DNA from: Prevotella sp. E15-22
GTDB lineage: Bacteria > Bacteroidota > Bacteroidia > Bacteroidales > Bacteroidaceae
NCBI RefSeq assembly: GCF_023204875.1
Contig: NZ_CP096247.1
Span: 1,240,001-1,304,000 of the forward strand
Length of the DNA: 64,000 nucleotides
Direction: 5' to 3'
The notes under the pieces are model-generated. The model searched no databases. It had not been told where the DNA came from and saw nothing but the letters and a program-made list of their open reading frames with translations. The position numbers and the translations under genes are program-made. Shown here in pieces: positions 1 through 64,000 of the stretch (the first letter of the stretch is position 1; each line of letters begins with the position of its first letter).

Positions 1-407
1 ACCACGTATTCTGCTTTGTTCTCACGCAGACCATGTTGCATGGCTGCTGCCTTACCCTTGCGTTCTGGACTATATACAAGGGTTATGTCGGAATATGTTT
101 GAAGGAGTTCGTTGGAGTTGTCGTTACTTCCATCGGTTACCCACATAACACATAGTTTGCTCTTAGGATAGTTTAGCTGCTGTATGTTCCTCATCTTCTC
201 CTCAATGATGTCAGCTTCATTATAGGCACAAATCATCAAAGTAACTTGTGGGAAAAGCTCCTCGTTAAGGGGGAGGATAGGAGTTAACTCCTTGTGTATG
301 AACAGATGCTTGACCTTAAGAATGAGATAGAGAAGTACCCCATAACCTAGATAGGTATAAATGACAAGCGCCACACAACACCAAAAAACTATCTTAAGAG
401 TAACCAT
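1..407 (-). CDS. Glycosyltransferase family 2, N-terminal part (runs off the left edge)
   Basis: The visible 135 residues begin with a membrane segment (residues about 5-27) and then enter a GT-A fold: LMICAYNEAD followed by a VTDGSNDNS motif that matches the nucleotide-sugar-binding aspartate region of family 2 transferases. Membrane-anchored GT2 enzymes of this layout build surface polysaccharides from nucleotide sugars. The ATG at 405-407 lies 6 bp after the stop of the metalloprotease gene, so the two are probably co-transcribed. The catalytic C-terminal half lies outside the window, so substrate and product cannot be judged. Confidence 0.8.
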   Translation of the reverse strand, partial: MVTLKIVFWCCVALVIYTYLGYGVLLYLILKVKHLFIHKELTPILPLNEELFPQVTLMICAYNEADIIEEKMRNIQQLNYPKSKLCVMWVTDGSNDNSNELLQTYSDITLVYSPERKGKAAAMQHGLRENKAEYV

Positions 408-413
408 AATTAG

Positions 414-2741
414 TTATTTTACAATGACTTTCTTTCCTCCAATAATATAGATTCCTTGTCTCAATCCTTCTGTCGTGGTGGCATTGCTGCGGACAATACG
501 GCCGTCCAGACTGTAGATGTGATGACTTTTTGCTGAGGGAACATTGATATCCCGGATAGCAGTTATATCAGTACTGCCAAAGAAATGCAGACGGAAGTTG
601 TCGAATATAGCCCAATAGTTGCTGGGCATGGATGTAGAGCGGATGCCAATCTTTAAACTTCCACCATCGGTAGCTACTTTTCCTGCAACCTCATTCTCGT
701 AGAGACCTTTCTTGAAATATTTGCTGGCGGCCTCCATGTTGTTGGGGATGTAAAGGTTGGTTGCTACTTCAACTTCTGTTCCACCTAATTTCTTGCTTTG
801 AGCATCGGCACAGATGTGCTTCAATTTCGTTTGACTGGTGCCTGCATAGAGGTAGGCCGTGACTTTGGTATTGCCTGATGTGGTGTAGGCAGTGTAAGCA
901 TCAGCCGATTTGCCAGGACGCTGATAACCCTGTACGCGCATAAGATAATGGCCTGCAGGAAGTGACTTGATGGTCTGGTTGAAATCGAAGGTCTTCTCAT
1001 AGAACTCTGCGCATGAGAAGTTGATAGTTGCAGCTACAGACCAGCCGTCAGTTGCATCCATTCCAGCGTTCTGAATCAGGTATGTCAAGTCGAAGGGGTG
1101 ATTGATATCTGTGGCTGCCACATGGCAGAGGAAATTGAAAACTGCTTGGGTTGCCTCGGTTGACAGCGCAACAAGTTCCATGGTAGTGATGGATTGATCC
1201 ATACGTTGCTCAATGCTACTGATGGCATTGCTAAAAGTTGCATCTGTGCCTTCCATTTCTTCGCTATGTGGCACGTCAATAAGGGATTTGACAGTGGCGA
1301 TGTATGTGGATAACTGATTTTTAATCAGAGAAATGGATGATTCCTCAACCTGCTTGAGTTCTTGCGCATCGAGTATAAGCCATCGTTGGTTAGTGGCAGA
1401 GTTTGCCAAATTGAAAGTGCTTCCTCCTGTATTACCATTAATGTTGGCTTGCAAACAAGAAGGGGTCCAATTGCCTGTAGGATGGATAATCCAGTAACCG
1501 CGCTTGCTATTCTCGCCAGTACCTATGTCAACACGGCCTTTCATAAGATGGAAATTTTCGTTGGCTGTGAGGGTTGTGCGTGCCAATGTCTTGAAACCAC
1601 TTGAATAGGTTAGATATTGGCCTGTGGCTGCATTGCGCAACTGATAGTACTGGTTTTCGGGAGTAAAGGTGATATACCATGCTACACTGTCGTTGTTCAG
1701 CGCTGCTTCTGGAGTCATGGCTCGCCATTTAAGCATGCCGTTGGATGTGGGAATAAGATAAGAGTCGTAGAAGCCACGCTCTGTTGACTCGCTCTTCAGG
1801 TAATACTTGATGGTATCCTCCTGATTAAAGGTGTAGCAGGGATCGGCAAAAGTTGCAGAACGGTGTTCCAAGCCATCCTCGCCCAAGGCCTGACCTATCA
1901 TGGCATTGGCATAGTAAGTTTTTAATGAACCATCGTCCTCGTGGGCACCATTAATGCCATAAGGCCACATGTGTTGTGTATCGCCATTAAGGCGTGAGCC
2001 TGTTGCGTTGTCCCAGAAATCAAGAAATGCGGATACACGGTCGCCTAACCATTGGCCTGTGCCGTTGCCGGAACGAAGAATACTGCCACACCATTGGGTG
2101 GAGTAGCTGATGACGCCAAGACCATGCTGCATTTCGTGCATGATAGTACCTGTCTTCTGGTAACTCTGATTTGAACCAACGTTCATCCATGGTGTGTCCT
2201 TGTAATTGCAATCAGCAGTAGGGGTGCCTGAGCCATAACCCACTTCAAAATGTTTCTTGATGCTTGTCAGGTTGCAGAATAGGTTGCATGCTTGAGTAAG
2301 GGCATTGTTGATGCGAGTGTTTTCGGCAGCACTGCCTCCATTGTTATATGAATAGGTGACGTTTCCTTTTGGAAGGGTGTAGAATTTGATGACGTCACCA
2401 TAGCCCGTGATACCGTCCTTGTTAGTGGCATAGGCACGCATGTAGTATTTGGTAGAGGGCTTTAGATTCTCAAAATAATAGATAACGCCATTGTTGGTAA
2501 TATTTTTTGTACTAATGCTATCACTAATCATTGGATTGGGGTTTTCCGCAATGCAGAAACCGCGTTTAGTGATGGCGGATCCACCATTTGCTAAAGACGA
2601 CTTGATTCGACCGAAAGCCATTGTAGCACCGCGTGCATATCGGGTGTCGGTAACGACTTGAGGCTCCTGGGCATGAGCCGAGATGAGTGCGATAGCAGAT
2701 AGTAGGGTAGTTGTGATTCCTCGTTTGACTAGTTTTTTCAT
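414..2741 (-). CDS. Secreted multidomain zinc metalloprotease-like protein with T9SS-type C-terminal tail
   Basis: 775 residues. A signal peptide ends near residue 24 (ISAHAQ). A fibronectin-III-like stretch covers about residues 28-125, then a zincin-like region contains HEMQHGLGV (residues about 203-211), the HExxH metal site with the catalytic Glu. The third metal ligand of metzincins is not obvious, so the subfamily is uncertain. A ricin-like beta-trefoil stretch follows (about 350-460) and then a carbohydrate-binding-like beta domain (about 555-720). The C-terminus, with IYSLDGRIV and GIYIIGGKKVIVK, is the beta-rich sorting tail used for type IX secretion in Bacteroidota. It is probably cell-surface or extracellular and acts on glycoprotein or another host polymer. 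The protease call rests on one motif. Confidence 0.7.
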   Translation of the reverse strand: MKKLVKRGITTTLLSAIALISAHAQEPQVVTDTRYARGATMAFGRIKSSLANGGSAITKRGFCIAENPNPMISDSISTKNITNNGVIYYFENLKPSTKYYMRAYATNKDGITGYGDVIKFYTLPKGNVTYSYNNGGSAAENTRINNALTQACNLFCNLTSIKKHFEVGYGSGTPTADCNYKDTPWMNVGSNQSYQKTGTIMHEMQHGLGVISYSTQWCGSILRSGNGTGQWLGDRVSAFLDFWDNATGSRLNGDTQHMWPYGINGAHEDDGSLKTYYANAMIGQALGEDGLEHRSATFADPCYTFNQEDTIKYYLKSESTERGFYDSYLIPTSNGMLKWRAMTPEAALNNDSVAWYITFTPENQYYQLRNAATGQYLTYSSGFKTLARTTLTANENFHLMKGRVDIGTGENSKRGYWIIHPTGNWTPSCLQANINGNTGGSTFNLANSATNQRWLILDAQELKQVEESSISLIKNQLSTYIATVKSLIDVPHSEEMEGTDATFSNAISSIEQRMDQSITTMELVALSTEATQAVFNFLCHVAATDINHPFDLTYLIQNAGMDATDGWSVAATINFSCAEFYEKTFDFNQTIKSLPAGHYLMRVQGYQRPGKSADAYTAYTTSGNTKVTAYLYAGTSQTKLKHICADAQSKKLGGTEVEVATNLYIPNNMEAASKYFKKGLYENEVAGKVATDGGSLKIGIRSTSMPSNYWAIFDNFRLHFFGSTDITAIRDINVPSAKSHHIYSLDGRIVRSNATTTEGLRQGIYIIGGKKVIVK

Positions 2742-2765
2742 TTATTCGTTTTTTGGTATTTAATG

Positions 2766-2773
2766 CAAAAATA
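2766..2773 (-). promoter_or_regulatory. -7 box (TATTTTTG) of the metalloprotease gene
   Basis: Read on the minus strand this is TATTTTTG, matching the Bacteroidota TAnnTTTG -7 consensus, 24 bp before the ATG at 2741. A -33 element was not clear. Confidence 0.55.
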
Positions 2774-2804
2774 CATTTTTTTTTCTAAATGACAAAGTGT
2801 TGCT

Positions 2805-2848
2805 AATAAAAAATGCACAGAATACATTAGATTTCAGTATCCTGTGCA
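2805..2848 (-). terminator. Rho-independent terminator after rng
   Basis: On the minus strand TGCACAGGATAC pairs with GTATTCTGTGCA through one G-U pair, with an 11-nt loop, followed by a run of T. It starts 11 bp after the rng stop. Confidence 0.8.
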
Positions 2849-2858
2849 ATTTAAAAGG

Positions 2859-4436
2859 TTATTTGCTTACTTCGTTTTCTTCTTGCATGTCAATATACTG
2901 TTGATTGACATCGTAAAACTCGTATTGCAAGAATGCCATCTTTTGGCTCGGAATGACTCGAATGCCTAACCCGTACTTTAGCTGCCATCGGCGTTTTAAT
3001 GAGAATACGCCTTGATTAATAAAGGCAGCCACATAGGGATGAACATGGAGTGAGAAACGCTTAATGCCAATCTTGTTGACGAGATTATCAATTTTGCTCT
3101 CTAACTGATCTGTGAACAGTATGCTTGATTTTATCTTACCAGTGCCATGACACGTGGGACAGCTCTCCTCTACAGCAACATCCATGGCAGGACGAACACG
3201 CTGACGTGTAATCTGCATGAGTCCGAATTTTGATAACGGCAAGATGTTGTGACGAGCACGGTCCTTCTTCATGTTCTCGCACATACGTTCATACAGTAGC
3301 TGGCGATCCTCTGCCAGGTTCATGTCGATGAAATCAACAACAATGATTCCGCCCATATCCCTGAGGCGCAATTGACGTGCTAGCTCATCTGCAGCACCAA
3401 GATTGGTCTCTAGGGCATTAGCTTCCTGGCCGTTTTCTTTCTTAATTCGTGTTCCACTGTTGACATCAACCACGTGCATTGCTTCCGTGTGCTCAATAAT
3501 AAGATAAGCACCTCGTTTGTAGTTTACAGTACGTCCGAAACCCGATTTTATTTGTTTGGTTACGTCGAAATTGTCGAAAATAGGAACATTGCCTTTATAC
3601 AACTTGACAATGTCTGCCTTCTCAGGGGCAATGAGTGAGACGTAATCGTGAATCTGATTGTAGATTTCGGCGTCGTTGACGTGGATACCATCGTAGGTGG
3701 GATTGAATAAATCGCGAAGAAGGGCTACGGCGCGTGTCTGTTCTTCAAATACTAGTTGCGGACGTTCTGTAGTCTTTTGCACCTTGGTAATGGTGTCTTC
3801 CCATCGCTTTAGCAGTACTTTCAACTCTTGGTCGAGTTCTGCTGCTTTCTTGCCTTCAGCTACAGTACGGACAATGACGCCAAAATTCTTTGGCTTCATG
3901 CTTTGAACTAGTTGTTTTAAACGACTGCGCTCTTCGCCTCGTTTGATTTTACTTGATACAGAAACCTTTTCGCCAAAGGGAATCAACACCATGAATCGGC
4001 CCGCGAAACTAAGTTCACATGTTAGGCGAGGGCCTTTTGTGTTAATTGGCTCTTTGACAACTTGCACCATAATCTCCTGGCCAACTTTCAGAACGTTCTG
4101 AATGCTGCCTTCTTTAGGAAGAATAGGCTGGCAAGTAGCTTTCTGGATTGGATAGAGTTTCTTGCGATCGCTTGCTACCTGTTTGAGGTATTTCTCAAAA
4201 GAGCTAAATTGAAGTCCTAAGTCAAGATAATGCAAAAATGCATCCTTCTCCGAGCCAACATCTACGAAGCAAGCGTTTAATCCAGGCATGAGCTTGCGCA
4301 CCTTGCCCACATAGATGTTGCCCACAGCAAAAGAGGCCTCTCGAGGCTCATTTTGATATTCCACTAGACTCTTGTCTTCCAAGAGGGCAATGGAAATCTC
4401 CTTTGGTTGGACATCGATGATTACTTCGCTTGTCAT
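2859..4436 (-). CDS. rng: Ribonuclease G/E family endoribonuclease
   Basis: 525 residues, the usual length of bacterial RNase G and of Bacteroidota homologues. An S1-like RNA-binding region lies near the N-terminus (GNIYVGKVRKLMPGLNACFVD). The DNase-I-like catalytic region has the two metal-binding aspartates in HVVDVNSG and VVDFIDM, and the zinc-link motif CPTCHGTG follows at about residue 425. The family cleaves single-stranded AU-rich RNA 5'-end dependently, in rRNA 5' processing and mRNA decay. It is the last gene of an HU / small basic protein / rng set on the minus strand; a terminator-like hairpin stands between the small gene and rng and may lower read-through. Confidence 0.95.
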   Translation of the reverse strand: MTSEVIIDVQPKEISIALLEDKSLVEYQNEPREASFAVGNIYVGKVRKLMPGLNACFVDVGSEKDAFLHYLDLGLQFSSFEKYLKQVASDRKKLYPIQKATCQPILPKEGSIQNVLKVGQEIMVQVVKEPINTKGPRLTCELSFAGRFMVLIPFGEKVSVSSKIKRGEERSRLKQLVQSMKPKNFGVIVRTVAEGKKAAELDQELKVLLKRWEDTITKVQKTTERPQLVFEEQTRAVALLRDLFNPTYDGIHVNDAEIYNQIHDYVSLIAPEKADIVKLYKGNVPIFDNFDVTKQIKSGFGRTVNYKRGAYLIIEHTEAMHVVDVNSGTRIKKENGQEANALETNLGAADELARQLRLRDMGGIIVVDFIDMNLAEDRQLLYERMCENMKKDRARHNILPLSKFGLMQITRQRVRPAMDVAVEESCPTCHGTGKIKSSILFTDQLESKIDNLVNKIGIKRFSLHVHPYVAAFINQGVFSLKRRWQLKYGLGIRVIPSQKMAFLQYEFYDVNQQYIDMQEENEVSK

Positions 4437-4482
4437 GTTTTTGATAGATGTTGTTGACTTGATTTTGCTTTTTACTAAAAGG

Positions 4483-4518
4483 GTGCACCAAACAACTTGT
4501 TTCTTTTGTTTGGTACAC
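4483..4518 (-). terminator. Terminator or attenuator between the small basic gene and rng
   Basis: On the minus strand GTGTACCAAACAA pairs with TTGTTTGGTGCAC (13 bp, one U-G pair), followed by CCCTTTT. The pairing is perfect only on the minus strand, which fits its direction. Confidence 0.7.
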
Positions 4519-4545
4519 TCCTTTCATCTTTCTTTCGTCAGTAAT

Positions 4546-4635
4546 TTACTTGCTCTTATGACGATTCTTGCGCAGTCTCTTCTTACGCTTGTGTGTGGCC
4601 ATCTTGTGACCCTTCTTTTTCTTTCCGTTTGGCAT
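4546..4635 (-). CDS. 29-residue basic ribosome-associated protein (AURKAIP1/COX24-like)
   Basis: The frame encodes 29 residues, about half Lys, Arg or His, containing HKMATHKRKKRLRKNRHKSK. This matches a tiny protein found throughout Bacteroidota between HU and RNase G/E genes and assigned to the AURKAIP1/COX24 C-terminal domain family, whose mitochondrial member (mS38) sits in the small ribosomal subunit. A ribosomal role here is inferred from that family. The ATG is at 4633-4635, 43 bp after the HU stop, so it is probably in the HU transcript. Too short for ordinary gene finders. Confidence 0.85.
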   Translation of the reverse strand: MPNGKKKKGHKMATHKRKKRLRKNRHKSK

Positions 4636-4678
4636 AGTTGTTAAATGTTTATTTAATACTTAAATTAATGATTCTATA

Positions 4679-5002
4679 TTAATCCACCATCTCGGCTTCA
4701 TCAATAGCTGCTGCGGGGTTGGGATTCTGAGCCATGCGGTCAATAAAACTCTTGCAGGGCTTGAATGCGGGAATATCGTGCTCCTCGATGACGAGCGTGG
4801 TGTTCTTCGAAATGTTGCGAGCTGTCTTTTGGGCACGATGCTTAACGATGAAGCTACCGAATCCGCGCAAATATACATTCTCCTTATTGTTCGCCAGGCT
4901 CATACGGACCTCCTCCATGAAAGCCTCTACAACGATTGCGACTTCCTTTGGATTCATGCCAGTTTCCATGGCTATTGACTTGACTATTTCTGCCTTGGTC
5001 AT
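4679..5002 (-). CDS. HU/IHF-family DNA-binding protein
   Basis: 107 residues covering the whole HU fold: MTKAEIVKSIAMETGM (helices 1-2), then LRGFGSFIVKHRAQKTARN, the beta-arm hinge with the family's GFG and R-x-x-x-R-N pattern, then IPAFKPCKSFIDRM near the C-terminus. It bends DNA as a dimer and organises the nucleoid. The last 15 residues are acidic and longer than E. coli HU. It has its own -7 box (TATCTTTG at 5049-5056) and probably drives the downstream small basic gene. Confidence 0.93.
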   Translation of the reverse strand: MTKAEIVKSIAMETGMNPKEVAIVVEAFMEEVRMSLANNKENVYLRGFGSFIVKHRAQKTARNISKNTTLVIEEHDIPAFKPCKSFIDRMAQNPNPAAAIDEAEMVD

Positions 5003-5048
5003 GTTGTTTTTCTTTGTGATTTTATTGATGTACTTGTTTTTTGGACTG

Positions 5049-5056
5049 CAAAGATA
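5049..5056 (-). promoter_or_regulatory. -7 box (TATCTTTG) of the HU operon
   Basis: Minus-strand TATCTTTG, a consensus Bacteroidota -7 element, 46 bp before the HU ATG. Confidence 0.7.
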
Positions 5057-5124
5057 CTCATTTTCAATCAGATATGAAAATTTTTTTGCTGTTTTTTAGA
5101 AAAAACCTGCAAAATGGACCAATC

Positions 5125-5823
5125 TTATTCGCCAAAATAGTCAGTTAGCTCCTGTCTTGCACTACCATCTTCGTTTGTCATGTCACGAATGATAACGCCT
5201 TTCTCTAACAAAGCAATTCGGTTGGAAATGTCTATTGTGTGCTGCAGGTTATGACTACTTATAATAATGGTGGCATGAGTTCTTTCTGCATATTGAGTCA
5301 GGGTGCGCTTTAGCACATTCTGAGTCGTTGGGTCCAGAAAGTTGAATGGCTCGTCAAGAATAACCAACTGTGGTTCTCTGATAAGTGCCGAGATAATGCC
5401 AACCTTCTGCTTGTTGCCAGCCGATAAGTTGCGAATTAGTTTTTTCTGTCCAAAGACCTCTCCGCCAGCCAATGCTTCGTAGAGTGCGAACTTCCCTTCC
5501 ATCTCTTTCTGAGGTATACCGCTAATCTTACCGATAAACGAGAAATATTCTTCTGGCGTCAGGTAATCAATAAGGAAGCCCTCGTCGATAAATGCTCCAG
5601 TTAGATGTTTCCATTCCTCAGATTGGGCAGGGTTGATGCCATTAATCTCTACGCTTCCTTCGTCTGGTTTAAGAAGGTCGAGTATCATGCGGAAGAGTGT
5701 CGTCTTACCGGCACCGTTGTTTCCCACCAACCCCAAAATATCACCGTCGTTAATTGTGAACGACGGGATATTACAGGCTGTGGTCTCTCCGAATGTTTTC
5801 TTCAGATTATTAATCTTAATCAT
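5125..5823 (-). CDS. ABC transporter ATP-binding protein
   Basis: 232 residues with Walker A GNNGAGKT (about residues 34-41), the signature LSAGNKQKV, Walker B LVILDEPFN, and the switch histidine in IIISSHNLQHT. The order matches a single ABC-2-type (drug or lipid export) nucleotide-binding subunit. No permease gene sits beside it: SecA lies upstream and HU downstream, so its membrane partner must be elsewhere. The start 61 bp after the secA stop could allow co-transcription with secA. Confidence 0.9.
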   Translation of the reverse strand: MIKINNLKKTFGETTACNIPSFTINDGDILGLVGNNGAGKTTLFRMILDLLKPDEGSVEINGINPAQSEEWKHLTGAFIDEGFLIDYLTPEEYFSFIGKISGIPQKEMEGKFALYEALAGGEVFGQKKLIRNLSAGNKQKVGIISALIREPQLVILDEPFNFLDPTTQNVLKRTLTQYAERTHATIIISSHNLQHTIDISNRIALLEKGVIIRDMTNEDGSARQELTDYFGE

Positions 5824-5884
5824 AATGCTGGATTTTTTTGGGGAGATAAGACTCTAGAATACTATATATGCCAGATCCTCCTAG

Positions 5885-8800
5885 TTAAACTAATCCTTTT
5901 CCGTGGCAATTCTTGAATTTCTTTCCACTACCACAGGGACAGAGATCGTTACGTCCAGGCATCTTATCCTTCATGATAGGTGTGCGAGGTTGCTGGGGAC
6001 GGGTGTCGTTGTGAGCGGCAGCACGCTGTCCATTATCAACCAGCTGTTCATCCTGCAGGTTCTGCTTGTTTTCTGTGTATTGCTGACGGTTGGTATGCTC
6101 CTCTGGAGCTGCTTCACGAACCTCTTGCTGCATCTCGGGAATCTGTCCTCTGTTCAGCACAGCCATAGTACGGTTGTTCATCTCGTTAATCATGTTGTCC
6201 CATACCTTGGCACTCTCCAACTTAAAGATAAGCAGAGGATCTTTTTGCTCGTAGCTGGCATTCTGTACAGAGTGACGCAAATCGTCGAGCTCTCGCAGGT
6301 TTTCCTTCCATGACTCATCAATGATGTGGAGCAACATCTGCTTCTCGAACTCCTTAACGACAGCCTTACATTCTGTGTCGTAAGCTTCCTTCAGGTTACA
6401 TGCAATGTTGTAAACACGGCGACCATCGGTGATGGGAACCATGATACGCTCGTACATCTGACCTTGCTCCTCATATACACGCTGGATAACGGGCCAAGCC
6501 ACTTCGCGGATGTGCTCCGTTTTGCGATTGAAGTTGGCTAATGCTGCCTGGAAAGCCTTCTCAGCTAGGTCATCGGGCTTCATCGTCGTGAATTCATTCT
6601 CGGTGAAAGGTACCTCCATCGCGAAGAGGTGCAGAAACTCTTCCTTGCATCCTTCATAGTCATTGCGCTCGATGATGGTACTTACACGGTCCCAGATGGT
6701 GTTGGCGATATCCATGCCTATACGTTCACCCATCAAGGCGTGACGACGTTTCTCGTAGATAACAGTACGCTGCTTGTTCATAACATCATCATACTCCAGC
6801 AGACGTTTACGGATACCGAAGTTGTTCTCCTCAACTTTCTTCTGTGCACGCTCAATGCTTCGAGAAATCATGGGACTCTCAATCATCTCGCCTTCCTTGA
6901 AGCCTAAGCGGTCCATCACAGAGGCAATGCGCTCTGATGCAAACAGACGCATCAGTTTGTCTTCCAGTGATACATAGAATACAGAAGAACCTGGGTCTCC
7001 TTGACGTCCGGCACGACCACGCAGCTGACGGTCTACACGACGGCTTTCATGACGTTCTGTACCAATGATGGCCAGACCACCAGCAGCCTTAACCTCAGGA
7101 GACAGCTTAATATCGGTACCACGACCTGCCATGTTAGTGGCAATGGTCACTGCACCCATGCCGTTCTTGTCCTGCTGACCAGCCAGAGCCACGATATCGG
7201 CCTCTTTCTGGTGTAACTTGGCGTTCAGGACCTGATGGGGGATGCCCTCACGCTTACCCGTTTCGGGATCTACGTACATATCCAGCATACGGCTCAGCAA
7301 CTCGGAAATCTCGACGCTTGTCGTACCAATCAGCGTGGGACGGCCTGCTTTTCGCATTTTAACGATTTCCTCGATGACGGCTTTGTATTTCTCGCGTGCT
7401 GTTTTATACACACGGTCGTCCATGTCGTTGCGCGCAATAGGCTTGTTGGTGGGAATCTCCACCACATCAAGTTTGTAGATATCCCAGAACTCTCCGGCCT
7501 CCGTCGAAGCGGTACCTGTCATACCTGCCAGTTTGTGATACATGCGGAAATAGTTCTGCAAGGTGATGGTAGCAAAGGTCTGTGTGGCGGCCTCCACCTT
7601 TACATGCTCCTTAGCCTCTACTGCCTGATGCAGACCGTCGCTCCATCGGCGTCCTTCCATGATACGGCCTGTCTGTTCATCGACAATCTTAACCTCGCCA
7701 TCAATAACTACATATTCATCATCCTTGTTGAACATGGTGTATGCTTTAAGCAACTGCTGCAGCGTGTGCACGCGCTCGCTCTGTACGGCGTAGTAGTTCA
7801 TCATCTCGTCCTTCTTGTTCAGACGTTCTTCGTCCGTGAGGCCTGTCTCTGCTTCCAATGCTGAGAGCTGGCCGGCGATGTCGGGAAGGACAAACAAGGC
7901 AGCGTCGTTTACTTGTTTTGCCAACCATGCTGTTCCTTTATCAGTCAGGTCGCATGAGTTGAGTTTCTCGTCAACGACAAAATACAAAGGCTCTACAGCC
8001 TCAGGCATTCTGCGGTTGTTGTTTTCCATATAGTGCTCTTCGGTCTTGAGCATGCCAGCCTTGATACCTTCTTCTGAAAGATATTTGATGAGTGGCTTGT
8101 TTTTAGGAAGTGCTTTGTGCGAGCGGAACAATGAGAGGAAACCTGCGTCAAGTTTCTCCTGACCGTCTTTCTTGTTTCCTTCTTCCATCAACTTGTTTCC
8201 TTCGGTAATCAATACCTTGGCATCTGCAAGATATTGCGTAGCCAATTGCTTCTGAACGCCATAGAGCTTTTCTACCAATGGCTGGTATTCTTCGAACATC
8301 TGAACCTCGCCTTTGGGAACGGGTCCGCTGATAATCAGAGGTGTTCGGGCATCATCAATTAACACAGAGTCAACCTCATCGACGATGGCATAGTTGTGTG
8401 CGCGCTGCACCAAGTCGGCAGGCGAGATAGCCATGTTATCACGCAGATAGTCAAAACCAAACTCATTGTTTGTACCAAAAGTGATATCTGCTTGATAAGC
8501 CTTACGACGTTCTGCTGAGTTAGGCTGATGCTTGTCGATACAGTCGACGCTCAGGCCATGGAACATATAAAGTGGACCCATCCATTCTGAGTCACGCTTA
8601 GCCAAATAGTCGTTTACCGTCACCACATGAACACCATTGCCAGTAAGAGCGTTTAGGAATACTGGCAGTGTGGCAACAAGCGTCTTACCTTCACCAGTGG
8701 CCATCTCGGCAATCTTACCCTGATGAAGAACAACGCCACCGAAAAGCTGTACATCATAGTGTACCATTTCCCATTTCAGGTCATTACCACCTGCTGTCCA

Positions 8801-9277
8801 ATGGTTGTGATAGATAGCTTTGTCGCCATCAATCGTGATAAAGTCTTTTCTAGGATCGGCAGCCAACTCACGATCAAAGTCGTTGGCTGTAACGATGGTC
8901 TCCTCGTTCTGAGCGAAACGGCGAGCCGTCTCCTTGACGATAGCATATACCTCAGGCATTACCTCGTCGAGAGCCTTCTCATAAATCTCAAGTGCCTCTT
9001 TCTCCTTTTTATCAATCTTGGCAAAGATGTCGGCTCGTTCGTCCAATGGCGTTTCTTCGATGGTAGCCTTCAGGCGCTCAATCTCCTCTTTTTGTTCTTT
9101 AGCAGCGGTTTGTACCTGTTGACGGATCTCTTGAGTGCGAGCACGAAGTGCGTCATTATCCAGTGCTTCTACTTTGGGTGAAACGGCTTTCACCATCTCC
9201 ACGAAAGGCTGAATCTTCTTCATATCACGCGATGATTTGTCGCCGAAGAGAGCCTTCAATATACTATTGAAATTCAT
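5885..9277 (-). CDS. secA: Preprotein translocase ATPase SecA
   Basis: 1130 residues, longer than E. coli SecA (901) as usual in Bacteroidota, with an extended N-terminal helical region ([16 protein letters not shown]) and an insertion in the first motor domain. Visible motifs: Walker [22 protein letters not shown], the helicase region [11 protein letters not shown] and [14 protein letters not shown], and the C-terminal zinc-binding SEC-C motif [16 protein letters not shown] that contacts SecB or ribosome. It drives secretory proteins through SecYEG with ATP. A -7 box lies 44 bp upstream. Confidence 0.98.
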
Positions 9278-9320
9278 AATATGTTTTTAATGAATGGGTT
9301 CTAAATTTTAAAATTGTGTG

Positions 9321-9328
9321 CAAAGTTA
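9321..9328 (-). promoter_or_regulatory. -7 box (TAACTTTG) of secA
   Basis: Minus-strand TAACTTTG 44 bp before the secA ATG, in the short gap behind the phosphatase-like gene. Confidence 0.65.
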
Positions 9329-9379
9329 ACGATTTTCTGCCAATAAACAGCAAAAAACAACCAATAATTACCAATTAGG

Positions 9380-10957
9380 TTAGAATAATGGTTTCGACGA
9401 GCACGCATTTGGAGCCCTGATGCGGATGCATCGCGCCAGAGTGGGCGCAATCTGATCAATGGTAACGGGCACTTGTATGCGTTCAGGACTTGTGCCTGCA
9501 CCATAGAAAATTATCGGGAATTGTATATATGATGCTTTTGAGAAATCGCTTTCTTGTGTGTCCTCATGCAGAATGCGCCAACCGGGAGCTGTTTCGATGA
9601 ATATGTCGCCGCAGTTGTCGGGACTAAAGCCGTTGCGCACCTTCTGAATCATTTCGTTCTGGCTGGTCAGTAGCTGTAGTGACGTATAGACGTTTCTTAC
9701 GCCCGACATCATAGCCATGAATTCCTGACTGCGGTTTAGGGCCTCAGTCATACTGATTTTCTTCGACTCCAGCAACTTGCGGTTCAGGAAGATTTGGTTT
9801 TTATATACCGTCTCCACGTAATCGCCTTGTCCCCAGGTGGCACCCAGATACATGTTCATCAGGTTTGTCGATCTGTTCATGTAGAAAGTACCTGATGGAA
9901 TCTTATATGCCTGATAATCAGACATTTCTTCGTTGCTGTATCCAGTGCTTGTGATGACGACAAGCAGGTCCTTGCGCTTCAGTTTTTCTTCCAGTTTATC
10001 GATGAGTCGACTCAACTCTTTGTTCAGTCGGATATACGTGTCTTGTACTTCCAACTGACAATCTGTCACAGCCTTGTGATCGTATGTGCCCGCATAATAT
10101 GTCAGACAGAGTAAGTCCGTAATCTTGTCATTACCCATGCCTGTGCTGGCTACGCATTGCAGCGCCATGTCTGTAACGTCTCTATTGACTAGGGCGCTAG
10201 TCTTATATTTCTTGTATCGTTGTGTGCCTTCAAACTGGTGCTTAAATGGTTTTGTCTCACCCGTCTGCATGAAATAGCTGAAATTGCTAGCCAGTATCGA
10301 GTAGGGTTCCCATGTTGTTTGACCAATCTTTGCTGCTGGCGCATTTAGCCTGTTGTATGCCTGGGCCCACGAAGGCAGAGCATTAAAATAAAAGCGTGAC
10401 GAACACCAGTTGCCACTGGCATCGTCAATCCAAAAGGCACCATTTGCCGCATGTCCTGCAGAAAGTACAGCTGCGTCGCGGAAGGGCGCAATGGCATATA
10501 CAATGGCTTTTCCGCCAGTACATACTTTCAGTTCGTCGCCAATTGTTGATGTACTCAATTTGTTGGGTGAGGCGGTCTCGTTGGTGTTGATGCCAGGATA
10601 TTTTGCATCGTCCACACAACCAACAGGTCTGAGTGTCTCGCGATTCAGCCATTGCTGTCCGGCAATATTATTATAATAAGGTGCAACACCCGATGTGATG
10701 GCTGCACTTGCCGAAGCTCTATCTATAGGAATAAAAGGATAAGATACATTTGTATAAACTTTACCATCGGCCATTAGGCGAAGGAATCCTTGGTCCGTAT
10801 AAAGCGGTTGGAAAGCTTCCAGGAAGTCACTTCTCAGTTGGTCAATAGTGATGCTGACCACCAGTCGCGGCGCGCCGTTGGTTTCTTCCTGTGCTATGAC
10901 TTCTGAGTTAAAGCCCAGCACGGCTAATAGCGTGATATAAATGTATCTATTTGTCAT
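9380..10957 (-). CDS. Alkaline phosphatase-superfamily protein with degenerate active site
   Basis: 525 residues with a signal peptide (to about residue 22). The first metal-ligand region is present (LVVSITIDQLRSDFL, residues about 32-46), as in PafA-type periplasmic phosphatases. Other key positions look altered: the usual nucleophile segment T-x-P-G-H-A-T-x-x-T-G reads RASASAAITSG, and the usual late D-H-G metal motif reads ITSTGYSNEE. It may be a pseudo-enzyme or use a Ser nucleophile; I compared with the family only by memory. Its ATG overlaps the end of the Lnb-like gene by 11 bp, which implies translational coupling and a shared envelope role. Confidence 0.75.
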   Translation of the reverse strand: MTNRYIYITLLAVLGFNSEVIAQEETNGAPRLVVSITIDQLRSDFLEAFQPLYTDQGFLRLMADGKVYTNVSYPFIPIDRASASAAITSGVAPYYNNIAGQQWLNRETLRPVGCVDDAKYPGINTNETASPNKLSTSTIGDELKVCTGGKAIVYAIAPFRDAAVLSAGHAANGAFWIDDASGNWCSSRFYFNALPSWAQAYNRLNAPAAKIGQTTWEPYSILASNFSYFMQTGETKPFKHQFEGTQRYKKYKTSALVNRDVTDMALQCVASTGMGNDKITDLLCLTYYAGTYDHKAVTDCQLEVQDTYIRLNKELSRLIDKLEEKLKRKDLLVVITSTGYSNEEMSDYQAYKIPSGTFYMNRSTNLMNMYLGATWGQGDYVETVYKNQIFLNRKLLESKKISMTEALNRSQEFMAMMSGVRNVYTSLQLLTSQNEMIQKVRNGFSPDNCGDIFIETAPGWRILHEDTQESDFSKASYIQFPIIFYGAGTSPERIQVPVTIDQIAPTLARCIRIRAPNACSSKPLF

Positions 10958-12119
10958 TGTAATGATCTAAACATCTAAATAGCAAAGATAATGCCAAAAA
11001 TACCATGCCCTCTGCATAGTCTTGCCAGAAACTGCCAAGAAGGAATATAATCAGGCATATAAAGTTGATGAGAAACCACTTTGTCTTACGTTTCTTCCAA
11101 ATGGGCCATACGAAGAGTAGGGCAATAGGATTTAGAAGTAGAATCTGCAGATTAATACTTGTTGTGGGATGCTCTGAGAAGATCATCAACAGCAAAACAA
11201 GACCGGGTAGTCCCGTCAGAACCATTAATAGAGCATCGTACCACCATAACTTTGTTTTCTTGTATATCTCATAGAACGAAACAAATGCCGTGAGAACCAT
11301 TAAAGCCAGGAAGATGTCGAAAGGTCTCAAGGGAAAATCTGATTCCGTTGTCTGTATTCCTGCAGGCACAAGTAGGCGGCGCTCTTTAACAAAAGGCTCT
11401 CGCTTTCCATCGTGCATCACATAGGCACGGTCGAAATCGTAACGAAGGTTGTCAGGCAGGAATTCCTGTTCCTCGCGACTGGTCTTTGCATCAGCCTTGA
11501 TGCCCAGTAATAAGTCGATGCCAAACGCTGTCCAAACATGGTGCGAATTGTGTTGATGCAGCATTTCGCGGTATGTGGGACTATAATCCTCTCTTGGCTG
11601 GTAAAACAATTCTCCCTCTATGCTCTGCTCAATGATATTGCGAGGACGCGTAGAGCAGTTGTCATAAAAGAAGTTATAACGATAAACCCTGTTCTCGGGT
11701 TTGCAGTTTTCAATCAACGCATTCCTGATGTTCAACTTCTCTTGGCGAGTCAGATTCAATATGTGTTCTGTCACCATGCTGCCCCAATTCTCATAATACT
11801 CGCAAAAGGGCAGGGTGGGAGCCACGCCCAGTTCGTAGTCAGTTAAGCCGAAAACAAAGCGTAGGGCGAAGTGAGGCTTTGTATAATCGAACACGCCCCA
11901 GTTGTATATGCCGTCAATGCCGCGCTTCAAATCATGATAACGCAGGGCGGTATGTCCGTAAAGACTATATATCTCCTCGTGAGGTGAACAGGTGATGAGT
12001 CCAATCTCCACACTGTCCATTTCACTCAAGTCTATGTCTTGAGCTATAGCGTTGTTGCTCGTTAAAAGAATAGAAAAAGCAACAAAAAAAGTCCTAAAAA
12101 TGTTTTTAAATTGTTTCAC
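10947..12119 (-). CDS. lnb: Lnb-like lipoprotein N-acyltransferase (DUF4105)
   Basis: 390 residues: signal peptide, a periplasmic papain-like domain with the candidate catalytic histidine in LYGHTALRYHD and cysteine in FFYDNCSTRPRN, then four or five membrane segments from about residue 270 to the end. This is the DUF4105 (Lnb N-terminal) family; in other bacteria Lnb moves an acyl chain onto the N-terminal cysteine of diacylated lipoproteins, and Bacteroidota members are thought to act likewise. The start is GTG at 12117-12119; no ATG is available upstream in frame and the -7 box lies only 4 bp before it. Overlaps the downstream phosphatase-like gene. Confidence 0.85.
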   Translation of the reverse strand: MKQFKNIFRTFFVAFSILLTSNNAIAQDIDLSEMDSVEIGLITCSPHEEIYSLYGHTALRYHDLKRGIDGIYNWGVFDYTKPHFALRFVFGLTDYELGVAPTLPFCEYYENWGSMVTEHILNLTRQEKLNIRNALIENCKPENRVYRYNFFYDNCSTRPRNIIEQSIEGELFYQPREDYSPTYREMLHQHNSHHVWTAFGIDLLLGIKADAKTSREEQEFLPDNLRYDFDRAYVMHDGKREPFVKERRLLVPAGIQTTESDFPLRPFDIFLALMVLTAFVSFYEIYKKTKLWWYDALLMVLTGLPGLVLLLMIFSEHPTTSINLQILLLNPIALLFVWPIWKKRKTKWFLINFICLIIFLLGSFWQDYAEGMVFLALSLLFRCLDHYNDK

Positions 12120-12123
12120 GATG

Positions 12124-12131
12124 CAAAATTA
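12124..12131 (-). promoter_or_regulatory. -7 box (TAATTTTG) directly before the lnb-like GTG
   Basis: Minus-strand TAATTTTG ends 4 bp before the GTG start, so the transcript would begin at or next to the start codon (leaderless or nearly so). Confidence 0.55.
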
Positions 12132-12176
12132 ATCTATATTTTCCACTTTCAGTGCATTTAGTTCGAATTTTTTTAA

Positions 12177-12184
12177 TAATTTTG
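12177..12184 (+). promoter_or_regulatory. -7 box (TAATTTTG) of the omp-lptC-gldE operon
   Basis: Plus-strand TAATTTTG 22 bp before the ATG at 12207, in the 87-bp divergent gap. Confidence 0.65.
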
Positions 12185-12206
12185 CACCCTGAAAGAAAAA
12201 GAATAT

Positions 12207-13520
12207 ATGAACAAGCAAATCATAAGCGTTGCTTTGGCAATTGCCTTTTCCATTTCTGGTTATGCCCAGAGTGGCACAAATTCACCTTATAGCCAATATG
12301 GTTTAGGTGTTCTTTCTGACCAGTCGCATGGTTTTAACAGTGGTATGAACGGCGTTGGACTGTCGTATCGAGGCGGTGATGTGGTTAACACCTTGAACCC
12401 TGCCTCCTATTCGGCCATTGACTCGTTGACAATGGTTTTTGATGTCGGTCTTTCCGGTCAGATTACTAGTTTTAAGGAGGGTAATGTCAAGCGTAATGCA
12501 AAGAATGCCGATGTGGAATATGCCGTTGGCTCCTTCCGCCTTTTGCCGAAGGTAGGTGCGGCGTTTGGCTTAATGCCTTTCTCGAACATTGGCTATAACT
12601 ATTCCGCAACCAATAATCTGAACATAGAGGAAGGAACCATTATCACCGAGACCTATACAGGTTCCGGTGGATTGCATCAGGCTTTCTTCGGTTTGGGATG
12701 GAATATCGTAAAACCCCTGTCTTTGGGTGTTAATGTGTCGTATATTTGGGGCACCTATAATCGTTCTGTTTCATCTAGTGCCAATACTTCTAATATAAAC
12801 AAGCTGTCCAGAGAGTATAGCTGCACGATTAACACTTATGATGTAACATTTGGTGCTCAATGGAAGCAGAAAATCGCTAAACAGGATTATCTGACCTTGG
12901 GCGCTATTGTGGGCATAGGCCACGAGCTTAAGGCCAATCCCACTTGCTATACGATAAATAATAACTCCACTTCAAATACTAATGATACAACCTCAATGAC
13001 CATCCAGAACGGTTTGAGCTTGCCCATGACTTATGGTGTCGGCTTGGGCTGGAATCATGGTTCTAAGTTGTATGTTGGGGCCGATTTCCAGATGCAGCAA
13101 TGGGGAAAAATCGATTTCCCTGATTATTTCCAGGGAGATGATGGTAAAATGAACTATGCTCTGCGAAGCGGCCTTCTTAGAGACCGTTACAAGGTAAACA
13201 TTGGTGCCGACTATCAGCCTAATACCACCGGACGTCGCTTGTATCAGCGTGTACATTATCGTTTGGGTGCTGGTTATGCTACACCTTATTATAATATTAA
13301 TGGAAAGGAAGGCCCCAAAGAGTTCAGTCTTAGTGGAGGCTTTGGCATTCCTCTGGGTTCGGTCTATTGGAATCGTCAGGGACACATGCGTCCTACTTTG
13401 AATATCGGCGTGCAATGGGCTCGTTCTTCTGCCACTAATATGGTTACAGAAAACACCTTCCGCATCAATATTGGCTTGACATTCAACGAACGTTGGTTCG
13501 CCAAGTGGAAAGTCGACTAA
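12207..13520 (+). CDS. Outer-membrane beta-barrel protein (OmpP1/FadL-like)
   Basis: 437 residues. The signal peptide ends near AQSGTNSPYSQYGLGVL, the opening seen in Bacteroidota outer-membrane proteins of this neighbourhood. The rest alternates polar and aromatic residues in barrel-like strands (KLYVGADFQMQQWGKIDF and similar), ending with INIGLTFNERWFAKWKVD, with an aromatic near the C-terminus. The fold resembles the OmpP1/FadL long-chain transporter family, but the substrate is unknown. It precedes lptC by 12 bp, a synteny conserved in Bacteroidales. Confidence 0.8.
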   Translation: MNKQIISVALAIAFSISGYAQSGTNSPYSQYGLGVLSDQSHGFNSGMNGVGLSYRGGDVVNTLNPASYSAIDSLTMVFDVGLSGQITSFKEGNVKRNAKNADVEYAVGSFRLLPKVGAAFGLMPFSNIGYNYSATNNLNIEEGTIITETYTGSGGLHQAFFGLGWNIVKPLSLGVNVSYIWGTYNRSVSSSANTSNINKLSREYSCTINTYDVTFGAQWKQKIAKQDYLTLGAIVGIGHELKANPTCYTINNNSTSNTNDTTSMTIQNGLSLPMTYGVGLGWNHGSKLYVGADFQMQQWGKIDFPDYFQGDDGKMNYALRSGLLRDRYKVNIGADYQPNTTGRRLYQRVHYRLGAGYATPYYNINGKEGPKEFSLSGGFGIPLGSVYWNRQGHMRPTLNIGVQWARSSATNMVTENTFRINIGLTFNERWFAKWKVD

Positions 13521-13532
13521 TCACTTAGTTCA

Positions 13533-14144
13533 TTGGGAATAAATAAAAATATAAAATGGCTATTAGGGACGAATGTAGTGTTCGCCCTATTGCTGTTTAT
13601 GGGCTGTAGTGAAGCCCATGAGCACACAGCTCCTGCTGTGAATCCCGAGGATTCTGTTTCAATGATGACAACCTATGGCGTTAATACTTTGATAAGTGAC
13701 TCGGGTGTCATCAAATATCGTATTGTTACCGAGCAATGGGATGTCAATACCGTGCGTCAGCCATCGCGATGGGAATTCATGAAAGGCATCTTCTTTGAGC
13801 AGTTTGACGAACAGTTTCATGTGCAGGCCTACATTCAGGCAGACACGGCTTGGTATTATGATCAGGAGCGCCTGTGGAAACTCAGGGGCAGGGTCAGTCT
13901 GCGTAATGTCGACGGTCTTGTGTTTACCAGTGACGAGTTATATTGGGATGGCATGAAGCACGAGTTCTATTCTCATTGCTATTCCAAGCTTGTGACGCCA
14001 GAGCGTACGATAGAAGGTACCTATTTCCGTAGTGACGAGCAGATGACTCATTACCGTATTAGTAATTCCGTGGGTTCGTTCCTCGCTGAGGATTTCGAAG
14101 ACGATGTTGAACCCGCAGATACAACTACTATTTCAGCACCATGA
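13533..14144 (+). CDS. lptC: LPS export lipoprotein LptC
   Basis: 203 residues with a lipoprotein signal (ALLLFMGCSE, modified Cys about residue 25) and an LptC/OstA-like beta-jellyroll (FFEQFDEQFHVQAYIQADTA; WKLRGRVSLRNVDGLVFTSDELYWD). LptC links the inner-membrane LptBFG pump to LptA during lipopolysaccharide export. The start is TTG at 13533; no ATG gives a complete signal peptide, so the TTG is favoured. Its stop overlaps the gldE start (ATGA), so the two are translationally coupled. Confidence 0.88.
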   Translation: MGINKNIKWLLGTNVVFALLLFMGCSEAHEHTAPAVNPEDSVSMMTTYGVNTLISDSGVIKYRIVTEQWDVNTVRQPSRWEFMKGIFFEQFDEQFHVQAYIQADTAWYYDQERLWKLRGRVSLRNVDGLVFTSDELYWDGMKHEFYSHCYSKLVTPERTIEGTYFRSDEQMTHYRISNSVGSFLAEDFEDDVEPADTTTISAP

Positions 14145-15418
14145 TGACTGCACAGATTATAGGTCTTATTGTGTCGATGGTTTTCTCCGCCTTCTTTTCT
14201 GGCATGGAAATAGCCTTCGTTGCCAGCAATCGTATGTTGGCCGAGATGTCGCGCGAGAAAAATAATCTTCCTCATCGGGCCATCGCCTTGTTCTACCGGC
14301 ATCCAAACAATTTCGTTTCCACGATGCTGGTGGGTAACAACATCGCGTTGGTCATCTATGGCATTCTCTTTGCTCAGATCTTTGACCAACTCTTGTTTAA
14401 TCAGCTTTTCAACGATGCTGCTCGTGTGGCTGCCGACACTTTGTTGTCAACAGCAGTAGTACTCTTTACAGGCGAGTTCCTGCCCAAGACAATCTTCAAG
14501 AGCAACCCCAACACCATGCTCTCAATCTTCTCGATTCCGGCCTTGTTGTGTTATGTGGTTCTTTATCCCATATCCCGTTTCGCTACGCTATTGTCTAAGG
14601 GACTACTTCGTGTCGTTGGTGTTAAGATTCCCAAACACATGGACGACAAGGAGTTTTCGAAGGTGGATCTGGACTATTTAGTACAAAGTAGCATCGACAA
14701 TGCTCAGGATGAGGACGACATTGAGGAGGAGGTGCGCTTCTTTCAGAATGCCCTTGACTTCTCTGAGACAAAGGTGCGCGACTGTATGGTGCCAAGAACA
14801 GAAATCGATGCTATCGAGGACACCTGCAGCATCGAGCAACTCAAGCAGAAGTTTATTGAGAGTGGCCATTCCAAAATCGTTGTCTACCACGAAGACATCG
14901 ACCATATTGTCGGGTATATTCATTCCTCTGAGATGTTCCAGAATCCAAAGGATTGGACAGAGAAATTACAGACGATGACCTTCGTGCCCGAGACGATGTC
15001 TGCCAGTAAGATGATGCAGACGTTCTTGGCGCAGAAGAAGTCGCTTGGTGTCGTCGTGGATGAGTTTGGTGGCACCAGTGGACTCATCGCGCTCGAGGAC
15101 ATTGTTGAGGAGATCTTTGGAGATATCGAGGATGAGCATGACTCAACCAACTATATTGCCAAACAACTTGACAATGGCGAGTATCTCCTTTCGGCCCGTC
15201 TGGAGATTGAAAAAGTGAATGAACTATTCGACTTGGAACTCCCTGAAAGTGATGAGTATATGACGGTGGGAGGTCTAATCCTTCACGAGTATCAGAGCTT
15301 CCCGAAACTCAACGAAGTTGTGAAAATAAACCGTTGGGAGTTTAAAATCATAAAAAATACCGCAACAAAAATAGAATTGGTCAGACTAAAAGTCAATACA
15401 AACACCAATTTTTCGTGA
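14141..15418 (+). CDS. gldE: GldE/CorC-type membrane protein with CNNM and CBS domains
   Basis: 425 residues: a CNNM/DUF21 membrane domain (about 1-190, including IAFVASNRMLAEMSREKN and LVGNNIALVIYG), a CBS pair (VRDCMVPRTEIDAIE and LGVVVDEFGGTSGLIALEDIVEEIFGDI) and a CorC/HlyC C-terminal domain (about 345-425). The family includes Mg/Co efflux proteins and GldE, which accompanies gliding and secretion lipoproteins in Flavobacteria. The precise cargo is not shown. ATGA overlap with lptC. Confidence 0.9.
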   Translation: MMTAQIIGLIVSMVFSAFFSGMEIAFVASNRMLAEMSREKNNLPHRAIALFYRHPNNFVSTMLVGNNIALVIYGILFAQIFDQLLFNQLFNDAARVAADTLLSTAVVLFTGEFLPKTIFKSNPNTMLSIFSIPALLCYVVLYPISRFATLLSKGLLRVVGVKIPKHMDDKEFSKVDLDYLVQSSIDNAQDEDDIEEEVRFFQNALDFSETKVRDCMVPRTEIDAIEDTCSIEQLKQKFIESGHSKIVVYHEDIDHIVGYIHSSEMFQNPKDWTEKLQTMTFVPETMSASKMMQTFLAQKKSLGVVVDEFGGTSGLIALEDIVEEIFGDIEDEHDSTNYIAKQLDNGEYLLSARLEIEKVNELFDLELPESDEYMTVGGLILHEYQSFPKLNEVVKINRWEFKIIKNTATKIELVRLKVNTNTNFS

Positions 15419-15447
15419 AAAAATGCCGATAATTCAAGAAAACTTAG

Positions 15448-15455
15448 TAACTTTG
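15448..15455 (+). promoter_or_regulatory. -7 box (TAACTTTG) of the ppiD-like gene
   Basis: Plus-strand TAACTTTG 56 bp before the ATG at 15512, just after the gldE stop. Confidence 0.65.
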
Positions 15456-15511
15456 CGGGCTGTAAATTGAAACTAACGAAAAAATAATTAAAACAATAAA
15501 ATCATTAAAAA

Positions 15512-17659
15512 ATGGCAGCAATTGGAAAAATTAGAAGCTGGGGCCCTGGACTTGTCGTTATTCTGGGTCTGGGTCTTGTAGGCTTCATTGCACAAGATGG
15601 CTTTAGCACTTGTAAAGGTCAGGCTCAGGTGGACAGCAGTACCGCCGGCGTGATCGATGGTGAGAAAATTGAGATTCAGGAGTTCCAGAGTCTCGTGGGC
15701 GAGTATCAGGAGTTAGCCAAACTCCAAGGACAGGACAATCTGAACGAAGATCAGCTGAATAGCCTGCGCGACTATGTTTGGAACGAATGCGTGAACAATA
15801 AGCTCGTTGAGGAACAGGCCGCAAAGTTGGGTCTTACTGTAACAGACGAAGAGGTGGTTAACGTCCTGAAGGAAGGTACTCACCCCGCTATCAGCGAGAC
15901 ACCTCTGTTGTCTCAGTTCGTTAATCCTCAGACCCGTGCTTTCGATGCTAATCAGGTGTCCGCATATCGCGAGTACCTTAAGCAGCAGTCACAGACCAAT
16001 GCTCAGGCTGCTGAGCAGGCTGTTCTGTTCGAGCGTTGCTGGCCTGTAGCCGAGAGAATCCTGGCTCAGAAGATTCTTGAGATGAAGTATCAGACTTTGC
16101 TGGCAGGTTGTGTTATGTCAAACCCTGTTTCTGCAAAGGCTGCTTTCGACAACCAGAATATCGAGAGCGAAGTGATTATGGCTTCTATGCCTTACGCTAG
16201 CATTAACGACAACGAGATTGAAGTGACCGATGCCGACCTCAAGGCTAAGTACGACGAGATGAAAGAGCAGTTCAAGACTCGTGCCGACCTGGCCGAGATC
16301 AAGTACGTTGTATGTCAGGTTACTGCTTCTAAGAAGGACCGTGATGCTCTGATGGAAGTTATGCAGAAGGCTTCTAAGGCCCTGAAGAGCGATAGCGCTT
16401 CTGTTAGCGACGTTGTTCGCGAGGCTCAGTCTCAGGTGGCTTACCTTGGTCTGCCCCTGTCAAAGAACGCCCTTCCTTCAGACCTTGCCGATAGCATCAG
16501 CAAGATGGGTGCTGGTCAGGTTACTGCTCCTTTCGAGAGCCGTGACAACACCTTCAACGTTGTGAAGCTGTTCTCTAAGGAGAATGTTGCCGACTCAATC
16601 GAGTTCCGTATGATTTCATTGATGGGCATGCAGAGTGCCAAGGCTACTGCCGACAGCATTATGAAGTCAATCAGCGCCGGTGTTGCTTTCGACTCAATTG
16701 CCAAGAAGTACAACCAGCGTGGCGAGAAGACTTGGATGACCTCAAACGAGTACGAATCTGCTCCCACACTTACTGCCGACAACAAGGCTATCTATACTGC
16801 TTTGCTCAAGGCTCCCGTTAACGAGGTTAAAGACCTCGAGCTCTCTCAGGGTCACATCATTCTTCAGATCACTCAGCGCAAGGGTAATGTTGAGAAGTTT
16901 AACGTAGCTATCGTGAAGCGCGCTATCGACTTCTCTAACGAGACCTACAACGAGACCTACAATAAGTTCAGCCAGTTCGTAAGCGAGAGTCAGAACATCG
17001 AAGGACTCCAGGCTAAGTGTGCCGACTATGGTTATGTGGTGATGGATGGTCAGGTAACCAATGCCGACCACACAATTGCCAACATCCGTTCTTCACACGA
17101 CGCTATTAAGTGGTTGTTCACCGAGGCCGAGGAAGGCCACATCTCTAAGGTGTTCGATCGTTGTGGTGATAACGACCGCCTGATGGTCGTTGGTCTCAGC
17201 AAGCTCACTCCTAAGGGATATTTAGCCCAGAGCACTGTTGAGGCAACGCTGAAGCAGGAGGTTCTGCGCGACAAGAAGTTTGCTAAGCTCTCTGAGCAGC
17301 TTGCAGGTGTTAAGAGCGTTGCCGAGGCTCAGGCCAAGGGTGCCCGCCTTGACAGCATCTCTCACATCACATTCCGCGCTCCTGTATATGTTCCTTCTAT
17401 CGTGATGCCCGAGCCCGCTCTTAGTGGTGCCGTAGCAGGTACCGAGAAGGGTGCTTTCAGCAAGCACGTTGTCAAGGGACAGGCTGGTGCTTATGTGTTC
17501 CAGGTTATCAACCGTACTCAGCGCGAGGGTGTTACCTTCAACGAGAAGGTTTCTGAGGCTGCTCTCCGTCAGTCAGCTCTCCAGCAGACTGTTGGTATGG
17601 CTATGCAGGAACTCCGCGACAAGGTTGAGATTAAGGATAATCGCTATATCTTCTTCTAA
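15512..17659 (+). CDS. Membrane-anchored SurA/PpiD-like peptidyl-prolyl isomerase
   Basis: 715 residues: one N-terminal membrane anchor (residues about 11-29), a SurA-N-like helical chaperone region (DGEKIEIQEFQSLVGEYQELAK onward, split by me at residue 36), parvulin-like segments in the middle (around 235-450), and a long C-terminal chaperone region. The order matches PpiD, a periplasmic folding helper at the Sec exit, with the length usual for Bacteroidota. Codon use is strongly biased (repeated GCC, AAG, CGT), which suggests high expression. It is followed by a clear terminator. Confidence 0.88.
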   Translation: MAAIGKIRSWGPGLVVILGLGLVGFIAQDGFSTCKGQAQVDSSTAGVIDGEKIEIQEFQSLVGEYQELAKLQGQDNLNEDQLNSLRDYVWNECVNNKLVEEQAAKLGLTVTDEEVVNVLKEGTHPAISETPLLSQFVNPQTRAFDANQVSAYREYLKQQSQTNAQAAEQAVLFERCWPVAERILAQKILEMKYQTLLAGCVMSNPVSAKAAFDNQNIESEVIMASMPYASINDNEIEVTDADLKAKYDEMKEQFKTRADLAEIKYVVCQVTASKKDRDALMEVMQKASKALKSDSASVSDVVREAQSQVAYLGLPLSKNALPSDLADSISKMGAGQVTAPFESRDNTFNVVKLFSKENVADSIEFRMISLMGMQSAKATADSIMKSISAGVAFDSIAKKYNQRGEKTWMTSNEYESAPTLTADNKAIYTALLKAPVNEVKDLELSQGHIILQITQRKGNVEKFNVAIVKRAIDFSNETYNETYNKFSQFVSESQNIEGLQAKCADYGYVVMDGQVTNADHTIANIRSSHDAIKWLFTEAEEGHISKVFDRCGDNDRLMVVGLSKLTPKGYLAQSTVEATLKQEVLRDKKFAKLSEQLAGVKSVAEAQAKGARLDSISHITFRAPVYVPSIVMPEPALSGAVAGTEKGAFSKHVVKGQAGAYVFQVINRTQREGVTFNEKVSEAALRQSALQQTVGMAMQELRDKVEIKDNRYIFF

Positions 17660-17683
17660 ACCATAGAAGACATATCATTCTAC

Positions 17684-17720
17684 AAACGGGTGCATCATGA
17701 TTGATGTACCCGTTTTCTTA
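17684..17720 (+). terminator. Rho-independent terminator after the ppiD-like gene
   Basis: AAACGGGTGCATCA pairs with TGATGTACCCGTTT (14 bp, one G-U pair, 4-nt loop), then TTTTCTTA. Confidence 0.9.
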
Positions 17721-17749
17721 CCTTCACAATAAGAAAAAACACAGGAATT

Positions 17750-18025
17750 ATGAAGACGAAACATCTTATGTACCAGACTCACGGCACGTGTTCACAGATG
17801 ATTGATGTGACTGCCGACGAGAATGACGTTATCCAGCAGGTGTTCTTCCTGGGTGGCTGCAATGGCAACCTACAGGGCATCAGTCAGCTGGTGAGAGGCC
17901 AGAAGATTGACGACGTGATTGCCCGCCTCAATGGCATCCGTTGCGGCACCAAGGGCACCTCATGTCCCGACCAGCTTTGCCGTGCGCTCGAGCAGTTGAA
18001 AGAGACGCCTGCGAGCGAAGCATAA
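17750..18025 (+). CDS. TSCPD domain protein (TIGR03905 family)
   Basis: 91 residues: GTCSQMIDV near the start, FLGGCNGNLQGISQLV in the middle, and the defining TSCPDQLC near the C-terminus. Several Cys are conserved (in CSQM, GGCNGN, IRCGTKGTSCPD). Such domains also occur at the end of some ribonucleotide reductases and as stand-alone proteins of unknown role, probably metal or iron-sulfur binding. The stop codon lies inside the first unit of a 13-bp tandem repeat. Confidence 0.85.
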   Translation: MKTKHLMYQTHGTCSQMIDVTADENDVIQQVFFLGGCNGNLQGISQLVRGQKIDDVIARLNGIRCGTKGTSCPDQLCRALEQLKETPASEA

Positions 18026-18078
18026 TTGCGAGGCATAATTGCGAGGCATAATTGCGAGGCATAATTGCGAGGCATAAT
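18022..18078 (+). repeat. 13-bp tandem repeat, four copies, overlapping a stop codon
   Basis: The unit ATAATTGCGAGGC occurs four times perfectly (18022, 18035, 18048, 18061) with a partial fifth (ATAAT). The first unit contains the TAA stop of the TSCPD gene. Loss or gain of units would not change the protein. Confidence 0.9.
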
Positions 18079-18097
18079 CAAGCTAATAGACAAACAA

Positions 18098-18130
18098 AGA
18101 GGGCAGCAAAACTACTTGCTGCCCTCTTTT
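18098..18130. terminator. Bidirectional terminator between converging genes
   Basis: AGAGGGCAGCAA pairs with TTGCTGCCCTCT (12 bp, loop AACTAC) with TTTG on one side and an A-rich run on the other. It stands between the plus-strand TSCPD gene and the minus-strand DUF1648 gene and can serve both. Confidence 0.85.
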
Positions 18131-18151
18131 GTTTTATGCTTGTCTTGCGGA

Positions 18152-18643
18152 CTATCTCGCCTTGTGAATCAATACGCAGAAGACGATGACGGTGATGAAC
18201 ATCAAGCCTATGATAGCCATTTCCGGCCATGACGTGTGATGATCCACCAGTAGACTGCTGGTTGCGATGGGCAGCGTGAGTAGCGCCATCTCGAGTGCCA
18301 TCACCCTGACGAGACGCACCACCAGCGCCCATTGACGCGGCGTTGATACCTCCACGGGGATGTTTATCTTGTGGGGGAAATAGGCGCTGACCATGAGGAA
18401 GATGCTGGCTATCGATATGATCAGACAAGGAATCAGCACACTCGACTTCGAGCCCCATCCGTTGGGCTCTCCTGTTGCTCCGAAATGCGTGGGCACCACC
18501 TCGGGCGCATCCGCATACATCATGGCGGTGAGTGCGCCGATGCCCACCAGCATCACCACCAGCACTATCTCAAAGATGGTGCCCTCGGTTGTTCTGCACA
18601 CCTTAATCTTCTCCTTGTTGTTCGTTCTTAACGTCAGTTTCAT
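18152..18643 (-). CDS. DUF1648/SdpI-like membrane protein
   Basis: 163 residues with about four membrane segments and the DUF1648 motif VPTHFGATGEPNGWGSKSS (about residues 50-68). The domain occurs in SdpI-type immunity proteins of Bacilli and in many stand-alone membrane proteins of unknown role. Its start overlaps the Arc-like gene by 41 bp in another frame, so the two are translationally coupled. Confidence 0.8.
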   Translation of the reverse strand: MKLTLRTNNKEKIKVCRTTEGTIFEIVLVVMLVGIGALTAMMYADAPEVVPTHFGATGEPNGWGSKSSVLIPCLIISIASIFLMVSAYFPHKINIPVEVSTPRQWALVVRLVRVMALEMALLTLPIATSSLLVDHHTSWPEMAIIGLMFITVIVFCVLIHKAR

Positions 18644-18812
18644 TTTTCTTCTTTTTGGGTAATCGTTTGGCTTTGCGCAGGGCCTCAGTAATGATCCACT
18701 GCAGCTGGCCGTTGGTGCTGCGGAACTCGTCCGCAGCCCAAGCCTCTATCGCGTCCATCGTGTCGCTGTCAACACGTAGGATAAAACTCTTAGTGGATTT
18801 CTTTTCAGCCAT
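18603..18812 (-). CDS. Arc-family ribbon-helix-helix protein
   Basis: 69 residues. KSFILRVDSDTMDAIEAW matches the strand-helix opening of Arc/MetJ-type repressors; NGQLQWIITEALRKAKR would be the second helix. The tail is highly charged and probably flexible. Such proteins bind DNA as dimers. It sits between an SPFH gene and a DUF1648 gene, an arrangement seen in Bacteroidales; the regulated target may be this small operon. Confidence 0.82.
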   Translation of the reverse strand: MAEKKSTKSFILRVDSDTMDAIEAWAADEFRSTNGQLQWIITEALRKAKRLPKKKKNETDVKNEQQGED

Positions 18813-18847
18813 AAATTATCAATTCTCAATTGTCAATTCTTCATTCT

Positions 18848-19807
18848 TTAGTGATTCAGCGTACCAGTATTGACCACGGGCTGAGCCGAGTCGTCGCCAC
18901 AGAGTACCACCAGCAGGTTAGAAACCATGGCAGCCTTCTTGTCGTCGTCGAGTTCCACGATCTCCTCGCTCGACAGCTTGTCCAGCGCCATCTTCACCAT
19001 CGACACAGCACCCTCCACAATCTTCTCACGAGCGGTGATGATGGCCGAAGCCTGCTGACGACGCAGCATCACGGCAGCAATCTCGGGCGCATAGGCCAGA
19101 TAGTTGATGCGAGCCTCTACCACCTCGATGCCAGCCAGGGCCAGGCGCTCGTTCAGTTTCTCTTCGAGTTGGTCGTTGATCTCGTCGCCACCACCACGCA
19201 GGGTCAGCTCATGACTCTTGTTATCCTCGTCGTCGTAGGCATACTGACCAGCCACCTGACGCAAGGCAGCATCACTCTGCACACGTACGAAGCGCTCCAG
19301 GGCGTTCATCACCGAGCGCATGTCGGTGCCCACCTGACCCTGTATGCTGGCCATGGTCTGGGTGTCCACCTCGAACAGCGCCTTATAAGTATCCTTGAGT
19401 TTCCACACCAGCACCAATCCGATCATCACGGGGTTACCCGTCTTGTCGTTCACCTTGATAGGCTCGGCGTCCAGGTTGCGAGCACGCAGACTCACCTTCT
19501 TGGTGCCATAGAGAGGGTTAATCCAGTAGAAGCCCGTCTGCGAGAAGGTGCCGGCATACTTACCAAACCACGTGGCCACGCGAGCCTCGTTGGGTTCCAA
19601 CTGCAGATGGCCGCACCACATCACGATGGTGAAAAACACCATCAGGATGAAAAAGCCCAGCGACCAGCCACCACCATTATGACTGTCGAGCAGCATGATG
19701 CTGAACACGATACCTAAGATAGTAAAAACTGTCAGCAGCAGGTTGACAAACAACATCAGGAATCCGTTGAACACCATTCCTTTGAACTCTAATTCTTTTG
19801 TTTCCAT
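18848..19807 (-). CDS. SPFH/band-7 membrane protein
   Basis: 319 residues from the ATG at 19805-19807 (a TTG three codons earlier is possible). Two N-terminal membrane segments (about 10-60) precede a band-7 domain with GFYWINPLYGTKKVSLRARN and a helical coiled-coil arm (EKLNERLALAGIEVVEARINY). The family scaffolds membrane microdomains and often regulates proteases. It is headed by a -7 box at 19855-19862 and followed by the Arc-like and DUF1648 genes. Confidence 0.9.
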   Translation of the reverse strand: METKELEFKGMVFNGFLMLFVNLLLTVFTILGIVFSIMLLDSHNGGGWSLGFFILMVFFTIVMWCGHLQLEPNEARVATWFGKYAGTFSQTGFYWINPLYGTKKVSLRARNLDAEPIKVNDKTGNPVMIGLVLVWKLKDTYKALFEVDTQTMASIQGQVGTDMRSVMNALERFVRVQSDAALRQVAGQYAYDDEDNKSHELTLRGGGDEINDQLEEKLNERLALAGIEVVEARINYLAYAPEIAAVMLRRQQASAIITAREKIVEGAVSMVKMALDKLSSEEIVELDDDKKAAMVSNLLVVLCGDDSAQPVVNTGTLNH

Positions 19808-19854
19808 AATCAATAATTTTAATGTTAGTTTAAATTGATATCATTTTGATATCG

Positions 19855-19862
19855 CAAAGATA
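19855..19862 (-). promoter_or_regulatory. -7 box (TATCTTTG) of the SPFH operon
   Basis: Minus-strand TATCTTTG 47 bp before the SPFH ATG. Confidence 0.65.
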
Positions 19863-19921
19863 TGGACTTTTTTCCGTTCCGCAATGGAATTAAGCAAATA
19901 ATTAACCATCATTAACAAACA

Positions 19922-19955
19922 CAAAAAATGGGCGCATCATTGGCTGATGCACCCA
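19922..19955 (-). terminator. Rho-independent terminator after carB
   Basis: On the minus strand ATGGGTGCATCA pairs with TGATGCGCCCAT (12 bp, one U-G pair, loop GCCAA), then TTTTTTGTG. Perfect pairing only on the minus strand fits carB. Confidence 0.88.
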
Positions 19956-19979
19956 TCGTTATGATGTGGCAAGGAGAAA

Positions 19980-22900
19980 TTAGTTGTTATACTCCTGCCA
20001 AGACTTAATCTTGATGTCGTTGAGACTCATTGCCGTGAAGGCCTCGATAAAGGCCTTGGCCAGACGCACGTTGGTCATCAGGGGGATGTTGTGGTCGATG
20101 GCACCGCGACGAATCTTATAGCCATTGGTCAACTCGCGACTGGTGTGGTTCTTCGGCACGTTAATCACCAGTCCCACCTTATGCTGCGAAATCAAGTCCA
20201 TCACGTTGTTCTTGCCAGGCTCGTCGGGCCATGCCACGGCAGTGGCCTTCACACCGTTGTCGTTGAAGAACTTCGCCGTGCCAGCGGTGGCATAGATGGT
20301 GTAGCCCTTCTTGGCCAACTGCTGGGCGGGCTCCAACAAGCTCACCTTGCCCTTGGCGCCACCCGACGAGATGAGCACCGCATCCTTCGGAATCGAGTAG
20401 CCCGTGGCAATCAGGCTGTTCAGCAGCGCCTCGTTCAGGTCGTCGCCCAGACAGCCCACCTCGCCCGTTGAGCTCATGTCGACACCCAACACGGGGTCGG
20501 CATTCTGCAAGCGGGCAAACGAGAACTGCGAGGCCTTCACGCCAATGCGGTCGATGTCGAACTCACTCTTCTCAGGCTTCTGATAGGGTGCATCCAGCAT
20601 AATCTTCGTGGCCGTCTCGATGAAGTTGCGCTTCAGGATCTTCGACACGAAGGGGAACGAACGACTGGCACGCAGGTTACACTCAATCACCTTCACCTCG
20701 CGGTTCTTCGCCAGGAACTGGATGTTGAATGGTCCGCTGATGTTCAGCTCGGCAGCAATCTTATGCGCAATTTTCTTAATCTGACGGATGGTCGAGAAAT
20801 AGATGTGCTGGGCAGGGAACACCATCGTGGCGTCGCCCGAGTGCACACCCGCATACTCCACATGCTCCGAGATGGCATATTCAATCACCTCGCCCTTGTC
20901 GGCCACGGCGTCAAACTCAATCTCTTTGGTCTCCGTCATAAACTTCGACACCACCACAGGGAACTCCTTCGACACCTCGGTGGCCATGTTCAGGAAGCGA
21001 TGCAGCTCCTCCTCGTCGTAGCACACGTTCATCGCAGCACCCGAGAGCACGTACGACGGACGCACCAGCACGGGATAGCCCACCTTGTCAACAAACTCCT
21101 TCACGTCGTCGAAACTCGTCAGCGCGCGCCATGCAGGCTGGTCAATACCCAGTTTGTCGAGCATGGCCGAGAACTTGTCGCGGTTCTCCGCACGGTCGAT
21201 GTCCACGGGCGAAGTGCCCAGCACGGGCACACCCTGTCGATGCAGCTTCATAGCCAGGTTGTTAGGAATCTGTCCACCCACGCTCACAATCACGCCACGC
21301 GGCTGCTCCAGGTCCATCACGTCGAGCACGCGCTCCAGGCTCAGCTCGTCGAAGTACAGGCGGTCGCACATGTCATAGTCGGTAGAGACGGTCTCGGGGT
21401 TATAGTTAATCATGATACTCTTGTAGCCCAACTTGCGTGCCGTGTTGATGGCATTCACCGAACACCAGTCGAACTCCACGCTCGAGCCAATGCGATAGGC
21501 ACCCGAGCCCAGTACCACCACCGACTTCTCGTTATTATAATAGGTGATGTCGTGAGCAACCTTATACTGCTCGCCCTTCGTATCGCCGAAGGCAGGCACG
21601 TGCGTGTAGGTAAAGTACAGATAGTTTGTCAGCTCCGGATGCTCCGATGCCACCGTGGGGATGCGCTTCACCGAAGGCACAATGCCGCGCTGCTTGCGCA
21701 GTTTGCGCACCTCCAGGTTCTCCTTCTCCATGTTGGTCGACTTCGTCTTCAGCACAAAGCGCGCAATCTGGAAGTCCGAGAAGCCACAGCGCTTCACCTC
21801 CAGCAGCAGCTCGTCCGAGAGGTCCTCCAACTTGTCAAACTTCTGCAACTCGTGCTTCAAGTCCACAATATGCTTCAATCGCTCCAGAAACCACACGTCA
21901 ATCTTCGTCAGTTCCTCGATGCGCTCAATGGTGTAGCCCTCCTCCAAGGCCTGGGCGATGGCAAAGATGCGCAGGTCGGTGGGGTTGGCCAGTTCGTTGT
22001 CCAGGTCGTCAAACTTCGTGTGGTCGTTGCCCACAAAGCCATGCATGCCCTGACCAATCATGCGCAGTCCCTTCTGTATCATCTCCTCGAACGAGCGACC
22101 AATCGACATAATCTCGCCCACCGACTTCATCGACGAGCCAATCTGTCTGCTCACACCCGCGAACTTCGTCAGGTCCCAGCGAGGAATCTTACAAATCATA
22201 TAGTCCAGCGAGGGAGCCACATACGCACTCGACGTGGTGCCCATCTCGCCAATCTGGTCGAGCGTGTAGCCCAGCGCAATCTTGGCAGCCACAAAAGCCA
22301 GGGGATAGCCCGTAGCCTTCGAAGCCAGCGCCGACGAGCGCGAGAGGCGTGCGTTGATCTCGATGATGCGATAGTCGTTGGTCTGGGCGTTAAAGGCAAA
22401 CTGGATGTTACACTCGCCCACGATGCCCAGGTGGCGCACACACTTGATGGTAATCTCCTGCAGCATCTTCACCTGCTCGTCGGTCAGCGAACACGTAGGC
22501 GCCACCACGATACTCTCGCCCGTGTGGATGCCCAGCGGGTCGAAGTTCTCCATCGAGGCCACGGTGAAGCAACGGTCGTTGGCGTCGCGTATGCACTCAA
22601 ACTCAATCTCCTTCCAGCCCTTCAAACTCTCTTCCACCAGAATCTGCGGTGCAAAGGTGAAGGCGCTCTCGGCCAGTTCCACAAAGGCCTTCTCGTCGGG
22701 ACAGATGCCCGAACCCAGTCCACCCAGCGCATAAGCCGAGCGAATCATGATGGGGAAGCCAATCTCGCGGGCAGCCTTCAGTGCGTCGTCCATATTCTCC
22801 ACGGCATGGCTCACCGGTGTCTTCAGACTAATCTCGTCCAGCTTCTTCACAAAGCGGTCGCGGTCCTCGGTGTCCATGATAGCCTCCACGCTGGTGCCCA

Positions 22901-23243
22901 GCACCTTCACGCCATACTCCTTCAGCGTGCCGTTAAGATAGAGCTCCGTGCCGCAGTTCAAGGCCGTTTGTCCGCCGAAAGCCAGTAGGATGCCGTCGGG
23001 GCGTTCCTTCTTGATGATTTCCGTGACGAAATGCGCGTTAACTGGTTGGAAATACACTTGGTCGGCAATGCCTTCCGAGGTCTGGATGGTGGCAATGTTA
23101 GGATTCACCAACACACTCTTGATACCCTCTTCGCGCAGGGCTTTCAGGGCCTGCGAGCCAGAGTAGTCAAATTCGCCAGCCTGTCCGATTTTCAGCGCGC
23201 CCGAACCGAGTACGAGCACCTTCTTAAGATTCATTGTGTTCAT
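19980..23243 (-). CDS. carB: Carbamoyl-phosphate synthase large subunit
   Basis: 1087 residues, the full length of CarB. Two homologous ATP-grasp halves are visible, each opening with a nucleotide-binding loop (VLGSGALKIGQAGEFDYSG and VLGSGAYRIGSSVEFDW), and a C-terminal MGS-like allosteric domain (VSLLEPAQQLAKKGYTIYATAG). With CarA it makes carbamoyl phosphate from glutamine, bicarbonate and two ATP for pyrimidines and arginine. carA is not in the window. ATG at 23243, with a second ATG three codons later. GC-rich third positions create long antisense open frames, which I do not call. Confidence 0.98.
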   Translation of the reverse strand: MNTMNLKKVLVLGSGALKIGQAGEFDYSGSQALKALREEGIKSVLVNPNIATIQTSEGIADQVYFQPVNAHFVTEIIKKERPDGILLAFGGQTALNCGTELYLNGTLKEYGVKVLGTSVEAIMDTEDRDRFVKKLDEISLKTPVSHAVENMDDALKAAREIGFPIMIRSAYALGGLGSGICPDEKAFVELAESAFTFAPQILVEESLKGWKEIEFECIRDANDRCFTVASMENFDPLGIHTGESIVVAPTCSLTDEQVKMLQEITIKCVRHLGIVGECNIQFAFNAQTNDYRIIEINARLSRSSALASKATGYPLAFVAAKIALGYTLDQIGEMGTTSSAYVAPSLDYMICKIPRWDLTKFAGVSRQIGSSMKSVGEIMSIGRSFEEMIQKGLRMIGQGMHGFVGNDHTKFDDLDNELANPTDLRIFAIAQALEEGYTIERIEELTKIDVWFLERLKHIVDLKHELQKFDKLEDLSDELLLEVKRCGFSDFQIARFVLKTKSTNMEKENLEVRKLRKQRGIVPSVKRIPTVASEHPELTNYLYFTYTHVPAFGDTKGEQYKVAHDITYYNNEKSVVVLGSGAYRIGSSVEFDWCSVNAINTARKLGYKSIMINYNPETVSTDYDMCDRLYFDELSLERVLDVMDLEQPRGVIVSVGGQIPNNLAMKLHRQGVPVLGTSPVDIDRAENRDKFSAMLDKLGIDQPAWRALTSFDDVKEFVDKVGYPVLVRPSYVLSGAAMNVCYDEEELHRFLNMATEVSKEFPVVVSKFMTETKEIEFDAVADKGEVIEYAISEHVEYAGVHSGDATMVFPAQHIYFSTIRQIKKIAHKIAAELNISGPFNIQFLAKNREVKVIECNLRASRSFPFVSKILKRNFIETATKIMLDAPYQKPEKSEFDIDRIGVKASQFSFARLQNADPVLGVDMSSTGEVGCLGDDLNEALLNSLIATGYSIPKDAVLISSGGAKGKVSLLEPAQQLAKKGYTIYATAGTAKFFNDNGVKATAVAWPDEPGKNNVMDLISQHKVGLVINVPKNHTSRELTNGYKIRRGAIDHNIPLMTNVRLAKAFIEAFTAMSLNDIKIKSWQEYNN

Positions 23244-23286
23244 TTTGTTTTCTTAGGGTTTTATGTCATTGTTTGATGTTGTATGG

Positions 23287-24900
23287 TCAGCGTTTGATGC
23301 TAAAGAAGCCGATGCGGTGGTTGCGCCCCTTGCGGCCCAGCGAGCGCAGTTGATAGATGCCGTTGGGCAGGTGGTCCACCTTCAGCAGGGTGGAGTAGGG
23401 CTGCACCTCCAGCTGTCGTCCGTCCATCGTCTCGATGATCACGTATTCCGCGTCGAGCGTTGCCCCCTTCTCGGGCAGCGCCACGGGTCGTCCGTCCGTG
23501 CGGCTGATGGTGGGAGCGGCATAGCGCCTGCCCGCGTTCATCAGCAGTTGCGCCGGCGCGCTCTCTTGCCCATAGCGGTTCATCGCCGTCACCGCATAGT
23601 TCATGCGCCCGTTGTTCGGCACCAGGAGGCTCGTCCTCGTCACCCTCATGGCCATCAGGTTTTCCGCCTTCGTCACGTCCACCGGAAAATCCTCGCTCGC
23701 ATATATATTATATAATAGGTAGGGCGCGTCGCTCTTGTCCCGTGCTGCCTGCCACGCCAGGGTGTTGCCCTTCAGCGTCAGTTCCCCGGGCTCCGTGGGC
23801 GCCTGCTGTCCGGCCCACGTCATTGGTGGCACCAGCGCCGCAGTGCTGTTAAAGCGGCAAGTAAAGTCGTAGATGCCCTTCACGTTGTCCAGCAGGAACT
23901 TCGTGCGAAAGAAGCAGTGCCCCATGCCCAGGTCGCGCCCCACATTCATCTGTCGCGTCACCTGGTCCATCGTCCATTTGCCCTCCTTCGGGTCCAGGAA
24001 ATAAATGCCCAGTCCGGGCACCACCGTGCGCCCGTTGCTCTGCTCCTGCCAGTCGATGGCAAAGGGAAAGAAGTTATTATCCTGGAAATACATCATCGGG
24101 AAGAGTCCGTCCATCAGTCCCTCCCTGAGCCATGCCTGCGCATCCTGACACACCGTGGTGCGGGCGTTCCATCCCCCCGCACGGTAGCGTCGCAGGTCGT
24201 CGTGCTTGCCAATGGGCGAGCACGTCAGCTTCACCCACGGCTTCAGACTCTTCACCGCACGGTTCACCTTGCGCACAATGTCCGTGATATAGGCCCGTCC
24301 CTGCGCCCGCGAAACCTTGATCTTCCACGTCTCCGGATAGCGGATATAGTCCAGGTGGATGCCGTCCACGTCGTAGCCCCTCACAATCTCCGTACAGATG
24401 CGCGCCAAGTAGTCGCCAGTCTCCTTCTGTTCAGGGTCCATATAGCCATCCTCGCCAATCCTCTTAATCAGCTTCGGATATTTCTGTCGCAGCTGCTTGC
24501 ATCCCAGCTTGTTCCATTTGCCCACCGGGATGGTCACCACCCATGCGTGGCACTCCATGCCCCTGCGGTGACACTCGTCAATCCACAGCTGCAGCGGGTC
24601 GTATTGTGCCTTCCTGCCCGGCGTGCCCGTGATGCATCCGTCCCACGGCTCCATGTCCGAGGGATAGATTGTCGTGGCCCTCACGCGCGTCTGCACAATC
24701 ACCGTGTTGATGCCCGCCGCCTGCAGTAGGTCCAGCGTGCGTATCATTTCGCGTTTCTGGGCCTCGGGCTGATACGAGTGCGGCCAGTCAATGCCGCCGA
24801 TGGTCGTCAGCCACACAGCCCTCACCTCGTGCTTTGGCGCCTGAGCCCAGGCCACCATCGTGGCCAGCAGCAGGAATATCGTACAGAGTGCTTTCTTCAT
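23287..24900 (-). CDS. GHL10-type glycoside hydrolase-like protein (family 10 glycosylhydrolase, DUF187)
   Basis: 537 residues with a signal peptide (to AWAQA). The TIM-barrel opening EVRAVWLTTIGGIDWP and later VDGIHLDYIRYP mark the GHL10/DUF187 family, whose members act on peptidoglycan or other glycans. A later part (about 370-470) is beta-rich, fibronectin-like. The last 70 residues (YSTLLKVDHLPNGIYQLRSL) resemble a sorting or carbohydrate-binding tail. It precedes the channel gene on the same strand and has its own -7 box. Confidence 0.85.
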   Translation of the reverse strand: MKKALCTIFLLLATMVAWAQAPKHEVRAVWLTTIGGIDWPHSYQPEAQKREMIRTLDLLQAAGINTVIVQTRVRATTIYPSDMEPWDGCITGTPGRKAQYDPLQLWIDECHRRGMECHAWVVTIPVGKWNKLGCKQLRQKYPKLIKRIGEDGYMDPEQKETGDYLARICTEIVRGYDVDGIHLDYIRYPETWKIKVSRAQGRAYITDIVRKVNRAVKSLKPWVKLTCSPIGKHDDLRRYRAGGWNARTTVCQDAQAWLREGLMDGLFPMMYFQDNNFFPFAIDWQEQSNGRTVVPGLGIYFLDPKEGKWTMDQVTRQMNVGRDLGMGHCFFRTKFLLDNVKGIYDFTCRFNSTAALVPPMTWAGQQAPTEPGELTLKGNTLAWQAARDKSDAPYLLYNIYASEDFPVDVTKAENLMAMRVTRTSLLVPNNGRMNYAVTAMNRYGQESAPAQLLMNAGRRYAAPTISRTDGRPVALPEKGATLDAEYVIIETMDGRQLEVQPYSTLLKVDHLPNGIYQLRSLGRKGRNHRIGFFSIKR

Positions 24901-24918
24901 TGATTAATGTTTTGCCTG

Positions 24919-24926
24919 CAAAGATA
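24919..24926 (-). promoter_or_regulatory. -7 box (TATCTTTG) of the GHL10 gene
   Basis: Minus-strand TATCTTTG 18 bp before the ATG at 24900. Confidence 0.65.
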
Positions 24927-24942
24927 CAAAAAATCCCGTTCA

Positions 24943-25548
24943 TTAATGCACGAACGGGACAGATTTTTCCACCAGCAACCTGTAAGCATTGCAGCCCACG
25001 AAGTTGCCCACCACCTCGGCCACATAGATAGCCAACAGTTCCGGGCCCATCATCTCGGGCACCGCCATGAAATAAAAGGCGTCGGCCACCGAGTGCGTAA
25101 AGCCACACAGGATGAACACCGGCACGCCAAACAGCAAGGGCAGGAATCGCCCCTCGCGGCCAAACTGCACGGCCGTGGTCATAATAAAGCCGCAGCCAAT
25201 GGCCAGCAGGAAGCAGGGCAGGGGCCCTTTCTCCAGTCGCGAAGCCACAATAGCCATGTCGGGCGGCAGGATGTCAGGCTGCGCATAACTCAACGCCATG
25301 GCGCACACGCCGCATCCCAGGATGTTGCCCAGCAGCACCGCCGCGAGCATTGTCCAGTCGCCCTTGGCGCGAATGAATCCCGCCGTGCCCGTATAGAGTT
25401 TCAACCGATAGTGAAGAACGGCCAACAAGCCGAAAGAGAAGAGACAGGCGCCGGCCACACCCCCCACGCGGAGGTTCACCACACAGCCCACAGAAATACA
25501 AAGTCCTGCCACAAAAGCAGAACGCAAGATCTTTACATACTGATTCAT
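24943..25548 (-). CDS. Formate/nitrite transporter (FNT) family channel
   Basis: 201 residues from the ATG at 25546-25548. About six hydrophobic segments are present, with the family's central motif FTHSVADAFYF, whose histidine sits in the channel, and GNILGCGVC and GNFVGCNAYRLL. FNT proteins conduct formate, nitrite, lactate or hydrosulfide. It is short for the family (usually 250-280), with little sequence before the first helix. An open frame extends 26 codons upstream, but that would cross the -7 box at 25554-25561, so the later ATG is chosen and the transcript is probably leaderless. Confidence 0.87.
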   Translation of the reverse strand: MNQYVKILRSAFVAGLCISVGCVVNLRVGGVAGACLFSFGLLAVLHYRLKLYTGTAGFIRAKGDWTMLAAVLLGNILGCGVCAMALSYAQPDILPPDMAIVASRLEKGPLPCFLLAIGCGFIMTTAVQFGREGRFLPLLFGVPVFILCGFTHSVADAFYFMAVPEMMGPELLAIYVAEVVGNFVGCNAYRLLVEKSVPFVH

Positions 25549-25553
25549 GACTG

Positions 25554-25561
25554 CAAAGGTA
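25554..25561 (-). promoter_or_regulatory. -7 box (TACCTTTG) five bases before the FNT start codon
   Basis: Minus-strand TACCTTTG followed by CAGTC and then ATG. Transcription starting about 5-7 bases after the box would begin at or next to the start codon. Confidence 0.65.
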
Positions 25562-25653
25562 CTATATTTTCTTCGATTTTTCGTAGCTTCGCAGCCAATT
25601 GTTAAAGATAAAGTATTTTTTTTCATGATTTAAGATGATAATGCCATATCTCG

Positions 25654-25778
25654 TACCAAGCGTTGGTACGCACAGTACCAAGGCTTGGTAGCCATACTAC
25701 CAAGCGTTGGTAGCCACACTACCAAGCATTGGTAGCCTGCCTACCAAGTGTTGGTAGTCACGATACCAAATTTCGGTA
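25654..25778. repeat. Six palindromes TACCAAnnnTTGGTA at exact 22-bp period
   Basis: Fifteen-bp units start at 25654, 25676, 25698, 25720, 25742 and 25764. The arms TACCAA and TTGGTA are perfect in five units (the last has TCGGTA); the centres are GCG, GGC, GCG, GCA, GTG and ATT. The 7-bp spacers differ. The period is about two helical turns, so all units face the same side of DNA. They lie between the divergent FNT gene and the small-protein/EamA operon and look like binding sites of a dimeric regulator. Confidence 0.9.
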
Positions 25779-25801
25779 TAATAATGAAATCATTTAATTT
25801 C

Positions 25802-25833
25802 TTCCCACTCATGCCTCAATGAGTGGGAATTTT
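25802..25833 (+). promoter_or_regulatory. 11-bp perfect hairpin before the small-gene promoter
   Basis: TTCCCACTCAT pairs with ATGAGTGGGAA (loop GCCTCA), then TTTTC. It could end rightward transcription from the palindrome array, or act as a DNA palindrome over the -33 zone of the next promoter (-7 at 25836). Confidence 0.6.
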
Positions 25834-25835
25834 CG

Positions 25836-25843
25836 TACCTTTG
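25836..25843 (+). promoter_or_regulatory. -7 box (TACCTTTG) of the small-protein/EamA operon
   Basis: Plus-strand TACCTTTG 16 bp before the ATG at 25860. Predicted leader about 10 nt. Confidence 0.7.
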
Positions 25844-25859
25844 CAGAAATTTTTCGATT

Positions 25860-26009
25860 ATGGCATACATGAACAGGTTTAACCAGACGGACGAGCACAG
25901 GCGCGACGAGCTGATTCGCATCATAGAGCACTCGGTGGAGAAACTGACACTGCAGGAACTGGAGGCGCTCTATTATGACATGACGACAAAGAGCTTTATT
26001 AACGACTGA
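25860..26009 (+). CDS. 49-residue small protein before an EamA transporter
   Basis: The frame runs from ATG at 25860 to TGA at 26007-26009 and encodes 49 residues, highly charged and predicted helical (HRRDELIRIIEHSVEKLTLQ). It has no membrane segment or known motif. It is preceded by a promoter and followed after 16 bp by the EamA gene, so it is the first gene of that transcript. I do not recognise the family; it could be a small regulator of the transporter, which is inference. Confidence 0.7.
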   Translation: MAYMNRFNQTDEHRRDELIRIIEHSVEKLTLQELEALYYDMTTKSFIND

Positions 26010-26025
26010 CGGAACAAAAGAGACA

Positions 26026-26976
26026 ATGATACAAGGCAACAAGGACGGCCTGGAGACGAAAACGGGGCAGGGCAGCATCTTTCAGCGACCCGCATGGGTG
26101 GTGGTGCTGGCCCTGACGGCGGCCATGGCGTGGGGATGGGCTTTCCCACTGATTAAGTTGGGCTTCGGTGCTTTTGGCATCACGGCCGACATGACGGGCA
26201 GCAAGATGCTGTTTGCCGGCATCAGGTTTGCCATGGCGGGCTTGATTGTGCTGTCGGTGGCGCGCACTGGTGGGCGCCCGATGAGTGCGGGCAAGAAGGG
26301 CGACTGGTGGTTTGTGCTGGCCTTTGCGCTGATGAACACCACGCTGCACTATTTCTTCTTTTATGTGGGCATGTCGCACAGCGAGGGGTCGAGGGCTGCT
26401 ATCCTCAACTCGCTGAGCACGTTCTTGGTGGTGCTGCTGGCGTGTGCCTGTTTTAAGAGCGACAAGTTGACCACGCGAAAGATGGTGGGCTGTGCCGTGG
26501 GCTTTGGTGGCATCATGGCACTGAACATCGGCGGGGCGGACAGTGGACGGTTTACGTGGATTGGCGACGGCATGATTATCCTGAATGCCATCTGCGGGGC
26601 GCTGTCGAACCTGATGACGCGCGGACTGAGTAGGAGGGTGGATGTGTTTGTGGGAACGGGCTATAGCCTGACCATTGGCGGATTGCTGCTCATCGTGCCT
26701 GGGCTGATGCTGGGGGGCTCGTTGCCTCAGGTCAACGTGCTGGGCATTGTGTGTCTGCTGCTGCTCATCGCCATATCGGCCATTGGCTTCGCACTCTATA
26801 ACAAACTGCTGAGCGTGAATCCTGTGGGGCGTGTGGCCATCTATAACTCGCTGATTCCGGTGGTGGGGGCTGTCACGTCGTGTCTCTGTCTGGGCGAGAC
26901 GTTTCACGCGAAATATGCCCTGGCGGGCGGACTGGCTGCGCTGGGCATCTATATTATTAATAAGGGAAAGAACTGA
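26026..26976 (+). CDS. EamA/DMT-superfamily transporter
   Basis: 316 residues with about ten membrane segments arranged as two EamA repeats (about 20-145 and 165-310). The second repeat includes GFALYNKLLSVNPVGRVAIYN and then IPVVGAVTSCLCLGE, typical of the drug/metabolite transporter superfamily. Many members export amino acids or other metabolites; the substrate is not predictable. It is co-transcribed with the small gene before it. Confidence 0.88.
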   Translation: MIQGNKDGLETKTGQGSIFQRPAWVVVLALTAAMAWGWAFPLIKLGFGAFGITADMTGSKMLFAGIRFAMAGLIVLSVARTGGRPMSAGKKGDWWFVLAFALMNTTLHYFFFYVGMSHSEGSRAAILNSLSTFLVVLLACACFKSDKLTTRKMVGCAVGFGGIMALNIGGADSGRFTWIGDGMIILNAICGALSNLMTRGLSRRVDVFVGTGYSLTIGGLLLIVPGLMLGGSLPQVNVLGIVCLLLLIAISAIGFALYNKLLSVNPVGRVAIYNSLIPVVGAVTSCLCLGETFHAKYALAGGLAALGIYIINKGKN

Positions 26977-27033
26977 TGATAGTTTGAATGGCTTCAGGGA
27001 CTACCAGGACTGAACGATGCAAAGGTAGGAAAT

Positions 27034-27582
27034 TTACAATAGATATAATGCTATTGCGGCACAGGCTTCTGCATCGGCCAAGGCATGGTGATGGTTCTGT
27101 AGGTCATAACCACAGGCAGATGCTACGGTTTGAAGCTGGTGATTGGGCAGTGATTGGCCAAATTGTCTACGGGAAGCAGTCAGAGTATCGTAGAAACGAT
27201 AATCAGGATAGTCCATCTGGTACACCTTGAACACAGCCTTCAGACAACCTTCATCGAAGCGGGCATTGTGAGCCACGAAAGGAATGGTGGCAATCTGGTA
27301 TCTTATGTCGTCAATTTCTTGATCAGAATAATACACTTCGACAATACGCTCCTCCAACTGCTGCCATACTTTGGAAAATACTGGCGCATCGTCTGTGTCG
27401 TCTTGTGAAATACCATGCACCCGCTGACACCAATAATTATAGTAGTTTGGCTCAGGCTGAATCAGACTGTAGAACGAGTCAACTATCTGCCCTTCACGCA
27501 CCATGATTACTCCTACTGAGCAGACACTCGACGGCTCCTGATTGGCCGTTTCAAAGTCGATTGCGATGAAGTCTCTAAGCAT
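27034..27582 (-). CDS. DnaQ-like 3'-5' exonuclease (DEDDh family)
   Basis: 182 residues, close to a bare exonuclease domain. The DEDDh residues are visible: DFETANQ (ExoI, residues about 9-15), HNARFDEGCL (ExoII) and HHALADAEA (ExoIII with the catalytic His). YCQRVHGIS fits the usual W-x-x-V-x-G-I loop. It trims single-stranded DNA or RNA 3' ends; stand-alone forms act in repair or as proofreading subunits. It is the last protein gene before the tRNA and element. Confidence 0.9.
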   Translation of the reverse strand: MLRDFIAIDFETANQEPSSVCSVGVIMVREGQIVDSFYSLIQPEPNYYNYWCQRVHGISQDDTDDAPVFSKVWQQLEERIVEVYYSDQEIDDIRYQIATIPFVAHNARFDEGCLKAVFKVYQMDYPDYRFYDTLTASRRQFGQSLPNHQLQTVASACGYDLQNHHHALADAEACAAIALYLL

Positions 27583-27683
27583 AGATGAAAGTCCATATTA
27601 TAATGCCATTTCGCAGAGTTTATCTTCTCTGATAATCTTTGTCGAACCCTTAGCCCTGCCACGGGCTAATGGTTACAAAAAGC

Positions 27684-27718
27684 AAAAAATAACGAGCTAA
27701 AGTAAAACTTTGCTCGCT
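27684..27718 (-). terminator. Terminator after tRNA-Arg
   Basis: On the minus strand GCGAGCAAAG faces CTTTAGCTCGT with one bulged base, followed by TATTTTTTG. It begins about 16 bp after the tRNA. Confidence 0.7.
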
Positions 27719-27733
27719 ATTCCTTGCTTTTTG

Positions 27734-27807
27734 TGATTCCGGCGGGATTCAAACCCACAACCTTCTGATCCGTAGTCAGATGCTCTATTCAGTTGAGCTA
27801 CGGAACC
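27734..27807 (-). tRNA. tRNA-Arg (anticodon ACG)
   Basis: A 74-base cloverleaf on the minus strand: acceptor GGTTCCG with CGGAATC (one G-U), D-stem GCTC/GAGC, anticodon stem TCTGA/TCAGA with loop CTACGGA (anticodon ACG), T-stem GTGGG/CCCGC with loop TTTGAAT, discriminator A. The 3' CCA is not encoded. The 3' end is duplicated 103 bp away (27836-27861). Confidence 0.95.
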
Positions 27808-27835
27808 TCCGTTCCTTTGTCGCAAACCATTGAAT

Positions 27836-27861
27836 GTGATTCCGGCGGTATTCAAACCTAC
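27836..27861 (-). repeat. Decayed copy of the tRNA-Arg 3' end, candidate attachment site
   Basis: 26 bases match the T-arm and acceptor 3' end of the tRNA at 27733-27758 in the same orientation, with two differences that break T-stem pairs. Beyond 27861 the sequence diverges. A leftover 3' end at the border of an element is what a tRNA-targeting integrase leaves on one side; an intact tRNA-Arg would then be expected at the far right end, outside the window. An old tandem tRNA duplication is the alternative. Confidence 0.6.
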
Positions 27862-28257
27862 CTTGTAAATCAACTGGTTATAAAGAAATGTGTTACTTAT
27901 TATCCAAGTGTACACATTAGCCAATTTCCTTCAAAAAGTCTTGCCTCAGTGGGCATCTCTATGCCCTTTGTCCACTTAACTAACTTAGTTAGTCTCTTAG
28001 ACGGGTGCAAAAGTACACATTTTCTGTGTTACTACCAAATTATGAACCCACTTTTTGCGTTTTTTCGACTATTTTTTTTGAAATACTTACATTTTTGACC
28101 TTTTTTGTGTGAATTTTGACGTAAACTAAGTTTGTTTGTTAGGATTTGAAGTTAATTTTTGTATTCAAGTGTTTAAAAACTTAGGAGATTGAGTTAATAA
28201 CTTAGTAGCAGCTGATTCATTTTTCAAAAGTGTTCATTTCGTGGAAACTTTTTACTA
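27862..28257. other. Element left-end regulatory region without genes
   Basis: About 400 AT-rich bases without a credible gene. They hold the palindrome at 27978-27990, a minus-strand -7-like box TACTTTTG at 28008-28015, and a partial palindrome copy near 28195 (TAACTTAGTA). The layout fits a phage control region before the early promoter at 28258. Confidence 0.5.
27978..27990. promoter_or_regulatory. Palindrome AACTAACTTAGTT, candidate operator
   Basis: Perfect 6+1+6 palindrome (15 bp with flanking T and A). The same 13 bases recur at 46825-46837, and 12 of 13 at 45836-45848, beside the WYL gene and defence operon. Confidence 0.6.
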
Positions 28258-28265
28258 TATTTTTG
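28258..28265 (+). promoter_or_regulatory. -7 box (TATTTTTG) of the early operon
   Basis: Plus-strand TATTTTTG about 68 bp before the first small early gene (28333), the only good consensus box ahead of the early cluster. Confidence 0.6.
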
Positions 28266-28332
28266 CACCACGGTTCAGAATGGACCCAATCATGTAGCTA
28301 TGTGATTATTAGATAATTGAAAACTGAAATGT

Positions 28333-28443
28333 ATGAAGAGTAAAAGAGTATCACTTACTAATGGAAAGAACAGTCTTCCATCCGTGAATTGTATTCCTGA
28401 TGTCAAACCCTCCTATATATATAAGATATGTATAGTGCAATGA
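28333..28443 (+). CDS. 36-residue early small protein
   Basis: An ATG at 28333 opens 36 codons ending TGA at 28441-28443. The stop overlaps the ATG of the next gene (ATGA), the main reason to accept it. Basic at the start (MKSKRVSLTNGK); no recognised domain. Confidence 0.45.
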   Translation: MKSKRVSLTNGKNSLPSVNCIPDVKPSYIYKICIVQ

Positions 28444-28718
28444 GAATCAGGAATAGAGCAAAGTGGTTTCGTTCCATTAAGCCAGGAGATGTATCGGAGG
28501 GATCATTTAAGAGTTGCAGTGTCTTTGATTCCATATCAGTCCAACTGACTCAGTACAATCGAACTATGGGCAGGGAGAAAGGCGTGTTTATTCATGCCAA
28601 GTATTTCCCCGACGATGCCAGCGTAGTCCTTGTGGGGGTTACATTGGAACAAAGAGAGAGAGAATTAGTCGACCGCAGTTATAGTAGTCATTGGCGCAAA
28701 CTTATCAACAAGCAATAG
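28440..28718 (+). CDS. Early small protein, 92 residues
   Basis: Start chosen at the ATG (28440) coupled to the previous stop; another ATG in frame four codons earlier is possible. It starts very basic (MRIRNRAKWFRSIKPGD) and continues with a beta-like stretch (GVFIHAKYFPDDASVVLVGV). The family is not recognised. Position next to the promoter suggests an early regulator or recombination accessory, which is inference. Confidence 0.65.
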   Translation: MRIRNRAKWFRSIKPGDVSEGSFKSCSVFDSISVQLTQYNRTMGREKGVFIHAKYFPDDASVVLVGVTLEQRERELVDRSYSSHWRKLINKQ

Positions 28719-28720
28719 AG

Positions 28721-28909
28721 ATGATTTCAATAGACCGTGTAGATATTGAGGATACAATCCTTAACGCCGAAGAAGCAGGGAAACTGTTTGGCATTGAAGC
28801 ATCTGCGATGTATAAGAGAGCTAAGAAGAATATGGTTCCGTCTCATAAAATGGGAAGAAAAGTGTACTTCCTGAAAAGTGAGATAGTAGCATTCATTCGT
28901 AACAATTGA
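28721..28909 (+). CDS. Excisionase/AlpA-type winged helix-turn-helix protein
   Basis: 62 residues. ILNAEEAGKLFGIEASAMYKRAKK is the HTH of the MerR/AlpA-like excisionase family, cut here at 20 or fewer residues per stretch: ILNAEEAGKLFGIEASAM, then YKRAKKNMVPSHKMGRKVYF with the wing ending in a Lys/Arg pair. A TTG start 10 codons earlier is possible, but the ATG follows the previous stop by two bases. Such proteins direct excision or act as transcription switches of prophages and plasmids. Confidence 0.8.
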   Translation: MISIDRVDIEDTILNAEEAGKLFGIEASAMYKRAKKNMVPSHKMGRKVYFLKSEIVAFIRNN

Positions 28910-28961
28910 TATTGAAGAACTGGATAATAAAGTCCCTCCCCCGTCCTCTGGGAAGAATACG

Positions 28962-29120
28962 ATGGAGGGCATTTTTCAAAGAGTTATGCCAGAGAAATGT
29001 CAAACATGCGAACAAGGCAGGTGCTGCATCAACGGACATTACTGCGTGAGATATAGAACATATGTTGAATTTTTAAATAAAACAATTTGCAATGAAAATC
29101 AAGATTCAAAACACAAATGA
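28962..29120 (+). CDS. Cys-rich small protein, 52 residues
   Basis: The frame from ATG 28962 to TGA 29118-29120 encodes six cysteines, four of them in CQTCEQGRCC followed by YC (C13, C16, C21, C22, C28), plus C43. The spacing could bind zinc. The end overlaps the next gene by 29 bp. Gene status rests on length, Cys pattern and position. Confidence 0.45.
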   Translation: MEGIFQRVMPEKCQTCEQGRCCINGHYCVRYRTYVEFLNKTICNENQDSKHK

Positions 29121-29304
29121 AGCATTCAGAGTCCAGGAGAGATGGAATCTGATGGATTACCTGAAGAGTGGCCTGAAGGCCGTTAAGGAAAACGGCGCAG
29201 CCATCATAGCTGCCCAGTTCTTTCTGGAGGCCTTCCCGAGATTTAAAGAGATAACAATTAGTACGGAGTTGACTGAAGATGTACAAGCCGATAATAAAGA
29301 TTGA
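29092..29304 (+). CDS. Early small protein, 70 residues
   Basis: MKIKIQNTNEAFRVQERWNL, then a helical middle (LKAVKENGAAIIAAQFFLEA) and an acidic end. No recognised domain. It overlaps both neighbours, which suggests tight packing and translational coupling. Confidence 0.6.
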   Translation: MKIKIQNTNEAFRVQERWNLMDYLKSGLKAVKENGAAIIAAQFFLEAFPRFKEITISTELTEDVQADNKD

Positions 29305-29518
29305 GAGAGAGGAAGACGGCAGAGTCACCTTGAAGTTCAACAAGGGCAAGTTTGAAACTCAAATGTGGTTTGACGACGAAGCCCAGTTTCAAGGGTTCCT
29401 TTTTGGTCTAAAGACTATGTTGGCCATGGGTGCCGATTCTCTAGGCTGCAGTATTCCTGTACCTGAATTAAACGATAATCAGAATGAAAATTCAGAAGGA
29501 GACCACCAGCCGGGGTGA
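29279..29518 (+). CDS. Early small protein, 79 residues (paralogue of the next gene)
   Basis: It shares the pattern M-W-F, E-x-x-F-Q-x-F, L-x-x-M-L, G-A-x-S with the gene at 29484 (QMWFDDEAQFQGFLFGLKTM then MGADSLGC). The N-terminal half is strand-like (GRVTLKFNKGKFETQMWF). The tail is acidic. Function unknown. Overlaps the previous and following genes. Confidence 0.6.
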   Translation: MYKPIIKIEREEDGRVTLKFNKGKFETQMWFDDEAQFQGFLFGLKTMLAMGADSLGCSIPVPELNDNQNENSEGDHQPG

Positions 29519-29654
29519 TATCGTATTCACCTACTGTAACGACGATCATGCTGAAGGGATGTGGTTCAAGACAGAAGATGAGTTCCAATTATTCGTCTCA
29601 CACCTTAACATGCTGGTCGATAGCGGTGCATGTTCAATAGAAATCAAGACGTGA
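29484..29654 (+). CDS. Early small protein, 56 residues (paralogue of the previous gene)
   Basis: The frame from ATG 29484 to TGA 29652-29654 encodes GMWFKTEDEFQLFVSHLNML and then DSGACS, matching the core of the 79-residue gene just before it. The match is between different frames of overlapping genes, so it supports both being real and produced by a tandem duplication. Too short for usual gene finders. Confidence 0.65.
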   Translation: MKIQKETTSRGDIVFTYCNDDHAEGMWFKTEDEFQLFVSHLNMLVDSGACSIEIKT

Positions 29655-29836
29655 AGTACATCGTTACTGCCTATAACAAACTGTCTGGCGAGCGTGAGGT
29701 AATATCATCCCCACGCTCGCTGGAATTAACAAAGGCGATGATGCAAAGACGGCTGAAAGAAGTCCGGTATAAGCGTCATCAGCCTTATACTAACCTCCGC
29801 ATCGAGGAAAACGTCACACAGTTAAAAATCTGGTGA
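29630..29836 (+). CDS. Early small protein, 68 residues
   Basis: Strand-like start (VKYIVTAYNKLSGEREVISS), then a basic helix (KAMMQRRLKEVRYKRHQPY). No recognised domain. Overlaps the preceding gene by 25 bp. Confidence 0.6.
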   Translation: MFNRNQDVKYIVTAYNKLSGEREVISSPRSLELTKAMMQRRLKEVRYKRHQPYTNLRIEENVTQLKIW

Positions 29837-29870
29837 TGGCTTTCCTTCGTATGATAATATAAAGAAATAT

Positions 29871-30362
29871 ATGAAGCAAGAAAACGACCTATTATCAAAG
29901 ATGAACCAGTTCTGGCAGTCTCTGCAGAGAGCAAACGACGAGCTGAACAGTTTCATCACATCTGGCATGCCGACCACAACAGAGAAGCGGCACAAGGATT
30001 TCGTTCGCCAGTGGAACCACATGAAAGATAAGGCCACTGATTTATGCGACCTAATTGAACAACAACAGTCTTCGGATATAGAGCCTAAGGAAGTAACACT
30101 TCCATGGGATAGCAGTTCTTTCAAGAAAGCCTGGCAGGATTGGAAAGAATATCTGGAAGAGCAGCACAATAGACGCATGAAGAGCAGGATGGAATATGCT
30201 GCCCTCGCCTATCTGAAGAAGTTGAGCGCAGGCAACGAAGCCACTGCAGTTGAATACCTGCAGTTCGCGATGGCCGGTGGCTACACGAAGTTCTTCAAGG
30301 TCACAGAGAAGAGTTATGAACAACCGACCGTAGCAGGAGGACGTGGCGATGGCGACTACTAA
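29871..30362 (+). CDS. Phage replication protein with DnaT-like domain
   Basis: 163 residues. The C-terminal half has the pattern seen at the end of phage replication organisers: FKKAWQDWKEYLEEQHN, then a helix LAYLKKLSAGNEATAVEYLQ and AMAGGYTKFF, the place where others have S-x-x-x-G-W-x-G. Such domains bind single-stranded DNA or recruit the helicase loader. The next gene is the loader, with overlap. I judge the family from this pattern only. Confidence 0.65.
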   Translation: MKQENDLLSKMNQFWQSLQRANDELNSFITSGMPTTTEKRHKDFVRQWNHMKDKATDLCDLIEQQQSSDIEPKEVTLPWDSSSFKKAWQDWKEYLEEQHNRRMKSRMEYAALAYLKKLSAGNEATAVEYLQFAMAGGYTKFFKVTEKSYEQPTVAGGRGDGDY

Positions 30363-31077
30363 TCAGGAATTAAAGTCCAGAATGGACTTGAAGATAGATG
30401 AAGTCATCAAGTCTCAGGAGCATGAATACATGGAGGCTACAAAGGATCTTCGCGAGTGGCATAATTCAGCACTTACGAAGAATCAGTTCTGGAAGCTTTT
30501 AAACGCTTTTGCCCGTAAATTCCTGGCTGAGCGTGGCTATTTCGAGCCGTTTGAGATAGACGACAACAACAGGGAAATCATGAATCAGATGTATCTATAT
30601 GCCATCGGTTCAGAAGACTGTAAGTGGAATATTAATAAAGGAATCTATCTGGCTGGTAAAAACGGATGTGGGAAAACCATTCTTATGCATTCCTTCTGTG
30701 AGGTGCTGCATTTCATTTCTGGTAAGACTGTTGAGATGATATCAGCTTCCGACCTCTGTGACATGATAGCAGAGAAAGGTTTCAAGAGTTTCACTACACG
30801 TCCCCTTTTCATTGACGAACTGGGCCGTGAGAAGTTGGAGATGAATGCCTTCGGTAACAAAATTCGCCCCATGAAGGAACTTATTGCCAAGCGCTACAAC
30901 ATGGGTGCCAGGACATTCTTCACTTCCAACTTCAAAGTAGCAACATTAGCCAGATGGCGCGACGAGAAAGGAGAAATCATTGGGTATGGCTCTGAAATCG
31001 GTGGCCGTATCAGAGAGATGACAACCATAGTAGAAATGCCTGGCGAAGACAGGCGACCTAGCCAAGAGGAAAGATGA
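30349..31077 (+). CDS. DnaC/IstB-like helicase loader ATPase
   Basis: 242 residues from the ATG at 30349 (a GTG two codons earlier is possible). AAA+ features: Walker A GKNGCGKT (about 102-109), Walker B-like RPLFIDELG, sensor-like RTFFTSNFK. This is the DnaC/IstB type that places the replicative helicase on DNA. It overlaps the DnaT-like gene by 14 bp and the next by ATGA, so the replication genes are one coupled set. Confidence 0.85.
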   Translation: MATTNQELKSRMDLKIDEVIKSQEHEYMEATKDLREWHNSALTKNQFWKLLNAFARKFLAERGYFEPFEIDDNNREIMNQMYLYAIGSEDCKWNINKGIYLAGKNGCGKTILMHSFCEVLHFISGKTVEMISASDLCDMIAEKGFKSFTTRPLFIDELGREKLEMNAFGNKIRPMKELIAKRYNMGARTFFTSNFKVATLARWRDEKGEIIGYGSEIGGRIREMTTIVEMPGEDRRPSQEER

Positions 31078-32339
31078 ACAAGATAGAGAGAAAACAGCTC
31101 GCGGCTACTGTATCGAATAACCATTCATACAACCGCCTCGATCAGATAAAGGAATGGCTCAATGAAAACTATATCGTCAGGGTTAATCTTCTGGACCGTT
31201 CCAAAGTATCGCTAAGTCCGACACCTGAATGTTCTTTTCATTATGAGTATGCGGTTACTGAAAACGATATCCTCCTGCATGCCTTTGCAGACGAAATCAA
31301 GGTTTCGGACAAGCAGCTGAGAATGCTGCTATCGAGTCCGAATCATATGGAGTCGTTCAATCCTATATGTGACTATCTGGAGTCTCTGCGGGGGAAATAC
31401 AAAGGCCCCTCGCAGATTGACCTTTTATGTACCTCCCTGCGTCTGGTGCAGGATGATAAGGAGAACAAGGACAGGGCTAATCAGATTTTACGTAAGTGGC
31501 TGGTGGCCACAGCTGCTTGTGCCCTGGGTATCCATCAGAACGACGTGGCGTTAGGACTTGTAGGAGAAAAGGCCGGTATCGGTAAGACCACCTTCTTTGA
31601 ACTGTTGGTACCGCCATGCCTGAAGGAATATTATCAAGTGGCTCAGAAGGACGAAAGGCTCTTCTCCATGCCCATCAGCTTTACGCAGCGTTTCCTGCTG
31701 AACTTCGATGAGTTTGCGGCAATCAGCAAACGCAACGAAGAGGACTTCAAGCTATACATGTCAGCCAGTGTCATTGAGATAAAGCGGCCAGGATCCCGTT
31801 ACGCAGAGAAAGTTCCTCGTGTCGCATCATGTTGCTTCACATCGAACAAGAATCAGCGTATGGGAGGCTTTATCAGCAAGCCGGACAACGGCCTGATGCG
31901 ACGTCTGGCAGTCATAGAGGTGGACGCCATCGATGACTACCGCAAGCGCCTCGATGTCGACCAGCTATGGGCAGAGGCAATCATGCTGATTGATGGTGGC
32001 TTTGACCCCGTGTGGTCTCAAAAGGAGTACCAGGAGTTCGTTGTGGAGAATCGCCAGTACGTCGAGGAGAGCAATGCTCTTCGCCTTCTCCGTCTATACT
32101 ACAAGTTGCCAGAAGCTGGAGAGAAAGGCGTCTTCAGGACTGCACGAATGATCGTAGAGGAACTGAAGGACAAGCGCAAGCTTTCATCGCAGGCGCAGCA
32201 GGTCAACGAAGTGACTGTCGGCCAGGCGCTGGTAACAATGGGCTTCAAGCCCGTTTCCCAGCGTACAGATGACGGAAAGCCGCGCTATGGCTACTTCGTC
32301 GTTCCCTCTTATGATACCGCTATTACTCAGGAAAAGTAG
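31074..32339 (+). CDS. VapE/D5-like replicative ATPase
   Basis: 421 residues. A P-loop GEKAGIGKTT (about 164-173) followed by FLLNFDEFAAIS (Walker B) and SCCFTSNKNQ (sensor) match the VirE/VapE family of superfamily 3-like ATPases common in Bacteroidota phages and mobile elements. The C-terminal 100 residues include a winged-helix-like region. It probably unwinds the element's origin. The start overlaps the loader stop (ATGA). A terminator follows. Confidence 0.82.
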   Translation: MNKIERKQLAATVSNNHSYNRLDQIKEWLNENYIVRVNLLDRSKVSLSPTPECSFHYEYAVTENDILLHAFADEIKVSDKQLRMLLSSPNHMESFNPICDYLESLRGKYKGPSQIDLLCTSLRLVQDDKENKDRANQILRKWLVATAACALGIHQNDVALGLVGEKAGIGKTTFFELLVPPCLKEYYQVAQKDERLFSMPISFTQRFLLNFDEFAAISKRNEEDFKLYMSASVIEIKRPGSRYAEKVPRVASCCFTSNKNQRMGGFISKPDNGLMRRLAVIEVDAIDDYRKRLDVDQLWAEAIMLIDGGFDPVWSQKEYQEFVVENRQYVEESNALRLLRLYYKLPEAGEKGVFRTARMIVEELKDKRKLSSQAQQVNEVTVGQALVTMGFKPVSQRTDDGKPRYGYFVVPSYDTAITQEK

Positions 32340-32371
32340 TTTTCTTTTCAATTTTTATATTTCTTTTTTTC

Positions 32372-32408
32372 GGACTGTTGGAAATCTAATCCAGCAGTCC
32401 TTTTTTTA
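32372..32408 (+). terminator. Terminator of the replication operon
   Basis: GGACTGTTGGA pairs with TCCAGCAGTCC (11 bp, one U-G pair, loop AATCTAA), then eight T. Confidence 0.88.
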
Positions 32409-32544
32409 AAAAAACAAGTTTTATTTTTATTCCGCCCACGCCTTATATTTATATATAAGTATTCTCGCCTTTGCGAATCTTCAAAAATGAAGATTTATAG
32501 ATAAAAACAAGGCGCGAGAATTTTAAATTTTGGTACGAAATGTA

Positions 32545-32762
32545 GGTACTACAGATACTACAAGGCATTTCTGAAATCAAAAACACCTCTGATTTATAGG
32601 TATTTAGCCGTCTGTTTTTGTAGTACCCTCGTTTCTTGAAAAGCAATAAATTACCACATCTTTGAAAGGTACTACTAGTTACTACATTGCAAAGGTACTA
32701 CAGAATTATCGAGGCTAACCATCATATAGTCAGGCAGTTATCCTTTTGTAGTATGTAGTACC
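32545..32762. repeat. TACTACA iteron-like cluster, candidate origin
   Basis: Eight copies of TACTACA or GGTACTACA occur within 218 AT-rich bases: plus strand at 32545, 32556, 32668, 32680 and 32694; minus strand at 32619, 32747 and 32754. Three are close pairs (11, 12 and 7 bp). It follows directly the helicase operon. This resembles iterons where an initiator binds. Confidence 0.55.
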
Positions 32763-33210
32763 CATATATCTTTTCATTTTTTTTTCTGAAATCCTTTCTG
32801 AAGCACTAAAGAAGCAAAGGCCTTTATCCGTCATCAATTGCAAATCACCAATGATTTTCTAATCTTTTTTCTCTTTCATCGATTCTTTTTAAGTATCAGC
32901 CACCCCATATGATAAAGTGATACATACAGAATCCACACCCCAGCGTTTAATGATTTAATAGGAATCACACCCCCTTTCTATCTCATGCCACACAAAATCA
33001 GCCCATGTGTTTATGAAGTCATCATTGCCATTAGCGTACATGGTTATAGGCAGGTAACAATCCCTTCTCCATCTTTATAGAAGCCTGACATCTATTAAGA
33101 ATAGAATGCTTTCCGATAATCCTCATTTTAATAGTCCGGGCTTACTTCAATGCAGTTCTGCATAACGAATTTAGCTGTTTAACATGCCGCCCTTCTCTTG
33201 GTGTACCAGA
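32763..33210. other. Gene-poor gap between candidate origin and the ArdA leader
   Basis: About 450 bases without a convincing gene or long hairpin; short open frames have neither good start signals nor protein-like composition. Low-complexity T-rich part near 32780. Confidence 0.4.
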
Positions 33211-33459
33211 CTTTTCCCGCTGCAAATTTAATGCTCGCCGTGCACTGCAAGTACTGGTCGACGAGCTCCCGATGCCGGCAGAAATTTTCCAGCAGCCTTC
33301 CACCATTTTCGTGAGTCCACGAAAATGATGGTATTCCAGAAAATTTCCTTGCCATTCCTTGCCTTTAAGCACTTCCCTCGCCCAATTTTCAAGGCATCGT
33401 AAAAAGTCCTCTACACAGAGGGCCGTCACTAGAAGTTAAACAATTAAATTCATACAGTT
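33211..33459 (+). ncRNA. Long structured leader before ardA (copy A of a two-copy element)
   Basis: About 250 bases that align along their whole length with 60021-60279. Shared blocks are TGCAAATTTA, CTGCAAGTA, CAGCAGCCTTCC, GGTATTCCA, TTCCTTG, ATTCCTTGC and AAGCACTT. Between two blocks lies a hairpin CATTTTCGTG / CACGAAAATG (10 bp, loop AGTC). Copy B keeps the hairpin at the same place with different pairs. It ends at the ATG, so it looks like a 5' untranslated control RNA. Confidence 0.65.
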
Positions 33460-34074
33460 ATGCAGAACAATATTTCATCAAAGTTTCAAGCCCTCGCTAA
33501 AGAGGAAAAGAATTATCTCGGTAAGCTCTCTTTTCAGAAGATGTCAGTTGAGTATTATATGAATGATTGCGAGGATGGTCATCCCGCCGTTTACGTAGGT
33601 ACATACGCTAAATACAATGATGGAAGCCTCTTTGGTATGTGGGTTGATTTGGTCAAGTGTGGCGATTTTGATACATTCATGGAGGTTTGTCATAATCTTC
33701 ACGCTGATGAAGAGGATCCAGAGCTGATGTATCAGGATTATGAATGTTTCCCTGGTGCCTGGTATTCAGAAAGTGGTATCGATGAAGAAAGATTTGATAA
33801 AATCATGGAGTTTGCTGATTTGGATGATGATGACAGGGAAGCCTTCGAAGCGTTCTCAGATGCTTTCGGCAATGAAAGCATAGAAAGTTTCAAGGAGCGC
33901 TACATGGGTAAATGGGATTCTGAAAAGGATTTCGCTGAGCACATCGTGGATGAGTGCTACAATCTCGATAATATGATGGGCCATCTTGCTTCATACTTCG
34001 ATTACGAAGCATATGCTCGTGATCTCTTCATCGATGATTATTATTTCACTGATGGCTATGTGTTCAGAAGATAA
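33460..34074 (+). CDS. ardA: Antirestriction protein ArdA
   Basis: 204 residues. VYVGTYAKYNDGSLFGMWVD, then DEEDPELMYQDYECFPG and an acidic central region are the recognisable ArdA features. ArdA dimers mimic bent B-form DNA with surface acid residues and block type I restriction enzymes. Here it sits at the edge of the replication cluster with its own long leader. It co-resides with a type I system of the same element (49.8-55.9 kb), so either that system resists ArdA or expression timing separates them. Confidence 0.92.
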   Translation: MQNNISSKFQALAKEEKNYLGKLSFQKMSVEYYMNDCEDGHPAVYVGTYAKYNDGSLFGMWVDLVKCGDFDTFMEVCHNLHADEEDPELMYQDYECFPGAWYSESGIDEERFDKIMEFADLDDDDREAFEAFSDAFGNESIESFKERYMGKWDSEKDFAEHIVDECYNLDNMMGHLASYFDYEAYARDLFIDDYYFTDGYVFRR

Positions 34075-34156
34075 TCTGGACACATAGCTAATGTTAAATT
34101 ACTGCTATAATTATTAAATAATAGCCATTTTATATTTACTATATAAATAAATTGTA

Positions 34157-34164
34157 TATATTTG
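34157..34164 (+). promoter_or_regulatory. -7 box (TATATTTG) of the secreted-protein gene
   Basis: Plus-strand TATATTTG 34 bp before the ATG at 34199. Confidence 0.6.
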
Positions 34165-34198
34165 TGCTCATAATAACAAACTTAAAAATATAACTATT

Positions 34199-35377
34199 AT
34201 GAAACAATTTAAAATATCAGCATTAATAGCATTAGCTTTATTTGTTTTTAACCTAAATGCAATTGCACAGGTACAAGCTAATATTGCACGAGGATTTAAC
34301 ATTGTTGACAATGGTTGGAAGAAAATTATACAAAGCGGAAGTAGTGTAACAGTCTTTGCATATAAACACAAGCAAGATATTTATTCTATTGGTATTTATT
34401 CTGATGATTATGCAGGAATAATCGATTTAAAATTTTTTCCTTTTGACATAGAGGAAAAGCAGTTAAAGAAACTACCAAAAGCAGACGGAAAAGATGCAGC
34501 TGAAAAGCTAAAAGAATTCTACAAATTAGCTTGTGTTAATGCTCGTAATAATGCATTTCGAGGTTATTATAAGACAACAGCCCCTGTTTCTCTGCATCCT
34601 AAAGGGTTTTCAATTTACAATTACATAAAAATAGGCGATCCTATAACAATAATTGGGTTTAAAGAGCTGCGTGACTTTATGAATCGTCCTTATTATCGTT
34701 ATGCAATTTTAAATAATGATTGTGCAGAATATTTTGAAAGCAGTGCATCAGATAATGTCGTAATAAACTTCCCACTTGGTTATCTGCCATCAACAGATGA
34801 TTCGCAAGTAAAGGCAATCATTTCAAGAGAAAATATGAAAATAATAGACCGCAGACAGGCAGAAGAGAAAGCACGAAAAGAAGAACAAGAAAGAATCAAG
34901 GAGGAAGAGCGCAAAGCTACAGCAGAGAGGGAGGCAGCTGCTATAAAAGAAATAAAAGAAGAAGAGCTAGCTTTTCTGCGAAACCATGCACCGGCATATA
35001 TAGAAATAGAGGGATGGCATAGGGATAGTGCTAACGGAATTTCGATTGATATTGCTTTCAAGAACGGTAGTTCTCAAAAAGTAAAGTATGTATATTTTAA
35101 AGGATATTTTTTAAATGCAGTAGGCGATAAATGTCGGAATGAAATCAACGGAAGTACAGAATGGAAATATAGAGGTGTAGGGCCAGTAGATGCGTTGCCA
35201 GACACTCCATATTATATTTACTATAATCATATAGCCCATTGGCATTTCAGTAATCCACGTTTCTATTCTGGAACAGCCAACACATTTCACCTTTCATCTG
35301 TTACAATTGAATATATGAATGGAAAAAAGACTGTTCTTAGTGGTGCAGAATTAAAGAAAAGAATGAGATATATGTAA
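34199..35377 (+). CDS. Secreted protein of unknown function with coiled-coil segment
   Basis: 392 residues with a signal peptide (MKQFKISALIALALFVFNLN to AIAQ). A long charged helix, about residues 215-260 (RQAEEKARKEEQERIKEEER and on), predicts a coiled coil. The last 130 residues are beta-rich (YIEIEGWHRDSANGISIDIA). It is AT-rich compared with its neighbours and has its own promoter and a terminator, which suggests an independently acquired phage 'moron'. No family recognised. Confidence 0.75.
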   Translation: MKQFKISALIALALFVFNLNAIAQVQANIARGFNIVDNGWKKIIQSGSSVTVFAYKHKQDIYSIGIYSDDYAGIIDLKFFPFDIEEKQLKKLPKADGKDAAEKLKEFYKLACVNARNNAFRGYYKTTAPVSLHPKGFSIYNYIKIGDPITIIGFKELRDFMNRPYYRYAILNNDCAEYFESSASDNVVINFPLGYLPSTDDSQVKAIISRENMKIIDRRQAEEKARKEEQERIKEEERKATAEREAAAIKEIKEEELAFLRNHAPAYIEIEGWHRDSANGISIDIAFKNGSSQKVKYVYFKGYFLNAVGDKCRNEINGSTEWKYRGVGPVDALPDTPYYIYYNHIAHWHFSNPRFYSGTANTFHLSSVTIEYMNGKKTVLSGAELKKRMRYM

Positions 35378-35457
35378 TACTTATATTGGTTCCGGTTAAA
35401 AGAACAGGTTCTAGTAGCTGGAACCATTAAATTTGCAACTTTAATCCGCATAAAATC

Positions 35458-35490
35458 AAGGCGACTCCTAAAAGGGTCGCCTTTCCTGTC
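35458..35490 (+). terminator. Terminator after the secreted-protein gene
   Basis: AAGGCGACTC pairs with GGGTCGCCTT (10 bp, one U-G pair, loop CTAAAA) followed by a T-rich stretch. Confidence 0.65.
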
Positions 35491-35619
35491 TTAGCAAATA
35501 TGCATCACTTGTATTACCTTTGCCCATGGAATTCAGGAATAATCCTGGGTCAAACAACAAAATATCAGAAATATCAACAGATTTTTAAGAAATTCTTATT
35601 GTAATTGTTTGATTTTTAG

Positions 35620-35627
35620 TATCTTTG
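35620..35627 (+). promoter_or_regulatory. -7 box (TATCTTTG) before the virion region
   Basis: Plus-strand TATCTTTG 25 bp before the ATG at 35653. A TTG at 35599-35601, 18 bp upstream, could be the -33 element. Confidence 0.65.
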
Positions 35628-35652
35628 TAACATATTTGTAAAGTAATACATT

Positions 35653-36141
35653 ATGAGTGATTATTGTGTATATCTGAAGATGCCATCTTACCTTCGCCAG
35701 TGGTTTATTCACCGTCATGGCGGCGGTAATCCTGTGCAACTAATCCGTGGTTCCATCGAAAGCAAACTTCTCCAGCGGGCTACTATCCGTATGCCGCAAG
35801 GTGTCATGCCCCCGCGTCAGCAAGAAGGAGAAGTTGCCATCAACATTCCCTATTCGAAGTCCCACGACCCACGTCTGTATAACTACATCACCGATACGGG
35901 AAAGAACGCTCTTATCGCTCGTATCAAGGAAGATTTCGATATAGACGTCTGGGAGTACCTGCATGATTTCGGGAAAATCGGTGCTCAGCAGAAAGACCTT
36001 ATCTACCTCTTCATGGAGCAGCGCGGTATCAAGGAGGACGGCACCTGCTGGGACGCCATCGCAAAGATATACCAGCGCCTCAGAAAGAACTATCTCACAA
36101 ATAATTCAAAAAAATCTTCACGACTTCAACCCCATTATTGA
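35653..36141 (+). CDS. Conserved Bacteroidota prophage protein of unknown role
   Basis: 162 residues. VAINIPYSKSHDPRLYNYIT, then KDLIYLFMEQRGIKEDGTCW and a basic, Ser-rich end. I recall similar proteins near the head genes of Bacteroides prophages, but their role is not known to me. A role in packaging or control is possible. It opens the virion region under its own promoter. Confidence 0.65.
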   Translation: MSDYCVYLKMPSYLRQWFIHRHGGGNPVQLIRGSIESKLLQRATIRMPQGVMPPRQQEGEVAINIPYSKSHDPRLYNYITDTGKNALIARIKEDFDIDVWEYLHDFGKIGAQQKDLIYLFMEQRGIKEDGTCWDAIAKIYQRLRKNYLTNNSKKSSRLQPHY

Positions 36142-36204
36142 GAAATTTCGACAATGGAAGAAAAGGAAGAAAAGGCAGAAAAAGCAGAATAAAACTATGA
36201 GGCC

Positions 36205-36627
36205 ATGAGTAAATGTGTATCTCTCCCAGGAATTACCAATGTGTCGTATATCGCATATGACGACCTTCCAGATGATGTTGTCTACCGCTCAGTAGCGGGA
36301 ATCCCCATCAGCTTGGAAGTTGTACCCGACGAAATCACCATGAAGGGTGAAGCCGTCTGTGAGGTGGAACAGTCGTTTGACAACAATAGTCATATTGAAA
36401 AGGCAAAATTGACGTTTCTTTCGCTCGATGACGTGCCTACCTACAATCATCCGGCATTCGTCATCAAGACGGTCAATGGCGAGACATATCTTATAGGTAG
36501 CAAGGAGCGGCCATACCCCACCGTCAAAATCACCAGTTCTACGGGTCAGCCAGACGGTGACACCTCCGTCAGAAAGTTCGAGGTTTCCTTCACAGCAAAG
36601 AAAGCCCTGGCACTTTGTACTGAGTGA
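36205..36627 (+). CDS. Phage protein next to the head protease, 140 residues
   Basis: MSKCVSLPGITNVSYIAYDD, then beta-rich (EAVCEVEQSFDNNSHIEKAK; HPAFVIKTVNGETYLIGSK). The strands alternate as in small virion proteins. It lies before the capsid cassette, followed by a terminator. No family recognised. Confidence 0.6.
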   Translation: MSKCVSLPGITNVSYIAYDDLPDDVVYRSVAGIPISLEVVPDEITMKGEAVCEVEQSFDNNSHIEKAKLTFLSLDDVPTYNHPAFVIKTVNGETYLIGSKERPYPTVKITSSTGQPDGDTSVRKFEVSFTAKKALALCTE

Positions 36628-36650
36628 TTTTCCTGCTCCTGCAGCTTGAT

Positions 36651-36696
36651 ATGTGGCAAAGAGGCGATTCTCACCGTCTTTTCGCCACATTTTATA
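36651..36696 (+). terminator. Terminator before the head cassette
   Basis: ATGTGGC pairs with GCCACAT, extended inward by an A-rich/T-rich match with one bulge, followed by TTTTAT. Confidence 0.55.
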
Positions 36697-36702
36697 TCTA
36701 TG

Positions 36703-36710
36703 TACCTTTG
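36703..36710 (+). promoter_or_regulatory. -7 box (TACCTTTG) of the head cassette
   Basis: Plus-strand TACCTTTG 20 bp before the ATG at 36731. It probably drives the protease, capsid and following virion genes. Confidence 0.7.
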
Positions 36711-36730
36711 CGCCATAATTCATACGCATT

Positions 36731-37828
36731 ATGGCAACCAACACAAAAACTAATTACCAACTTCACCTGAAGGGCTTCGTCGGAGGTTATGACTTCGATG
36801 CTGACTATGTGGACTACATTCTCTCCAAGCATGAAGGGAAAGAAGTCCACGTCCTGATTGACTCGCTGGGGGGCAGGTCAAACACCGCCCTTTCAATTTT
36901 CTCGGCATTCAAGCGTCACGGCAATGTAAACGTGCATTTCGTGGGCATGAACGCTTCTGCTGCTACCATCGCTTCACTCGGTGCCAAGCACATCACGATG
37001 GATTCGTCAGCCATGTATCTTGTTCACAAATGCAGCGTAGGCTTCCTTGAATGGGGACAGATGAACTCGGACGACCTGCAGGCGCTCATTGACAACATCG
37101 AGCACCAGAAGGCCGACCTCGACAAGCTGGACGCTAACATCGCCCAGATGTATGCCACACGCTGCAAGAAGGACAAGGCTGACCTTCTCGACCTGATGAA
37201 GCAGGGAGGCTGGCTCACCGCACAGGAGGCGCTTGCATGGGGCTTCGTGGACGAACTGACTGACTACGAGGACGAGGATGCCCCCGTACTCACCGACACC
37301 ATGGCCAGCGCCATGTCAGCTGCAGGCATTCCTATTCCAAATATGCCTACTATGCACCTGACTGCGCAGGACCAGTCTGCATTCGCCAAGTTCCTGAACG
37401 CGCTGACTCAGTGCTTCAGCAATTCTAAGAAACCAGAACTTATTAATTCACAAACCGTAAACCCAATGAAAAAGATCTTCACTTCTATCTGTGCTATCCT
37501 CACTTGCGAGCACCTGCTCAGTCAGGACGGCAAAATCACACTTGACGACGCTCAGCTGGATTCTATCGAGTCGGCCATCAGCGCGGACAAGCAGACCATC
37601 AACGACTTGAACGCCCAGATCCAGACGCTCAAGAACGAGAAACAGACACTCACAGAGGCTAACACACAGCTTCAGGCCGAGGTAAACACGTTAAAGAAAA
37701 AACCAGGTGACACTACCGCCCACGTGGTTAATGACCAGCACCAGCAGCAGAACGTTGAGAAGACGGAAGCTGAGCTGTACTTCGAGTCACGTGCCAATGC
37801 GCAGTCACTCTTCGACGCACTGCCTTAA
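36731..37828 (+). CDS. Head-maturation protease (ClpP-like) fused to a scaffold domain
   Basis: 365 residues. The N-terminal 200 are a ClpP/S49-like fold: VHVLIDSLGGRSNTALSIF, GMNASAATIASLGA with the nucleophile Ser, and AMYLVHKCS with the candidate His. Residues about 246-365 form a coiled-coil scaffold (INDLNAQIQTLKNEKQ onward). Such enzymes cut the scaffold and capsid during head assembly. An in-frame ATG at 37466-37468 could start a separate scaffold, as in lambda C/Nu3. The capsid gene follows. Confidence 0.87.
   Translation: MATNTKTNYQLHLKGFVGGYDFDADYVDYILSKHEGKEVHVLIDSLGGRSNTALSIFSAFKRHGNVNVHFVGMNASAATIASLGAKHITMDSSAMYLVHKCSVGFLEWGQMNSDDLQALIDNIEHQKADLDKLDANIAQMYATRCKKDKADLLDLMKQGGWLTAQEALAWGFVDELTDYEDEDAPVLTDTMASAMSAAGIPIPNMPTMHLTAQDQSAFAKFLNALTQCFSNSKKPELINSQTVNPMKKIFTSICAILTCEHLLSQDGKITLDDAQLDSIESAISADKQTINDLNAQIQTLKNEKQTLTEANTQLQAEVNTLKKKPGDTTAHVVNDQHQQQNVEKTEAELYFESRANAQSLFDALP
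37466..37828 (+). CDS. Nested scaffold protein (internal start in the protease gene)
   Basis: A good ATG (M K K I F T at 37466) opens the last 120 codons of the protease frame. Its product would be just the coiled-coil scaffold. The lambda C/Nu3 precedent and an A-rich leader (AAACCGTAAACCCA) support it, but no direct evidence exists in the sequence. Confidence 0.5.
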   Translation: MKKIFTSICAILTCEHLLSQDGKITLDDAQLDSIESAISADKQTINDLNAQIQTLKNEKQTLTEANTQLQAEVNTLKKKPGDTTAHVVNDQHQQQNVEKTEAELYFESRANAQSLFDALP

Positions 37829-37881
37829 CCTCTTGACATCAACTCAAAACTAAACATCAACCATTAAACCTTATCATTTTT

Positions 37882-38886
37882 ATGGCAGGAAAACTTCAAT
37901 TTACTCTGGAGGAGTATCAGGACGCGGCTCGTAAGTACCGCAAGGACCTCCTCATGCTGCCCATCATCGGTATTCAGGACACATTAAAGTTCATGACTGG
38001 CCGACCGGGCATCCGTTACAAGGAGAGTGTGGCAGCACTCAACGGCAACGCTCAGTTCGCCCCCTACAAGCCCACACGTCGTTCTAGCTTCAATCTCGAC
38101 CTGGACTTCCGCACACTGGAGACATTCTTTGGTTCGGTAGTGGCTCAGTTCGAGCCTAACAGCGCCATCTCCACCCTTCTTGGCGCCATCGGCGACACCA
38201 AGGGCGACGGTCAGATGCAGGCACCCACAGCCAAGCACGTACTGGCTCTGATTGCCAAGTCATTGTCGGAGAACCTTAACAACGCCATCTGGGCAGGTAA
38301 GCGCAACGCCTCTGGTGACACCACCCTCGACCTCTTCGACGGTTTCGACACCATCACCGAGCAGGAAATCAAGGACGGAAAGATTGCCAAGGAGGAAGGC
38401 AACTATATGAAGTTCACCGACGCAGTCACCACCGCAAACGCCGTGGATATCGCCAAGTCGGTTCTCTTCTCCCTGGATCCTCATCTTCGTGCTCAGACTT
38501 GTTACATGTACTGCTCACAGGACTTCGCCGACAAGTACAACGAGGGCTATCTCTTGACTCATGCGGGTATCAACTACAACAACCAGTATAATCAGAACGC
38601 CGTCGAAGGTTCTAACGGCAAGCTGATTCTCTGTCCGCTGGCCAACAAGGCTGACTCTAAGTTCATCCATGTTTCTCCAAAGATCAACATGCTTGTCGGC
38701 TACGACCAAATGGGTGATACGGAGAACGTTATGGTCAAGGAGTATGAGCCATTCATCCTCTCGTATATCGCCACCATGTTCTTCGGCTGTCAGTTCGAGT
38801 CTATCGACAAGCGCCGCCTGAAGGTCATTGAAATCGGTGCTCCTGCTCAGGGAAGCGCAAACGCTGGAGAAGGTGGCGAAGGTTAA
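37882..38886 (+). CDS. Major capsid protein
   Basis: 334 residues placed directly after the protease/scaffold gene. Acid-rich helix KLQFTLEEYQDAARKYRKDL, long central body, and C-terminal IATMFFGCQFESIDKRRLKV fit the HK97-like capsid fold as seen in Bacteroidota prophages. Assignment is by order and size more than by motif. Codon use is strongly biased toward C-ending codons, as expected for a highly expressed virion protein. Confidence 0.75.
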   Translation: MAGKLQFTLEEYQDAARKYRKDLLMLPIIGIQDTLKFMTGRPGIRYKESVAALNGNAQFAPYKPTRRSSFNLDLDFRTLETFFGSVVAQFEPNSAISTLLGAIGDTKGDGQMQAPTAKHVLALIAKSLSENLNNAIWAGKRNASGDTTLDLFDGFDTITEQEIKDGKIAKEEGNYMKFTDAVTTANAVDIAKSVLFSLDPHLRAQTCYMYCSQDFADKYNEGYLLTHAGINYNNQYNQNAVEGSNGKLILCPLANKADSKFIHVSPKINMLVGYDQMGDTENVMVKEYEPFILSYIATMFFGCQFESIDKRRLKVIEIGAPAQGSANAGEGGEG

Positions 38887-39032
38887 ACAGAATCTGACAC
38901 TCATGTAATAATCTGTTGTTCTTCATATTATTAAAACCTTTTTCATTTTCGTCTGAGTTTTGGGGAGCCGGTACCTGTGAAGGCTCTGACTCCCATTTTC
39001 TTTTAAATCAATAACCCTTAAACATTATAAGT

Positions 39033-40337
39033 ATGCCTGATTGTTCATCAGTACAAAGATCGCTCGCGTGGTGCCAAGGCAAACCCGAGCTTCCTGGCGT
39101 AAAGCGCCGTATTTATTACATTTCCAAGTATGACATCCTGCAGTGGCCTACGCTTCAGCACGATGCTAACGGCCGACTGACTTCTGCCACTTATATAGGC
39201 GACTTCGTCCTGCGTGCCGACGCGAAGTGGAAGTTTATCGATATCATCTCCGACAAGTCTCAGCTGACTTCTGAGGCTCAGGGCGAGTACCCATCGCAGA
39301 CCCAGCTGAACAAGCTGGTAGCCGTTCATCCGGGTGTTGACCAGGAGGCATCTGCAGCAGCTGCTTACCTGAACAACAACGATAACGTATTCCTCGTGGA
39401 GGATATGCGTGGCGCTGTCCGTGTCGTTGGCTCTGACAAATGGCCAACAAAGACCTCAGTTGCCCAGGATCTGGGACAGGGTGCTACAGGTTCCACCTCT
39501 ACCACCATCAATGTGGAAGCCACCGACGAGTGCCCAGCACCTTTCTATTCTGGTTCTATTGATACAGACGACGGCACGTTTACTGCAAACCCTAATCCGG
39601 CCACTGGCAGCGGTAACAACTCTGGCAGTGGCAACAATAGCGGAAATGGGAATAACTCCAGTTCGCAGAATCCCACTTACAACAGTACCGTTGTAATCAA
39701 TGGTCAGTCACGCAGTGTTAGCAAAGGTAGTACCATTAGTATAAGTGGCAACCTGACTTCTATGAAGTTCAGTGGTTCTAACATGTCATACCTCTCTTAT
39801 ATAGCTGGTAATGAGATGGAGACCGAGATTGAAATCAACGCCGCAGGCACATCAGCTACTTGCACAGATGTAATCACCGCTCCTAAGACAGTTAAGATTT
39901 ACCGTCAGGAAGGAACAGGCGACAACAGATATGATGTACTCTGGTTCACTATCACCCTCACTTCTTCAAGCTCTTCAGGCAGCAATACTGGTGGTAGTAC
40001 AGGAGGCAGCACTTCAGGCGGTAGTACCGTAGTAATTAATGACGCTCAATACCTTGAGGCGTATGTCAATGGCTCAAAAGTTGACCCAGCAAAAGGTACT
40101 ATAACTATCTACAACAGTTTCTCTTCTCTCAAAGTCACTGGTGTCAAGATGTCTCGTGTTGCTCTCTGGGTAAGTGGAGAGGACGAAGATGTTGGAATCG
40201 CCATGAATGCTAATGGTACGGAGGCAACATGGGGTGGCAGTGGATCAGTCCCAATTAAAGCTCCTAGAACCATTGATATATATGCCGGTTATAAGAAGTG
40301 GTTCACCGTCAATATAGTTGAGCCAAATGGCGACTAG
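39033..40337 (+). CDS. Virion surface protein with two Ig-like domains and Ser/Gly linkers
   Basis: 434 residues. The first about 165 are a globular head-associated part (SVQRSLAWCQGKPELPGVKR). A linker of Gly, Ser and Asn (about residues 189-211), an Ig-like beta domain (about 215-310), a second Ser/Gly/Thr linker and a second beta domain (about 335-434) follow. Such modular ends occur on phage capsids and can bind glycans or mucus. The two beta domains share the pattern V-V-I-N and T-I-x-I, which suggests duplication. Confidence 0.7.
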   Translation: MPDCSSVQRSLAWCQGKPELPGVKRRIYYISKYDILQWPTLQHDANGRLTSATYIGDFVLRADAKWKFIDIISDKSQLTSEAQGEYPSQTQLNKLVAVHPGVDQEASAAAAYLNNNDNVFLVEDMRGAVRVVGSDKWPTKTSVAQDLGQGATGSTSTTINVEATDECPAPFYSGSIDTDDGTFTANPNPATGSGNNSGSGNNSGNGNNSSSQNPTYNSTVVINGQSRSVSKGSTISISGNLTSMKFSGSNMSYLSYIAGNEMETEIEINAAGTSATCTDVITAPKTVKIYRQEGTGDNRYDVLWFTITLTSSSSSGSNTGGSTGGSTSGGSTVVINDAQYLEAYVNGSKVDPAKGTITIYNSFSSLKVTGVKMSRVALWVSGEDEDVGIAMNANGTEATWGGSGSVPIKAPRTIDIYAGYKKWFTVNIVEPNGD

Positions 40338-40369
40338 TCTAAGAAACAATATTAAGTAATCAAAAGAGA

Positions 40370-41011
40370 ATGCGCACTCCAATAGATATGGGCGACCTGC
40401 TATCAGAGATAGAAGTCCCTGATATCGGGAGTGCGCAGCTTGCTCTAAAAGATATTCAGGCAAAGCGCGAGCAGGATATATTTGCTGAACAGAAGCGCAA
40501 AGGATGGGATAAGACGGTGGAAGCGCGTTGCGACTTCACACCGCGCCCCCGCCTGACACGCCGCTCTGGCCTGTTCTTCCTCTCGTACTGGCAGAAGTCT
40601 GTCTATGGCCGAACGCTCACTGATATCAAAGCCGATGACAGTATGGTTCCGTTCTTCGCCACCACGATGGTCTCATTCGTTCATGAGCTTATCGGACCTG
40701 ACCTCTCGAAAGGCTCCTGGTGCATCATCACCACGCCTAAGCGACGTCACCTTGTGAAGAACTTTGCCACCCGCATTTCGGAAGATATAGCAGCACGTCT
40801 TGACATCCCGTTTTACGAGGATGTTTGCTCTTGCCGAACCAAGCAGCGCGTAGGTGCCATCTTCGATGTGAACATCGTTCCAAAGGAGCAGAACATCATC
40901 TGTTTTGATGACTTCGTGACCACTGGTCAGACACTTCAAGCTATGCAAAGAGCACTTGAACCATTTAATAAGAACCTCCTGTTTCTCAGCGGGATAAATA
41001 ACAAACTCTAA
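40370..41011 (+). CDS. Phosphoribosyltransferase-like protein in the virion cassette
   Basis: 213 residues. IICFDDFVTTGQTL (about 175-188) is the PRPP-binding loop of type I phosphoribosyltransferases, with the DD and TTGxT residues. RHLVKNFATRISEDIA and CSCRTKQRVG resemble the flexible loop region of ComF/hypoxanthine-type enzymes. The N-terminal 70 residues have no known homology. Its presence among head genes is unusual; substrate not predictable. Candidate roles are nucleotide salvage, NAD or nucleotide-signal chemistry. Confidence 0.75.
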   Translation: MRTPIDMGDLLSEIEVPDIGSAQLALKDIQAKREQDIFAEQKRKGWDKTVEARCDFTPRPRLTRRSGLFFLSYWQKSVYGRTLTDIKADDSMVPFFATTMVSFVHELIGPDLSKGSWCIITTPKRRHLVKNFATRISEDIAARLDIPFYEDVCSCRTKQRVGAIFDVNIVPKEQNIICFDDFVTTGQTLQAMQRALEPFNKNLLFLSGINNKL

Positions 41012-41033
41012 AGTAAAACATAACTCAAAGAAT

Positions 41034-41837
41034 ATGAATCAAGACCCACAATTCACTTCCAAATTGCAGGCTTGGGTGAACACACCTGACAGCCAGAAAG
41101 ATTGGGACGAAGGTGCCCTTCTGCTGCTCCAGCTTACGGGCAACCGTATCATGTATCATAACATCTCTATCAACCCTAAAGGGAAGGCAGAATTCATCAA
41201 AGGTCAGCTTCAGAAGTACCTCAATTTCCGTCTTCAGAAGCTCACCCGCGACCAGGTCTGCCAGATGCAGTCCGAGGTCGATGAAATCGTGAAAAAGGTT
41301 ATCAAACCTGCCGCAGATTCAAGCACAGCCGATGCCGGCAAATCCGAGGAATTTGCCGATTTTAAGGCTGGCAAGCGTCCAGACCACGACGATCTGCCCG
41401 AAGAGATTCAGGCACTTTATGTAGAGAATCTGGACATCGTTCATCGTATGCGTGAGCTGCATATGAAACTACGCTCACTCAGCCTCGATAACGCCACCTG
41501 CCCAGACAGTGAGCGTTATCCGTTCCTGAAGGAAATCATTTCCCTCGATAAGAAGCGCGTTCAGAACTGGGACATCTACGACCACTTTATTCCTGGTACT
41601 CCAGTAACAGTCGAAGAGCCCAGCCCTGAAAATGAAGATTCCATCGAGTCAGAGCCTGCTTCCGATAACACCGACAAAGTGTCCGAAGCATCGGTTAATC
41701 CTGCCGATGTATCGGTTAATCCCAAAGAATTAACCGAATCATCTGAGCAGCCTGCAGAGGAGCCCGCTACTTCTGAGGCAAAGCCTAAGAAGAAGGCCAC
41801 TACTAAGCGTACCACAAAGAAGCCCGCTAAGAAATGA
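41034..41837 (+). CDS. Phage protein with Lys-rich histone-H1-like tail
   Basis: 267 residues. The N-terminal 180 are helical (LQKYLNFRLQKLTRDQV; IVHRMRELHMKLRSLSLDN). Then a long disordered acid region (residues about 195-250) and a basic end (KPKKKATTKRTTKKPAKK), like histone H1 tails. The basic end could bind DNA. Stop overlaps the next start (ATGA). Family not known. Confidence 0.6.
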   Translation: MNQDPQFTSKLQAWVNTPDSQKDWDEGALLLLQLTGNRIMYHNISINPKGKAEFIKGQLQKYLNFRLQKLTRDQVCQMQSEVDEIVKKVIKPAADSSTADAGKSEEFADFKAGKRPDHDDLPEEIQALYVENLDIVHRMRELHMKLRSLSLDNATCPDSERYPFLKEIISLDKKRVQNWDIYDHFIPGTPVTVEEPSPENEDSIESEPASDNTDKVSEASVNPADVSVNPKELTESSEQPAEEPATSEAKPKKKATTKRTTKKPAKK

Positions 41838-42355
41838 AACGTACCGCATCCATGGCTGACGTTGTGAAGCCACTCTCAGAGTGCCCTTCACAAGCCTATC
41901 TCTCCAATGCCGTTCAGGTAGCCGACCTACTTGAATGGATTCTGGAGCAGGTAGGCACAGCCAAGGTGTGGCAAACTTCATTCTCTATCTCCGAGGAGTT
42001 CCTGCGCCGACTGTTTTTCATCGAAAAATCAGGGCGCGTCAGCGAGTTCAATCTGGTTCTTGACCACAAGGCCACGAACAAAACACTGAAGCTCTGGTCA
42101 TTCATGACACAGGTAATTCAGCGCACCTTTCTCACTGACAATCACTCGAAGATTCTGCTGGTACAGGCTGAGTCTGGCGCTACAGTCTCAGTCATTACCT
42201 CACAGAACCTGACCCGAGGCAACCGCCACGAGTCAGCGTTTATATCGACGGACAAGGCCATCTTCGCCCGCTTGCACGCAGAGATTACCGATTTAATCGA
42301 AAATCACAGCGTTCCGCTTTACGACCTTTTCATTCAACGAATCCAAGACCAATAA
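41834..42355 (+). CDS. Phospholipase-D-like (single HKD) protein
   Basis: 173 residues. The C-terminal half carries NHSKILLVQ followed by GATVSVITSQNLTRGNRHE, the H-x-K...N-x-x-x-R/N-H-E layout of single-motif PLD nucleases. Dimers of such proteins hydrolyse phosphodiesters. Full HKD spacing is not exact, so activity is uncertain. It overlaps the preceding gene by 4 bp and precedes the terminase. Confidence 0.6.
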   Translation: MKRTASMADVVKPLSECPSQAYLSNAVQVADLLEWILEQVGTAKVWQTSFSISEEFLRRLFFIEKSGRVSEFNLVLDHKATNKTLKLWSFMTQVIQRTFLTDNHSKILLVQAESGATVSVITSQNLTRGNRHESAFISTDKAIFARLHAEITDLIENHSVPLYDLFIQRIQDQ

Positions 42356-42361
42356 GCCATC

Positions 42362-42646
42362 ATGAAAAAAGTAGAATACACCGAAGAAATGCTCAATCAA
42401 GTAGAGCAATACGCCTCTATCTACCTAAAGATCTCAGATATAGCCGTACTTTTCGACATTCCCGCAGAGAAGCTCCGCGAGGATATTGCCGACCGTTCTA
42501 CTGAAGTCAGCAAGCGTTACCACAAGGGCAAGGCCGCTTCAAAGGTGAAGCTGCTGCATCAGGAAATGCAGTTGGCTTATGTGGGTTCTCCCCTCGCCCT
42601 AGAGAACGCCCAGAAGAATCTCATGGATATGGAAGACGACGAATAA
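42362..42646 (+). CDS. Small helical protein before terminase, possible terminase accessory
   Basis: 94 residues with an HTH-like part (YLKISDIAVLFDIPAEKLRE) and acidic end. It resembles DNA-binding halves of small terminase-like proteins. Its stop overlaps the next ATG (TAATG), so they are coupled. Function inferred from position. Confidence 0.55.
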   Translation: MKKVEYTEEMLNQVEQYASIYLKISDIAVLFDIPAEKLREDIADRSTEVSKRYHKGKAASKVKLLHQEMQLAYVGSPLALENAQKNLMDMEDDE

Positions 42647-43266
42647 TGCCACTACCCAGTATCATAGATATCGCCCGAGCTGACCTCTACACACAGCGTG
42701 AAGACTTAGAGGCCAAGTATGCTATCACACAGGTTGACCACATTCTCCGCCTGCGTGATATGGTGACGTGGTGTATCTCTAACTGCGACGCTAAAGACCG
42801 CCAGTTCGTGGATGAGATCATGCAGCGTTACGGCATCAGCAAGGTCACTGCCTACGCTGACCTGAAAATCGTGAAGTCCCTGTTACCAAATCTCTCAGAG
42901 GCCTCACGCGACTATCACCGTTGGCGCTATAATGAGATGATACTGGAGACGTACCAGATGGCCAAGAAGCGCAAGGATACAAAGACAATGGAAAAAGCCG
43001 CCACTTCCTACGCTAAATACAACCGCATCGACGTCGAGGACGAGACAGCCGTACCATATCACATGATAGTAGTGCAGCCCTTCTTCCCCACCACCGATCC
43101 ACGTGTCGTTGGTATCAATCCTGTACCTAACATCGACGAACGTATCAAGAAGCTTACCAAGGAACTGGGCGCTTCTAACCCTGATACGCTGAATATCGAG
43201 TACGAGGAAGCCGACATGAACTTTGAAGAGATTTTCGACGAAAAGAAAGATGAGCCAGCAGAATGA
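42646..43266 (+). CDS. Terminase small subunit
   Basis: 206 residues, with a central HTH (YGISKVTAYADLKIVKSLL), helices before and after, and an acidic C-terminus. It lies directly before, and overlaps by 17 bp, the large terminase. It recognises the packaging site and loads the large subunit. Confidence 0.75.
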   Translation: MPLPSIIDIARADLYTQREDLEAKYAITQVDHILRLRDMVTWCISNCDAKDRQFVDEIMQRYGISKVTAYADLKIVKSLLPNLSEASRDYHRWRYNEMILETYQMAKKRKDTKTMEKAATSYAKYNRIDVEDETAVPYHMIVVQPFFPTTDPRVVGINPVPNIDERIKKLTKELGASNPDTLNIEYEEADMNFEEIFDEKKDEPAE

Positions 43267-44983
43267 TTTAACCAAGGCTTGGGACATTGAAGCCCGCCAG
43301 CACGAGAAGCGTGTGTACTTCAACAAGCCACAGCTCATGGCCCAGTACATCGGCGCCAAGACAACAGTCATTGTCGCTGGCCGTCGTACTGGTAAGACGG
43401 ACTCTATCGCCTCGCCATTCGTGCTGCGTAATATGCAGCGAATGCCGGGCAGTACGGGTGGTATCGTGGTACCGACATTCAAGCATGGCCTCACGAACAC
43501 CATCCCTGGACTGTTGGCTGCATGGAAGCGCTGGGGCTACTTAAACGGCATCCACTATGTGGTTGGCCGTAAGCCGCCAAAGTCCTTCGGTAAGCCCATC
43601 ACCGAGCCTGCTGACTATGAGCACGTCATCACCTTTTACAACGGCTCCATAGCAGTTATCATCTCTCAGGACCGCCCTGGTTCTTCTAACTCTCTGACCC
43701 TATCTTGGCTTCTCATTGACGAGGCCAAGTTCATTGATTACAATAAGCTGAAGGATGAGACACTACCTGCCAACGGCGGTATTCGCTCGTACTTCGGCCA
43801 TCATTCTTTCAACCACGCCATGATGGTTCTCTCCGATATGCCCCAGACGCAGAAAGGTTCCTGGTTCCTGCATTATCGGGAAAAGATGGATCCCCAGCTC
43901 ATCGAGGCGATTCAGGGCACCATCTACAAGATTTGGGAGACAAAAGAGCGTATTGCCCGCCTGAAAGAACAGCACCAACCTATTCCCCAGTACCTGAAGG
44001 GCTATCTCAAATGGTTGGACCAGTCGCTGAACAAGTTCCGCTCAGTGGCGGTGTACTACAAGGAGTACAGCACCATTGAGAACTTGCAGCTCCTGGGCGA
44101 AGAGTATCTTCGTCAGATGAAGCGCGACTTGACTCCGAAAACATTCCAGACCAGTATTCTGTGTCAGCGCATAGGTATCACGCACGACGGTTTCTATTCG
44201 TCGATGCAGGAGCATCACAAGTATGATGCCTCGAACTTTGCGTACCTCGACGAACTCGGTTATGACAAGATCCTGAAAGAGACAAGCCAGCAGAACTACG
44301 ACATAAAAGCCGCGTCGCAGTTCTCCACCCTCGGCAGCAGCATAGACAGCCGCGCCGATGAAGACGTTAACCCTCTGGCCCCAATTTGCATCGGCATGGA
44401 CTACAATGCCAATATAAACTGGATTGTAGCAGGACAGCCAAGCGGCAACCGCTTGAACGTCCTCAAATCCTTCTACGTCAAATTCGAACGTAAGATTCCC
44501 GCCTTGGTCGATGATTTCTGCGCATACTACGCTTATCATCAGAACAAGACGGTCATCTTCTACTACGACGCCACGGCCCTCGGCTCGAACTATGCCGTTA
44601 ACGACCAGGACTTCCGCTATGTCGTCGTCCATGAGTTTGAGCGCCACGGGTGGCAGGTACAGGATGTGTACCTGGGCAACCCGATGCGCCACGACGAGAA
44701 GTACCTCCTCATCAATCAGGGCTTCGCTGGCAAGCAGCGCCTCATGCCGTTCTTCAATCGCCAGAATAACGATGACCTTATCCTGGCCATTCAGTCTGCC
44801 GGTGTCGAACGTGGGCGCCTCGGCTTCCGCAAGAACAAGTCTATGGAAAAGCAGCCGGAGTCCGAAGAGGACCTGCTCGAGCACCGTACCGACGGCACCG
44901 ACGCTTTCGATACACTGTATATCGGCTGTGAGAAGTTCCCCCAGCACGACGTCTATCCCATCGCCCTTGGTGGAGTTTTGTGA
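43250..44983 (+). CDS. Terminase large subunit
   Basis: 577 residues from the ATG at 43250-43252 (an ATG nine codons earlier is possible). Walker A VAGRRTGKTDS (residues about 42-52), Walker B WLLIDEAKF (about 152-160), coupling motif further on, and the RNase-H-like nuclease with first Asp in IGMDYNANINW (about 380). It cuts and pumps DNA into the head. The next gene is a lipoprotein on a separate promoter, not the portal expected at this place. Confidence 0.92.
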   Translation: MSQQNDLTKAWDIEARQHEKRVYFNKPQLMAQYIGAKTTVIVAGRRTGKTDSIASPFVLRNMQRMPGSTGGIVVPTFKHGLTNTIPGLLAAWKRWGYLNGIHYVVGRKPPKSFGKPITEPADYEHVITFYNGSIAVIISQDRPGSSNSLTLSWLLIDEAKFIDYNKLKDETLPANGGIRSYFGHHSFNHAMMVLSDMPQTQKGSWFLHYREKMDPQLIEAIQGTIYKIWETKERIARLKEQHQPIPQYLKGYLKWLDQSLNKFRSVAVYYKEYSTIENLQLLGEEYLRQMKRDLTPKTFQTSILCQRIGITHDGFYSSMQEHHKYDASNFAYLDELGYDKILKETSQQNYDIKAASQFSTLGSSIDSRADEDVNPLAPICIGMDYNANINWIVAGQPSGNRLNVLKSFYVKFERKIPALVDDFCAYYAYHQNKTVIFYYDATALGSNYAVNDQDFRYVVVHEFERHGWQVQDVYLGNPMRHDEKYLLINQGFAGKQRLMPFFNRQNNDDLILAIQSAGVERGRLGFRKNKSMEKQPESEEDLLEHRTDGTDAFDTLYIGCEKFPQHDVYPIALGGVL

Positions 44984-45022
44984 AAAAAAACTATTAAATG
45001 GCTTTCTTTCGTATATTTTATG

Positions 45023-45030
45023 TACCTTTG
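45023..45030 (+). promoter_or_regulatory. -7 box (TACCTTTG) of the lipoprotein gene
   Basis: Plus-strand TACCTTTG 32 bp before the ATG at 45063; marks the start of the cargo. Confidence 0.65.
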
Positions 45031-45062
45031 CCGAGGTTTTGTACAAAAATGGAAAAGATAAG

Positions 45063-45434
45063 ATGAATATAATATCGAAAGTATTCTCCCTAAAAGGTGC
45101 ATTCTGTATGGTGTTCGCATCACTTGTCATCAGTTTTGCAAGTTGTAACAAGAACGACACCATAGAACAGCCAGCTCCAAGAACAATGGAACTGTTATAC
45201 ATCGAGAGCAAAGGCCTTCCGGAAACCTCAGCTGATAGCGTATTTTCATTCGGCCATAAGTTCTGCGACCACATGAACAAGAATTTAAATGATCAGTATG
45301 ACGAATATTTCCAGCCTACTGTTGACAACATGGTAAATGCAGCAGCTGGATTTGGCTATAAGCTCACTATAAATACTGGCATAAGCATCAAGATTAATGA
45401 TGAATGGCTCGGTGATACAACCATCTATTTCTAA
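45063..45434 (+). CDS. Small lipoprotein of unknown function
   Basis: 123 residues. The signal ends in SLVISFASC, a lipobox with the Cys at about residue 28, then a linker and acidic soluble part. A longer frame opens far upstream inside terL, but the promoter and signal sequence fix the start here. It may be a superinfection-exclusion or surface protein; not shown. Confidence 0.75.
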   Translation: MNIISKVFSLKGAFCMVFASLVISFASCNKNDTIEQPAPRTMELLYIESKGLPETSADSVFSFGHKFCDHMNKNLNDQYDEYFQPTVDNMVNAAAGFGYKLTINTGISIKINDEWLGDTTIYF

Positions 45435-45446
45435 AATCCAATAAAA

Positions 45447-45779
45447 ATGAAAAAGAATCCTACAGACGAGGAGCTGCAGAAGCTCTGGAATGAAAACATC
45501 GGTTCCCTTGCTTACGACCTTGAGGAAGCTTTCCTCGAAGTTTTCAGCAAGAGAGGTTCAAAATTCCAGAAGCCAGCCTTTTATCTGGGTGCCATAGCTA
45601 TGGCTGCAGGTCACGTTCTGCAGGTGACGGAAAAGGAGTTCGACTACAAGCACGACCTCAAAGCTTCTTTTGATGATATCCTTAAACAAACGTACAATCA
45701 TTACAAGCAGCACCTTTCAGACGAGGATAATTCTTCCTCTGTCATACCATCTATCATGGACACCACTTTGCTTAATTAA
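45447..45779 (+). CDS. Small helical protein, 110 residues
   Basis: PTDEELQKLWNENIGSLAYD, a helical middle (PAFYLGAIAMAAGHVLQV) and an acidic-Ser end. No recognised domain. 12 bp after the lipoprotein, probably co-transcribed. Confidence 0.6.
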   Translation: MKKNPTDEELQKLWNENIGSLAYDLEEAFLEVFSKRGSKFQKPAFYLGAIAMAAGHVLQVTEKEFDYKHDLKASFDDILKQTYNHYKQHLSDEDNSSSVIPSIMDTTLLN

Positions 45780-45835
45780 TCGCAAAAGTGTGCACCAAAT
45801 GGAAAGTTTTAGCCACAAATCAGACAAAAACACCT

Positions 45836-45848
45836 ATCTAACTTAGTT
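45836..45848. promoter_or_regulatory. Near-perfect operator copy before the WYL gene
   Basis: ATCTAACTTAGTT, one mismatch from the palindrome AACTAACTTAGTT. It lies 37 bp before the -7 box at 45886, upstream of the -33 zone. Confidence 0.55.
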
Positions 45849-45885
45849 TTTTTTCTCTTTTTGGTTAAATATTCATCTTTTTGTC

Positions 45886-45893
45886 TAATTTTG
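45886..45893 (+). promoter_or_regulatory. -7 box (TAATTTTG) of the WYL gene
   Basis: Plus-strand TAATTTTG 38 bp before the ATG at 45932. An in-frame ATG at 45881 would lie within or before the promoter, so the later start is used. Confidence 0.65.
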
Positions 45894-45931
45894 CCGCCGA
45901 TTTTATTAGACAAAGAGAAATAATAACAAAG

Positions 45932-46666
45932 ATGGCAAACACGAAACATTCTGTAGCTCGTGAGATCATCATCGACCGACTACTGCATAAAAGGCGCGGG
46001 TACTCCGTGTATGAGATACTAGATATAGTGAATGAATCTCTCAAATTTGAGGGGTATGGACCTGTTTCTTTAACTACCATACGTAGAGACTTGGACACTA
46101 TAAGGTATCGTTACAAACAAAAACTGGAAGCTCATAAGAAAAGCTTCAATGTTTATTTCCGTTATGAAGACCCGAATTTTACAATTTACAATAATGTATT
46201 GACTTTTGGAGAACTTCAGCATATTCAATCAGCACTACTGGCAATCCGCTTCAGCGATGAAATACAGGGTACATTGATGTATATGGAGCTTTCGAAGCGC
46301 CTCGCGGATATGTTTGATCTCGACCCAGCCAGCGACCCAATTGTACTTTACAAGAACATTCCTTCAAGTACAGACTGTAAGCGTTACCGTGCTCTTTATG
46401 AGTTTATCCGCACCAAGACGCCCATTTCCATCACCTACTATCCTAGTATTGACGAGAAACGGCGTGAGTCTACCATCCACCCTTATTTTATCTTGAAGGA
46501 TAACTCCAAATATTATCTTCTTGGCCATGACTCTGACAACGATACTTCCGTCAAAATTCCAATCTCAAACATCGTCCGCATGTGTGCAGCTGAAGGCGTC
46601 TCCTATATCCCCAACAAGGATTTCCCCCTGAAGGATTTCTACACCAAACACATTACCCATTATTAG
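45932..46666 (+). CDS. WYL-domain transcription regulator
   Basis: 244 residues: an N-terminal winged HTH (about 10-60, GYSVYEILDIVNESLKFEGY), a linking helix region, the WYL-like beta domain (about 150-215, with HPYFILKDNSKYYLLGHD, the conserved 'Y-L-L-G' core), and a C-terminal tail. Proteins of this type (BrxR, CapW) sit before phage-defence operons and repress them until a ligand, thought to be a nucleic acid fragment, binds. Operator-like copies lie both upstream and downstream of this gene. Confidence 0.88.
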   Translation: MANTKHSVAREIIIDRLLHKRRGYSVYEILDIVNESLKFEGYGPVSLTTIRRDLDTIRYRYKQKLEAHKKSFNVYFRYEDPNFTIYNNVLTFGELQHIQSALLAIRFSDEIQGTLMYMELSKRLADMFDLDPASDPIVLYKNIPSSTDCKRYRALYEFIRTKTPISITYYPSIDEKRRESTIHPYFILKDNSKYYLLGHDSDNDTSVKIPISNIVRMCAAEGVSYIPNKDFPLKDFYTKHITHY

Positions 46667-46824
46667 CTCATTAATGTTCCACTTCCCCACTCTCGGTACT
46701 CTTAAAGAATCGAGAGCGGGTAATTGATGCTACAATCTAAAACCAATGGTTTTATCGGCATTTTAAATATTAAATTGGCTTGATTTCGCCCTATTACGAA
46801 AATTTTTATTAAATAAATCCGCTT

Positions 46825-46837
46825 AACTAACTTAGTT
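46825..46837. promoter_or_regulatory. Operator palindrome AACTAACTTAGTT over the cargo operon promoter
   Basis: Identical to 27978-27990. Ends 14 bp before the -7 box at 46852, so it overlaps the -33 zone and binding there would block RNA polymerase. Confidence 0.6.
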
Positions 46838-46851
46838 TGTTAAAATTTAGC

Positions 46852-46859
46852 TATATTTG
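46852..46859 (+). promoter_or_regulatory. -7 box (TATATTTG) of the cargo operon
   Basis: Plus-strand TATATTTG. The predicted transcript starts about 46866 and can run through 57165 without a strong terminator. Confidence 0.65.
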
Positions 46860-46912
46860 TAGCCAATTAGCAGTTTTGGTTTTCCATTACTACTACCCGA
46901 CAAAGACCACCA

Positions 46913-46982
46913 AGGCATTTGTGCCTAAACGACATAGAGAAAAAGTTTCTCCCTTGCAGTGTATTAATAGGCTTGGTCGCCT
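46913..46982 (+). promoter_or_regulatory. Three consecutive small hairpins in the operon leader
   Basis: AGGCA/TGCCT (46913-46926, loop TTTG), GAGAAA/TTTCTC (46937-46951) and AGGC/GCCT (46969-46982) stand in the leader of about 158 bases. They may control translation or stability; no known riboswitch fits. Confidence 0.4.
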
Positions 46983-47023
46983 GCCGGAATACTTGTTGGG
47001 GAGGTTGAGATAGTTTAAACAGA

Positions 47024-47200
47024 ATGTTCAGAAAAAGAAATAAATACTTCCATCAAGATCGCATTGCCATGCGTATAGCTTCACGCTATGGCCTTACATA
47101 CGAGTATAAACTTGCTCGGCGCAAAAGTCTCTCCCCTATAGAGGCTCTTGAAGATTGGGATATGATGATGCCTGAGGATTATAATCTATTTAATATCTAA
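47024..47200 (+). CDS. 58-residue basic small protein
   Basis: From ATG at 47024 to TAA at 47198. MFRKRNKYFHQDRIAMRIAS, then RRKSLSPIEALEDWDMMMPE. Charged and helical. The repeated 'IAxRIAxRYGL...SPIEALEDWDM' plan resembles small proteins common in Prevotella, role unknown to me. First gene of the operon. Confidence 0.65.
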   Translation: MFRKRNKYFHQDRIAMRIASRYGLTYEYKLARRKSLSPIEALEDWDMMMPEDYNLFNI

Positions 47201-47220
47201 TAACTAAATTCTATAAAGGT

Positions 47221-47961
47221 ATGAAGAAAATTATTCTTTTATTGGCAGTAGCCCTACTTGCTTCTTGTGGTCCAAGAATGCAGCATCCAAAAGAGAAACA
47301 AAACGAACTTGTTGAGTATTTACTCAAATATAAAGAGGCTAGATATAACACTGGTAACTCTATCCAGATGGACGAATTGTGGCAGGAGCGCGAAGATGGT
47401 CTGGTATTGCTACAGGACAGTCTTGGCATTTTTCACAACGTAAAAGGTCGAATAGAGCAAATCAGAGCAAATAACATTGGTAATTCAAAGGTTTTGGAAT
47501 TTGAAATTCAAATAGAGCCACAAGAGTATTTTAAAATTGACTTGGACTGTAAGTATATCATACCACAAGACAGTGTAAAAAATGATAGTTTATATAATCT
47601 CATAAAATCTCTTTCAAATTATACTACGGTGTTTGTAGATGGAGCAATAGCTATAACATCAAAGTTGAAACCTGATAATTCTTCAATAAGTGAAAAGGAT
47701 CTACAATTAAGTTACCCAGATTACAATTTCAATGTTGTATCACTTTCAACATCGGAGTTACCAGATATCAGCAGTAACTTGAGAAATGCTATAATAATTT
47801 GGCGCAAGAGTTTTGAGTGTATACTGAAGAATGGAAAGTCTGCAGAAACTGATGATAATATTGAAGCTTTCAAAAAAGCAACACAGGTCCTGACGCCTGC
47901 AGAGAATGTGTACTTGAGTAAATACATTAATGTCTGCTCCATTGATTTATATAGAGATTAA
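47221..47961 (+). CDS. Lipoprotein of unknown function, 246 residues
   Basis: Lipobox LLASCGPR with Cys near residue 16. The soluble part is helical and acidic-basic mixed, with ENVYLSKYINVCS at the end. AT-rich. 20 bp after the small gene. Domain not recognised. Confidence 0.75.
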   Translation: MKKIILLLAVALLASCGPRMQHPKEKQNELVEYLLKYKEARYNTGNSIQMDELWQEREDGLVLLQDSLGIFHNVKGRIEQIRANNIGNSKVLEFEIQIEPQEYFKIDLDCKYIIPQDSVKNDSLYNLIKSLSNYTTVFVDGAIAITSKLKPDNSSISEKDLQLSYPDYNFNVVSLSTSELPDISSNLRNAIIIWRKSFECILKNGKSAETDDNIEAFKKATQVLTPAENVYLSKYINVCSIDLYRD

Positions 47962-48023
47962 GACATAATGAATCCAGAATATTATTGTTTATTTGAAAAT
48001 AAAACTACAAACAATATAGAATT

Positions 48024-48626
48024 ATGAAAAGAATCTTTGCCTTAGCATCAGCTGCAATAGCAGCTTCAAGTAGTTTTGCATACTACGGTAGTTATTCATC
48101 ATCAAGCTATGAAATGCCTGGATGGATTACCTTTATGGGAATAATTATGATTGTATGGGGGATTTTGGAGATTATTCTGTTCTTCAAGATATGGGGGATG
48201 ACCAACGATATAAAGGCACTAAAGAAAGATCATTTCAATGAATCTGTTTTTGAAACAAAGTCTGGAATGGCCAGATACTTAAGAAACAACTTGGTTCTTG
48301 GCAACATGGAGAATGTTAAGAAGACATTATTAAAGAATTTCATTGATAATGTGGAACATGGCTATGGAGAATTGCCAACAGGCGGTTATGTGAAAGACGA
48401 GAAAGGCAATGACATATGGGTAAGATTTGAAGAGAAAAACCTTAATGAGTCTATTATTCCTTACGTTAACAATCTAATTCTCCAGTATGGCAAAATTGGC
48501 GAAGAAGTACCCGTTTACATTACACGTATGAAAACGTTTAGGGACTACTACAAACTATTTGTTAAGGAGGATTTAGAAGTAAACGTGGAAAGGAAAATTG
48601 AAGTTGTAGATAGTAGAGGTCAATAA
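48024..48626 (+). CDS. Membrane protein with cytoplasmic domain, 200 residues
   Basis: A signal-like first segment (ALASAAIAASSSFA) and a strong second membrane segment (about 37-62, WITFMGIIMIVWGILEIILF), then a soluble charged domain of about 130 residues (LVLGNMENVKKTLLKNF, then KIGEEVPVYITRMKTFRDYY). Function unknown. It could present a sensor domain at the membrane. Confidence 0.7.
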   Translation: MKRIFALASAAIAASSSFAYYGSYSSSSYEMPGWITFMGIIMIVWGILEIILFFKIWGMTNDIKALKKDHFNESVFETKSGMARYLRNNLVLGNMENVKKTLLKNFIDNVEHGYGELPTGGYVKDEKGNDIWVRFEEKNLNESIIPYVNNLILQYGKIGEEVPVYITRMKTFRDYYKLFVKEDLEVNVERKIEVVDSRGQ

Positions 48627-48654
48627 AAAAGCTGAGTTCTAAAAGTCAAGAGAT

Positions 48655-49548
48655 ATGGCAATACTTACTGTTTATACTAAGTTGCTCGACAAGACTTTAG
48701 AAGGTGCTCGTATCATTGATATGGGTAGCACCAAGTCGTGCGAGTGCTTTGTTCTGCCTCGCAACAAAGTGGCTGAAGTAGCCAAGAAGCAGCCACACTT
48801 GCAGCAGTATGGTTTCTACATTCTGCTGGGACGAGATAAAAACATGAAACCTATGGCCTATGTTGGCCAGACCAACGACTTCACAAATCGTGTAAACGAC
48901 CACAAGCAAAAGAAAGACTTTTGGGACACGGCCCTAGTTTTTGTATCAAAGTCAGACGAGATATTCCCAAGTGAAGCACTTTATCTTGAATATCTTGGTT
49001 GGAAAGCTGCTAAGGAAGCTAACAATTATATCATCGAAAACTCGAAGGATATCAACGAGCCACACCTCTCAGCTGACAAGCAAAATGAAATGGAGCTTTT
49101 CTTCGAGGACATTCAGTTTTTGACTCGCTTCTATGGCTGCAAGGTGTTTGATCGTCCGGAGAAGATGCCAGAGGTAGAGAAATACATGGAGTTCAAGATG
49201 CACATGCCCAAGTATGGTATGCTTGCTTTCTTGAACTTCTATCGTGAGAGCAAACGCTATATTATTACTAGTGGCAGCACTATCATTGGCGAAACTTTCA
49301 AGAGTTGTCCCAAAGGATTGGCTGAATTCAGGAAACAAGTGATGGCTAACAAGAAACTTGCTCTAAAAGATGGCGAATTATACATTTTGCAGCAGGACAT
49401 CGATTTATCTGAATTAGTTAGCTCACCATCAGGTGCTGCATCCTTCTGTGCTGGTACATCCTATCAAGGTACAGAGGCTTGGATAGATAGTGAGCAGAAA
49501 AAATATCCATCAGATTGGTGGAAATCAGAAGAAGCAAATGGCAAATAG
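48655..49548 (+). CDS. GIY-YIG nuclease with DUF4357-type C-terminus
   Basis: 297 residues. The GIY-YIG part (about 45-125) has GFYILLG as the first strand and AYVGQTNDFTNRVNDH as the second, including the catalytic Arg. The C-terminal part (about 205-290) has ITSGSTIIGETFKSCPKGLA, and fits a DUF4357 module that accompanies restriction-associated GIY-YIG enzymes. Its stop overlaps the next start. Position before hsdM suggests a restriction role. Confidence 0.8.
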   Translation: MAILTVYTKLLDKTLEGARIIDMGSTKSCECFVLPRNKVAEVAKKQPHLQQYGFYILLGRDKNMKPMAYVGQTNDFTNRVNDHKQKKDFWDTALVFVSKSDEIFPSEALYLEYLGWKAAKEANNYIIENSKDINEPHLSADKQNEMELFFEDIQFLTRFYGCKVFDRPEKMPEVEKYMEFKMHMPKYGMLAFLNFYRESKRYIITSGSTIIGETFKSCPKGLAEFRKQVMANKKLALKDGELYILQQDIDLSELVSSPSGAASFCAGTSYQGTEAWIDSEQKKYPSDWWKSEEANGK

Positions 49549-49798
49549 AAACGTAACTGATACACAAGGTAGAGTCTGGAGACGCTGTGCGATTCCAGAT
49601 GGAGTTACGTTGGCCAATGGCGAAAGCAAAGATCGAATAGAAAAAGAACTGCGCAAAAAGAAACAAAGGGCTAAAGAACAAGACCGTAGAGCAAAAGAAA
49701 AGGCAAAGAGAAAAGCCAAAATCAAAAGAGAAAATGCTCGAAAGGAATGGGAGGAGCGCCCTCAAATTATATACACCCCTATGGGGAATAAAAGATAG
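49538..49798 (+). CDS. Small highly basic protein before hsdM
   Basis: 86 residues from ATG at 49538, after the GIY-YIG stop overlap. The C-terminal two-thirds is a Lys/Arg/Glu helix (KELRKKKQRAKEQDRRAKEK and on), probably coiled coil or nucleic acid binding. Unknown family. Confidence 0.65.
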   Translation: MANRNVTDTQGRVWRRCAIPDGVTLANGESKDRIEKELRKKKQRAKEQDRRAKEKAKRKAKIKRENARKEWEERPQIIYTPMGNKR

Positions 49799-49822
49799 AC
49801 AAATAAATAACACGATCAAAAT

Positions 49823-51442
49823 ATGGCAAAGAAAACAAGTAAAAAAGAAGAAACACTTAATCTTGATAATATTCTTTTCAAGTGTAGGGATATTCTTAGG
49901 AATGCTAAGAATTCTGGTTCTTTTTTTGAAAAAAGAGATATGATGCTTACCCTCGTATTCCTCCGATTTATCGGGGAAAAATACGAAGATGGTGTAGCCA
50001 ATCTACGAAAAACCCTTATCGAGCAGGGATTAGATCCAGATAACGAAGAAATCCGCAAGGCTTTCTTTGATGATGCCACATTCGCTGATGGAACATTCGA
50101 TCTTCCTATTGAAGCAAGATGGTCTACTATTATTAATACTGCTGCGCCAAATCTAAATGTAGCACTTGATAATGCTCTAAAAAGCGTCGCTCAAGCAAAC
50201 AAACAGTTAAAAGGGTGCTTCGTTGAAGGTACGTTTACACAAAGAAATATCGGAGCCAATGATATGAAGAAAATCATTGACGAGGTAAATAAAATCAGTC
50301 ACAAAGCTTTTGGGGAAGAAAAGGATCTCATTGGACGTGTATACGAGTATTTTCTTAAAGAGTTTGCAGTAAATGCCACTAAGGAAGAAGGAGAATTTTA
50401 CACGCCGCACGATGTGGTACAGCTAATTGCTACAGTAATCGAGCCATTTGATGGTACACTTTATGACCCCTGCTGTGGTTCTGGTGGAATGTTTATCCAG
50501 AGCTCAGAGTTGGTTAAAGCCAAACAAGGGGACATCAGTCGTATTAATGTGTATGGCCAGGAGAAAGAGGCAGCTACCTATCGCCTTGCAAAGATGAACC
50601 TTGCTCTTCGTGGAATCAGTCACAATCTTGGAAGCGAAAGTGATTCATCTTTCACAAACGACCTGCATAAGGGACTTTACTTCGATTACATAATGGCTAA
50701 TCCACCATTCAATCTTAAAGGATGGTGGACAGACAAACTTAAAGGCGATGCGCGATGGACTGACTATGGTACACCTCCAGAAAGTAACGCAAACTATGCC
50801 TGGATTCTTCACATGCTATCACATCTTAAGCCATTGTCGGGAGTTGCAGGTTTCCTTCTTGCAAACGGTGCCTTAGGTGACCCTGATGCACTAGAAATAC
50901 GTAAAAAACTCATAGAAGCCGATAAGGTGGAAGCAATAATTATTCTGCCAAGAGATCTCTTTATTTCTACAGACATTAGTGTTACCTTTTGGATTCTGAA
51001 TCAGAATAAAAAGGGAGGGACATATCATGGGCGTGAACTCAGAAATAGAGAAAAAGAGATTCTATTTATGGACCTCAGAAGATGGATGGAAAATCCTGTT
51101 AAAGGTGAACAAAAAAAGAAAGTACTTCTTAGCTCAGAGCAGATTAAGCGCGCTGCAGAAATCTATCATCAATGGCAAGCAAAAGGAACCGACGGCAATC
51201 ATTTTGAAGAGCCAGAATTATATAAAAGTGTAAGTGTTGAAGGAGAAGGAGGAATTAAAGAGAACAATTGGACTCTTGTACCAAGTAAATACATCAAGTT
51301 TATCGACCATGATTTGGAAATTGATTATCCAAAAGAAATGGTACGAATACAGCAAGAAATGCAAAAATTAATTCAGCAAGAGAAAGAATCACAGAAGATG
51401 TTGGAAGAAGCATTTAATGGTATTGGATATGGGATTAACTAA
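49823..51442 (+). CDS. hsdM: Type I restriction-modification methyltransferase subunit
   Basis: 539 residues. N-terminal HsdM helical part; SAM site YDPCCGSGGMF (about 212-222) and catalytic NPPF in MANPPFNLKGW (about 292-302), the N6-adenine methyltransferase pair. FYTPHDVVQLIA (about 190-201) is the usual preceding helix. Methylates the host copies of the HsdS target. hsdS overlaps by 26 bp. Confidence 0.96.
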   Translation: MAKKTSKKEETLNLDNILFKCRDILRNAKNSGSFFEKRDMMLTLVFLRFIGEKYEDGVANLRKTLIEQGLDPDNEEIRKAFFDDATFADGTFDLPIEARWSTIINTAAPNLNVALDNALKSVAQANKQLKGCFVEGTFTQRNIGANDMKKIIDEVNKISHKAFGEEKDLIGRVYEYFLKEFAVNATKEEGEFYTPHDVVQLIATVIEPFDGTLYDPCCGSGGMFIQSSELVKAKQGDISRINVYGQEKEAATYRLAKMNLALRGISHNLGSESDSSFTNDLHKGLYFDYIMANPPFNLKGWWTDKLKGDARWTDYGTPPESNANYAWILHMLSHLKPLSGVAGFLLANGALGDPDALEIRKKLIEADKVEAIIILPRDLFISTDISVTFWILNQNKKGGTYHGRELRNREKEILFMDLRRWMENPVKGEQKKKVLLSSEQIKRAAEIYHQWQAKGTDGNHFEEPELYKSVSVEGEGGIKENNWTLVPSKYIKFIDHDLEIDYPKEMVRIQQEMQKLIQQEKESQKMLEEAFNGIGYGIN

Positions 51443-52556
51443 ATATAATATTGGATACTTTGTTGAGCCGTATAATGAAAAATGCGGCATCGCCAACTTA
51501 TTGCCAGATCAAATTTCAGGGATTAATATAGACAAGGAATTCTTTGAACCAGCAAGACAAGTTGGCGACGACACGAGCAATTATAAAATTGTTCCATCAG
51601 ATTATTTTGCGTGTAATTTGATGCATGTTGGAAGAGATGAAGTACTGCCCATCGCACTCAATCATAGTAAAAAAAATAAAGTAGTCAGTCCTGCATATAC
51701 TGTTTTCAAATTAAAGCATGAAGACCTTCTTCTTAAAGAATATTTCTTTATACTTCTGAAATCATCTGAAAAGGATAGATATTTTTGGTTCCACACAGAT
51801 TCATCTATACGACAAGGTCTGTCTTGGGAAGATTTTTGTGACATTGACATAACACTCCCCTCAATCGAGGTGCAACGTAAATTCGTTGATGTTTATATGG
51901 CTCTTCAAAAAAATCTTGAATCATACCAAAGCAGAGTCGATGATTTAAAACTCGTATGCGATGGATATATTGATCAGTTAAAAAAGAAATGTAAAAAAGA
52001 AACAATTGGTGAGTATATCATCCAGTGTGATGAAAGAAATGCTGACAACAAGTATACGCTAGAAAACCTTCGAGGAATATCTATACAAAAAGTTTTCATT
52101 GACACGAAAGCTGATATGATGGATGTCTCTCTATCTCCATATATCCTCGTGAAGCCAAAATACTTTGCTTTTGTACCCGTAACCTCAAGAAACGGTGATA
52201 AAATTACAATTGCTTATAATGACTCTGAAGATACATATATTGTATCATCTGCCTATAATGTATTCGATATTTCAGACAAAGACAAATTAGATCCTGAATA
52301 TCTATTTATGTATTTAAGCAGACCTGAGTTTGATAGATATGCCCGATTCAACTCATGGGGTAGCGCGAGAGAAGTTTTCACCATGGATGATATGAAGGAT
52401 GTCAAAATCCCGATTCCGAATATAGGGACACAGCGAGATATTGTAAAAATACATCGCTGCTATATTGAACGTCAGCGTATAGCTTCTCAACTGAAAGAGC
52501 AACTCAATAAGATGTGTCCTATTTTAATAAAAGGTTCATTAGAAACAAATAACTAA
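51417..52556 (+). CDS. hsdS: Type I restriction-modification specificity subunit
   Basis: 379 residues, two target-recognition halves each followed by a helical spacer: first half about 1-165 with spacer helix RKFVDVYMALQKNLESYQSR, second half about 190-345 with spacer helix TQRDIVKIHRCYIERQRIAS. This sets the bipartite DNA target. The start could also be the ATG 12 bp later. Repeats for phase variation are not seen. Confidence 0.9.
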   Translation: MVLDMGLTKYNIGYFVEPYNEKCGIANLLPDQISGINIDKEFFEPARQVGDDTSNYKIVPSDYFACNLMHVGRDEVLPIALNHSKKNKVVSPAYTVFKLKHEDLLLKEYFFILLKSSEKDRYFWFHTDSSIRQGLSWEDFCDIDITLPSIEVQRKFVDVYMALQKNLESYQSRVDDLKLVCDGYIDQLKKKCKKETIGEYIIQCDERNADNKYTLENLRGISIQKVFIDTKADMMDVSLSPYILVKPKYFAFVPVTSRNGDKITIAYNDSEDTYIVSSAYNVFDISDKDKLDPEYLFMYLSRPEFDRYARFNSWGSAREVFTMDDMKDVKIPIPNIGTQRDIVKIHRCYIERQRIASQLKEQLNKMCPILIKGSLETNN

Positions 52557-52563
52557 GAACAAT

Positions 52564-55500
52564 ATGGCAAAGAAACTTAAAAACATCAATGGTCACTTTG
52601 TAGAAAGCGACTATGAAAATGCACTCATTTCCTTTTTGGAAAATGAAAACTGGCAATACTTGTATGGGGATAATATTCCAAGAGCAAGTAGAAGAGAAGT
52701 TCTTTATATGGACGACCTCATTCATTTCTTAGAGAAAACGAATGAGGACTTAGAAGATGATGAGATTTGCCAGCTGGCAGAAAACATCAGGCTCATTGGT
52801 GCAGATACCGACTTTGCCACATTGCATAAAGTATATGGCTGGATGGTTAATGGTGTACAATATGTTTCCAAGAAAGGTGCGACAAAGACCATCAACTATA
52901 TCGACTTTAAAAATATAGAAAACAATATTTTTAGGGTTATCAATCAGTTTACTGTAGATTATATCAATAATGGCGAAGTGAAGAATAGGCGTCCTGACGT
53001 CCTCTTATATGTAAATGGATTACCCGTATGCATTATTGAACTAAAGAATCCTGCAGATGAAAAGGCCACCATTAATGACGCGTGGGAGCAAATAAACATA
53101 CGCTATTGGAGAGATATTCCAGAATTACTTCATTATTGCCCACTAGCATGCATTAGCGATGGTGTTAAGACACGTCTTGGTACAGTTCGAACTCCATACG
53201 AGCATTTCTATGCATGGCGAAGAGTCGAGAACGAAGATGAAATTTCGACCATGCCATTTGAAGAATTATCTACGATGGTTAAAGGTGTTTATCGCCCTGA
53301 CAGATTCCTTGAAATCTTTAGGGACTACATACTTTTCCAAGACGAGGAATTCGACTGCGACGAGAAAGAAATTGTTTGTCGATACCCACAATTCTTCGCA
53401 GCTCGTCTGTTACGAGAAAGCGTAGTCAAGTCAGTTAAAGAGCAGCAGGCTGGCAATGGCGACGGAAAAGGTGGTACATATTTTGGCGCTACTGGATGTG
53501 GTAAGACTTACACCATGGCATTTTTAGCTCGCCAGCTCTCTATGAGGTGTATGAATGATATTGGTTCGCCTACAATTTTAATGATTGTTGACCGTGACGA
53601 TCTTCAGAAACAGGGTGCAAAACTGTTTATGAAGAGTGAAGAGTTCCTAGGCTTAGGAGTTGTAGAGACTGTCCCCAGTAGAAAAAAACTTCGCGAAGAG
53701 CTCAAAGCTCGTGAAAGTGGAGGATTCTTTATTTGTACCATACAAAAATTCTGCGACAGAAAGGATGACCCCATCGGGCTTATTAACGAACGTTCTAATA
53801 TTATCTGTTTCAGTGACGAAGCTCATAGAACACAGATAGAAGGCTCTCGTCGTATAAAATTCAGCGATGATGACGACGAGAATATGAAGGCTTTGATATC
53901 CAAGCCTTATGCTACAGTACTACGTGAGGCATTTCCCCATGCTACATTCGTAGGATTTACAGGAACTCCTATTGAAGAGACATACCAGACATTCGGTAAG
54001 GAAATTGACCGATATACTATGGACCAGGCTGTAGCAGATGAAATTACTGTGCCAATAAAATACCATCCAAGAATAGCTAAGGTTCTTCTTGACCAAGAGA
54101 AAGCTAAAGAGATAGAAGCATATTATGCGAAATGTGCAGAAGAAGGTTCTACTAAGGAGGATATAGCAAAGAGCAAGAAAGCTATGAGTTCTCTAGAAGT
54201 AATACTTGGTGAATCCGACAGACTTGATAAATTGGCTGTGGACATACATGATCATTATGTAGCTGCTGTAGCTAATGACCCTGACAGAGTACAAAAGGCC
54301 ATGATTGTAAGTTCTAAAAGAGAAATAGCATATGCATTACTTTTGAAATTCAAGGATCGCTATCCAGAATGGTTCGAAGAAAGGAAGACTCCTGAAGGCG
54401 TTGAAGTACCAAAGGAAGAGCTCGATAAGATGGAGAAAGTTCCAATGCTTGCAATGGTTGCGAGTGTTGCTAGTAATGATGCAAAAGATATGTATGATTA
54501 TCTTGGTGGCGTTAAAAACGACAAGCGTACAGATAAATTTGATGCTGCTTTTAAACAGGTCCACTCAAATTTCCGTATCGCTCTTGTTGTAGACATGTGG
54601 ATTACAGGATTCGACGTCGACTGTCTGACATATATGTATAATGACAAACCGTTACAGAAGCATTCACTAATACAGACAATTAGCCGCGCAAATCGAAAAT
54701 TTCCTGGAAAGGAATATGGTTTAATAGTCGACTACATTGGAATCCGCGACCAAATGTTAGAGGCTAGGAAAATGTATGGAGGCGGTGGTTCTGTAGCTCC
54801 TACAGAAGACGACGTCGAACAAGCGACTGTTTTATTCCTGCAGCAGTTGGAAATTCTTAAATCGCTGTTTAAGGATTATGACCTTACACCTTTCTTGGAC
54901 GTTAAGACTGATCCAGCTAGGCGATACATTCTTCTTGCTAAGGCTGCAGAGTATGTTTTCTCTTCAAATGAGAAATTTAATCTGACTAGCAAAGACGGTA
55001 AGAAAACAAAGCCTGTATCATTCAAAACATATTTCCTGCAAAATGTCAAAAGAATGAGGAAAGCTTATGATATATGTCAGCCTTCAGGCGAGCTCCCTGA
55101 AGATGTATCTGCTCTTGCTCAATGCTTCATGGCGATTGCTGGTATGGTATATAAAATGAATGGTACCGACGCCCCCGATACAGACACAATGAACAGGCGT
55201 GTTGCAAAGATGGTGGAGGAAGCCTTAAAATACAACAAGGTCGAGAGCATCCTTGAAGAAGGTGAGGAAATGGACATCTTTGGTCCAGAATTTATCGAGC
55301 GTCTTTCAGACATAAAGATGCCAGCATCAAAACTTGAGATGCTGATAAAACTTCTTCGCCAGCAAATCACTGATTACGGTAGAACAAACCAAGTTGCATC
55401 TAAAAAGTTCCAAGAAATGCTGGAAGAAACCATCAAACAATATCATGAGCGCAGAAAATTCCTTTCTGAGGAAGAAGCTGGGGCTACACAGAATGAGACT

Positions 55501-55905
55501 TCGGATGATATCATTAAAGCAGCTACAGAACAGGCACTTCGGATATTGAAAGGGATGAAAGAGGATAGAGAAAGTTTCCGAAAGTTAGGATTAACATTTG
55601 AAGAAAAAGCATTCTACGATATTCTTATTCACCTTAGAGACAAGCACAATTTTGTTTATGGTGAGGATAAGACAATTGATGGTGTCGTAATCAACGAAAA
55701 ATGTAAGAGCTTGGCATGTAAAATACGTGAAATCATTGATGCAAAATCTTCATTTGCCGATTGGATTAATAACGAAAGAGTCCGTGAACAGCTTAAATTA
55801 GACATCAAGATATGTCTCGTTAAAAACGGCTATCCACCTCAGTACACTCCAGAGGTATTTAGAGATGTAATGGGACAAGTGGAGAATTTTAAAGAAAACG
55901 AATAG
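52564..55905 (+). CDS. hsdR: Type I restriction endonuclease subunit
   Basis: 1113 residues. Nuclease motif RRPDVLLY and IIELKNP (residues about 141-162; the D-x(n)-E-x-K type), motor P-loop FGATGCGKTYTM (about 304-315), SDEAHRTQ (about 417-424), and the helicase motif TGTPIEETYQ. The C-terminal part is helical and varied. It translocates DNA and cuts unmodified sites far from the target. 7 bp after hsdS. Confidence 0.96.
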   Translation: MAKKLKNINGHFVESDYENALISFLENENWQYLYGDNIPRASRREVLYMDDLIHFLEKTNEDLEDDEICQLAENIRLIGADTDFATLHKVYGWMVNGVQYVSKKGATKTINYIDFKNIENNIFRVINQFTVDYINNGEVKNRRPDVLLYVNGLPVCIIELKNPADEKATINDAWEQINIRYWRDIPELLHYCPLACISDGVKTRLGTVRTPYEHFYAWRRVENEDEISTMPFEELSTMVKGVYRPDRFLEIFRDYILFQDEEFDCDEKEIVCRYPQFFAARLLRESVVKSVKEQQAGNGDGKGGTYFGATGCGKTYTMAFLARQLSMRCMNDIGSPTILMIVDRDDLQKQGAKLFMKSEEFLGLGVVETVPSRKKLREELKARESGGFFICTIQKFCDRKDDPIGLINERSNIICFSDEAHRTQIEGSRRIKFSDDDDENMKALISKPYATVLREAFPHATFVGFTGTPIEETYQTFGKEIDRYTMDQAVADEITVPIKYHPRIAKVLLDQEKAKEIEAYYAKCAEEGSTKEDIAKSKKAMSSLEVILGESDRLDKLAVDIHDHYVAAVANDPDRVQKAMIVSSKREIAYALLLKFKDRYPEWFEERKTPEGVEVPKEELDKMEKVPMLAMVASVASNDAKDMYDYLGGVKNDKRTDKFDAAFKQVHSNFRIALVVDMWITGFDVDCLTYMYNDKPLQKHSLIQTISRANRKFPGKEYGLIVDYIGIRDQMLEARKMYGGGGSVAPTEDDVEQATVLFLQQLEILKSLFKDYDLTPFLDVKTDPARRYILLAKAAEYVFSSNEKFNLTSKDGKKTKPVSFKTYFLQNVKRMRKAYDICQPSGELPEDVSALAQCFMAIAGMVYKMNGTDAPDTDTMNRRVAKMVEEALKYNKVESILEEGEEMDIFGPEFIERLSDIKMPASKLEMLIKLLRQQITDYGRTNQVASKKFQEMLEETIKQYHERRKFLSEEEAGATQNETSDDIIKAATEQALRILKGMKEDRESFRKLGLTFEEKAFYDILIHLRDKHNFVYGEDKTIDGVVINEKCKSLACKIREIIDAKSSFADWINNERVREQLKLDIKICLVKNGYPPQYTPEVFRDVMGQVENFKENE

Positions 55906-55912
55906 AAATAGT

Positions 55913-56698
55913 ATGTTAGGAGCAATCATTGGAGATATCGTAGGTAGCCGATGGGAATTCAATCCCACGAATGACTACAATTTCGAATGGCTGTCCGAAG
56001 AAAACGGCTTCACCGACGATACTATATGTACTGTCGGTGTAGCCGATGCTTTATTAAATGACCGCGACTTCGGCGAGAGCATCCACAACTGGTGCCGTCG
56101 TTATCCACATCCTAAAGGTGGATATGGTGGACGTTTTGCTCAATGGGTACAAATCGACAATCCTCAGCCATACAACAGTTTTGGAAACGGCTCAGCCATG
56201 CGAGTCTCTCCAGTAGCTTATTGTTATAACAATATCGACGAGGTGCTTGATGCCGCTGCAGCCACAGCCCTCCCCTCTCATAATCATGATGAAGGTATAA
56301 AAGGGGCTCAGACCGTGGCACTTGCAATTTTCAGAGCTCTTCAGTTTGGCGAACAAGCACCAGATCACATTGCCGAAATTCTTAAAGAGTGTGTCCAGTT
56401 CTCTGACTATGATATCAACATCAATAAAGCCGAGGTTATCAATCGGTTCGATGAAACTTGCCAGGGCACAGTACCGGTAGCACTATGGATTATCGGCATC
56501 AGCGATGGCTTTGAGGATGCAGTTCGTAAGGCTGTAAGCCTCGGTGCAGACGCCGACACATTGGGCGCCATCGTTGGCAGTATCGCTGAAGCAATCTGGG
56601 GAATACCCGAGGAAATGAAGAAAGAAATAATGAGCTTCTTATCAAATGAAATGAAGCAGGTAATAAGTGAGTTCTATGAACATATAAGCAGAATATAG
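55913..56698 (+). CDS. ADP-ribosylglycohydrolase (DraG family)
   Basis: 261 residues. TDDT (34-37) is the first metal-binding motif and GADADT (about 216-221) the last, both coordinating the two Mg ions of DraG/ARH hydrolases. It removes ADP-ribose from proteins or nucleic acids. It starts 7 bp after the hsdR stop and is followed after 2 bp by a Nudix gene, so all five genes hsdM to Nudix form one tight transcript. The substrate is not shown. Confidence 0.9.
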   Translation: MLGAIIGDIVGSRWEFNPTNDYNFEWLSEENGFTDDTICTVGVADALLNDRDFGESIHNWCRRYPHPKGGYGGRFAQWVQIDNPQPYNSFGNGSAMRVSPVAYCYNNIDEVLDAAAATALPSHNHDEGIKGAQTVALAIFRALQFGEQAPDHIAEILKECVQFSDYDININKAEVINRFDETCQGTVPVALWIIGISDGFEDAVRKAVSLGADADTLGAIVGSIAEAIWGIPEEMKKEIMSFLSNEMKQVISEFYEHISRI

Positions 56699-56700
56699 AA

Positions 56701-57165
56701 ATGAAATACAGCTACAAATACCCTCGACCTGCAGTTACAGCTGATTGCGTAGTGATTACAAATGAACCACTCCCGAAGGTTCTGCTCATTCAGAGAGGTG
56801 CAGAACCTTTCAAAGGTTCATGGGCATTCCCTGGCGGATTTATGAACATGGATGAGTCCACGGAAGAATGCGCCATTCGTGAGCTGGAGGAAGAGACGGG
56901 GCTGAAAGTGACCACCGTTCATCAGATTGGAGCATACTCTAAAGTTGACCGTGATCCGCGAGGTCGTACAATCACCGTGGCATACCTCGCCATCATCGAC
57001 TCCCCTCAGGAGGTTCGAGGTCAGGACGATGCTGCTAAGGCTGAGTGGTTCCCGATTACAGAATTACCGCAACTCTCATTTGACCACTTTGATATCCTGC
57101 AAGATGCAACAAGAATTTATGGACATAATCTAAATGAGGACTTCAAAATGCAAAAAAAAACTTGA
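56701..57165 (+). CDS. Nudix hydrolase
   Basis: 154 residues with a perfect Nudix box starting at Gly46 (GX5EX7REUXEEXGU: E52, R60, E61, E64, E65, G67). The form and the preceding ADP-ribose hydrolase suggest ADP-ribose pyrophosphatase activity (to AMP and ribose-5-phosphate), but 8-oxo-dGTP or other substrates are possible. Last gene of the operon; the end overlaps a hairpin terminator. Confidence 0.9.
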   Translation: MKYSYKYPRPAVTADCVVITNEPLPKVLLIQRGAEPFKGSWAFPGGFMNMDESTEECAIRELEEETGLKVTTVHQIGAYSKVDRDPRGRTITVAYLAIIDSPQEVRGQDDAAKAEWFPITELPQLSFDHFDILQDATRIYGHNLNEDFKMQKKT

Positions 57166-57185
57166 AGGGTTTGATGCCCTTCAAG
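57151..57185 (-). terminator. Hairpin terminator, strongest on the minus strand
   Basis: CTTGAAGGG pairs with CCCTTCAAG (9 bp). On the minus strand it is followed by nine T, a perfect terminator for the small peptide gene and VWA gene; on the plus strand it closes the Nudix gene without a T run. Confidence 0.8.
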
Positions 57186-57199
57186 AACTATCTACTCTC

Positions 57200-57277
57200 T
57201 TACAAAAATATAGAGGCTACTTGAGCTATTAAACTAAGTACTGCGAGAAAAATTCCCCACTTTTCTCCTCTAGTCAT
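57200..57277 (-). CDS. 25-residue hydrophobic peptide (candidate type-I-toxin-like or 'smalltalk'-like)
   Basis: From ATG at 57275-57277 to TAA at 57200-57202, 25 residues: basic N-terminus MTRGEKW, then one membrane segment GIFLAVLSLIAQVASIF. Fifteen bases after the stop a 9-bp hairpin with nine T ends the transcript. A 12-bp hairpin abuts the start codon. This short gene, structured leader and strong terminator is the layout of membrane-acting type I toxins; Bacteroidota also have small one-helix proteins of unknown use. Confidence 0.6.
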   Translation of the reverse strand: MTRGEKWGIFLAVLSLIAQVASIFL

Positions 57278-57279
57278 CT

Positions 57280-57319
57280 TGTTAGGTTGAGTTTTCTAGT
57301 TTGTATCCTCAACCTAACA
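57280..57319 (-). promoter_or_regulatory. Hairpin abutting the peptide start codon
   Basis: On the minus strand TGTTAGGTTGAG pairs with CTCAACCTAACA (12 bp perfect, 16-nt loop), ending 2 bases before the ATG, so ribosome access would be blocked when folded. Confidence 0.6.
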
Positions 57320-57514
57320 GTTTATGAAAAAGCAGTTATTAAAACTGCAATTTTTAAAATTATTCATATCCTATTAAATTAAATTTACGTAGGTAGATTT
57401 AGGTCGTGCCTACTTCCAGACCAGTATGAGCTTAATAAGCGGAGCAAAGGTAACAAAAATAATTAAGAAAATAAAAAAATCCATATAAAATTATTCAAAT
57501 CTTCTATTTTTCTA

Positions 57515-58153
57515 TCAGTCTTCCCTAAAGAAATCTCCCTTACCCATCACCGTACCTTCGGCTACGCAACAGTTGTAGCGTTCTCGGCTCCGGCGTTCAC
57601 GGGCGAACATCTCCTTGGTACCTTTCTCATCCTGAGTAAAATCCATATGTTCCTCGATGGCAAACGACTGGGCCATCTCCTCCACATCAAGATTTTCAGT
57701 TCCAATCAGCGTGAAAGTCCAGTTCTGTTTCTTCAGCTTCTCGATAAGGGTACGTACCATCTTCAGCGACCATTCCTCTGAACAGTTCTCGTAACCGTCT
57801 GTTATGATGGTCACAAGGACATGATCGCCATCTTCTACTTGGGCGTTAACCTTTGAGATTCCCTTTCCGATAGCATCGTAAAGCGGAGTGGCAGCACAAG
57901 GATGGTACGCTTTCCACTTCAAATCCGATGTTTTGTCTGCAAGCGTATTGTCATAGTGCAGTTTGGTGTGGTCGCTGTCAAAGGTTATCAGCGTTACGTA
58001 CTGAATCTGGTTGGGGTACTTCTTCTGCATCATGCGGACAGTCTGCAGGGTTTCATTCATACCTGTGAAGGCCTGTTTGCGGATACGCTCCATTGAACCG
58101 CTTTCGTCTACAATAATCAAGTTGTGAACTCTTGTTGGAATTAAATCTGTCAT
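57515..58153 (-). CDS. VWA-domain protein (MIDAS)
   Basis: 212 residues, essentially one von Willebrand A domain. The metal-ion-dependent adhesion site reads DESGS (residues 16-20), with the Thr in AATPLYDA and the Asp in TIITDGYEN. Such small soluble VWA proteins act in TerY-type stress modules and with ATPases. It is divergent from the sigma/macrodomain fusion (124 bp apart), suggesting a functional pair. Confidence 0.88.
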   Translation of the reverse strand: MTDLIPTRVHNLIIVDESGSMERIRKQAFTGMNETLQTVRMMQKKYPNQIQYVTLITFDSDHTKLHYDNTLADKTSDLKWKAYHPCAATPLYDAIGKGISKVNAQVEDGDHVLVTIITDGYENCSEEWSLKMVRTLIEKLKKQNWTFTLIGTENLDVEEMAQSFAIEEHMDFTQDEKGTKEMFARERRSRERYNCCVAEGTVMGKGDFFRED

Positions 58154-58251
58154 AGTTGTAAATTTTAAAGGGTGAATACTATTTTCAACATGTCTTTATC
58201 ACTTTAAAGAAGATTTTCGAAAAAAATTAAGTAGTATCACGATTTTTTTCG

Positions 58252-58259
58252 TATATTCG
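58252..58259 (+). promoter_or_regulatory. Variant -7 box (TATATTCG) of the sigma/macrodomain gene
   Basis: Plus-strand TATATTCG, one change from TAnnTTTG, 17 bp before the ATG at 58277. Confidence 0.45.
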
Positions 58260-58276
58260 CCCCATAAAACAATAAT

Positions 58277-59335
58277 ATGACCTATAGACGACTATCTGAC
58301 AAGGAGATTCTAAGGGGCTTCCGCCAGGGCGACGCCGACATTATCCGTACTTATTTCTACGGATATTGTGAGGTCGGCTATTATATTTTCGACCAGCGGT
58401 ATCAGCTTCATGAGAAAGAGAACCTGGACTTCCTCTCACTCGCCCATCAGTATGCCATATTCCTGATGGAACATGATTGGAAGCCACTGGAGGACCATTC
58501 CCCAAACGTTTCCCTAAAGACCTGGCTTATCAACGGCTTTCGTTTCATAGTCCTCGATGCTCTGAAATGGTACCGCAAGGAATACGGCAGCATTACTTTT
58601 GAGGACTATCTCCAGTCATTCGATGTCTCGAGTAATCTCCGTCTGCAGTTTAATCATATGGTTGAAGATGTCTGCGACCATGTTCCTATGGGACGTCAGG
58701 AACGCCTTATCATAGATATGATTCTCCTGCAGGGCTTCAAATCTAAGGATGTTGCCGCCCAGATGGGAATGACTCCTGCAGCCATATCACAGAAATACAA
58801 GAAAATCAAGGAAGACATCATCGTACCGTATTTCCGTCAAAACTTTGATATGGACTTTGACATGCCTGAAATTATGCCGGACTTCGGCATAGTTGGCGAA
58901 CCTATGCTGGAAGAGGCAGCACCTTGTGCCGCACCTATGGATTTCATGAAAAGAAGAACTATGGAAGAAAAGCGTACTACTCCGGAGCATATTACATCGC
59001 TCCAGCCAAACGAGATTTTCGTCTTCGGATCGAACCTTCGCGGAATGCATGGCGGAGGTGCAGCATATGTTGCATATCGCCACTTCGGTGCCATCATGGG
59101 CCAAGGTGTCGGTCTGCAGGGACAGAGCTATGCCATCCCCACCATGCAGGGTGGCGTAGACACAATCCGTCCCTATGTGGTCGAGTTCATCGAATTTGCC
59201 AAGCAGCACCAGAACTTGACGTTCCTCGTCACCCGCATCGGTTGCGGCATCGCCGGCTTTACCGATGAAGAAATCTCTCCACTCTTCGAAGCTGCGCACG
59301 ATGTGAAGAACATCGTATTACCACCGAATTGGTAA
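58277..59335 (+). CDS. Sigma-70-like factor fused to a macrodomain-like (A1S_2505-type) domain
   Basis: 352 residues. Residues about 1-185 resemble an ECF-type sigma factor: region 2-like helices (NVSLKTWLINGFRFIVLDAL) and a region 4 HTH (GFKSKDVAAQMGMTPAAISQ at about 155-174). After a linker (about 190-235) a domain starts EIFVFGSNLRGMHGGGAAYV and includes GQGVGLQGQSYAIPT and VTRIGCGIAGF, the A1S_2505-like macrodomain-fold type, a likely binder of ADP-ribose-like ligands. The fusion suggests a sigma factor controlled by an ADP-ribose-type ligand. Proximity of DraG and Nudix genes is suggestive. Confidence 0.8.
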   Translation: MTYRRLSDKEILRGFRQGDADIIRTYFYGYCEVGYYIFDQRYQLHEKENLDFLSLAHQYAIFLMEHDWKPLEDHSPNVSLKTWLINGFRFIVLDALKWYRKEYGSITFEDYLQSFDVSSNLRLQFNHMVEDVCDHVPMGRQERLIIDMILLQGFKSKDVAAQMGMTPAAISQKYKKIKEDIIVPYFRQNFDMDFDMPEIMPDFGIVGEPMLEEAAPCAAPMDFMKRRTMEEKRTTPEHITSLQPNEIFVFGSNLRGMHGGGAAYVAYRHFGAIMGQGVGLQGQSYAIPTMQGGVDTIRPYVVEFIEFAKQHQNLTFLVTRIGCGIAGFTDEEISPLFEAAHDVKNIVLPPNW

Positions 59336-60020
59336 AATCTTACGTACCCCTCATTCCCGCGAGGTCGTATCGATTTGACGACTATATGACACATTGAGTC
59401 GTGAGACTCTACTTTTTGCTAAAGCGTGGGCATCGCTGACTTATTCTTTGGACTCTGTCTTGAATTTCCTGCGAGGCTTCTTGGACGCTGAATAATAGCA
59501 AATGCTTTTTATATTACCCAAAAGTCTGAGACGGCGAGCCGAGAGGTCCGCTGTCTCTTTATTTCTGTCCGCTTCTTCTTCAAAAGGTAGGCATAGCGCT
59601 GATGGGACATCTGTATGCCTGACAGTTCTTCGAGTACCAGGATCGTCACCCTCCATTGTTTACCCACGCTTGATGGACTTCACAACACTATAAGGTACTT
59701 GCTTCCATATCATTTTTCTTATCATACTCTTCTCGTGATTCTCTATACTGCCGACATCGATGTTGTATCTGCCGGCAAAACAAGGTAGTAGCCACCGGTT
59801 CCGCTTTCTGTGGTCATCAATAAGAAAGCCCATACCTCATACAAAAGAGGTTGCCATCCTATTCAATACAGATACACACTGGATATTGCCTAAGAAGGTA
59901 AAGCCAAATTGAGCGCCTGCAGTACCAGCTGCTGGGTGAATGTTTGCAGAATCTGTGTCATTACCATTTTCTCTGGCATGTATGACTTCTCATGTAAGCT
60001 TCCTGTGAGGCCCTTTACTT
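59336..60020. other. Gene-poor gap, possibly with a decayed gene
   Basis: About 685 bases with no convincing intact gene. A minus-strand frame near 59510-59660 reads protein-like for about 48 codons (ELSGIQMSHQRYAYLLKKK) but has no proper start, so it could be a gene remnant. A small hairpin GAGTC/GACTC with T-run at 59396-59418 may end the upstream transcript. Confidence 0.4.
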
Positions 60021-60279
60021 ATTTTTCCTTTGCAAATTTAGCGCAAGCCCGTGCCCTGCAAGTATCACTCAGCCGTTATTCCTACACAAAAATCACAGCA
60101 GCCTTCCGCATTTTCTTCTTCACGTCATAGCCTAAAGAAAATGAGGTATTCCATGATTTTTCCTTGTAATTCCTTGCATTAAAGCACTTTCCGCTTGCTG
60201 CTCTTTATTGCACGTAAAAATTACAAAAGCTCCTCGGAGCTACATTAACAAGAAGTCAAACATTAATAAAATAAGAATT
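60021..60279 (+). ncRNA. Long structured leader, copy B
   Basis: Aligns with 33211-33459 over the whole length (shared blocks listed there), including a hairpin at the same place: CATTTTCTT / AAGAAAATG (60109-60117 and 60135-60143). One stem position is changed on both sides (G-C in A, T-A in B), a compensating change. Ends at the ATG of the next gene. Confidence 0.65.
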
Positions 60280-60504
60280 ATGACACAGAATGTACAAACA
60301 TCAGTTTTCACTCGCAGCAGGTTATACAGCAAGCGCTATTATCCCGGCAATATCTACAATGTGGTTGTCAATTGTGAGGATGGCGAGTATTATGAGTATG
60401 AGGTAGAGGCAGATACATTTGCCAAAGCCACAGAGCAGGCAGAACAGATGGCTATGGATCTGATGGCAGATATTACATTCATCGAAGTCTATAAAACAGT
60501 ATAA
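60280..60504 (+). CDS. Small protein behind leader copy B, 74 residues
   Basis: Start at ATG 60280, fixed by the leader alignment with ardA; an ATG 24 codons earlier lies inside the leader. RRLYSKRYYPGN-like basic start (SRLYSKRYYPGN), then acid beta stretch NCEDGEYYEYEVEADTF and a helix (KATEQAEQMAMDLMADITF). Unknown family; its shared leader with ardA suggests a mobile-element defence or maintenance role. Confidence 0.65.
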   Translation: MTQNVQTSVFTRSRLYSKRYYPGNIYNVVVNCEDGEYYEYEVEADTFAKATEQAEQMAMDLMADITFIEVYKTV

Positions 60505-60544
60505 ATCACAAGAATAGAGTATTAACAATTAAAAAATAAGTATT

Positions 60545-60916
60545 ATGGAAGCAAAAGTTATTATCGTTACAGAAGTGAAGTCTAACAAGAGTGAGAACAA
60601 TGTATGGATGGTGGCCATCACAGGTGAAGAACAAGGTCAGGCATACTGCAAGAGTCCCTACAAGGCCATGCGTTTCGCTTTCATGTTGAAAAAGCAGACA
60701 GGATTCCATATCGAGGATGCATCCCTCAAGGCCCTCTCAGAGGAAATTGCTAAGGTAAAAGCAGCATCTGCTGAATCCGAAGCTGAGAAGCCTGCAGAGC
60801 AGGAAGTCCAGCCAGAGGAAAAGCCAAAGAAGCAGCGCAAGCCTCGCAAAAAGGCAGAGCCTAAGGTCGTTTCAATGGCTCCTGAAGCTCCACAAGATTT
60901 GATTGCCTTCCTTTAA
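60545..60916 (+). CDS. Small protein with basic-acid tail, 123 residues
   Basis: N-terminal 65 residues form a beta-alpha unit (KVIIVTEVKSNKSENNVWMV), the rest is an Ala/Glu/Lys/Pro-rich tail with KPKKQRKPRKKAEPK. 40 bp after the previous gene, likely same transcript. Function unknown. Confidence 0.6.
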   Translation: MEAKVIIVTEVKSNKSENNVWMVAITGEEQGQAYCKSPYKAMRFAFMLKKQTGFHIEDASLKALSEEIAKVKAASAESEAEKPAEQEVQPEEKPKKQRKPRKKAEPKVVSMAPEAPQDLIAFL

Positions 60917-60938
60917 GGGGGCAATCATTCTTTTTTTT
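60901..60938 (+). terminator. Terminator overlapping the end of the 123-residue gene
   Basis: GATTGCC pairs with GGCAATC, loop 12, then ATTC and eight T. The stop codon lies in the loop. Confidence 0.8.
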
Positions 60939-60967
60939 GTGTCTTTTCCCCGCCCACCGCCCTTTCG

Positions 60968-60975
60968 TATCTTTG
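60968..60975 (+). promoter_or_regulatory. -7 box (TATCTTTG) of the next virion-like gene
   Basis: Plus-strand TATCTTTG 17 bp before the ATG at 60993. Confidence 0.7.
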
Positions 60976-60992
60976 CACCAAAAATAATCAAT

Positions 60993-62084
60993 ATGGCTAC
61001 AAGCATCATTACAGATTTCGACCCTATCTACCTGAGTGCTCATCTGCCCGAAGAGGTAAGCTTCGAGACGGATGCTGAATCCCTTAAGATTGACATCTAT
61101 GTGAACAACAGGAAGGTGTTCACATCGGATTATTACCCCTATCTCGAAGAGGTAACAATCCGCGACATCCGTTCCATCGTGGAAACGGCGATGATCGACC
61201 AGCGGCTTACGCTGACTACATTTAAGATAGTAGCCACCGAGCCCGTTGAGCAAAAGCCGAACATCACCTACGACGAGGACGGCAATATCTATATGGACAT
61301 CGACCAACAGCAGGAAACACCGGTTACAGAATCCTCCGACATTATCAAAGTCGTATTCTGTCAGTTCAAGACAGCCAAGGGTTCTGAGAGTTTCCTTGGC
61401 AGCAGTTTCCTGACCACACGTAGCAGTATTCTACTTCCACGTAGCGGGCAGCTGAAGATAGCAAATTACTCCAGAGCTAACGCACAAGGTTCCAATGAAG
61501 CGTTGATTTATTATCAGCACTATGCCATTCCTGGAGTTGTCTTCACTTACAAAAGCACCTTTAGTAAGATTCAGACATCGACAGAGAAAATCGTTACGAC
61601 CGAGGTTTCACATAACTACTTCAAGAAGATAGTCGACCAGGCTAAAAGCACAAATAGCAAAGTTCTGGGTGTGGAGTACCAGATTGGTTCCCGACGGCTG
61701 AACATCTTCTTTACCGACGAGGAGCCCACGGCCACCTTCAAGTTCTTGAACGCTTTCAACATTATGGAGACGGCCTATCTCTTCAGTACTACGACGATCA
61801 AGACAGATGTAGACCGGACCGAAACTGTGTGTGGCAACCAGACGCAGTTCTATGATGAGACGGTGAAGGTTCGCCATGAGGTTGAGACGGCACCGCTAAC
61901 CCACGACGAAGCCATGTGGCTTAATCAGATGCTCACATCGAAACTGGTGATGAAGCCCGTAGACAACTACGACACCGCTCAAATCCTCATTAGCGATATC
62001 ACATCCGAGGTGACCGATTCGGATAAAGACCTTATCCGGCTGAAGTTCTCCTGGAAATATGCCGACGGTAGTCAATGGTTATAA
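60993..62084 (+). CDS. Virion-like protein of unknown role, 363 residues
   Basis: Start at ATG 60993, behind the promoter (the open frame reaches further upstream through the terminator, so that part is not coding). Beta-rich throughout: SAHLPEEVSFETDAESLKID, SFLTTRSSILLPRSGQLKI, VRHEVETAPLTHDEAMWLNQ. Similar proteins occur in tail or baseplate regions of Bacteroides prophages as I recall, but no domain is certain. It resumes the phage structural order after the cargo. Confidence 0.65.
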   Translation: MATSIITDFDPIYLSAHLPEEVSFETDAESLKIDIYVNNRKVFTSDYYPYLEEVTIRDIRSIVETAMIDQRLTLTTFKIVATEPVEQKPNITYDEDGNIYMDIDQQQETPVTESSDIIKVVFCQFKTAKGSESFLGSSFLTTRSSILLPRSGQLKIANYSRANAQGSNEALIYYQHYAIPGVVFTYKSTFSKIQTSTEKIVTTEVSHNYFKKIVDQAKSTNSKVLGVEYQIGSRRLNIFFTDEEPTATFKFLNAFNIMETAYLFSTTTIKTDVDRTETVCGNQTQFYDETVKVRHEVETAPLTHDEAMWLNQMLTSKLVMKPVDNYDTAQILISDITSEVTDSDKDLIRLKFSWKYADGSQWL

Positions 62085-62100
62085 TCTAAACATCATCTAT

Positions 62101-62331
62101 ATGAACTCAATACACATTTCCACAGCCCGTCTGATTCTCAACCGCCCTGACCCAGTAGATATCCAGCTCTGGACCTCAAAGGGCGAAATCCAGGAGTGGC
62201 GCCGATGCGTCTGCATCAAGTACGACCACTACAAAGGTATCCGTAAATTCAAGCTTCTCGATTCCAACCAGATCCGCCAGACCCGAGAATGCCAGATTTT
62301 CGGCTTGAACGGCATGACCGTATTCCTGTAG
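62101..62331 (+). CDS. Conserved Bacteroidota prophage small protein, 76 residues
   Basis: Start at ATG 62101, 16 bp after the previous stop. ISTARLILNRPDPVDIQLWT, then IKYDHYKGIRKFKLLDSNQI and the end GLNGMTVFL. I recall near-identical patterns next to the previous gene in Bacteroides prophages. Function unknown. Confidence 0.65.
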   Translation: MNSIHISTARLILNRPDPVDIQLWTSKGEIQEWRRCVCIKYDHYKGIRKFKLLDSNQIRQTRECQIFGLNGMTVFL

Positions 62332-62384
62332 TTAAAATTATCCATAATTTTACGCATAATCTGATAAGATTCAGAAATATTTCG

Positions 62385-62392
62385 TATCTTTG
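62385..62392 (+). promoter_or_regulatory. -7 box (TATCTTTG) of a candidate structured RNA
   Basis: Plus-strand TATCTTTG; no gene with good signals follows within 400 bases, but strong hairpins do. No -33 box is clear. Confidence 0.5.
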
Positions 62393-62398
62393 CACCCA

Positions 62399-62650
62399 GG
62401 AAGTCCTGTGATGTGTCACATCCTTTCTTACTGCTCTTGCATACGTGCACCCGCAGTACTCTTATTGAAACTACGAAGCGACGCGCTTCTGTCTTGTACA
62501 CTCGAATCTGGAAAATTCAAATTGCAAACAAGACGGGGTACGACGGTTCACGTATATACGTGGGCTTGTCGTCTCATTGTCTGTTTGCACGGCATTCCAG
62601 AGCCTGAGTGTAGAGACGTGGGATACGCAAGCCCACGTTCCTTTTATTAT
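62399..62650 (+). ncRNA. Candidate structured non-coding RNA
   Basis: About 250 bases follow a consensus promoter with no convincing protein. Stems: GAAGCG/CGCTTC, GTCTTGT/ACAAGAC, the palindrome CACGTATATACGTG, and a long closing stem ACGTGGGCTTG (62558-62568) with CAAGCCCACGT (62628-62638) enclosing CGTCTC/GAGACG; then a T-rich TTCCTTTTATTATTT. I cannot match it to a known family. Confidence 0.5.
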
Positions 62651-62758
62651 TTACTTTATTGAAGCGCGAGCTAAAGTAATACCCCATCAATGTTTGTCGT
62701 AAGGCAGCGTTGATACACGGCCATTTTTAAAAAAGACCGTTGTCTAATAAAATCAACT

Positions 62759-62788
62759 GAAGTGGCGATCTGTGAAGACCGCCACTTC
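62759..62788 (-). terminator. Terminator after the HNH gene
   Basis: On the minus strand GAAGTGGCGGTC pairs with GATCGCCACTTC (one G-U pair), then a T-rich stretch. Perfect pairing only on the minus strand fits the HNH gene, whose stop is at 62811. Confidence 0.75.
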
Positions 62789-62810
62789 TATCTTATTATC
62801 CTTTTGGAAT

Positions 62811-64000
62811 CTATATATCGTATAGCGAGAAAAGTTCTTCTAAAGAGATATCAATCCCTGCAGCCTTCAAAGATGATATCTGTTTCTGATACAGAGCCTT
62901 GATTATTGTTTCTTTCTCTTCTTTACTACCAAAATGAATTCGTCTGTGACATGTAGGACATAGACAGATGATATTCTCTACACAATCAATGTTCCTTCCA
63001 AACTTAGTCCAATAATGCTCTACGTTTGAGACAGTACATGGGATTAAGTGATGTCCCTCCATATATGGCACTCCCTTCTTAGTGACGAATGTATCATGAC
63101 TATTATTAAATACACATTTGAAGTGAGCTTCTTTTAATGCTTGTTTCGATATATATGCTTTCTTCGCTACAGTTTTACCAGAACTACCATTATTAAAGCT
63201 TGGTTGTTGCTTAGCTGTATCAGAGAGTGTGGCGCTAACCTCCGAATCCTGGACCTGATTCTGAAAGTCGAAATCCTCGTCTTCTTCTCTGACTTTACCT
63301 TGAAGATAATTAATCAGCCATTTCAGCATTTTCACTTCTTGCTTAGGACGTCTTCCCGTATAAAACCTTTGATACCTGAACATCTGCAAATCTTCACCGC
63401 TCACGTCAAAGACAAAAGGATTTGATTCTTTTCTCAAATCATATATATAATCAGACTCAATGGTATAGGTACATTCCGCAATTTTACCATTGTCAGGAAT
63501 AAATCGATTCAGATTCTTTCCCGATTGGGGTTTTGCATATATTCTGGCATTATCGGCGAAAGCGACTAACTGTCGATTGGTTGAATTTGGAATCTTCTTC
63601 ACATATACAACCATCACTCTATCAACATACTCGTCCGAGGCTGATGCGCCAAGATTTTCAATCTTTGGATTGTCATATGGGGGAAGATATCCATAGAACC
63701 TACCATCGACATCATTAGGTTCAAGATTAAACACTTCATGCCCAGTGTTGTTCTTCCAGTAAGCACCAGAATCCAAATCGACTACTATGTAATGAGACGG
63801 CAATTGTATGTTTTGTCTGGCTAATTCGAATACATCATCCACATATTTAATGAGAGTGGTATTATTGCAATTTGGAGTAAGAATGGAGCCACCTCCATTA
63901 AAGCCAACTCTCTCCAAAACACTCTCATCTAACAAGTTACCTCTGTATTCTTCGACCAATACCAGCCGATATGTATCATCGTTAGGAGCTGGATCAATCC
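62811..64000 (-). CDS. HNH endonuclease with N-terminal reader-like domain (partial at the window edge)
   Basis: The frame stays open to base 64000 (DDTYRLVLVEEYRG upstream of an internal TTG), so the 396 visible residues are the C-terminal part of a longer protein. HNH core near the end: MEGHHLIPCTVSN, then CVENIICLCPTCHRRIHFG with Zn-ligand Cys. The first part (MVVYVKKIPNSTNRQLVAFADNARIYA) recalls base-modification readers of type IV, McrA-like nucleases; that is a weak resemblance. It is the only minus-strand gene at the right end, like the VWA gene. Confidence 0.75.
   Translation of the reverse strand, partial: IDPAPNDDTYRLVLVEEYRGNLLDESVLERVGFNGGGSILTPNCNNTTLIKYVDDVFELARQNIQLPSHYIVVDLDSGAYWKNNTGHEVFNLEPNDVDGRFYGYLPPYDNPKIENLGASASDEYVDRVMVVYVKKIPNSTNRQLVAFADNARIYAKPQSGKNLNRFIPDNGKIAECTYTIESDYIYDLRKESNPFVFDVSGEDLQMFRYQRFYTGRRPKQEVKMLKWLINYLQGKVREEDEDFDFQNQVQDSEVSATLSDTAKQQPSFNNGSSGKTVAKKAYISKQALKEAHFKCVFNNSHDTFVTKKGVPYMEGHHLIPCTVSNVEHYWTKFGRNIDCVENIICLCPTCHRRIHFGSKEEKETIIKALYQKQISSLKAAGIDISLEELFSLYDI

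Follow-up and report, generated by a model that had tools for sequence, protein, structure and literature searches.

A conserved sigma-macrodomain fusion family with a divergent VWA partner gene, proposed as an ADP-ribose-responsive transcription switch

Introduction

What does a macrodomain do on the end of a sigma factor-like protein, and what is the role of the VWA gene encoded beside it? This question is raised by a locus of Prevotella sp. E15-22 that lies in a 64,000-nucleotide stretch of contig NZ_CP096247.1 (hereafter the window, meaning the whole stretch). Some ECF sigma factors bear C-terminal extensions, and anti-sigma proteins commonly switch sigma factors. In the portions of the literature available to us, most subscription journals being outside the scope, we found no description of the sigma-macro fusion or of its pairing with VWA. 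The available sections of PMC7824862 and PMC8195603 do not describe the fusion, the word "sigma" does not occur in the main text of PMC9503650, and PADLOC returned no entry for the sigma-macro protein or the VWA protein.

Results

Layout of the sigma-macro protein

The first-pass annotation, made from the sequence alone, had read a 352-residue chain as sigma regions 2 and 4 followed by an A1S_2505-like macrodomain, and this reading was confirmed (Table 1). Sequence and predicted fold together give the order as an ECF-type sigma region 2, region 4, a disordered linker and a macrodomain, and the structure prediction that the annotation had suggested returned all four parts. The same annotation had allowed that the N-terminus might not be a sigma factor; we found the region 2 and region 4 folds present in order by model and family match, with a score of 31.7 bits against the curated ECF sigma family model, below its 42.9 cut-off. 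We regard the assignment of the sigma part as good and that of the macrodomain as firm in both sequence and fold. Compared with ECF sigma-70 factors (TIGR02937), the likeness lies in regions 2 and 4 in order and an extra C-terminal domain, and the differences are the macrodomain that makes up this extension and the VWA product of the partner gene.

Table 1. Features of the VWA/sigma-macro locus, in window coordinates
Feature	Position	Strand	Remarks
DraG-type ADP-ribosylglycohydrolase	55913..56698	+	accessory, not constant
Nudix hydrolase	56701..57165	+	accessory, not constant
VWA protein, 212 aa, MIDAS motif	57515..58153	-	divergent from sigma-macro; ORF, Pfam VWA above cut-off
Conserved 40-bp element between VWA and sigma-macro	58194..58233	.	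alignment, profile search
Palindrome CTTTAAAG in element	58202-58209		
TTAAG in element	58227-58231		
TATATTCG, -7-like box, 20 bp past TTAAG	58252..58259	+	TAnnTTTG-like alignment columns
Sigma-macro protein, 352 aa	58277..59335	+	ORF, family matches, structure model (Prevotella sp. E15-22)
Sigma region 2-like part	58298..58591	+	about residues 8-105
Sigma region 4-like helix-turn-helix	58637..58843	+	about residues 121-189
Variable linker	58847..58978	+	about residues 191-234; pLDDT <50 (model), internal Met 229
A1S_2505-type macrodomain	58979..59332	+	about residues 235-352

Where the macrodomain begins, 49 of 55 rows share Met 229 (window position 58961) despite the variable linker before it, and in the record of plasmid pE2-28 only a 124-residue stretch from the internal Met onward is annotated. 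An internal start could yield a macrodomain-only product.

Macrodomain fold and pocket

The curated A1S_2505 model scored 146.1 bits against the window protein (cut-off 45) and matched 46 of 46 members at E ≤ 1e-3. Pfam Macro (PF01661) matched neither the window protein at E ≤ 1 nor anything in its genome at E ≤ 0.001. Likeness to the A1S_2505 family (NF049995; phrog_2072; N4 gp14-like in one phage record) extends over the entire C-terminal domain; elsewhere such domains often stand alone or are joined to other parts, whereas here the domain sits on a sigma factor. A1S_2505 itself has been modelled on C6orf130, and the colistin MIC of its mutant was unchanged (available sections of PMC6978653).

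The structure model has the TARG1/DarG/SCO6735 fold with its ADP-ribose-binding loops. The best Foldseek matches were Bt_1257 (E 0.0065) and SCO6735 (E 0.021), with none at E ≤ 0.001. Assignment to this class rests on folds because a macrodomain sequence search of the PDB returned a single weak entry (5e3b, E 0.8). The window protein differs from TARG1, DarG and SCO6735 in being joined to a sigma part, in being missed by Pfam Macro and in having no visible Lys/Asp pair.

To the possibility, raised by the first-pass annotation, that the ligand pocket had been lost, the alignment gives an answer: the main family keeps the pocket motifs. Across 87 main-family rows, duplicates and cut contigs included, the columns GSN, GxHxGGGAA, IPTMQGG and IGCGIAGF are nearly invariant, and Gly251, Ser252, Asn253, His258, Gly261, Pro288, Thr289, Met290, Gln291, Gly322, Cys323, Gly324, Ala326 and Gly327 do not vary. 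All 87 lack lysine at 290-291 and have alanine at 326, the position of the Asp in our alignment, the equivalence of these columns being drawn partly from a DarG motif. With that motif and the IPT strand as anchor, we take Met290, not the adjoining Gln291, to fall on the place of the catalytic lysine. Lysine does stand at position 290 in 3 of 37 viral rows. According to the available sections of PMC9411070, TARG1 uses Lys84 and Asp125 and DarG uses Lys80; SCO6735 lacks both Lys and Asp, and its Gln85 and Asn27, which are needed, and its Val25 backbone are named. The TARG1 Lys84/Asp125 pair appears to be absent from our main family, in which ligand binding is likely kept and TARG1 chemistry is unlikely. 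We favour sensing over hydrolysis because the pocket is nearly invariant and apparently without the TARG1 catalytic lysine. SCO6735-like activity is possible in the main family; it would not be general, because in a second subfamily (described below) Asn253 is replaced by Asp and 290-291 read Ile-Val by eye.

Spread of the fusion

A survey of genomes, which the first-pass annotation had recommended, showed the fusion to be conserved: of 144 loci in a genome contig scan 80 were kept, and 54 of these plus the window encode the full-length fusion by ORF call. The sigma-macro fusion is a family and not a single case. A protein search with the sigma-macro protein returned 6799 relatives, which is not a count of fusions; one relative among the matches listed is named "prophage PRU01 transcriptional regulator". 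Some part of the protein was matched in 125 of 251 genomes of the family (the macrodomain alone in most matches listed) and in 43 of 80 genomes of the genus. Across the order, 393 genomes with few members of the family among them were scanned with a sigma profile, which matched strongly only in the protein's own genome; five further matches below 40 bits were taken as ordinary ECF factors. Whole-protein tblastn hit 407 phage and 32 plasmid records, mostly through the macrodomain alone among the matches listed. Among these same matches, that to one phage-collection record (H1) also includes the sigma part, and the whole fusion is encoded by one plasmid, pE2-28. The genome of Prevotella sp. E15-22 has a second place (L002:1501-1620) with only the last 40 macrodomain residues, 78% identical, which is probably a remnant.

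The VWA partner gene

A small VWA protein adjoining divergently had also been noted in the first pass, with loss of this neighbour in other genomes named as a reason to doubt it; the neighbour proved to be conserved. By ORF call, VWA is present in 46 of 55 full loci, divergently within 600 bp in 45, and 43 of these are 81-201 bp away. Antisense ORFs masked the VWA gene at several loci in the ORF-based neighbour scan, and we corrected the counts by tblastn. This survey covered 111 loci, some genomes being counted twice, and accepted a VWA match anywhere in the locus; of the 77 loci that have both a sigma and a macro part, 69 gave such a match. Four of the eight negative loci (L056, L067, L075 and L077) are cut at the VWA side. 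At L017 the divergent ORF is a different one, which carries a DTTGS motif and has no NCBIfam match, and tblastn found VWA absent at L013 and L016 (1.5-kb flank) and at L043 (10-kb flank). Among the macro-only loci, whose flanks are in many cases short, VWA occurred at 1 of 63. The MIDAS residues (DxSxS, T, D) are unvarying in a 59-row alignment at a 98% mark.

No ORF cluster besides VWA exceeds 9 of 55 loci in the neighbour scan. The evidence is strong that VWA is the one near-constant neighbour of sigma-macro, and these two genes form the core unit. Over 53 loci, distances correlate at 0.82 between VWA and sigma, 0.71 between VWA and macro and 0.78 between sigma and macro; none of 2000 permutations was as high for either VWA correlation, a result for which shared ancestry alone could suffice.

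In the available sections of PMC7159879, MoxR-vWA ternary systems likewise link a MIDAS VWA to NAD/ADP-ribose domains, with Macro and Nudix among the vWA-associated effectors; the pair described here differs in having no constant third gene, MoxR or otherwise, as judged from the ORF clusters. A vWA near ARG systems is described as a peptide-binding chaperone (available sections of PMC9503650).

VWA-macro chains and other fusions

In 17 fetched regions, BLASTP with the window's parts identified VWA-macro proteins in L203, L208 and L210 and a macro-VWA protein in L197, and VWA-macro chains exist without a sigma part. The VWA part of L197, L203 and L210 was called by its 37-44% identity to the window VWA, Pfam giving no match in these three chains at E ≤ 1e-3. 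With L210 as query, at least 15 of the 251 family genomes, its own included, gave matches spanning VWA and macro. By eye, the IGCGIAG loop is altered in L203. L195 and L196 form the second sigma-macro subfamily, with a sigma part 37% and a macrodomain 57-58% identical to those of the window; both fetched loci have a divergent VWA (55-61% identity) 92 bp away. Nine further regions (L198-L201, L204-L206, L209 and L211) carry an A1S_2505-type macrodomain within longer chains, and of three scanned by Pfam, L199 and L211 have DUF1810 and L209 has NADAR. At G242:C85:6380-7534, macrodomain and VWA matches without sigma are adjacent in two frames or genes.

The intergenic element

We aligned 43 intergenic regions and found a 40-bp block without indels in 41 chosen sequences. 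The weaker loci L073, L084, L088, L089 and L093 were left out of the 41 and score 11.8-30.1 bits with the longer block. The box TATATTCG resembles the -7 consensus of primary-sigma promoters in Bacteroidetes. The arrangement of TTAAG, 20 bp and a TAnnTTTG-like box ahead of sigma-macro fits a primary-sigma promoter; on that reading, the palindrome further upstream would serve as operator.

We searched 13 of 18 fusion genomes with the element profile, scoring 150 candidates in each, some of these genomes having fed the model. Every one of the 13 has one strong site (29.1-50.6 bits), always at the sigma-macro locus; none has a second, the next best scoring 17.8 bits (E 0.014). No wider regulon can be named because a second strong site is missing from these 13 genomes, and weak sites may exist. 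Genome G010 keeps the element although its locus, L013, is without VWA. The core AAAATTAAGCAG can be seen by eye in L195 and L196, although these loci score poorly with the profile (11.3 and 4.3 bits). At L099:1723-2206 and L109:2264-2738 the sigma part is gone while the promoter element and macrodomain are retained; we rejected these two as regulon members and regard them as deletion derivatives.

ADP-ribose-related neighbours

The first-pass annotation had placed the pair in an ADP-ribose signalling set with DraG and Nudix. In part this stands, as DraG, Nudix and Sir2 recur, and in part it does not, as there is no fixed set. Among 64 long-match loci (66 before removal of L154 and L155, copies of L032 and L033), with flanks from none to 12 kb and 58 kb on one side of the window, 10 have a DraG nearby (one at 41% identity) and 12 a Nudix at ≥55% identity, both counts including the window, and 3 have a Sir2. 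As a rough control, the 56 loci that lack a long match gave DraG at 1 (L110, on the same contig as L044) and Nudix at 2. The order varies: DraG-Sir2-Nudix-VWA-sigma-macro in L158, Sir2-Nudix-VWA-sigma-macro on pE2-28, and DraG, Sir2 and Nudix all downstream in L077. DraG occurs at E ≤ 1e-20 in 9 of the 18 fusion genomes and is near the fusion on the same contig only in the window's genome; as these genomes are mostly drafts, linkage may extend across contigs. The association is recurrent and not required. An ADP-ribose link of the pair is plausible because DraG and Nudix, and sometimes Sir2, recur near the loci. This differs from the ARG-centred counter-ADP-ribosylation systems, which have an ARG/DraG core (available sections of PMC9503650). 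In the window, HsdR, a 7-bp gap, DraG and then Nudix (52564-57165) are arranged as if in one operon, and at G082:C1:321692-323303 a macrodomain match is closely followed by a DraG match on the same strand.

Mobile-element setting

Around the pair, window positions 29871-62084 hold phage-like genes (VapE-like, ArdA, head maturation protease and terminase-like) together with the type I restriction genes HsdM, HsdS and HsdR. Upstream of the restriction genes is a WYL-domain protein (45881-46666). Six loci of the viral collection have the full fusion, and all six are similar to window DNA downstream of it. This suggests phage-like cargo in the window's clade. The setting is not general, since at most other loci none of four L156 genes (a portal-like gene and the three before it) was seen.

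Discussion

The fusion, its pocket motifs, the near-constant VWA, the VWA-macro chains and the dedicated cis-element were established by computation; for the mechanism we offer a proposal. The pair may be a self-regulated sigma switch gated by an ADP-ribose-type ligand, a reading to which we give just under an even chance. The sigma part would recognise a promoter and recruit RNA polymerase, and the macrodomain would read free ADP-ribose, O-acetyl-ADP-ribose or an ADP-ribosylated group, with the activity of the sigma part depending on that ligand. The VWA protein, as a metal-dependent peptide binder, may contact sigma-macro and hold or release it as an anti-sigma or co-chaperone. Through the shared intergenic element, and a presumed binder of it, the pair would govern its own expression. 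Nudix-HTH and WYL regulators of ARG systems are analogous in joining a DNA-binding part to a sensor of an ADP-ribose-type ligand (available sections of PMC9503650), whereas in the present protein a macrodomain would act as the sensor and DNA binding would fall to a sigma-like part.

An N-terminus that is no longer a sigma factor would make the protein a helix-turn-helix autoregulator at its own operator, with binding tuned by the macrodomain. The single strong element per genome and its palindromic core are in keeping with this, as are the profile matches of the N-terminal half to MarR-type regulators and its weak matches to many HTH families. We nevertheless consider it unlikely: region 2 is the best-conserved section of this half when the alignment is read by eye, and it aligns in structure to the -10-binding domain of sigmaE; a plain helix-turn-helix protein would have no need of this region. 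The macrodomain might alternatively be an active SCO6735-like ADP-ribosylhydrolase that the sigma part carries to DNA or RNA polymerase, where it would clear ADP-ribose marks such as those left by phage or toxin enzymes. Both top Foldseek matches point this way, and Asn253 and Gln291, invariant in the main family, resemble Asn27 and Gln85 of SCO6735 (available sections of PMC9411070). The presumed catalytic place is however taken by Met290 rather than Gln291, with lysine there in a few viral rows, and both resembling residues are lost in the second subfamily by eye; we hold the hydrolase reading to be quite improbable.

We give still less weight to the reading of the pair as cargo of mobile elements that controls lysogeny or defence, with no regulatory part for ADP-ribose and with DraG and Nudix as hitch-hikers. 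The viral-collection loci, pE2-28, the head protease and terminase-like genes of the window, and the many loci with no DraG or Nudix found nearby would suit such a pair, but the near-invariant pocket of the main family, the chains that join VWA to macro without sigma, and the recurrence of DraG, Nudix and Sir2 in varied orders and settings argue against it.

If the ligand-gated switch is real, a sigma factor that itself bears an ADP-ribose-type pocket would couple promoter choice directly to NAD metabolism or to attack based on ADP-ribose. The broader claim, that an initiation factor with a VWA partner is gated directly by an ADP-ribose-class ligand and that a phage-type macrodomain has been plugged onto sigma, VWA, DUF1810 or NADAR parts in these bacteria, is a tentative one, and we would place it a little below even. 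The near-constant VWA link, sometimes within a single chain, offers a testable handle on the roles of VWA and the A1S_2505 macrodomain. This macrodomain is frequent in phage records and is annotated as hypothetical in those inspected; in Pseudomonas phage PA5oct (L119, 1498-1872), for example, it is a hypothetical, N4 gp14-like protein.
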